Source: a virus. From it: 22,922 bases of DNA. This document shows positions 1 through 22,922 of this stretch, piece by piece. Every line of letters begins with the position of its first letter. Positions within the stretch are counted from its first letter, which is position 1. Where the stretch lies: positions 1-22,922 of the IMG/VR virus record IMGVR_UViG_3300025133_000621. One strand, written 5' to 3'. Below the pieces are notes generated by a model that was not told the origin of the DNA, did not search any database, and worked only from the letters and a program-made list of their open reading frames with translations. Made by a program: the position numbers and the translations under genes.

Positions 1-1
1 T

Positions 2-1789
2 AAAGTAGAAGCCCAACTAGATAATGAAGCTCCCGAAGTAATCGCAGCAGTAGCAGCGTTACCTCAAGAAGCTTTAGTATCCTCTCAAATGGAAACACTA
101 TTAGCAGGTATGGAGTCGGGTACTGTCCCTACGTGGGCAAAACCCGCTTATGATGTTGTTAATCAAAATATGGCACAACGAGGAATAGATGCTTCTACAG
201 TAGGAAGAGATGCTTTATTTAATGCTATTATACAAAGTGCTATTCCTTTGGCTCAAAGCAATGCACAGGCATTACAAACTAGAGCAGCACAAAATCTTTC
301 TAATGAACAACAAGCAAATTTACAACAAGCTCAATTAGATTCTACTAGGCGAATGAACAACTTAGCAAATCGTCAGACAGCAGAGTCACAGTCAGCGCAG
401 TTTGCACAGAATTTAAATGTTCTTCAGAGTCAGTTTAATCAAGAAAGAGATACTTTATCTGCTCAACAACAACAACAAGTTAGACTACAGAATCTTCAGA
501 ACCAACAAAGGACTGCTGAACTTAATGCTCAAAATTTAGCAGCATCTAAATCTCAAAACTTAGGTAATGAGCAACAGATAGAGTTAGCTAATTTAGAAAT
601 AAAGAACCAAACTGAACAGCAGAACATGACTGCTGAAAATCAAGAGCGTCTTGCTGAGATGCAAGTAGCTGCTGATTTCTTATCTAAGAATGCAGGATTC
701 ACTCAGCAAATGCAACTTGCTAATCTTAGTAATGATCAACAAATGAGATTAGCTAATTTAACTGCAATGAACCAAGCCGATGCAGAATCTTTATCTAATG
801 AACAACAGACAGAACTAGCAAATTTAAATGTTACAATGCGAACTAATCTGGCTCAAGGACGTATAGCTGAAAGCATGGGTGTAGCTTTATTAAGTGCTGA
901 TCAACAAAGAGCAGTTGAAAATGCTACAATGAATGCTCGTATGGACTTAACTAAATTTAATGATGCTCAACAAGTAGAACTAGCTAATAGTAAATTTATG
1001 CAGACTGTTTCTCTCTCAGATTTTAATGCTAGACAACAGGCGGTTATGCAAGATGCTACAGCCCTTGCAAGTTTAGATATGGCTACCGCAGATCAAAACA
1101 CTAAGTTAGCTATTACTCAAGCTCAAAACTTTTTACAAAGAGATATGGCTGATTTAAGTAATGAACAACAAGCTTTAATACTTGATACACAAGTAGAGCA
1201 ACAAAGACTATTATCTGATCAGGCAGCTACTAATGCAGCTAAACAATTTAATGCTACATCAACTAATCAAATAAATCAGTTTGTAACAAACTTAGCAGCA
1301 CAAATAGATCAATTCAATAATACACAAGCAAACGCTATGGAACAGTTTAATAAAACAGAAGAGAATAGGGTTGAGGCTATAAATGCCGCTAACGCCATAG
1401 ACGCAGCTAAATTTAATAATCAATTAAAAACTCAGTTAGAAGAATTTAATGAGCAAATGGATTTACAAAGAGATCAATGGAATGCTGCTAATGCTCAAGC
1501 TGTAGAACAATCTAATGTAACATGGCGAAGACAATCTAATACTATAAATACTGCTGCTCAAAATGCAGCCAATCAAGAGAATGCTGCTAAGTCTTTTCAG
1601 ATTTCAGCAGCAGATCAAAACTTTATATGGCAAGCATTAAGAGATGAAGCAGCTTATTTAAGACAAGGCTATGAGAATAATGAGCAACGTAAGACAACTC
1701 TATATGCCACAGCAATTTCTAATGAGATTGATACTGGTGCAATAGGTCTTAAACCTATAGTAGATATTGTAGACGGAATTATAGACTAG
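2..1789 (+). CDS. Hendecad-repeat Q/N-rich coiled-coil virion protein, 5' end outside window
   Basis: The reading frame is open from base 2, and the first in-frame ATG is at 89 without a clear ribosome binding site, so the gene very probably starts upstream. The visible part is extremely rich in Gln, Asn and Ala and almost free of Cys and Pro. From base 296 to 1615 it consists of about 40 blocks of exactly 11 residues. In the first half many blocks begin L-S-N-E-Q-Q, and in the second half they end Q-F-N. This predicts a long, nearly straight alpha-helical coiled coil. The last 50 or so residues leave the pattern and are mixed in composition. It sits at the head of a run of particle genes, and the next gene follows after 9 bases with a good AGGAG site. 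I infer a tail-associated or internal virion protein. A fibre or scaffold is also possible. I do not recognise a named family. Confidence 0.8.
   Translation, partial: KVEAQLDNEAPEVIAAVAALPQEALVSSQMETLLAGMESGTVPTWAKPAYDVVNQNMAQRGIDASTVGRDALFNAIIQSAIPLAQSNAQALQTRAAQNLSNEQQANLQQAQLDSTRRMNNLANRQTAESQSAQFAQNLNVLQSQFNQERDTLSAQQQQQVRLQNLQNQQRTAELNAQNLAASKSQNLGNEQQIELANLEIKNQTEQQNMTAENQERLAEMQVAADFLSKNAGFTQQMQLANLSNDQQMRLANLTAMNQADAESLSNEQQTELANLNVTMRTNLAQGRIAESMGVALLSADQQRAVENATMNARMDLTKFNDAQQVELANSKFMQTVSLSDFNARQQAVMQDATALASLDMATADQNTKLAITQAQNFLQRDMADLSNEQQALILDTQVEQQRLLSDQAATNAAKQFNATSTNQINQFVTNLAAQIDQFNNTQANAMEQFNKTEENRVEAINAANAIDAAKFNNQLKTQLEEFNEQMDLQRDQWNAANAQAVEQSNVTWRRQSNTINTAAQNAANQENAAKSFQISAADQNFIWQALRDEAAYLRQGYENNEQRKTTLYATAISNEIDTGAIGLKPIVDIVDGIID
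296..1615 (+). repeat. Array of about 40 in-frame 33-bp (11-residue) repeat units
   Basis: Eight occurrences of the L-S-N-E-Q-Q-like block start (its Leu or Phe codon) lie at 296, 560, 725, 791, 890, 956, 1022 and 1154. Every spacing between them (264, 165, 66, 99, 66, 66, 132) is a multiple of 33. After 1154 the register continues through aromatic or hydrophobic residues in the Q-F-N signature, spaced 11 residues apart, to about 1615. The DNA copies are diverged, so this is a protein-level repeat rather than a recent DNA tandem duplication. Confidence 0.9.
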
Positions 1790-1798
1790 GAGAAAACA

Positions 1799-3040
1799 AT
1801 GGGATTTTTTAGTAAAATATTCAGGGGTGTTAAAAAAGTTTTTAAAAAGATTGGTAAAGGTATCAAAGGTGTTTTTAAAGGCATTGGAAAATTTATGAAT
1901 AAAATTGGCATAGTAGGCCAGATAGCTCTTATGTTTTTACCTTTAGGCCCATTACTCGGAGGAATGATGCAGGGGTTTGGGGGTATGGCTTCTACAGTTT
2001 TAGGTAAGATGGGTACTATAGGAGCAAATATACTTAAAGGAGCAAAGTTTGTTATAGGTAAAGCTAGTGCTTTTGCGGGTGGAGTAAGAAATACTTTTAG
2101 AACTGTTACTCAAGGTGTTAAAACTTTTGCAAGCGAGTTTACTAAAACGGCTCTAAACAAAATAGGTTTTAATCCTACTAAGTTTGGTTGGAAAGCAGGT
2201 GGTAGTTTTGATCAGTGGGTTACATCGGGTAAAGGACAAAGCTTTGGAGATGCTTGGAGTAAAGTAACTACAAACATTACTGACAATGCTAGTAAGATTC
2301 TTGATCCATTTAAGAAAAATATAGTAGCAGACTCCGGTGCTACTTTAGAAAGTATATCTGATAGTACTTTTAAACCAATAGATGAAATAAAAGAATTAAA
2401 TCCTCAAATACAAAATTGGGATGACATTAGTGGTAAGGCTATAAACTTAGACCCTGATAATGTTTCTCAAGTGTTTGGTGCAGGGCCATTACAATCAACA
2501 GCAGATACAGCGATGGCCGCTCAACAAGCTCAACCTTCTTTATTAGATAAGTTAGAATTAAAAGAAACTCCTACAGGTAGTTTAACTTATGATCCACAAC
2601 TTAAAGATATGGGCTTTACTCCTGATTTAACAACAACTCTCACACCTACAGGAACTAAACCTTCTTATTTAGATAGTCTTACTGATATAAAAACTCAAAC
2701 ATTACAAGATCAAAATTTTAGAATGAAGGGAGTTACAGACACAGGCGGAGGTAGCTTATTAGGTATGCCGAGTACTGGAGATGTATTAGGAACAATGGGC
2801 AGCGAAGTACTTAGACAAGGTGTTGCACAGGTAATGACTCCAGAATCAGAGTATTCTTCTCAAGGGTATATGGTGGACGCAGGATACCCTCAAGTATATG
2901 GCGCTCCTCAACAAGAAGACTTTATACAAGCAGCGCCTTATAGTAATATGGGCTATCGTGATCCAACGGGTTCTTATGGTTATGGAGTAGGTGATACCAA
3001 TATTTATTATAATCATATGACTAGACTAGGTTTAACATAA
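1799..3040 (+). CDS. Basic amphipathic virion-type protein, possible membrane-active ejection protein
   Basis: This protein has 413 residues. The start ATG follows AGGAG with six bases between. The first 35 residues are packed with Lys, Gly, Phe and Ile in a helical pattern (FSKIFRGVKKVFKKIGKG is part of it), followed by a hydrophobic stretch around residues 38-62 rich in Gly, Met and Leu that could enter a membrane. The rest is Gly/Ser/Thr-rich and low in complexity, with a Tyr/Gly/Pro-rich tail over the last 60 residues. Position between the coiled-coil gene and the large proteins suggests a particle component. A lytic-peptide-like N-terminus would suit a protein that helps DNA cross the envelope. 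No named family is recognised; the role is inference. Confidence 0.75.
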   Translation: MGFFSKIFRGVKKVFKKIGKGIKGVFKGIGKFMNKIGIVGQIALMFLPLGPLLGGMMQGFGGMASTVLGKMGTIGANILKGAKFVIGKASAFAGGVRNTFRTVTQGVKTFASEFTKTALNKIGFNPTKFGWKAGGSFDQWVTSGKGQSFGDAWSKVTTNITDNASKILDPFKKNIVADSGATLESISDSTFKPIDEIKELNPQIQNWDDISGKAINLDPDNVSQVFGAGPLQSTADTAMAAQQAQPSLLDKLELKETPTGSLTYDPQLKDMGFTPDLTTTLTPTGTKPSYLDSLTDIKTQTLQDQNFRMKGVTDTGGGSLLGMPSTGDVLGTMGSEVLRQGVAQVMTPESEYSSQGYMVDAGYPQVYGAPQQEDFIQAAPYSNMGYRDPTGSYGYGVGDTNIYYNHMTRLGLT

Positions 3041-3050
3041 GGAGCTAATA

Positions 3051-3635
3051 ATGGCACTAGATACAATAGATAATCCTGTAGCTTCTGCAATTACACTAAA
3101 TAGACCGATACCCGGACAGGGGCTTACTACTGACCCTGAGAATCCTATGCCGTGGGAAAAGCCACCAGAGATTACAGAATTAGAGGAAGGTCTTCAATAT
3201 GTTTTTGGTCGTTTGATAGAACCTAAAATTTATATTTCTATTATGGATGTCATAGATGATGGTACTCCTTTGATGGACGTTGTTCAAGGAATATTGTTTA
3301 AAGGTTTTACAGAAGGTAAATGGAATCCAGACTTAATGATGCTTCTCGCAGAACCTACTGCCTATATGTTAATGGCATTAGCTGAAAGAGCTAATATAGA
3401 TTTCAAAATCTATAGAGGCGAAGAAGAAGATGATAACGAAGAAGAAACTTTATTTAATGTTGAAGTTAGTAAAGAAAAATTAAAAAAGTTAAAAGAGTTT
3501 GATACTTCCAAAACAATTCCAAAGGGTATGATCCCTAAAGAAATAGAAGAACAGATTGAAGAACTTCCTGCTTCTGGTTTGTTAGCTAAACCTGAAGAAG
3601 AAGAACCTGCAGATAGCTTACTAGGAAGGGTGTAG
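3051..3635 (+). CDS. Acidic protein of unknown function in virion module
   Basis: This protein has 194 residues, with AAGGAGC 7 bases before the ATG. The N-terminus is rich in Pro and Asn. The middle (about residues 45-115) looks globular with a hydrophobic stretch. The C-terminal 80 residues are dominated by Glu and Lys and include poly-Glu runs. There are no cysteines and no signal peptide. It is co-directional with the flanking virion-type genes, 10 bases after the previous stop and 2 bases before the next start, so it is probably translated as part of the same late operon. It could be a small structural or assembly protein. I do not recognise its family. Confidence 0.75.
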   Translation: MALDTIDNPVASAITLNRPIPGQGLTTDPENPMPWEKPPEITELEEGLQYVFGRLIEPKIYISIMDVIDDGTPLMDVVQGILFKGFTEGKWNPDLMMLLAEPTAYMLMALAERANIDFKIYRGEEEDDNEEETLFNVEVSKEKLKKLKEFDTSKTIPKGMIPKEIEEQIEELPASGLLAKPEEEEPADSLLGRV

Positions 3636-3637
3636 AC

Positions 3638-5626
3638 ATGAGCATTGATGATTTAGGAAGACAGTTAGTTAAAGAAGGTAGGGACAGGCGTGATAAAGTT
3701 CGCAAGAGACAAGAGCGATATGAGCGTAGGGCTGCTCTTGCTCAAATTGCACTTCCGATAGGTGCTAAGATTATTGAAGAGGGGTTAATCCAAAAGTCTC
3801 AAGATTTTTTTAATTCAGAACAAGTTTTAAATTTAACTAGAGAATTTAATAAAGCTACTACTAAAGGTTCAATGTTTATAAATAACGAACAACAAATACA
3901 AAGTGCAGCAGGTGGTAATGCTGAAGCTTGGTTTGAAGATCAAAATTTTGAAGCAGCTAAAACTCAGCTAATGGACACGCTTACAGAAGAACAAATAGGT
4001 GGGCCTCAACAATTAAATATGAGGGAAATAGATATAAGAGCAAGAGCTATTGCTAGAGACATGGCAGTCAACCAAGCAAAAGAACACAGAGAAGGTCTTG
4101 CGGTTGCTCTTAATTTAGGAACTAAAGAAGAATTTGATTCTGAACTTGCTAGAAAATTAAAACCTACTACACCTACAACTATTGTGGGGGCGGTAGGAAG
4201 ATGGGCTAGTACTAAGCTTGGTGGTCAATCTACCGCAGAAAGACAGGCAGATGCCATTAATGATTTTAAGCGTGGTTATCAGTTTACTTCTACACAGCAA
4301 ATGGATGCGGCTGTAAAAGAGTTTCAAACAACAAATAACTGGCGTTCTGCTTTTATTAAAGCCGCTAATACTGCTGAAGGTTCTGAAGGACAGGGTTATT
4401 GGGCTGACAAAATTAAAGAATTTAGAGGAATGAAACCCTACGAAAGGGCTCTAGAAACTAATTTGAATGTAGTTACTAGACCTGATGGGACAAAAGTTCT
4501 TGAGGGATGGACACAAAGAAGGAACGTAGATGGTTCGATAATACCAGATTCTATAACTCCTATTGACCAGAAAATAGTAGGTATTGATCCTGAAGCGGCT
4601 AGGCTATATGATATGAATTTTAAGGAAGCCTTAAAAAGGATGTTTGATCCTTTGAAAGCTTCAGAAAAATATTTAACTCAAGAGGGTGTCGATGCCTATG
4701 AAGCTGTTTTAAATTCAAAAACAGATGCTGATAATAATATCTATAGTCGTTGGGATTTTAATGGTGCAGAAGAACATCAAGTATTGTTTCAAACTTTCAG
4801 AGACTTTATTAGTGACCCTGCAAATGAAAAATATATAATACCACAATATACACAAGCTCAAATACTAAAACAACGAGAACTTCTTGCTTCTGAATGGTTT
4901 GGAGATATATTAGCTGAAGTAGATGCAACTAAAGCTAGAGAAATACGCTCTACGTTTAATGAAGAATTTGAAGGTTATCAAAAATATTATTCGGAAGAGT
5001 CAAGGGGTAGAGAGAGTACTCCACCTACGTTATCTCCTGAATTTGTTACAGCTTATGGTGATGGAGATGAGACTCTGGCTAGACAAAAACTTAGAGAAGC
5101 TGTAATTGCTTGGAACACTAGAGAGTGGGTGGAGGATGAAATTTTTAATGGTACTGATGAGGAGATAAATAGTGCGATAGGGATTAACTCTTCAGAAGAA
5201 ACAAATGAAGACGAAGATACTGGCGAAAATCAGACTAGTGTTATACCAGAGAACAGGAGGTCTTCATTAGAAGATTTGGTTGTTCAACCGTGGGAAGTAC
5301 AAGTAGCAAACGCTGAACTGGATTGGCCTGATGAGTATAAAAAACTTCAGGAGATGTTAGCAAGGGCAGGTGATATATCAAATAGAAGAGAGCGACAAAG
5401 TCAGGAACTTAGAATACAAAATAAAATAGATAATTTTGTATCAGATAGAGAAGCAGAAATAGCAAGACTATCTAGGGTAGATATAAATCAAAGAGGACGT
5501 AGAATAGTTGGCCCTAGTGCAGAAGATCTAGAACAAATAGCAAAGCTTGAGGAAGAGATAGCACAATTTATAGCTATGCAAGATTCGAGTGGCTCTACTA
5601 TTCTTTCCGCAGGAGGAGATGATTAA
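3638..5626 (+). CDS. Large virion-type protein, probable internal (ejection) protein
   Basis: This protein has 662 residues, with a GGAAGG site before the ATG. The N-terminal 35 residues are strongly charged (Arg, Lys, Glu) and likely helical. The rest is a highly charged, helix-rich protein without cysteines, signal peptide or recognisable catalytic motif. Charged coiled-coil sequence returns in the last 80 residues. Its stop codon overlaps the start of the next gene as TAATG, which couples translation of the two. In T7-like phages the genes for internal core proteins lie together after the tail genes and are long and poorly conserved. Size, composition and order here match that pattern, so I infer an internal virion protein. 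The evidence is contextual only. Confidence 0.75.
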   Translation: MSIDDLGRQLVKEGRDRRDKVRKRQERYERRAALAQIALPIGAKIIEEGLIQKSQDFFNSEQVLNLTREFNKATTKGSMFINNEQQIQSAAGGNAEAWFEDQNFEAAKTQLMDTLTEEQIGGPQQLNMREIDIRARAIARDMAVNQAKEHREGLAVALNLGTKEEFDSELARKLKPTTPTTIVGAVGRWASTKLGGQSTAERQADAINDFKRGYQFTSTQQMDAAVKEFQTTNNWRSAFIKAANTAEGSEGQGYWADKIKEFRGMKPYERALETNLNVVTRPDGTKVLEGWTQRRNVDGSIIPDSITPIDQKIVGIDPEAARLYDMNFKEALKRMFDPLKASEKYLTQEGVDAYEAVLNSKTDADNNIYSRWDFNGAEEHQVLFQTFRDFISDPANEKYIIPQYTQAQILKQRELLASEWFGDILAEVDATKAREIRSTFNEEFEGYQKYYSEESRGRESTPPTLSPEFVTAYGDGDETLARQKLREAVIAWNTREWVEDEIFNGTDEEINSAIGINSSEETNEDEDTGENQTSVIPENRRSSLEDLVVQPWEVQVANAELDWPDEYKKLQEMLARAGDISNRRERQSQELRIQNKIDNFVSDREAEIARLSRVDINQRGRRIVGPSAEDLEQIAKLEEEIAQFIAMQDSSGSTILSAGGDD

Positions 5627-8600
5627 TGCCTTTTCCTCAAATGCCAACTAGGACAGTTACGTTTGAAAATGGAGAAACGTATGATAATGTGCCTAACGAT
5701 ATAAAAACTTTTGAAGATTATCAAGCTTATAAAGAATCAGAAATAAGAAAAAGACATTTTGATGATCCTACTAGATTATCTCCTCAAGATGTGGATAATC
5801 CTTTTCATCGTGATTTAAAAAGATTTTATAAAAGTACTATAGGTCAACCTTTAGATTTTGTAAGAGCAGCAGTTACTAAAGGTGATGCTACTATTGGTGA
5901 AAGGATGGAAGAGATTAGAGAAACCAGAGCTACAGAGCTTTCTGAAATGGAAAGAAAGGGTGAGTTTTCTTATAGAAGTTTATTGTATGCTGACCAAGAG
6001 GAACAAGATATAATTGTAGATGAAGATGGTTATGCTACTCTTCCTGAAACTTTAGCGGGTACTGGTCTACACATAGGTAGTTATTTTGCAGGAGGCTATG
6101 GAGTTGCTAGGGGGCTTTCAAGGCTTGCGCTTAAAGCTCCGAAAGCCTTTAAAAAATTAACAGGAAAGTATGGTAGAACCTCTTCATTTTTAAAAGGAAC
6201 TAGCACAGGTATTTTAACTGACCAGTGGATTACTAATCCTAATGAAGGTAATCTTGTCTCTATCTTTGCAAAAGACACGGGAGTTAGTGATGAAGAATTA
6301 AGCATACTAGGTGAGTATGTTCAAAGTGTAACTCCTCTTGAAGAAGATTCTGCTTTAGAAAAACGATTTAAAAATATTGCGGGTAATCTTCCTTTTGATT
6401 TTATTATTGGTTTAGGAGGAATGACAAAATACGCCTATGCTAAAAGTAAGGGTAAGCTTCCTAGTCAATTAACTACTGATGATAAGGCAGATATGGTTAA
6501 GCGGGGTTTAGACGATACTCGCAATGAAGTTGTTCCCCCATCTACTGTATCTAAATTAACAAGCGGGGCTGAAGTTCAAGATATTGATGAGTTTAATCAA
6601 GTAATAAAACAAGAAGAAGGGTTTTTGGGGTGGAGAAAATTAAAACAAAGGTATTTTACTACGAGAGGTTACAATACTGTTAAAGGTCAAGACGCTTTTG
6701 AAGATAGTATGAATGCTATGCGAAAGACTAACAATCAAGGAGAGCATACATCTTTAAGATTAAAAAATTCTATTGATTCGATTGTTAAAAATACTGGCGA
6801 TGACGAAATGGCTAAACGAGCGATGGCTTTCTTAACTGATTCAAGAACTATAGTAGTAAGAGACAAGAAATCTTTTTCAAAAAATTTCTTAAAGGAAGGA
6901 AAAAGGGCAGGAAAGTCTAAAGCTTTTATGGAGAGGATGGGTGAAAGACAACAAAGGGCTACAAGACTTAAAGAACTTTTAATGTCTGATACTATCTCAC
7001 ACGAAAAGAAAATTTCTTTAATAACTAAAAAATATAATTTAAGTAAAGAAGTAGCTGAGAATGCTTTAGAAGCTAGATTACTAATAGATAATCTTTCTAA
7101 ACAAATTATTCAATCTCCTTCAGTTAAGAAAGAATTAAAAAGAAAACTTACAGCTAACTTAGGTTTTTACATGAATAGAGCATACAAGCTTTTTGAAGAT
7201 GGCAACTATACTCCCGAAGCAGTTGTTAGAGAAAAAGCAAAAAAGCATCTTATTAGAAAATATAAAAAAGAAAAGCAGTATGCTAAGTTTACTCAACAAG
7301 AATTAGAAAATACAGCCGACTCTTATTTATCATCTTTCTTAGCTAGAACAAAGGGAGAGTATAAAACTACTGTAGGAAGACCTCACAAAAGTTTAAAAGA
7401 CCCTATCCTTGAAGCTCGAAAAGATATACAAGAACCTTTGAGAGAAGTTATAGGAGAAATAACAGACCCTTCAGACGCTTTAATATTAACTGTAAATAAA
7501 ATGTCTAAGCTTTATCAACGTGATAAATTTCTAACAGACATGAATAAAATAGGTACAGATCAGGGATTTATTATAAAGGCTAAAGACCCTAGACCATCAA
7601 CCGGAGAGTGGGTAGAAATAAAAGGTGCAAGCAAAGCTTTAGATGGTAAGTTTACTACCCCCTTAATGAAAAAGGTAATAGACGATCAAGAACAATATTT
7701 GTTTAATGAGGGATACTCAAATAATACTATTGTAAAAAACTTCTTATCTATGAAAGGATTTGCAAACAAAGCAGCTACAGTATTTAATCATATCACAGTA
7801 ATAAGAAATTTTTTAGGCGGTGTCCAAGCTAACGTAGCTAATGGCCTTACTCCTTTAAAACTATTTGGACAGGGTAGAGGTACAGAAACTTTTAAAGTTT
7901 TGTTTAATGAAATACGGAAGGGAGGTAATAAAAAATTAGAAAAACTACATGAAGAATTTTTAGAATTAGGTATTATAAATACTAACGTAAAACTTGGAGA
8001 TTTAAGAGCTTTAATAAATGAAGGTGCTAATGCTAGTAGTGTAGATAATTTAGCAGGAAGGATAAAGAATATTCCTTTGGTTGGTAAACCATTGGCGGGT
8101 ACGGGTGATTTTGCAGAAAAACTTTATATGGGGATAGATGATTTTTTTAAAATAAATGCTTTTGAACATGAGCTAAGTGTTTTAAAAAGAGCGCATGAAG
8201 GAAGTGGTATGTCTCTTCCAGATTTAAAAAGAATAGCGGCTGAAAAAGTAAAGAACACTTACTTTAATTATGATAGAGTTTCTAAAGGAGTTAAGGCTAT
8301 GCGTCAATCTCCTTTAGGAAGTTTTGCTTCTTTCCCTGCTGAAGTTATCAGAACAAGCGGCTATATTGTTGGTACAGGATTGCAAGAACTTACCTCTGGT
8401 AATGCAGTCTTAGCAGCTAGAGGAGCAACTAGACTTGCAGGATTTATAGGTAGTGGAACTGCATGGGGGGCTGTATCAGAAATTTCAAAAGCCAAACTTG
8501 GTTGGAGTGAAGAACAACAAGATGCCGCACAAGTGCTTACTGAAACTCCGTGGTCAAAAGATTCTCCTAGAATTTTTCGTACTACTGAAGACGGAAGAAT

Positions 8601-9489
8601 TTTTTCAGCAGACACAAAATATATAGATGCTTATAACACAATTAAACAACCTTTAATGACAGTAATTGCTGACACAGAAAGAGGACGTATCACAGGAGAA
8701 GAAATTCCTGAAGCAATACTTGGGGCAAGTCTTTCTGCTTTTAAAGAACTAGCAAGTCCTTTTGTTTCAGAAGCTATTATGACACGTTCTATAACAGATG
8801 TGTATTATGCTTACAGAAATCCTAATGGAGTAACTCCCGATGGGAAAGACTTGTTTGCCCCTGAACAAAATAATTTAGAAAGAGCAGCTAGTGTAACTGG
8901 TTATCTTTTTAATAATTTAATTCCGGGCGGTGGTGGTGCTATCCAAAGAATAGTAGAGGCAAAGACAGGAGCAATTAATCCTTATACTGGTTTTCCTAAA
9001 AGAGATTTGGATATGGAAATATCGGCTAATTTTACTGGTGTAAGATATAATGAATTTGATCCTAAAGCACAAGTAGAGTTTGCTCTGACTAATTACAATA
9101 GAGAACAAAGAAGATTAAATCCCATCAGAGGAAATTATACTACTACTGTAGAAGACACAGTAAATGATTATGCCTCAAGACAAAGAAAGAGATATGTTCT
9201 TCAACAAGAACTTTTTAGAAAAGTTAAAGCAGCTCAGTATTTTTTAAATAATAGTGATCTGCGAAATTTATTGGAAGAAAGAAATTTTTCTAAGTCCTTT
9301 GCTAGAAATATTTTGGATGGTAATTTTACTGCTGAAACAATTACAGATTCAACAGTAGAAAGTATTAGGAAGAGATCAGTTAGGGAAGAAGGTGTTACTA
9401 CTAGTACTATAAGAAGACTATTGCAACAAAGATATGCTAGTATGAACTACACTAATTTACATATGCCTGAAGAGGATGGGGAAGAGTGA
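5626..9489 (+). CDS. Giant virion protein, probable internal/ejection protein (gp16-like position)
   Basis: This protein has 1287 residues, with AGGAGGAG before an ATG that overlaps the previous stop. The N-terminus contains the short element VTFENGETYDNVP, a pattern often seen at the start of large phage ejected proteins. Hydrophobic, Gly-rich stretches near residues 142-165 and 915-955 could associate with a membrane. The rest is mainly charged helical sequence, with Lys/Arg-rich helices in residues 370-600. I see no lysozyme or transglycosylase motif of the kind found in T7 gp16. The next gene starts with GTG in a GTGA overlap with this stop. The role in forming the DNA-ejection channel is inferred from length, position and neighbours. 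Confidence 0.78.
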   Translation: MPFPQMPTRTVTFENGETYDNVPNDIKTFEDYQAYKESEIRKRHFDDPTRLSPQDVDNPFHRDLKRFYKSTIGQPLDFVRAAVTKGDATIGERMEEIRETRATELSEMERKGEFSYRSLLYADQEEQDIIVDEDGYATLPETLAGTGLHIGSYFAGGYGVARGLSRLALKAPKAFKKLTGKYGRTSSFLKGTSTGILTDQWITNPNEGNLVSIFAKDTGVSDEELSILGEYVQSVTPLEEDSALEKRFKNIAGNLPFDFIIGLGGMTKYAYAKSKGKLPSQLTTDDKADMVKRGLDDTRNEVVPPSTVSKLTSGAEVQDIDEFNQVIKQEEGFLGWRKLKQRYFTTRGYNTVKGQDAFEDSMNAMRKTNNQGEHTSLRLKNSIDSIVKNTGDDEMAKRAMAFLTDSRTIVVRDKKSFSKNFLKEGKRAGKSKAFMERMGERQQRATRLKELLMSDTISHEKKISLITKKYNLSKEVAENALEARLLIDNLSKQIIQSPSVKKELKRKLTANLGFYMNRAYKLFEDGNYTPEAVVREKAKKHLIRKYKKEKQYAKFTQQELENTADSYLSSFLARTKGEYKTTVGRPHKSLKDPILEARKDIQEPLREVIGEITDPSDALILTVNKMSKLYQRDKFLTDMNKIGTDQGFIIKAKDPRPSTGEWVEIKGASKALDGKFTTPLMKKVIDDQEQYLFNEGYSNNTIVKNFLSMKGFANKAATVFNHITVIRNFLGGVQANVANGLTPLKLFGQGRGTETFKVLFNEIRKGGNKKLEKLHEEFLELGIINTNVKLGDLRALINEGANASSVDNLAGRIKNIPLVGKPLAGTGDFAEKLYMGIDDFFKINAFEHELSVLKRAHEGSGMSLPDLKRIAAEKVKNTYFNYDRVSKGVKAMRQSPLGSFASFPAEVIRTSGYIVGTGLQELTSGNAVLAARGATRLAGFIGSGTAWGAVSEISKAKLGWSEEQQDAAQVLTETPWSKDSPRIFRTTEDGRIFSADTKYIDAYNTIKQPLMTVIADTERGRITGEEIPEAILGASLSAFKELASPFVSEAIMTRSITDVYYAYRNPNGVTPDGKDLFAPEQNNLERAASVTGYLFNNLIPGGGGAIQRIVEAKTGAINPYTGFPKRDLDMEISANFTGVRYNEFDPKAQVEFALTNYNREQRRLNPIRGNYTTTVEDTVNDYASRQRKRYVLQQELFRKVKAAQYFLNNSDLRNLLEERNFSKSFARNILDGNFTAETITDSTVESIRKRSVREEGVTTSTIRRLLQQRYASMNYTNLHMPEEDGEE

Positions 9490-12400
9490 GCAAACTTTTA
9501 GATAAACTAAGAAAAAAAATTAAAATTGAAGGTGGGAGCATGGGTTCTTCTAATTGGCCTTCAGTATTAGTTCCTCAAGCACCTGTTGAGCCTGATGAAA
9601 GGAAAGATAAAATGACAGGGCTTCCCTATGCCATGCAAGCAGGAGGGGCTTTTGAAGATACAGAGGATCGTATAGGTCTTGCAAGTGGATGGGCTGAAGC
9701 TTTAAGACTTGTGGGTAGAGCAACACGGGGAAGAGGCGCTCCTTCTTTAGCATCTGATATAAGACCAACTACAAAATTTAAAATAGATGATGACATAAAA
9801 GATATATTAACAGAATTGCGATTCAGAAATAAAGATAATTTTATAGACCCTTATGATCCTAGTTATTCTACTACCCATCTTAAAATAAATAATGAGGCAG
9901 AGTTTGAAAAATATTTATTAGACAATGAGAACATAGATTTAAAACATTTTAATACTCTTCCTTTAGAAGAAAGGGAAACACTTATAGATATTTTTAATGT
10001 TACAAAGAGTGATATAAAAAGCGCTGATGATTTGCTTGGTTATAAAAGAGATAACGTAGAGTATCATACTGTTCCTGATGAAAGATATACTATAGCTAAA
10101 GGTGAAAAGAAATCTCAACTTTTAGCAAAGCTAAATACAGAACTTGATTCTGTTCCTGTAGAGGATATAGAAATTGCAAAAAGATATGCAGATAATATAC
10201 CTAAAATAGACACAACAACCTCTTCTCCAACGATGACAAAGGAAGAATTCTTAGAAGGCTCTATTGAAAAAGAACCACAATATAATGCTAGTTTTTTTGG
10301 TAACACAAAACACGTTGCTCGATTATCTACTAAAATACCAAGAGAGCTTGGTCTTCATGTGGGTAAAAAAGGTCATGCCGAAACTATGTATATAAGAGGT
10401 AGTGTTCCTAGAGGAGAAAATATAATAGAAGAAGCAGGTATAGATTATTATATGTCTTTTCCTGATGTAGTTGATGAAATTGATGCAAAAGTTTTAACGA
10501 ATAATAAGGGAGTTCCTGATGAGCTAATGGATACTCTTGTACAAGAAATGTCTGAGGTAAACCCAACAATTAAAAAGATAGGAGGGACTGAGCCTATCTT
10601 ACAAAAAGGTTACATTAATGTAAAAACTCCTTTTGTATTGAATACTGATATGATCAACTGGAATCCTTCTAAAATTTTTGGGGGATTTGATCCTGAAGGG
10701 GCGCTTAAATTAGATGAACAAGCAGATATTTTAATAAGAGCTTTGGAATCTCAAACAAAAATACCTGAAGCAAGGGCTAAAATAATAGTAGATAAGTTAG
10801 CAGAAGACATTAATTCTTTAGTTGCGAAGAAAGACCTTATAGAAAAAGAAGGGTTTGTAGGAGATGTATACGAACACAGTATGAACGTACTTACTAGAGA
10901 AGCTATGCAAGACTTGGGATTCGACAGCATTAAGTATAAAAACATAGGAGAACTCGCAAGGGTTTCAGAGAAACAAGCGGGTGGTCACTCTTATATATTG
11001 TTTAGAGATGATCAGTTTGCTACTGACTTTGCTAAAGATGCTCCTTTTATGAGACAACCAAGAACATTAAGAAAAACTATTCCTGAAGTACAAAAAGCGT
11101 ATGACGATTTAAAAGCAGGTACTATTACATCTGATGAATATGACAAGATAGTAAATAATACTGTGTACCCATACGAGAAAGTACCTCCTCCAGAGACAGA
11201 TGAAGCAATGTTTAAAGCTTTGGCTGAACCTAAACGCAAAAATCTTAACACTCCATTTGAGGAAGGGCAAGAAGTAGGGCTGAGATTGGACATTCCTGCA
11301 TATTTAAGCAAAGAAAACTCTGCATGGGTTCCTACAATACACGTTAATGGAAAACCGAAGGGACATCAATCTACTGCTGCAATAAGAGATGTTGATTTTA
11401 CGAAGAGTGTTTCAAAAAAATACTCAACTGCTGAGTTGGCTCAAGGAGTTATGGAAGGTAAAGAAAAATCTCCTTTTGCTCAGATGATGGGTAAATATAT
11501 TGATAGAGATGCTAAACAAAACTATGATGCTGCGGTTGAAGCCCTAGATAGTGACGAGTGGATACAGGTAGGCTTTGACCCTAGAAGACACTCTTTCTTT
11601 TATGATAGAGTAACAGGACAGCCAGTAGCTACAGCAGAAGAAGTAATACAAGTAGGGCCACTAGTGTTGGCTAAGAAAGCTACATATGCAGACAGGTCTT
11701 TATATCCTTATGCAACCGGAGGCAAAGTACTACGAAGTCTTGGAAGAAAGCAATATAGTTTAGGAGGTAAGATAAAAAACGCACTAGCAAAATTAATAGG
11801 GCGTGGGCCTGAACAACAAATAAATACTTTTATAGAATCAGTTAATTTAAATAATGAATTAGTAGATAAAGGTTTATTGGGAGCAAACCAAAGACTTAAA
11901 TATGCTGAATGGGAAATGACAAAAGATAAAGAAGGTAGTCCTGTACCTGTTAAAGATGAAAGAGGATACAAAGTACCTGCAAGATTTTTAACTGAAGAAG
12001 AAGTTAGAAACTTTGATAGAGCTAATATTGCAATGGGTATATCTGGCAATGAAGAGGCTTTTAATGCAATTCAACACGCTTTATTGGGGTATGATAATGC
12101 AGGTTTAACCGCCCCACTTATTCAAGGCAGAGAAATTCTATCAGCAAGAAAACAAATAGAGCTAGGGAATGATCCAAGAACAGAGCATGTCGATAGATGG
12201 AACAATAGCTTTGGTATAAATGCTAGAAGAAGAGGTATTCCTAGAGAAGAATTTAAATATACTAATATAGTAAACAGTTTGGCAGATGTTGATGGTCAAG
12301 GAACTGACTCAAAGGGACGAAATAATATACCTTTACAAAGAGGAGTTGATCTTATAAAAAATATAAAAGATGTTCCTTCAGATTTTATATCTAGAAATTT

Positions 12401-12500
12401 AGAAGGCTCTACTGCAGGGACAGGAATTTCTATGCCCCCAAGAGATCAAATAAATACAGGCGGTAAAATACTAGGAAGTCTCCATAGGAACTGCACATGA
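9486..12500 (+). CDS. Polyvalent virion protein with ADP-ribosyltransferase-like domain and C-terminal His/Asn-rich domain
   Basis: This protein has 1004 residues. The start is GTG within GTGA, and an ATG at 9540 with a nearby GGTGGGAG is an alternative start. About residues 280-515 look like an ADP-ribosyltransferase fold of the type found in phage polyvalent proteins. The signs are a first strand with GLHVG (His291), a middle element resembling YINVKTPFVLNTD, then LGFDSIKYKN (residues 477-486), and HSYILF (501-506) followed by Gln510, where H-Y-[EDQ]-type enzymes place the acidic or Gln residue. A second C-terminal domain carries NAIQHA (His864) and HVDRWNNSFG (His901, Asp903, Asn906, Asn907), a pattern reminiscent of DUF6973-like proteins. 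A short Lys/Gly-rich hydrophobic linker lies near residues 740-775. It probably travels in the particle and enters the cell with the DNA; enzymatic activity is unproven. Confidence 0.75.
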   Translation: MSKLLDKLRKKIKIEGGSMGSSNWPSVLVPQAPVEPDERKDKMTGLPYAMQAGGAFEDTEDRIGLASGWAEALRLVGRATRGRGAPSLASDIRPTTKFKIDDDIKDILTELRFRNKDNFIDPYDPSYSTTHLKINNEAEFEKYLLDNENIDLKHFNTLPLEERETLIDIFNVTKSDIKSADDLLGYKRDNVEYHTVPDERYTIAKGEKKSQLLAKLNTELDSVPVEDIEIAKRYADNIPKIDTTTSSPTMTKEEFLEGSIEKEPQYNASFFGNTKHVARLSTKIPRELGLHVGKKGHAETMYIRGSVPRGENIIEEAGIDYYMSFPDVVDEIDAKVLTNNKGVPDELMDTLVQEMSEVNPTIKKIGGTEPILQKGYINVKTPFVLNTDMINWNPSKIFGGFDPEGALKLDEQADILIRALESQTKIPEARAKIIVDKLAEDINSLVAKKDLIEKEGFVGDVYEHSMNVLTREAMQDLGFDSIKYKNIGELARVSEKQAGGHSYILFRDDQFATDFAKDAPFMRQPRTLRKTIPEVQKAYDDLKAGTITSDEYDKIVNNTVYPYEKVPPPETDEAMFKALAEPKRKNLNTPFEEGQEVGLRLDIPAYLSKENSAWVPTIHVNGKPKGHQSTAAIRDVDFTKSVSKKYSTAELAQGVMEGKEKSPFAQMMGKYIDRDAKQNYDAAVEALDSDEWIQVGFDPRRHSFFYDRVTGQPVATAEEVIQVGPLVLAKKATYADRSLYPYATGGKVLRSLGRKQYSLGGKIKNALAKLIGRGPEQQINTFIESVNLNNELVDKGLLGANQRLKYAEWEMTKDKEGSPVPVKDERGYKVPARFLTEEEVRNFDRANIAMGISGNEEAFNAIQHALLGYDNAGLTAPLIQGREILSARKQIELGNDPRTEHVDRWNNSFGINARRRGIPREEFKYTNIVNSLADVDGQGTDSKGRNNIPLQRGVDLIKNIKDVPSDFISRNLEGSTAGTGISMPPRDQINTGGKILGSLHRNCT

Positions 12501-12865
12501 AATACTTCACAGAAGATGAACTGAAATGCTCTCACTGTGGTAAGAGTGGTATGGACTCAAACTTCATGGCTAGAATAGAGGCACTCAGAGAACAGTTGGG
12601 GTTCCCTTTCCCTGTGAACAGTGCTTACCGTTGTCCAGAACACCCCATAGAAGCACGTAAAAGTAAAGCCGGAGCGCACTCTACTGGACACGCAATAGAC
12701 ATTGGGGTACGAGGAGAGAAAGCCCACACGCTATTAGACGCTGCTTTAGAGGCAGGGTTTACTGGCATAGGAATAAATCAGAAAGGAAGTAGCGGTAGAT
12801 TTATACATTTAGATGACATAGAAAATTCAACAGATCGGCCTAGACCGACAGTATGGAGTTATTGA
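12497..12865 (+). CDS. M15-family peptidase, endolysin
   Basis: This protein has 122 residues, and its ATG overlaps the previous stop as ATGA. It belongs to the zinc D-Ala-D-Ala carboxypeptidase/endopeptidase type (M15) that many phages use as endolysin to cut peptidoglycan cross-bridges. Zinc ligands visible are His61 and Asp68 in AHSTGHAID, and His104 in FIHLDD. The substrate-loop element SAYRCPEHP lies at residues 42-50. The N-terminal FTEDELKCSHCGK carries a Cys-x2-Cys pair (Cys11, Cys14) common in this subgroup. Length is normal for a single-domain enzyme. There is no signal peptide, so a holin is needed for access to the wall, and candidates lie downstream. Function is well supported; the exact bond cleaved is not. 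Confidence 0.93.
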   Translation: MKYFTEDELKCSHCGKSGMDSNFMARIEALREQLGFPFPVNSAYRCPEHPIEARKSKAGAHSTGHAIDIGVRGEKAHTLLDAALEAGFTGIGINQKGSSGRFIHLDDIENSTDRPRPTVWSY

Positions 12866-12866
12866 T

Positions 12867-14153
12867 ATGAAATATTTACTACTAATAGGAACATTATTAT
12901 TTAGTTCACTGGCTTATGGAAGCCCCACTTATGTAGATGATGTGGCTAAAATAATAAATAATAATTGTGTTGTGTGTCACCGTGACGGTGGTATTGGCCC
13001 AATGCAGTTTGAAACCTATGACCAAGTACGCCCGTGGAGTCCACTAATACAACTCAAGGTAGCTAGTCGTGAGATGCCGCCCTATGCTTATGATCAAGAT
13101 ATAGGGATACAGCAATTACATGGTGATTGGAGGCTCTCTGAGGCTGATATAGACACGATAGTAGAGTGGGTAGCCACGGGATCAGAGTATGGGGATACGG
13201 ACGTTGTAGTGCAGCCTCCGAGCCTCTCAGACCCAAGCCAGTGGAATTTCTACGGAGACTTTGGAGAGCCTACATTGGTTATACCATCTATACCTATAGA
13301 TATTCCAGCCACAGGAAATGATTTATGGCACAAGCATAATGTAGCCAGTGGATTAACTGAAGACAGATGTATCAAAGCTATTCAAGTCAAGCCTAGAGGT
13401 GATGCTAAGAGTGTAGTACATCACGCCAATAGTTCTGTCACTGTAGATGGTGAGAGATATGGGATGCTAACAGAGTATGCAATGGGCAAGTGGGGAGAGA
13501 TAGTACCAGAGGGTGTATGCCGAACTATTCCGGCTGACTCTGAGATAGCTTGGGATATTCATATGTTCCCCGGAGGTCTTGGAGCAATAGCCCCCGGCAC
13601 AGTTATAGAAGATAACGTAGTAGAGATAGGGCTGTGGCTATATTCTCCAGAGGAATCTAAAGAACTTGCATATGCACAAGACTTAAAGCTTTACAGAATC
13701 AGCCAACAAGAAGATATTGCTATCCCGCCTCACGGCTATAGCATGACGCAGGGCTTTCATTCTTTTGATCATCCTGTTCGTATAGACTCTTGGCAACCTC
13801 ACGGTCATCTTAGGATGAACGCAGCAAGCTTTGAGATATTCTATCCAGACACAGGAATGACAGAGCAGATTAGTCAAGTATCTAACTGGAGTGCTACATG
13901 GCATCACAGTCATATATATGAACCAGACTTTGCACCGCTTCTTCCAACAGGAGCAGTACTAATTCTTAAACAATGGTACGACAACACTAAAGACAACCCA
14001 AATAACCCTGACCCCGATATGTGGGTTGTAGGCGGGAGTAGAACAGGGGATGAAATGACCCATGCTTGGATTGCTGTTACACATCTTGATGAAGAAAAGT
14101 ATCAAGAACTTTTAACCGAAAGAAAGAACAGGAGGATGATTGCGGCACAATGA
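12867..14153 (+). CDS. Secreted cytochrome c / copper type II (PHM-like) monooxygenase fusion
   Basis: This protein has 428 residues; the ATG has GGAG about 9 bases upstream. Residues 1-18 form a classic signal peptide (hydrophobic core, likely cut after AYG), so it should act in the periplasm. A c-type haem site, CVVCH, is at residues 34-38, with Met71 in REMPP as possible axial ligand and an ending (SEADIDTIVEWVATGS) typical of small cytochrome domains. The rest resembles copper type II ascorbate-dependent monooxygenases. His185-His186 and His232 (WDIHMF) would bind the electron-transfer copper. His312-x-His314 (PHGHLRM) and Met397 (DEMTHAW) would bind the catalytic copper. The family element YDNTKDNPNNPDP is present. 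Known relatives hydroxylate C-H bonds; the bacterial fusion's substrate is unknown. It lies between lysis-type genes and overlaps a lipoprotein gene by ATGA. All expected ligands are present, so the protein looks intact. Its presence in a phage is unusual. Confidence 0.88.
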   Translation: MKYLLLIGTLLFSSLAYGSPTYVDDVAKIINNNCVVCHRDGGIGPMQFETYDQVRPWSPLIQLKVASREMPPYAYDQDIGIQQLHGDWRLSEADIDTIVEWVATGSEYGDTDVVVQPPSLSDPSQWNFYGDFGEPTLVIPSIPIDIPATGNDLWHKHNVASGLTEDRCIKAIQVKPRGDAKSVVHHANSSVTVDGERYGMLTEYAMGKWGEIVPEGVCRTIPADSEIAWDIHMFPGGLGAIAPGTVIEDNVVEIGLWLYSPEESKELAYAQDLKLYRISQQEDIAIPPHGYSMTQGFHSFDHPVRIDSWQPHGHLRMNAASFEIFYPDTGMTEQISQVSNWSATWHHSHIYEPDFAPLLPTGAVLILKQWYDNTKDNPNNPDPDMWVVGGSRTGDEMTHAWIAVTHLDEEKYQELLTERKNRRMIAAQ

Positions 14154-14329
14154 AAAATTTAGGGCTAGTTATATTGATACTAATTACGGGATGTAGCGGA
14201 AGTGAAATAGCTTTACAAATACAAGAATATCCTGAGTGGAATTGGGTAAATCAAAATGTGTTTATGCACAATGTGAGAACTTGTAGAAGTATGGATATAT
14301 GCGCTGCTGAACATTTATTCATTAGATAA
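14150..14329 (+). CDS. Small lipoprotein coupled to the monooxygenase
   Basis: This is a 59-residue gene whose ATG overlaps the previous stop as ATGA. The N-terminus MKNLGLVILILITGC is a lipoprotein signal peptide with lipobox I-T-G-C, so Cys15 would be lipidated and the mature protein anchored to a membrane facing the periplasm. The mature part (45 residues) is rich in aromatic and polar residues and has two further cysteines, Cys45 and Cys51, which could form a disulfide or bind metal. It contains only one proline, unlike Rz1-type spanins. Coupling to the cytochrome-monooxygenase suggests a partner role or shared acquisition. A superinfection-exclusion lipoprotein is an alternative. I do not recognise a family. 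Confidence 0.72.
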   Translation: MKNLGLVILILITGCSGSEIALQIQEYPEWNWVNQNVFMHNVRTCRSMDICAAEHLFIR

Positions 14330-14342
14330 TTAGGGGGCAGTA

Positions 14343-14813
14343 ATGATTGAAGTAACAGTAGCTATTGCTGCTGCTAGTCGTGCCGTAACGCTTATAAAAA
14401 AAGGATTAAGTTTAGGAAAGGATACACAAGAATTAAGCTCTCAATTTGCACAGTTCTTTGATGCAAAAGATAAGATTGATAAAGCTAAAGCTGATGCAAC
14501 TAACGCTCCTTTAGGTAAGAAGGTATTTGCGGCTCAATCTGTGGAGGCATATGCACTAGAAGTAGCACTGGCAGAACATAAAGCTAAAGAACTTGAAAAA
14601 CAATTAAGAGAACTTTTTGTATATAGTGGTCAGGCTGATGTTTATAGTTCCATGATGAGAGCCAGACAACAAGAACGTCAAAGACGATTACAAGTGGCTA
14701 GAGAAATAGCCAAACAGAAAAAATTTATATTTGATTTAGGTTTGATAGGAGTTATATTTACAACTGTAATAGTACTAGTAGCCTTTTCAATATACGCAAT
14801 AGCAGGAGTATAA
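14343..14813 (+). CDS. Helical protein with C-terminal membrane anchor
   Basis: This protein has 156 residues. The ATG follows AGGGGGCAGTA. Residues 1-130 are Ala/Lys/Glu/Gln-rich helical sequence with probable coiled coil (about residues 75-130, ending in a strongly basic, Arg/Gln-rich helix). The last 25 residues form one clear transmembrane helix (LGLIGVIFTTVIVLVAFSIY). The topology, soluble helical body followed by a C-terminal anchor, is the reverse of the usual inner-membrane spanin. It lies in the late module between the lipoprotein and two small genes. It may take part in lysis or be a virion-associated membrane protein. No named family is recognised. Confidence 0.75.
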   Translation: MIEVTVAIAAASRAVTLIKKGLSLGKDTQELSSQFAQFFDAKDKIDKAKADATNAPLGKKVFAAQSVEAYALEVALAEHKAKELEKQLRELFVYSGQADVYSSMMRARQQERQRRLQVAREIAKQKKFIFDLGLIGVIFTTVIVLVAFSIYAIAGV

Positions 14814-14819
14814 TATATC

Positions 14820-15002
14820 ATGTTAGCACTTTATACAGAAAAACAACTGGGCGCAGCTTATCAAATATACGCCCGTGTCCATGCCTCTAATGAGTTAGAT
14901 ATAGTAGACTTTGAAACATATCGGACTATATTTGAAAATCAATTTATGGCTATGTCTGAACCTGATGGAATTTTTGATGGAACAGCAAGTACAACGCATT
15001 AA
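14820..15002 (+). CDS. Small acidic protein of unknown function
   Basis: This protein has 60 residues, starts 6 bases after the previous stop and ends 2 bases before the next start. A GGAG lies about 11 bases upstream of the ATG. The sequence is mixed, with an N-terminal helix rich in Ala and Tyr and an acidic second half. There are no cysteines, signal peptide or membrane segment. The tight packing and shared direction with both neighbours make it a probable real gene. I do not recognise it. Confidence 0.6.
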   Translation: MLALYTEKQLGAAYQIYARVHASNELDIVDFETYRTIFENQFMAMSEPDGIFDGTASTTH

Positions 15003-15004
15003 GC

Positions 15005-15331
15005 ATGAACGCAAAGAAGTTAGAACTACAATCTAAGTACGAGCAGTTTGATCTAGATAAAGATGGGATTGTAAGTGATGAAGAAATAGATCGTGCTAAA
15101 GAAATGATTGACTTAGAGCTAAGAGAAGAGAAATCAGAAGCTCAAAAGTTAATGGCATGGTTAGCTATAATTGTTATGACAGTTACTACTATAGTATTGT
15201 TCACTCCCATTATTCCAGACAGCAGAGTGAACGCCCTTTCCGACCTATTAGGTTTATTTTATTTCTCATTGTGCGGAATTGTAGGTACTTATATGGGTGC
15301 TACAGCTTTTATGCACAAGCCTAGTAAATAA
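15005..15331 (+). CDS. Two-helix membrane protein with EF-hand loop, candidate holin
   Basis: This protein has 108 residues. Residues 17-28 form a perfect EF-hand calcium loop (DLDKDGIVSDEE: Asp at 1, 3 and 5, Gly at 6, Glu at 12), preceded and followed by charged helices as in a real EF-hand. Two transmembrane segments follow, about residues 49-70 and 78-102, separated by a short loop with PDSR. A small protein with two membrane helices close to an endolysin gene is the usual profile of a phage holin, and no better candidate lies in the window, so I infer a holin. The cytoplasmic or periplasmic side of the EF-hand cannot be decided. It is the last gene of the plus-strand operon. Confidence 0.72.
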   Translation: MNAKKLELQSKYEQFDLDKDGIVSDEEIDRAKEMIDLELREEKSEAQKLMAWLAIIVMTVTTIVLFTPIIPDSRVNALSDLLGLFYFSLCGIVGTYMGATAFMHKPSK

Positions 15332-15333
15332 TA

Positions 15334-15552
15334 TTATGGTACACTCTTTACTTCTTCCTGTATGAAATCATGGAGGGGTTCTAATTTTCTACGTCCTTCC
15401 TTAATTATTCTTTCTATAATATCCACATCTCCTTCCATAAAAATTTTTCTTGCATCCTCTACAGGAAGGTGACTAAACTCAGTCACAATGTTTCCTTCTT
15501 GAGTCAAAAGAACTTTAAAAGATATTATGTTTGCTTCTTTATTATTGTTCAT
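15334..15552 (-). CDS. Small protein of unknown function downstream of nrdB
   Basis: This protein has 72 residues from the ATG at 15552 (MNNNKEA), four bases after the nrdB stop. An in-frame TTG at 15570 would add six residues but overlaps nrdB, so I prefer the ATG. The sequence is charged and has no cysteines in this form, no signal peptide and no membrane segment. The C-terminal half is helical and rich in Glu, Lys and Ile. It is the last gene of the minus-strand operon, and its stop codon lies two bases from the opposing late-operon stop. Function unknown. Confidence 0.65.
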   Translation of the reverse strand: MNNNKEANIISFKVLLTQEGNIVTEFSHLPVEDARKIFMEGDVDIIERIIKEGRRKLEPLHDFIQEEVKSVP

Positions 15553-15556
15553 CAGA

Positions 15557-16525
15557 CTACACGCTTGCAAAGTTTATGGTTTCTACATTTCCTTTCAACC
15601 CTGCCTTCATATAGGTAGTGGCTCTCCCTTCAAAAAAGTTTTGATGTTCTACTCCTAAGACATCATCTAGCCATAACAGAGGATTATCGCTTACTTTAAA
15701 GTTAGGCTTCAGTCCTAACTGCAACAACCTTCTGTCTGCTATATACCTTATATACTCTTTCATTTCATATTTTGTTAGTCCCTGCATGTCTCCCATTTCA
15801 AATACTAAATCTAAAAACTTATCTTCCAATTTTACCATCTCCCTACAGACCTGATAGATTTCTTTTTTAAAATTATCTGTCCACATATCTACATTCTCTT
15901 TTATAAATTCTCTAAAGAGCTTTGTCATTGCTTCAACATGAAGTGATTCATCCCTTATGCTATAAGTAACTATCTGACCCATGCCTTTCATTTTACCAAA
16001 GCGAGGAAAGTTTAAGAGTATAGCAAAGCTACTAAAGAGTTGTAGCCCCTCAGTAAAGGCTGAATAGATTGCCAAGTTCTTAGCTATAGATTCTTTATTA
16101 TTAAGTTTAAGAGGTGACTTCCTTATATAATCATGCTTATCAGCCATCGCCTCATACTCAGCAAATGCTTTATACTCAGTCTCAGGCATCCCCACAGTAT
16201 CTAAAAGAAGACTATAGGCGTGTTGATGAATTGATTCCATATTAGCAAAAGAACACATCATCATTCTTGCTTCTGGATTTTTAAACACACGCATATATTT
16301 ATCTATATAACCAGACGCTACATCTACATCAGACTGTGTAAACAATCTGAATATCTGACTCAATAAATTCTTTTCGGGCTTGCTCATGTCTTGCCAATCT
16401 TTAACATCATTATGTAAGGGTACATCTTCTGGCAACCATATCATTTGATTCTGTTGCACGTAGTAATCGAACATCCACGGATAATCAAAAGGCTTATAAT
16501 AGTCTCTAGTTGATAACAAACTCAT
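15557..16525 (-). CDS. nrdB: Class Ia ribonucleotide reductase, small (radical) subunit
   Basis: This protein has 322 residues. It houses the di-iron centre and tyrosyl radical that start ribonucleotide reduction in the large subunit, giving dNTPs for phage replication. All six metal ligands are visible with the spacing of E. coli R2: Asp66, Glu97, His100, Glu159, Glu193 and His196. The radical tyrosine is Tyr104 in ESIHQHAY. The C-terminal region contains the usual FFEGRATTY and ends in a short tail (INFASV) that should bind NrdA. Length is slightly shorter than in E. coli, which is normal for phage forms. It is separated from nrdA by two small genes in the same operon. Confidence 0.96.
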   Translation of the reverse strand: MSLLSTRDYYKPFDYPWMFDYYVQQNQMIWLPEDVPLHNDVKDWQDMSKPEKNLLSQIFRLFTQSDVDVASGYIDKYMRVFKNPEARMMMCSFANMESIHQHAYSLLLDTVGMPETEYKAFAEYEAMADKHDYIRKSPLKLNNKESIAKNLAIYSAFTEGLQLFSSFAILLNFPRFGKMKGMGQIVTYSIRDESLHVEAMTKLFREFIKENVDMWTDNFKKEIYQVCREMVKLEDKFLDLVFEMGDMQGLTKYEMKEYIRYIADRRLLQLGLKPNFKVSDNPLLWLDDVLGVEHQNFFEGRATTYMKAGLKGNVETINFASV

Positions 16526-16526
16526 T

Positions 16527-16790
16527 CTACTGCTCCTCTTTTCTTTTAATTTTGTTATGCAAATACATGGCTGACCAACAGCCTAAAACTGCACCAGCGG
16601 CTAGTTTCCATACTACATCCAAGCTTGCGCCTAGTTGTACTATATTAATAATAATATATACTTCTGTAAAGGCCATAGCTAAACTAAAGATAGGCACAAA
16701 TAGATAATCATTAAATGCAACATTTCTTTGTTGGAAGGCTTTAACGAATACCGAAATATAACTAGCTAGAATTAGTGTCATCAAACTCAT
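16527..16790 (-). CDS. Small membrane protein between nrdA and nrdB
   Basis: This protein has 87 residues, with three probable membrane segments: near residues 3-18, 28-52 and 58-78. A positively charged C-terminus (NKIKRKEEQ) follows and should lie in the cytoplasm. A GGGAG lies only one base before the ATG at 16790 but 10 bases before a second ATG at 16781, so translation may begin there (84 residues). It overlaps the upstream gene by 29 bases and ends one base before nrdB. Function is unknown; its place in a nucleotide-metabolism operon does not by itself imply a role in it. A small early membrane protein that modifies the host envelope is possible. Confidence 0.7.
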   Translation of the reverse strand: MSLMTLILASYISVFVKAFQQRNVAFNDYLFVPIFSLAMAFTEVYIIINIVQLGASLDVVWKLAAGAVLGCWSAMYLHNKIKRKEEQ

Positions 16791-17028
16791 ACTCCCAATA
16801 ATCTATAATCATACCTTTTGGTACAACCATTATAGCATTTACATATTCTTTATCTTTATCGTTATGATAAATATCAGTCGAAAGAATAATTTCGTTCTCA
16901 TTGTCTGCTACTAACCAGCCGACTGTTGAGCGTAGTATAGGTTTTAATTTCTTTGCATCAACAACCAGAACATCTTGTGTATCTATCCAAGCATCTTCCC
17001 ATTTTATCTCTACAACTTTAGCCTTCAC
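16762..17028 (-). CDS. Conserved-looking small phage protein of unknown function
   Basis: This protein has 88 residues. Its GTG start lies 11 bases inside the end of nrdA, and the gene overlaps the next one by 29 bases. It is mainly beta-strand-like, with VEIKWEDAW near the start, LKPILRSTVGWLVADNE in the middle and an ending MIIDYWEYEF. It resembles short hypothetical proteins common in marine phages (from memory, not searched). There is no cysteine, signal peptide or membrane segment. Tight overlap on both sides supports translational coupling. I cannot assign a function. Confidence 0.72.
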   Translation of the reverse strand: MKAKVVEIKWEDAWIDTQDVLVVDAKKLKPILRSTVGWLVADNENEIILSTDIYHNDKDKEYVNAIMVVPKGMIIDYWEYEFDDTNSS

Positions 17029-18850
17029 AACTTAGACACCCTTCTTCATCTAATTTTATCCGGGGTATTTTTATGTTCACGTTTTCTGTCCCTCTCGCAG
17101 AATCAGAACGTAAGTAGTACAAAGATTTTAGTTTGTTTGCCCCCGCCCAATGAACATCATTAACGTACTGCAAAAAATCATTGTGGGTTTCTTGAGAAGC
17201 ATTGTGATCTGGTGGTTTGAAAAATAAATTAACGCTCTGACTTTGACAAATGTATTTCTGTCTCTGTTCTGCGTGTTCTATTATCCATATTTGATTTATT
17301 TCGGGAGCAGTTTTAAATACTTCTTTCTGCTCATCAGATAATATATCTAGATGTTGAACTGATCCTTCATGGGCTACAATGTCCTTCCAGATTTCTTCTA
17401 TTTTCTTTTTAGTAGGCACAAGCTCCAATAAAAGATCATCAAGATATTTATTCTTGACTTTAAAACTTCCTGTTAAAGTTTTGTGTGTATAAACATTAGC
17501 CCTATTAGGCTCTATAGAGGGGCTTGTACCGCCACATATAATAGAACTAGAGGCGTTAGGGGCAACTGCAAGTAAATGTGCATTGCGCCTTCCGCTTCCC
17601 TTCATGTCTGGACACTCTCCACGATCTTCGGCTAGTTGTCTTGTAGCCGCAGATGCTCTATCCTTTATAAAAGAGAATGCTTTGTTATTAAAAGAGGAAG
17701 CCCACATACTTTCAAATGCAATGTTATTTTTTTGTAGGTAACTATGGAACCCCATTGCTCCTAAACCTATAGACCTTTCTCTCATGGCTGAGAAAACAGC
17801 TTTAGAATAACCAGCTTGATCTTTGACTCCATCAATAAAATTCTGGAGTACATTGTCTAGCATAGTTATGAGATCAGATATGAAACTGTCTTCTTTAGAC
17901 CACTCATCAAAGTGTTCTAGGTTTACACTAGACAGACAACAAACCGCCGTTCTCTCTTCGTTTGTAGGTAAGATTATCTCAGAACATAAATTACTCTGTC
18001 TTATTTCTAGTCCTATCCTTTTCTGTTCTTCTGGTAAAGCCTCATTACATATATCTAAATTAACAAGGTAAGGTTCACCAGTTTCCATTCTTGTTTGAAT
18101 AAGTTGGAACCACAGGTCACGGGCTAAGACTGTCTTGACTGCCGTGTTAGTCTTGGGATCGATTAATCTCCACTCTTTATCTAGCTTTACTGCGTTTAAA
18201 AACTCATTCGATATGTTAATAGCATTATGAATGTTCAAACATTTTCTATTTAAATCCCCGCCTGTAGTCTTACGCATGTTTATAAACTCTTCTACTTCGG
18301 GATGGGAGATGTCTGTGTAAGCCGCATAGCTCCCTCTCCTTGTTACGCCCTGATTAAAGGCTAACATCTGAGAGTCTACAACGTGCATGAAGGGGATAGA
18401 ACCAGTAGACTTAGAACCGTTAGCAGTGTCCACACCGTTGCTCCGAACAGCGCCCCAACATCCACCGATGCCTCCACCTCCACTCGCGAGCCATATGTTC
18501 TCATCATAGTGGCTAGATAAACCAGTGCGGGAATCAGGAACAAAATTAAGAAAGCAACTGATAGGTAAGCCACGGCTAGTTCCCCCGTTACTAAGGATAG
18601 GAGTGCTAAACATGAACCAGAACCTACTAGCATACGAATAAAGTCGCTGTGCAAGATCATAATCAGTATGTCCTTTGTAAGTAGAGCCAAAAATACTGGC
18701 ACGAGCAAAAGCTTCTTGAGCATGAGTTTCATTCTCCCAAAAATATCTATCTTTTAATGTAGACAAAGCAAAAGAATCTAAATATTCTTCTGTCTCATAG
18801 TCTATCTTGATTCCTAAATAATCCTGTCTACCTATTTTGTTTAATGTCAT
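17018..18850 (-). CDS. nrdA: Class Ia ribonucleotide reductase, large (catalytic) subunit
   Basis: This protein has 610 residues. It reduces ribonucleoside diphosphates to deoxy forms with NrdB. Catalytic Asn287, Cys289 and Glu291 are in NLCSE. The redox pair is Cys99 (PISCF) and Cys304 (TAVCC). The loop ASGGGGIGGCWG and a C-terminal Cys-x2-Cys (GCLSCEG) for reactivation by thioredoxin are present. At 610 residues it is much shorter than E. coli NrdA (about 760), and the N-terminus enters the core domain directly with no ATP-cone, so dATP feedback through that domain is absent. This is common for phage enzymes. No thioredoxin or glutaredoxin gene is seen in the window, so a host reductant may be used. 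Identity is certain. Confidence 0.97.
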   Translation of the reverse strand: MTLNKIGRQDYLGIKIDYETEEYLDSFALSTLKDRYFWENETHAQEAFARASIFGSTYKGHTDYDLAQRLYSYASRFWFMFSTPILSNGGTSRGLPISCFLNFVPDSRTGLSSHYDENIWLASGGGGIGGCWGAVRSNGVDTANGSKSTGSIPFMHVVDSQMLAFNQGVTRRGSYAAYTDISHPEVEEFINMRKTTGGDLNRKCLNIHNAINISNEFLNAVKLDKEWRLIDPKTNTAVKTVLARDLWFQLIQTRMETGEPYLVNLDICNEALPEEQKRIGLEIRQSNLCSEIILPTNEERTAVCCLSSVNLEHFDEWSKEDSFISDLITMLDNVLQNFIDGVKDQAGYSKAVFSAMRERSIGLGAMGFHSYLQKNNIAFESMWASSFNNKAFSFIKDRASAATRQLAEDRGECPDMKGSGRRNAHLLAVAPNASSSIICGGTSPSIEPNRANVYTHKTLTGSFKVKNKYLDDLLLELVPTKKKIEEIWKDIVAHEGSVQHLDILSDEQKEVFKTAPEINQIWIIEHAEQRQKYICQSQSVNLFFKPPDHNASQETHNDFLQYVNDVHWAGANKLKSLYYLRSDSARGTENVNIKIPRIKLDEEGCLSCEG

Positions 18851-18959
18851 TGGTTGATTTCTTATTCCCTTTCTGATTATTAATTTTATATTTTTTATAA
18901 TCAGCCTGTTGTTTTTTCTTATTGTATTTAGCTATTCGTTCAGCTTTTCGATCCCACAT
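18828..18959 (-). CDS. Small Lys/Asn-rich basic protein just upstream of nrdA
   Basis: This is a 43-residue gene that fills the gap between the preceding gene and nrdA. The ATG at 18959 is preceded by AAGGA at a good distance of about 7 bases. It overlaps the previous gene by 20 bases and nrdA by 23 bases. The product begins MWDRKAERIAKYNKKK and is almost wholly Lys, Asn, Gln and Arg, with predicted helix at the start. Without it an 89-base non-coding gap would exist in an otherwise gapless operon. It may help couple nrdA translation, since nrdA has only a weak site of its own. Nucleic-acid binding is possible from charge alone. Function unknown. Confidence 0.55.
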   Translation of the reverse strand: MWDRKAERIAKYNKKKQQADYKKYKINNQKGNKKSTNDIKQNR

Positions 18960-19149
18960 TTTGAATATCCTTGTATATCTCCTGACGAACTCTGTTCTTT
19001 ATTTCTTTGTCAGCTTTAGTTATAACTTTAATATCCGTTATTTTTAATTTATAGTTCTCCCAATATGTAGCTTCGGGAGGATCGGTATTCAATTCATACT
19101 GCCATACATCCCCATCTATATCCGTAAAGAACATTTCTCCTTTACTCAT
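18940..19149 (-). CDS. Small protein of unknown function
   Basis: This protein has 69 residues from the ATG at 19149 (MSKGEMFF). GGAG lies 7 bases upstream of this codon, better than for the ATG at 19152 or the longer frame beginning at 19179. The N-terminal half is beta-strand-like (FFTDIDGDVWQYELN), and the C-terminal half is a charged helix. There are no cysteines and no membrane segment. It follows the DUF3310 gene by about 10 bases and is overlapped by the 43-residue gene. I do not recognise it. Confidence 0.65.
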   Translation of the reverse strand: MSKGEMFFTDIDGDVWQYELNTDPPEATYWENYKLKITDIKVITKADKEIKNRVRQEIYKDIQNVGSKS

Positions 19150-19159
19150 CATTGTTCTC

Positions 19160-19459
19160 CTATACCTTTGCAACCTCATTTATAAGTTTATCAAGATACC
19201 ATTTAGCTTTGTGTAAATCTTTAACATTATCTTTGTACCTAAACCGCCATACATATTTTAAAACATTGCCACGCAAGTAACCTTCGAATTCTTCTTTCGT
19301 GGAGGCAGCTTCTAGTGCTTCAATAAATTCTACTTTACCAATGTTATAATGTACTGGATGATTAACATCGTCTTTTAATGATAGGGTGTTACCTTCATCC
19401 TTGCTTAGTTCTTTATATACTGTATTCCATTCTTCCGGCGTTGCATCGTCAATACTCAT
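19160..19459 (-). CDS. DUF3310 (SaV-like) protein
   Basis: This protein has 99 residues from the ATG at 19459, which shares a base with the endonuclease I stop (TAATG) and has GGAG 9 bases upstream. A start at 19474 would give 104 residues. The core VNHPVHYNIGKVEFIEAL, then LRGNVLKYVWRFRYKD and LHKAKWYLDKLI, is the signature of DUF3310, a short family widespread in tailed phages, often beside replication or nucleotide-metabolism genes and sometimes labelled nucleotide kinase without firm proof. Family assignment is good; the biochemical role is unknown. Confidence 0.88.
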   Translation of the reverse strand: MSIDDATPEEWNTVYKELSKDEGNTLSLKDDVNHPVHYNIGKVEFIEALEAASTKEEFEGYLRGNVLKYVWRFRYKDNVKDLHKAKWYLDKLINEVAKV

Positions 19460-19902
19460 TACTTTATTCTCCATGTGTGAGGTAGTGTGTCTTCGCTATA
19501 CCATCTAAAATTATTTTTTTCTGCCCATTCTGCGTGGCTACGCTTAGTTCCATCTTTGCGTTTCTTTGCTTGAGGCATAGGGGAATAGGGTTCTGAAAAT
19601 AAAAATACAAGTTCCGTGTTATTAGGCAATGCCTTTCTTACCCATGTATATTTATTATATTCTTGGTAGTCCCAAAACCTTCCCTTCGCTTCAAGTAAAA
19701 TTGTTTTACCACCAAAAACTTTTATAAAGTCTGGATGATATTTATGTTCTACAATATATTCAACTGTATCACCATGATGTTCCCATCCTTTCAAAATACC
19801 CTGATGTAAATTATATTCCCATTTAGAATCATATGTTTCTGGAACATCCTTTTCTTTTGGTCTGACTATTCTTTGCTTTCTATACCCTTTTCTTATCTTC
19901 AC
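19459..19902 (-). CDS. T7 endonuclease I-like Holliday-junction resolvase
   Basis: This protein has 147 residues. The start is GTG in a GTGA overlap with the previous stop, with GGAGAG about 6 bases upstream. It matches T7 gp3, which resolves branched DNA during replication and packaging and helps degrade host DNA. The PD-(D/E)xK residues are visible: Glu29 (SKWEYN), Asp58 (HPDF) and Glu71-x-Lys73 (LEAKG). The C-terminal part (HAEWAEKNNFRW then TLPHTW) corresponds to the end of the T7 enzyme. Length is near that of T7 (149). It lies next to a nuclease and DNA polymerase as in T7-type genomes. Confident on family. Confidence 0.93.
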   Translation of the reverse strand: MKIRKGYRKQRIVRPKEKDVPETYDSKWEYNLHQGILKGWEHHGDTVEYIVEHKYHPDFIKVFGGKTILLEAKGRFWDYQEYNKYTWVRKALPNNTELVFLFSEPYSPMPQAKKRKDGTKRSHAEWAEKNNFRWYSEDTLPHTWRIK

Positions 19903-20174
19903 TTGCTTCTCTCCTTACAATCTTGAATTGTTATTGAAGATAAATCTTTAGTATAGGACAAAGCCTTTAATTGTTTAACAAACCATTTATGGGTATAAGA
20001 ACTTAAATGGCAAGTTCCATCATTATAATATAAATGAGTTTGTCTTGGTGAAAAATCTAAGACGTTATCAATATTATACGCTTTAGCGTTTTCTTTGTCA
20101 ACAAGAGACTGCATCCATTCTAATAAAAGTTCTTTAGCTCTACTCCTTATTACTTTCATTTTCTTAGCGTTCAT
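19899..20174 (-). CDS. Unknown protein between exonuclease and endonuclease I
   Basis: This protein has 91 residues. Its ATG overlaps the nuclease stop as ATGA, and its own stop overlaps the endonuclease I start as GTGA, so the three are translationally coupled. The N-terminus is a basic helix (SRAKELLLEWMQSLV). The middle contains THLYYNDG and HKWFVKQLKAL, and there are two isolated cysteines. No catalytic motif is recognised. Its place inside a replication-repair block suggests a DNA-related accessory role, which is inference from context. Confidence 0.75.
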   Translation of the reverse strand: MNAKKMKVIRSRAKELLLEWMQSLVDKENAKAYNIDNVLDFSPRQTHLYYNDGTCHLSSYTHKWFVKQLKALSYTKDLSSITIQDCKERSK

Positions 20175-21046
20175 CTAATAACTTCCTCAACTCTAGGCTC
20201 AGACATTACTTTAGTAAAGTAGGATAACCCCTTGTTATATTTAAATGTTCTTAGCCCTTGTCCATCATTAAAATCTTTAAAGCATTCAAATTTATGAGGA
20301 CAATAGACACAATTCTTATGTAGCTTTTTGTTTCCTTTTTTGCCTTCATACACAGGTTCATAGCATAGCTCAGTAGGGGGCTTAACTTTAGCTAAAGCTT
20401 TGAGTGTGTTATTTATTTTATCTTTTATAATAGGTTTATCAAGTTCTTCTGGAGCATAAAAACATAGCTCTCCATTTTCTTTATTGATAACTAAGAAGCC
20501 CCCGTTGCTGGTTCCCTCTGCCTCTTCATAACCTGATAGTTGTGGTATGTATCCAAAGGGATCGTCTTCTCTTAGTGAACCATTACTAAATTTTCTAAAA
20601 GCATAGCCTGACGCTGTTTTAATATCAACCACTTCGTTATCTATCTTACAATCCATGTGTCCAGAAATTCCCTCAACTTTAATTTCTTTTTGTTCAGAGT
20701 CTACAGTATGGTCTGTAAGTCTAGCAAGCATCAACACTACTTCTTCAAGTAAATGCCCATAAAGAAACTTAATAAATGTTTTAGGAGTGTGTGATTCTTT
20801 AGATACTTCTGAGTGTTTATCAAACCATAATCTTCTAATAGGCTTTCCTATGTTAGACATCCTTAATGAAAAGGAAGAGTCCCTCTTAGGCGGTCTAGCC
20901 CAAGACCTAAGAGCATCTTTCATCTTTTCCCCAAAGTCTTCTATAGCTTCATCAGTAATGTCTAAGTGCTGTCCCTCAGTAAGAGGAGTAAGCGCTTCAT
21001 AAACATCTTCAACTACTTTAGAAGTTAAATTGTTGTTGTTTGACAT
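20171..21046 (-). CDS. PD-(D/E)xK exonuclease, Cas4/RecB-like with Cys cluster
   Basis: This protein has 291 residues, with AGGAAG 7 bases before the ATG. Nuclease motifs in order are GHLLE (residues 97-101, His98 and Glu101), Asp132 in GHMDC, and Asp141-x-Lys143 in VDIKTA. These are the metal-binding and catalytic residues of the RecB/lambda-exonuclease superfamily. The C-terminus carries Cys246-x2-Cys249-x5-Cys255, the triplet that holds an iron-sulfur cluster in Cas4, AddB and Dna2. Cys228 may be the fourth ligand, because the usual N-terminal Cys before the PRxLW-like element is Lys68 here (SNIGKPIRRLWFD). It probably replaces T7 gp6 exonuclease in processing DNA ends. It overlaps neighbours on both sides. 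Nuclease identity is firm; the Fe-S cluster is inferred. Confidence 0.88.
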   Translation of the reverse strand: MSNNNNLTSKVVEDVYEALTPLTEGQHLDITDEAIEDFGEKMKDALRSWARPPKRDSSFSLRMSNIGKPIRRLWFDKHSEVSKESHTPKTFIKFLYGHLLEEVVLMLARLTDHTVDSEQKEIKVEGISGHMDCKIDNEVVDIKTASGYAFRKFSNGSLREDDPFGYIPQLSGYEEAEGTSNGGFLVINKENGELCFYAPEELDKPIIKDKINNTLKALAKVKPPTELCYEPVYEGKKGNKKLHKNCVYCPHKFECFKDFNDGQGLRTFKYNKGLSYFTKVMSEPRVEEVIR

Positions 21047-21470
21047 ATGATTCTTCCTGTATAATTTTCTTGCCCTTACGGACGTTAGGCATATAATGTA
21101 GTTCTTCCCATGTTCTTATGCTGTGACAGTTAGCGCACCTAACCTCACACTTTCTTACTTCTTCAAACAATTCTTTTATGTATCCTCTGTTTATTTTTTT
21201 ATTGGTTAGGTTCACTCTTCGTACCATTCTGGACATTTTTGCAGCGCCTCCTGATGCGGAAGCGTCTAAAAGAATGTGTTTGTTTTCTCTAGTGACATGA
21301 TCAAAGTGTAATGCTTTGGGATGTTTATTATAACCACAGTCTTTACATCCTCTTTCCATTTTAATTTTATTAAGCTTGTGATATCTTCTATCCCGTATAT
21401 ACTTACTATAATCTCGTGCGCTACAATTAATGCGTTTCACTCCAGTTACTCCCAATTTTATACTCTCCAT
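21018..21470 (-). CDS. HNH endonuclease, free-standing, between polA and exonuclease
   Basis: This protein has 150 residues from the ATG at 21470; a TTG at 21473 and a GTG at 21440 are other possible starts. The HNH core is visible: CKDCG, then ALHFDHV (His-Asp-His region), then Asn residues in VNLTNKKIN, then CANCH near the end. The four cysteines (Cys-x2-Cys and Cys-x2-Cys-His) should bind a structural zinc. The N-terminal 40 residues are very basic and would contact DNA. The gene overlaps the polymerase end by about 44 bases and the exonuclease start by 29. Such free-standing HNH genes beside phage DNA polymerase are usually homing endonucleases. I see no intron. A packaging role is unlikely at this site. 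Confidence 0.88.
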   Translation of the reverse strand: MESIKLGVTGVKRINCSARDYSKYIRDRRYHKLNKIKMERGCKDCGYNKHPKALHFDHVTRENKHILLDASASGGAAKMSRMVRRVNLTNKKINRGYIKELFEEVRKCEVRCANCHSIRTWEELHYMPNVRKGKKIIQEESYVKQQQFNF

Positions 21471-22922
21471 CAAGAGGACAGTTTAAATTATAATAGTCTG
21501 CTGTCTGTCTTATACAGTCAACACCTAATGATCCTACCACAGATGATACTTCTTTGTCAACTTCTATTTGCCACTCATCGTGGATGTTAGCAACAAAGTG
21601 TGCATTTAATTTTTTATCTTTGATGTGTTTATCTAGCATGATCAATGCTCTTTTCATTGCGACTGCACCCGCCCCTTGTAGCAGGGTATTGAGTGCGCTG
21701 TGCTGTGATCTAATAAATAACCTACGGCCATCTAGTGCTTTGATTGATCCCTTTGTAGCCGCTCTTGATACTCTATCTCTAAGAGTTTTAAGTGATGGGA
21801 GATTAGTAAGGAAGCGTTGTTTAAGTTCTCTGCCATCTTTTTTATTTCCTCCAACCACAGTTCCAAGCTTCGCATCTCCGGCTCCGTATATGAGGGCATA
21901 GATGAAAGTCTTAGCCTGATTTCTAGATTCAAGTCCTGCAAGCTTTTGATTAGTGGTGTGTATGTCTCCGTTGATGATTTCATTTATGTATTCCTTATCA
22001 TCCATATAATGTGCGAGCATTCTTAATTCCAAACCAGAAGCATCTATACCTACCAAATCATATCCTTCTGGTACAGTCCAACAAGCCCTACACTCTTTTC
22101 CGTAAGGAGAATTTATACTAGGACACTGTGCCATGTTAGGACTTCGATGCGTCATGCGTCCAGTAATAGTACCATTGGGATTTACAAAACCATGTACTCT
22201 CCCATCCTCTTCTAAAGAATCAAACCAAGAACTTATCTGTGCTATCCTCTTCTGATACATAAGATAGTCAGCTATAAGTTTAGCTTGAGGTATACCCTTT
22301 ATCTTTTTAAGAGTGCCTTCATCTACAATAGGCTGACCTGTAGGTGTAAACTTAGTAGGCTTCCACCCAAACTCTTGTAGGTACTCACCTATTTGTTTAC
22401 GTGAACCTAAGTTAAAAGGAATAACTTCTTTCCTTACCACTACATTGTCAGACTGCATAACTACATATTCACTAGTAGTTAGTCTAGCCCTACGGAGAGG
22501 CTTTGTATATTGTATCTCAGCCATCCTAGATAAAGAGCCGTCCTTATTATAGGACGGACGTAATGTAGTATAGGTAGTGTGTGGTTTAAATTCTTTATGT
22601 ACTTCTGCTACTACTTCATTAAGCTTCTCATTTAACTCTGCTGTTAATAGAGATGCCATCTTCTCATCAAACAAGAAGCCATGATCCCTTTGGTCATTTA
22701 AAATTCTAGCGGTCTCTTGTTCTAAGTCTATAGATTCTCTACTAAATCCGTTGGTTTCTAGTTTAAGTCTGTCATAAACTCTCTTGTTAAGAACAGTGTC
22801 ACGTTCACAATACTTAACCATATCCATAGAGAAGTTTTTAAAATCATCGTACTCTATCTTAGGCAAGCCGAGTCGGAAGCCCCATGATTTTAGACTATGC
22901 CCTCCATCCCTCACAGGATTTA
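21427..22922 (-). CDS. polA: Family A (T7-type) DNA polymerase, N-terminus outside window
   Basis: About 498 residues are visible, open to the window edge, so the start and first exonuclease motifs are missing. A GTG at 22914 is in frame but not a start, since coding sequence (N-P-V) continues upstream. The beginning aligns with the end of the T7 proofreading domain (HSLKSWGFRLG, then Exo III YCERD). Polymerase motif A is GIDASGLELRML near 22020-22060, motif B is RNQAKTFIYALIYGAG near 21890-21925, and motif C is IHDEW near 21570-21590. The residue equal to E. coli position 762 is Tyr, as in T7. The protein ends NWSETH. It replicates the phage genome, probably with host thioredoxin or without a factor. 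Confidence 0.97.
   Translation of the reverse strand, partial: NPVRDGGHSLKSWGFRLGLPKIEYDDFKNFSMDMVKYCERDTVLNKRVYDRLKLETNGFSRESIDLEQETARILNDQRDHGFLFDEKMASLLTAELNEKLNEVVAEVHKEFKPHTTYTTLRPSYNKDGSLSRMAEIQYTKPLRRARLTTSEYVVMQSDNVVVRKEVIPFNLGSRKQIGEYLQEFGWKPTKFTPTGQPIVDEGTLKKIKGIPQAKLIADYLMYQKRIAQISSWFDSLEEDGRVHGFVNPNGTITGRMTHRSPNMAQCPSINSPYGKECRACWTVPEGYDLVGIDASGLELRMLAHYMDDKEYINEIINGDIHTTNQKLAGLESRNQAKTFIYALIYGAGDAKLGTVVGGNKKDGRELKQRFLTNLPSLKTLRDRVSRAATKGSIKALDGRRLFIRSQHSALNTLLQGAGAVAMKRALIMLDKHIKDKKLNAHFVANIHDEWQIEVDKEVSSVVGSLGVDCIRQTADYYNLNCPLDGEYKIGSNWSETH

Follow-up and report, generated by a model that had tools for sequence, protein, structure and literature searches.

An eleven-residue helical array protein of HMO-2011-type marine podoviruses and its possible role as an amide-lined genome conduit

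Introduction

A helix built of eleven-residue repeats (hendecads) runs nearly straight, and a canonical hendecad coiled coil carries one core stripe. Among the described systems closest to the locus studied here is the DNA pilot protein H of bacteriophage phiX174, whose residues 151-271 build a decameric alpha-helical tube lined with amides (PDB 4JPP, from the sections available of PMC7354561). According to the same sections, 18 of the 23 inward-facing H residues are Asn, Gln or Arg, and the exceptions gather near the C-terminus. Because of this clustering, we infer that the inward residues of the H hendecads are the Gln at positions 1 and 8.

Among podoviruses, the ejection gene clusters have been reviewed in a source, accessible in part, which also gives the protein sizes of the T7 block (PMC8954989). 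The available portions of two papers on the HMO-2011 group (PMC9038755, PMC6918029) name no function for the gene described below, and a literature search over partly accessible texts found no work on its protein family.

Results

A conserved and uncharacterised family of array proteins

The window, that is, the whole stretch of DNA analyzed here, is a record of 22,922 bases from a marine bacterial virus. It showed no close nucleotide match to annotated phage DNA, and its proteins place it among the HMO-2011-type marine podoviruses. A tblastn search with the first ORF matched 26 records, including Pelagibacter phages HTVC104P and HTVC115P, Roseobacter phages CRP-1 and CRP-2 and HMO-2011, with more distant matches in Vibrio phage CHOED, Aeromonas phage MQM1 and Pseudoalteromonas phage Slicky01. 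This ORF is open at the window edge (Table 1). The alignment with a relative of 86% identity starts at residue 455 of the 1049 residues of that relative, leaving 454 extra residues ahead of the window's first one; the full-length protein probably comprises 950 to 1,400 residues, of which the window covers the C-terminal 595 only.

Table 1. Features of the array protein and of the genes that follow it in the window
Feature	Coordinates	Strand	Basis
Hendecad-array protein, C-terminal 595 residues	2..1789	+	ORF open at 5' window edge
Conserved N-side domain (P.WA ... RG[LM]..S ... PIAQ), directly N-terminal to the array	2..295	+	Alignments, HMM
Array, 40 hendecads, residues 99-538	296..1615	+	Periodicity and phase tests
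N-side arm, about 29 hendecads, mostly two-seamed, unit number variable among relatives	296..1243	+	
Conserved QFNATS motif, possible hinge, register kept	1244..1264	+	AlphaFold breaks, unit counts on both sides
C-side arm, Phe at position 10, one-sided hydrophobic face	1265..1615	+	
Conserved C-side domain (QSN..WRR ... WQ..RD), overlapping the last array units	1484..1786	+	Alignment, HMM
Cationic amphipathic protein, 413 aa, probable partner	1799..3040	+	Weak tape-measure PHROG matches
194-aa protein, same gene block	3051..3635	+	Position, conserved size pattern
662-aa protein, putative gp15-type ejection protein by size and order	3638..5626	+	T7 order
1287-aa protein, putative gp16-type ejection protein by size and order	5626..9489	+	Relative is a virion protein

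The HMMs of the N-side and C-side domains both matched in 168 of 168 proteins, while the N-terminal part of the protein was strongly variable in length among relatives. The window protein matched no PHROG or Pfam family at E 0.001, its HMO-2011 relative matched nothing in Pfam at 0.01, and the PHROG matches of the relatives were weak (best E 0.0047) and pointed to unknown-function families or to a virion protein. No relative of known structure was found at E 1 with the family alignment profile or at E 10 with the window array. Judged by its sequence, the array protein is a member of a family, so far uncharacterised, that HMO-2011-type podoviruses share with their relatives.

The HMO-2011 protein (L003, 15053-17170) carries about 70 additional C-terminal residues that are missing from CRP-1 and the others aligned. 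Four relatives (L176-L179) lie on MAG-binned contigs (Maricaulis, Campylobacteraceae, Sphingobacteriales) and are probably co-binned phages; these four matches, all in MAGs, were not taken as evidence for a prophage or a host.

The eleven-residue register is unbroken

Periodicity was determined by comparing the spectrum of residues 99-538 with those of 200 composition shuffles. The hydrophobic residues (ILMFVWY) gave peaks of 3.63 at period 2.20 and of 3.51 at 2.756 (shuffle maximum 2.36), Gln gave 3.13 at 3.666 (shuffle maximum 1.64) and Asn 2.84 at 2.749 (shuffle maximum 1.34). The Asn peak at 3.672 (1.24) and all Ala peaks stayed within the shuffle maxima. The Fourier peak at 11/3 anticipated in the preliminary description was consequently present for Gln and missing for the hydrophobic residues, whose power at 3.667 residues per turn was 0.07 over the 440 residues. 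Their period of 2.2 appears instead of 3.667 because the second harmonic dominates (2.2 = 11/5, an alias of 11/6). Beta structure, considered for the 2.2-residue peak, was dropped given this aliasing from an 11/3 helix, the all-helix models described below and the lack of proline.

Phase was then scored in 29 non-redundant sequences including the window, each left out of its own reference. The expected phase was obtained in 898 of 898 33-residue windows, 34 of 34 for the array under study, and in 905 of 956 single 11-mers, which bears out the proposal of 40 exact hendecads running without slip over bases 296-1615. No proline occurred in 21,725 array residues from 90 non-redundant sequences. 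Tandem Repeats Finder reported no DNA-level tandem repeat in the window, so the hendecad units must be old and diverged. The periodicity of 11 residues is thus confirmed, and its strictness is unusual: the array has the unbroken register of a canonical hendecad coiled coil, and the single hydrophobic stripe at 3.667 residues per turn that goes with it was not found.

Two opposite hydrophobic seams divide an amide face from a charged face

A helical wheel drawn at 11/3 residues per turn for 28 non-redundant sequences separated two hydrophobic seams, nearly 180° apart. Seam A comprises positions 1 (Ala/Leu), 5 (Gln/Asn) and 9 (Leu/Met), and seam B positions 10 (Ala/Phe), 3 (Asn/Ala) and 7 (Ala/Met/Val). 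The two other faces are an amide stripe at positions 2 and 6 (Gln, Ser, Asn, Thr), poor in charge (D+E 7-8%, K+R 4-7%), and a charged stripe at positions 4 and 8 (44-48% charged), with Asn at 11. In these 28 sequences, the hydrophobicity harmonics were 0.95 for the second and 0.02 for the first. The orientation of the faces was equal in four length classes (charged 292-328°, amide/hydroxyl 93-145°, second harmonic 25-37°), and the net charge of the array is -19. At a threshold of 95% or more, 93 array columns are conserved, and in 47 of them the residue is Gln or Asn. Position 5 is the best conserved of the eleven, and position 4, in the middle of the charged face, varies most. Among the position-5 columns conserved at this level, 13 of 21 are Gln and lie in the middle of a hydrophobic seam, resembling an amide ladder between helices.

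This pattern changes along the array. In the 38-unit class, the hydrophobic first harmonic was 0.06 in units 1-13, which are fully two-sided, 0.65 in units 14-28, displaced toward seam A, and 0.95 in units 29-40, displaced toward seam B, so that the hydrophobic face changes side near the QFNA(T/S)S motif. In the window array, Leu/Met occupy positions 1 and 9 and Phe position 10. The succession of Leu/Met and then Phe described earlier for the core is correct in its order, but Phe at position 10 is on the opposite side of the helix from Leu/Met and the two do not fill one core.

Because the hydrophobic residues form two opposite seams, with almost no power at 11/3 over most of the length, the array is not a plain hendecad coiled coil, and the simple bundle with one core suggested at the outset finds no support in units 1-28. 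Two opposite seams dividing an amide face from a charged face would be the expected appearance of an alpha-helical barrel.

Repeats of 11 residues also occur in apolipoprotein- and LEA-like proteins, where they present a single amphipathic face at 11/3. A Gln/Asn-rich, largely disordered or membrane-surface helix of this kind, coating DNA or lipid with no defined oligomer, would be consistent with the low confidence of the structure predictions. It is, however, very improbable in view of the first harmonic of 0.02 in the array, of the strict unit phase and of the many invariant interface amides.

Unit number varies in whole hendecads on one side of a conserved motif

Using HMM anchors, the distance between the N-side and C-side domains took 13 different lengths, and for 167 of 168 proteins it fell into one residue class modulo 11. 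Compared with the window, the shortest array lacks 28 units and the longest has 10 more; counting the window's 38 units between fixed anchors, the relatives contain 10 to 48 hendecads, and the suggestion that repeat number might vary among relatives proved right. Some of these proteins come from the same phage more than once, for example L087 and L096 or L063-L065, and because the 168 are thus not independent, the number of lengths, 13, is a better measure than the protein count. With pattern anchors, 13 of 88 proteins gave no anchor match, and these are covered by the HMM-anchor count of 168; a looser C-anchor pattern placed 12 of 134 spacings off-phase, at least one of them (L087, in phase with the other pattern anchors) from matching a later W. 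The sole out-of-phase relative (L108) has a shift of 7, equal to -4, with its slip N-terminal of the QFN motif; a step of -4 is one that a continuous helix tolerates.

The QFN motif is present in 129 of the 168 proteins. Most of the variation in unit number lies N-terminal of it, where relatives differ from the window by -26 to +10 units. The C-side arm is unchanged in 100 of these 129 proteins and two units shorter in 22. Unit counts on both sides indicate that the hendecad register is maintained across the QFNA(T/S)S segment.

Structure predictions favor helix and break at the conserved motif

AlphaFold monomer models were obtained for the window protein (43-row alignment) and for a 14-unit relative, L122 (37 rows). 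Both are all helix with zero strands, which, together with the proline-free array, agrees with the helical nature first assumed. The model of the window protein (pLDDT 57.8, pTM 0.25) contains helices 66-201 and 421-573, running past both array ends, and a broken middle with several further breaks at 201-365. The model of L122 (pLDDT 58.2 overall, 72-84 over residues 281-370; pTM 0.24) contains helices 187-270, 278-388 and 393-460. Both models break, with low confidence, at the conserved QFNA(T/S)S segment, near residue 415 in the window. The single continuous helix of 66 nm that had been envisaged is therefore not supported by these low-confidence models, both interrupted at a point across which the register is kept. 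The predictions favor helix, and support neither its continuity nor any oligomer.

This break is relevant to the main rival of a conduit, namely a core bundle with no DNA channel. The array protein would then belong to an internal core or ejection scaffold, as solid bundles or as antiparallel hairpins folded at QFNA(T/S)S. The interruption of both models at one conserved motif and the switch of the hydrophobic face at that motif point in this direction, as does the two-helix hairpin formed in the opened tail by Peru-2 P2_38, a homologue of T7 gp14 according to the accessible part of PMC13320782. Yet a bundle has no need for a charge-poor amide stripe over the whole array, in four length classes, and the register is maintained across the break. 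We consider such a bundle rather unlikely, and equally so the role that it would imply, in which the protein stores, straightens or guides other ejection proteins.

A fold search of the L122 model in the PDB returned matches at E 0.95 or worse only, two phage tail entries among them, and these carry no weight in the present reading. In BFVD, five matches reached E 0.001 or better; by identity they appear to be family members, and they bear no functional name, one being labelled DUF4214.

The array gene precedes a possible block of ejection-type genes

Of the 155 loci whose sequence extends far enough, 103 have a cationic amphipathic ORF within the next three ORFs after the array gene, then usually followed, in the loci sampled, by proteins of roughly 170-240, 400-1,000 and 800-1,600 aa. 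The 662-aa protein of the window had no family match in PHROGs or Pfam. The 1287-aa protein matched gp123 of Cellulophaga phage phi18:3 by tblastn, which is annotated as a virion structural protein from MS/MS.

The order and sizes of the gp15- and gp16-like genes fit an ejection block, but one or more extra genes lie between them and the array gene. In HMO-2011, the array gene comes after several consecutive genes with tail fibre annotations, and this position, like the variable unit number and the strongly length-variable N-terminal part of the relatives, would suit an external tail fibre, whisker or head fibre in which the array serves as a long helical spacer. Helical fibres usually require a single hydrophobic core, however, whereas the array has two opposite seams. 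Moreover, the conserved parts of the protein are the array-adjacent part and the C-side domain, and its gene heads a T7-like size-ordered block, the last member of which is related to a virion protein. A fibre is therefore improbable. Of the roles listed in the preliminary description, the tail fibre thus loses ground by face pattern and gene order, and the ejection element is supported.

Other features of the region were noted. The 413-aa protein has a strongly cationic amphipathic N-terminus and is a candidate membrane-active ejection partner. The best annotated relative of the 1287-aa protein, from Pseudoalteromonas phage vB_Pun_Y3, bears the annotation label ADP-ribosyltransferase. A 1004-aa protein (9486-12500, + strand) contains three GG[KR][VI] motifs, and of the 156 hendecad proteins whose 5' end is complete, 87 have a similar GG[RKM][VIMT] in their first 80 residues; this type of motif is possibly a shared packaging or targeting signal. 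A GLL[ASNQG][RKP] linear motif in downstream genes was too rare to be meaningful. The product of 12867-14153 (+ strand) begins like a signal peptide, contains a CVVCH haem motif and falls just short of a cytochrome c match (PF00034, 21.0 bits, cut-off 21.3); it would be a secreted redox protein, which is unusual in a phage. Finally, 15557-16525 and 17018-18850, both on the - strand, encode the two ribonucleotide reductase subunits NrdB and NrdA, respectively, whereas a cobalamin-dependent ribonucleotide reductase is annotated in HMO-2011 and CRP-1.

The hendecads of phiX174 H match the family profile in one register

A position-only family profile was scanned over phage proteins. PhiX174 H scored 16.7 at residues 146-178, which hold most of its published hendecads, while 60 shuffles did not exceed 8.4. 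H ranked first of 732 non-family ORFs from the loci examined, the next scoring 7.3, and MukB, SbcC, TolA, MukF and CpoB scored at most 1.0. Among synthetic controls (400 each), generic hendecads reached up to 5.8 and no generic hendecad or heptad attained the score of H; two-seamed hendecads with generic polar residues had a maximum of 16.0, close to that of H, so part of the H match is the two-seamed pattern itself.

When the H hendecads were placed against the family register, one shift scored +10.6 and the other ten -7.3 or lower (column-permutation fraction 0.009). In the best register, H positions 1 and 8, both Gln, fall on the family amide positions 6 and 2. Both the register and profile scans hence found the H-type arrangement, a hendecad helix with its amides in the presumed lumen register. 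Profile comparison detected no homology to H (hhalign probability 0.15%), and the likeness is thus a resemblance of design and not of membership.

The same scan gave scores of 5.0 or lower for ten T7 gp13-16, P22 gp7/20/16 and Sf6 gp11-13 proteins and three structural controls, and found no hendecads in nine virion proteins of Cellulophaga phage phi18:3 (best 4.3). Profile homology to P22 gp7/Sf6 gp11, phi18:3 gp120 or T7 gp14 was not found.

Discussion

We propose that the array protein belongs to the ejection module and forms an amide-lined helical genome conduit, a reading that falls a little short of probable. As the gene sits ahead of putative ejection-type genes, a genome conduit is its most likely role. 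The array would be a long alpha helix carrying four stripes along its length, in which each hydrophobic seam (1/5/9 and 10/3/7) packs on a neighbouring helix, one per side, the Gln/Ser/Asn/Thr stripe (2, 6) facing inward and the charged stripe (4, 8, with Asn 11) outward. Many parallel copies could thereby assemble as a closed alpha-helical barrel whose lumen is lined with amides. Carried in the virion, the proteins would leave the head at infection and build a conduit through which the genome passes, working like the phiX174 H tube and up to several times longer, with a length that depends on how many hendecads lie on the N-terminal side of QFNA(T/S)S.

Several observations run against such a conduit. 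First, at 0.15 nm per residue, straight arrays of 10 to 48 hendecads would measure 17 to 79 nm, whereas little variation is expected in the width of the envelope. Secondly, the seams are nearly 180° apart, compared with 144° from simple decamer geometry. Thirdly, units 29-40 are one-seamed, with a first harmonic of 0.95, which fits a bundle there. The net charge of -19 in the array, the low confidence and the breaks of the AlphaFold models, the Lys of H at position 7, the high score of synthetic two-seamed hendecads and the negative profile comparisons with H and the other phage proteins also count against it.

With more reserve, tailed dsDNA phages of an abundant marine group may have independently evolved a phiX174-like amide-lined conduit built in whole-hendecad steps as 10-48-unit tubes, which would possibly be the longest hendecad barrels known. 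If so, the crossing of the envelope by the DNA of short-tailed marine phages would become testable in one conserved, unnamed protein, two unrelated phage types would have converged on an amide-lined helical tube, and the family would offer a natural length series in one-hendecad steps for the study of conduit-length control.

Comparison with known systems

HMO-2011 gp25, HTVC115P gp47, CRP-1 gp35, CHOED gp013 and MQM1 gp018 belong, by tblastn and alignment, to the same family and occupy the same gene position. All are annotated as hypothetical, with 15-28 hendecads between the same anchors compared with 38 in the window. For MQM1, one of these short-array relatives, a head of 70.6 nm and a tail of 9.2 nm, short on its own, are given in the available text of PMC10410586.

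With T7 gp14/gp15/gp16 and P22 gp7/gp20/gp16, the locus shares its podovirus setting and a block after the tail genes that ends in very large proteins. The T7 block (196, 747 and 1,318 aa) has a size order similar to that of the window (194, 662 and 1,287 aa), which differs by an additional gene ahead of the trio.

Designed alpha-helical barrels and canonical hendecad coiled coils share the lengthwise packing of helices, but are much shorter than the array. PhiX174 H shares the hendecad helix, the Gln on the amide stripe, the Leu/Ile-Ala-x-Met seam and the Glu positions. Its amide-lined tube serves genome delivery, as proposed here for the array, and a delivery defect accompanied by normal assembly is reported for H. 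H has only three hendecads followed by heptads, compared with 10-48 hendecads in the array family, and carries Lys at position 7 where the family has Ala/Met/Val. Finally, H belongs to an ssDNA microvirus and the array family to dsDNA podoviruses.

Follow-up and report, generated by a model that had tools for sequence, protein, structure and literature searches.

What would a phage gain from a gene that appears to join a periplasmic cytochrome c to a copper type II monooxygenase, a kind of enzyme mainly known from animal hormone and neurotransmitter synthesis? This question is raised by gene A of the window, the whole stretch of 22,922 nucleotides of viral DNA (IMG/VR record IMGVR_UViG_3300025133_000621) that was analysed here. 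An earlier note on this DNA had described a signal peptide, the haem motif CVVCH at residues 34-38 and the copper ligands His185, His186, His232, His312, His314 and Met397, all of which were found in place. In the following list of the gene and its sites, B is a second cytochrome c-PHM paralogue found in phages and C a divergent bacterial one.

12867-14153, plus strand: gene A (428 aa), with signal peptide, cytochrome c domain and predicted PHM-like two-copper monooxygenase domain
12867-12920, plus strand: Sec signal peptide, aa 1-18, MKYLLLIGTLLFSSLAYG, from direct reading of the sequence; model helix 2-16
12930-13178, plus strand: c-type cytochrome domain, aa 22-104; Pfam Cytochrom_C at 25-104, E 9e-4; model helices 22-33, 51-66 and 92-103
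12966-12980, plus strand: CVVCH haem-c attachment motif, aa 34-38; CxxCH in all alignment rows covering the site
13074-13076, plus strand: Met70, by its putative role likely the axial (sixth) haem ligand; Met in all rows covering the site
13260-14102, plus strand: PHM-like domain, aa 132-412; model residues 135-408 aligned by VIA-align onto PHM chain residues 62-325
13419-13424, plus strand: His185-His186, CuH-site ligands, invariant in 72/72 rows
13560-13562, plus strand: His232, third CuH-site ligand, in 46/46 A-type rows and 25/26 others (one gap)
13800-13808, plus strand: His312-x-His314, CuM-site ligands, in 46/46 A-type rows; retained in phage B, lost in bacterial paralogue C
13902-13913, plus strand: A-specific WHHSH cluster (His346, 347, 349), in 46/46 A rows and not in B or C
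14055-14057, plus strand: Met397, CuM-site thioether ligand by its offset to PHM Met314; Met in all rows covering the site

With a CxxCH motif behind a signal peptide, the product is predicted to be an exported c-type cytochrome that would be loaded with haem; its Pfam Cytochrom_C score of 21.0 bits is just under the cut-off of 21.3. The copper half matched neither the Pfam Cu2 monooxygenase families nor NCBIfam, PHROGs or PDB sequences, and PHM in the PDB was not found by sequence with any of three profiles tried. Its identification was therefore made via the fold, the invariant ligands and intermediate sequences. Low-scoring matches to Aer2 and SMC3 in the PDB profile searches were rejected as unrelated.

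A first AlphaFold2 model, built with 26 close viral homologues as input, was poor (pLDDT 63), and even this model retrieved PHM with Foldseek. A second model, for which 72 diverse alignment rows including bacterial homologues and paralogues were used, reached a pLDDT of 87.4 and a pTM of 0.85. Its first 31 Foldseek matches in the PDB were all PHM or dopamine beta-hydroxylase, far beyond chance, and VIA-align superposed it on PHM with a Z of 19.8 and an rmsd of 2.6 Å over 241 residues; the next fold family, PNGase, reached only a Z of 8.4. The reading of the gene as a PHM-like two-copper monooxygenase, for which two beta-sandwiches in a predicted structure had been named as the check, is thus borne out by the model. 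The offset between Met397 and PHM Met314 (83) equals that at the end of the alignment (408-325), and the alignment offsets indicate that the CuM ligands of A are probably structurally equivalent to those of PHM. The intermediate sequences are bacterial paralogues in the genomes G002 and G003, which A matches at about E 1e-35 and which, as the same ORFs, exceed the Pfam Cu2_monoox_C cut-off. With this fold in the model and the CuH and CuM ligands in all A rows of the alignment, A is predicted to belong to the copper type II monooxygenase superfamily (PHM/DBM), an assignment made at superfamily level that leaves PHM proper (peptide amidation) unclaimed. Like PHM and dopamine beta-hydroxylase, A has the two-sandwich fold and the six ligands in the same order (HH...H...HxH...M); it differs from them in its low identity (about 14%), the fused N-terminal haem-c domain, the extra histidine cluster and in being missed by Pfam. 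In the alignment, A-type sequences further share H399, H406 and C168/C218, which are absent from B and C.

The six copper ligands are invariant in 26/26 viral homologues and in all 46 A-type rows of the 72-row alignment, bacterial homologues included. Values of dN/dS between the window copy and its relatives range from 0.054 to 0.093, and the median across 38 pairs of phage A copies is 0.078. These values support strong purifying selection on A and agree with the earlier suggestion of a working gene under selection.

The genes around A in the window are as follows.

12497-12865, plus strand: M15 peptidase/endolysin (Pfam Peptidase_M15_3, 7.7e-14; PHROG endolysin, 2.1e-28)
14150-14329, plus strand: lipoprotein-like ORF of 59 aa that overlaps the stop codon of A; shorter than the ORF-list cut-off
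14343-14813, plus strand: small membrane protein, matching PHROG 32327; present close to A in 40 phage loci with differing backgrounds
15557-18850, minus strand: convergent ribonucleotide reductase operon (NrdB, NrdA), used in the synteny test

A starts one base past the stop of the M15 peptidase gene and lies where the structural module ends, opposite the ribonucleotide reductase operon that converges on it, and this gene order is common to some 40 viral contigs. For the synteny test, contigs with readable flanks were retrieved via the reductase small subunit. At a reductase identity of at least 84%, A occupies the same slot beside the reductase operon in 10/10 contigs; at 77-83%, it does so in only 4 of about 33, most of the others being without A and several keeping the M15 gene. 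A therefore appears to be core to the subclade of the window phage and accessory beyond it. The conserved slot in all ten relatives and the dozens of contigs rule out a chimera or bacterial contamination, which the earlier note had wanted checked. Three side observations concern this region. The 59-aa ORF at 14150-14329 has a lipobox (LITGC) and is possibly part of a spanin. Homologues of the membrane protein at 14343-14813 occur near A in unrelated phage backgrounds, e.g., in L028, L163 and L224. The product of positions 15005-15331, a small membrane protein, gave a weak EF-hand-like match, and its counterparts in related phages are up to 100% identical.

A profile scan for the same fusion in viral metagenomes, a search that had been proposed earlier, found relatives of A in 260 IMG/VR stretches, near-identical contigs being included in this and the other counts. 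The backgrounds comprise HTVC103P-like podoviruses, a second podovirus-like type (L028) and T4-like phages, whose A contigs of up to about 340 kb carry tail-fibre, baseplate-lysozyme, gp32-like, clamp-loader and T4-type polymerase genes. The statement that no phage is known with this enzyme thus stands for cultured phages and the papers searched, but it falls for uncultured phages, which carry A widely: no A was found in cultured phages or plasmids, and nothing relevant on phage PHM, auxiliary copper type II monooxygenases or viral cytochrome c was found in the literature searched, which left out subscription papers and preprints. As a predicted haem-copper monooxygenase, A belongs to a known superfamily, and its phage setting is absent from that literature. 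Among the viral proteins in BFVD, none is PHM-like (best TM about 0.25), an absence that is no proof. Two contigs that are labelled as bacterial, L070 (335 kb, Neomarinimicrobiota MAG) and L086 (Flavobacteriales MAG), have phage-like neighbours of A and were for this reason treated as phage contigs, so that they do not widen the bacterial range of A. The phage-like genes on L070 and L086 are clamp loader, virion protein, PhoH and ThyX genes as well as Hsp20 and MazG-like genes. In T4-like phages, IscU- or IscA-like Fe-S assembly genes lie near A or A-B (e.g., L043, 9256-9627), and iscA homologues were seen in 25 loci.

Among cultured phages, the DNA polymerase closest to that of the window phage group is found in pelagiphage HTVC115P (52%), in which no PHM gene is annotated and none was detected by tblastn. 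The window phage and HTVC103P-type pelagiphages, compared in polymerase and layout, share 50-52% polymerase identity and a ribonucleotide reductase operon convergent on the structural module; the late module of HTVC115P, unlike that of the window phage, ends in an Hsp20 gene. Uncultured relatives, the 'group IV' genomes with unknown hosts, have been described (PMC8528129).

Close homologues of A in bacteria are restricted to one family. They were found in 88/119 genomes of Pseudohongiellaceae, a family name that is based on the record labels Pseudohongiella and OM182, in 6/245 genomes sampled from the order, all six of them Pseudohongiellaceae, and in 1/369 genomes sampled from the class, the single one being the centre of the sample itself. 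Pseudohongiellaceae genomes have 12-22 members of the cytochrome c-PHM family, and the A genes lie in tandem arrays, often together with the divergent redoxin-cytochrome c-PHM-like paralogue C, in which the His-x-His of the CuM site is lost. Phage A is 65-76% identical to the A-type copies of this family and has the same architecture; judged by this comparison, Pseudohongiellaceae are evidently the donor family. The close homologues further suggest, short of proof, that the phages now infect members of this family, which offers a candidate host family for the HTVC103P-like phage group, whose hosts were unknown. HTCC2089 and Pseudohongiellaceae are little-studied sister families; HTCC2089 encodes many oxygenases, and a breakdown of hydrocarbons or of secondary metabolites from algae is suspected (PMC8371827).

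The phage copies differ from the paralogues of the family in forming mainly one deep clade. In the tree, a supported group unites 37 phage rows and contains no more than 3 bacterial ones, and the window A belongs to a 10-row podovirus clade with a support of 99; L180, L207 and L218 make up a phage group of their own that is embedded in bacterial copies, and the placement of L060 is loose. This grouping suggests an old capture that spread among phages and at least one later capture. Slot, phylogeny and dN/dS together support A being an auxiliary metabolic gene, i.e., probably host-derived, fixed in the phage genome and selected.

Among the proteins encoded beside bacterial A are propellers of the NHL/SMP-30 kind, a cupin, an MFS transporter and a dehydrogenase of GMC type, the GMC label being read from sequence. 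In addition, a conserved secreted protein without a Pfam match (L071, 3677-4609, and relatives) is encoded beside the A arrays in 49/79 bacterial loci, and an HTH-NACHT/NB-ARC-TPR protein, possibly a regulator, lies beside them in L071 (6398-9082) and about 20 bacterial loci.

In many phages, A does not occur alone. The second cytochrome c-PHM paralogue, B, was found in 123 viral stretches by the scan, in T4-like contigs and some podoviruses, and in each of the 71 loci whose upstream sequence could be read, A immediately precedes B; 45 of the 66 measured gaps between the two genes are overlaps. B keeps the full ligand set, and its motifs (HHML, LQLHY, HMHFRGK and SEDEM) are more PHM-like. In about 12 loci, a gene for a free class-I-like cytochrome c lies between A and B. 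The linkage of A and B and the free cytochrome c in some loci suggest that A and B act jointly. The near-complete podovirus records of about 52-53 kb that are most like the window have A, and B was not found in them; the window phage, too, seems to have A alone.

At 54%, the bacterial proteins nearest to phage B are of the redoxin-cytochrome c-PHM type and have kept the CuM site intact, and, as far as the sampled genomes indicate, phage B looks like bacterial B minus the redoxin domain. Within the 11-12 kb read, no A was found beside bacterial B, which is located at separate loci. Since phage B resembles bacterial B without redoxin and seems to derive from a locus separate from A, the A-B operon looks phage-assembled; joining the two genes in one operon sets the phages apart from the bacterial family. 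The B paralogue behind A, the loci with a free cytochrome c, the redoxin-less B and the restriction of close A homologues to one family are new. It is tempting to speculate that phages have put together a redox operon of their own for the periplasm, A - (free cytochrome c) - B, with genes from different host loci, that A and B would make up a single heteromeric oxygenase served by its own electron carrier, and that A-only phages, such as that of the window, would use a host B or C partner. We put this forward only tentatively and think it somewhat more likely wrong than right; we found no description of such an enzyme system from phages or from bacteria. Two further observations concern these loci. 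The free cytochromes c (CAACH or CSACH, 101-128 aa), which are found in L155, L157, L158, L162, L176, L182, L204, L205, L209, L217 (5607-5972) and L222, end at or near the start of B. Some A-B phages (L048, 4204-4926, and L173) carry a ferredoxin-NADP reductase-like gene that resembles a gene flanking bacterial B (L228-L230).

What, then, could A do for the phage? The best explanation, and in our judgement probably the right one, is that A is a host-derived auxiliary metabolic gene that extends the periplasmic C-H hydroxylation of the host with electrons supplied via the built-in haem. In this scheme, the loading with copper and haem, the route of the electrons, the hydroxylation with its substrate and the gain for the phage are predictions, as follows. 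The product would be exported to the periplasm, where the c-type maturation system of the host would attach haem to the N-terminal domain and the C-terminal domain would bind two coppers. O2 and two electrons would then be used for the C-H hydroxylation of a small substrate, as in PHM and dopamine beta-hydroxylase, with the fused haem, instead of ascorbate, delivering the electrons singly from the respiratory chain. During infection, this would raise the capacity of a step of periplasmic oxidation for which the host family has 12-22 paralogues, thereby keeping the flow of carbon or energy up to lysis; the window phage, seemingly with A alone, would rely on a host partner. Counted against this explanation are the position of A in a seemingly late or lysis-proximal cluster, which is also compatible with an envelope role, the lack of B in the closest near-complete phages and the finding that bacterial B is not beside A.

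A could instead hydroxylate a component of the cell envelope late in infection, thereby aiding lysis or blocking superinfection. This fits the M15 endolysin gene one base upstream, the lipoprotein-like ORF that overlaps A, the small membrane protein near A in 40 phage loci and the lysozyme gene often nearby in T4-like loci. However, the bacterial relatives cluster with transporters, dehydrogenases and propeller proteins and without lysis genes, and several phage loci have neighbours unrelated to lysis (IscA, UvsE, ThyX), which makes such a role rather unlikely. Given the transporter, propellers, cupin and dehydrogenases beside bacterial A, the catabolism of a metabolite seems more likely than envelope modification.

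A different chemistry is conceivable, in which A, like PHM proper, would introduce its hydroxyl group at the alpha-carbon of a glycine-like or N-alkyl moiety and a PAL-like NHL propeller of the host would complete the cleavage, so that N-acylglycines, peptides or other such nitrogen compounds would be turned over faster. Propellers of the NHL and SMP-30-like kinds turn up repeatedly beside bacterial A, and one NHL propeller (L077) matches PAL among NHL proteins (3fvz, E 1.9e-12), but the NHL domains of TRIM71 outscore PAL for this protein, and propellers are common proteins that are nevertheless present in only a minority of the loci. In the phage loci, no PAL-like propeller, bacterial dehydrogenase or MFS transporter was detected, and we regard this variant as unlikely.

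It has also to be considered whether A merely serves to discharge electrons of the periplasm onto O2 (or to form H2O2) or to sequester copper, shifting the redox state of the host with no specific biosynthetic or catabolic role. The haem-copper architecture, the additional histidines 346/347/349 conserved in A only and the free cytochrome c of some phage operons would all suit such a sink; an uncoupled turnover, however, would presumably need no CuM, and the full PHM ligand set including this substrate site is kept under strong purifying selection, so that we think this improbable. That A is a functionless host fragment or an assembly chimera is hardly credible: its GC3 (0.35) exceeds that of the structural genes (0.18-0.20), but equals that of the adjoining M15 gene (0.36), and the slot shared by 10/10 close relatives, the 260 viral stretches and a dN/dS below 0.1 all speak against it.

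The PHM fold, equipped with a built-in haem, thus occurs widely among uncultured phages and has multiplied strongly in a single family of environmental bacteria, and it can now be tested which oxidation is valuable enough during infection for phages to carry a haem-copper enzyme for it, together with a partner and, in some cases, an electron carrier. A copper-dependent oxidation outside the cytoplasm is also the process to which the phage-carried gene amoC is tied. pmoC and amoC each encode just one membrane subunit of a complex of the host, with a fold unrelated to that of A, which, unlike them, has its own complete two-copper ligand set and a haem motif. The phage auxiliary gene pmoC has likewise been tied to copper-dependent oxidation outside the cytoplasm (PMC7674155).
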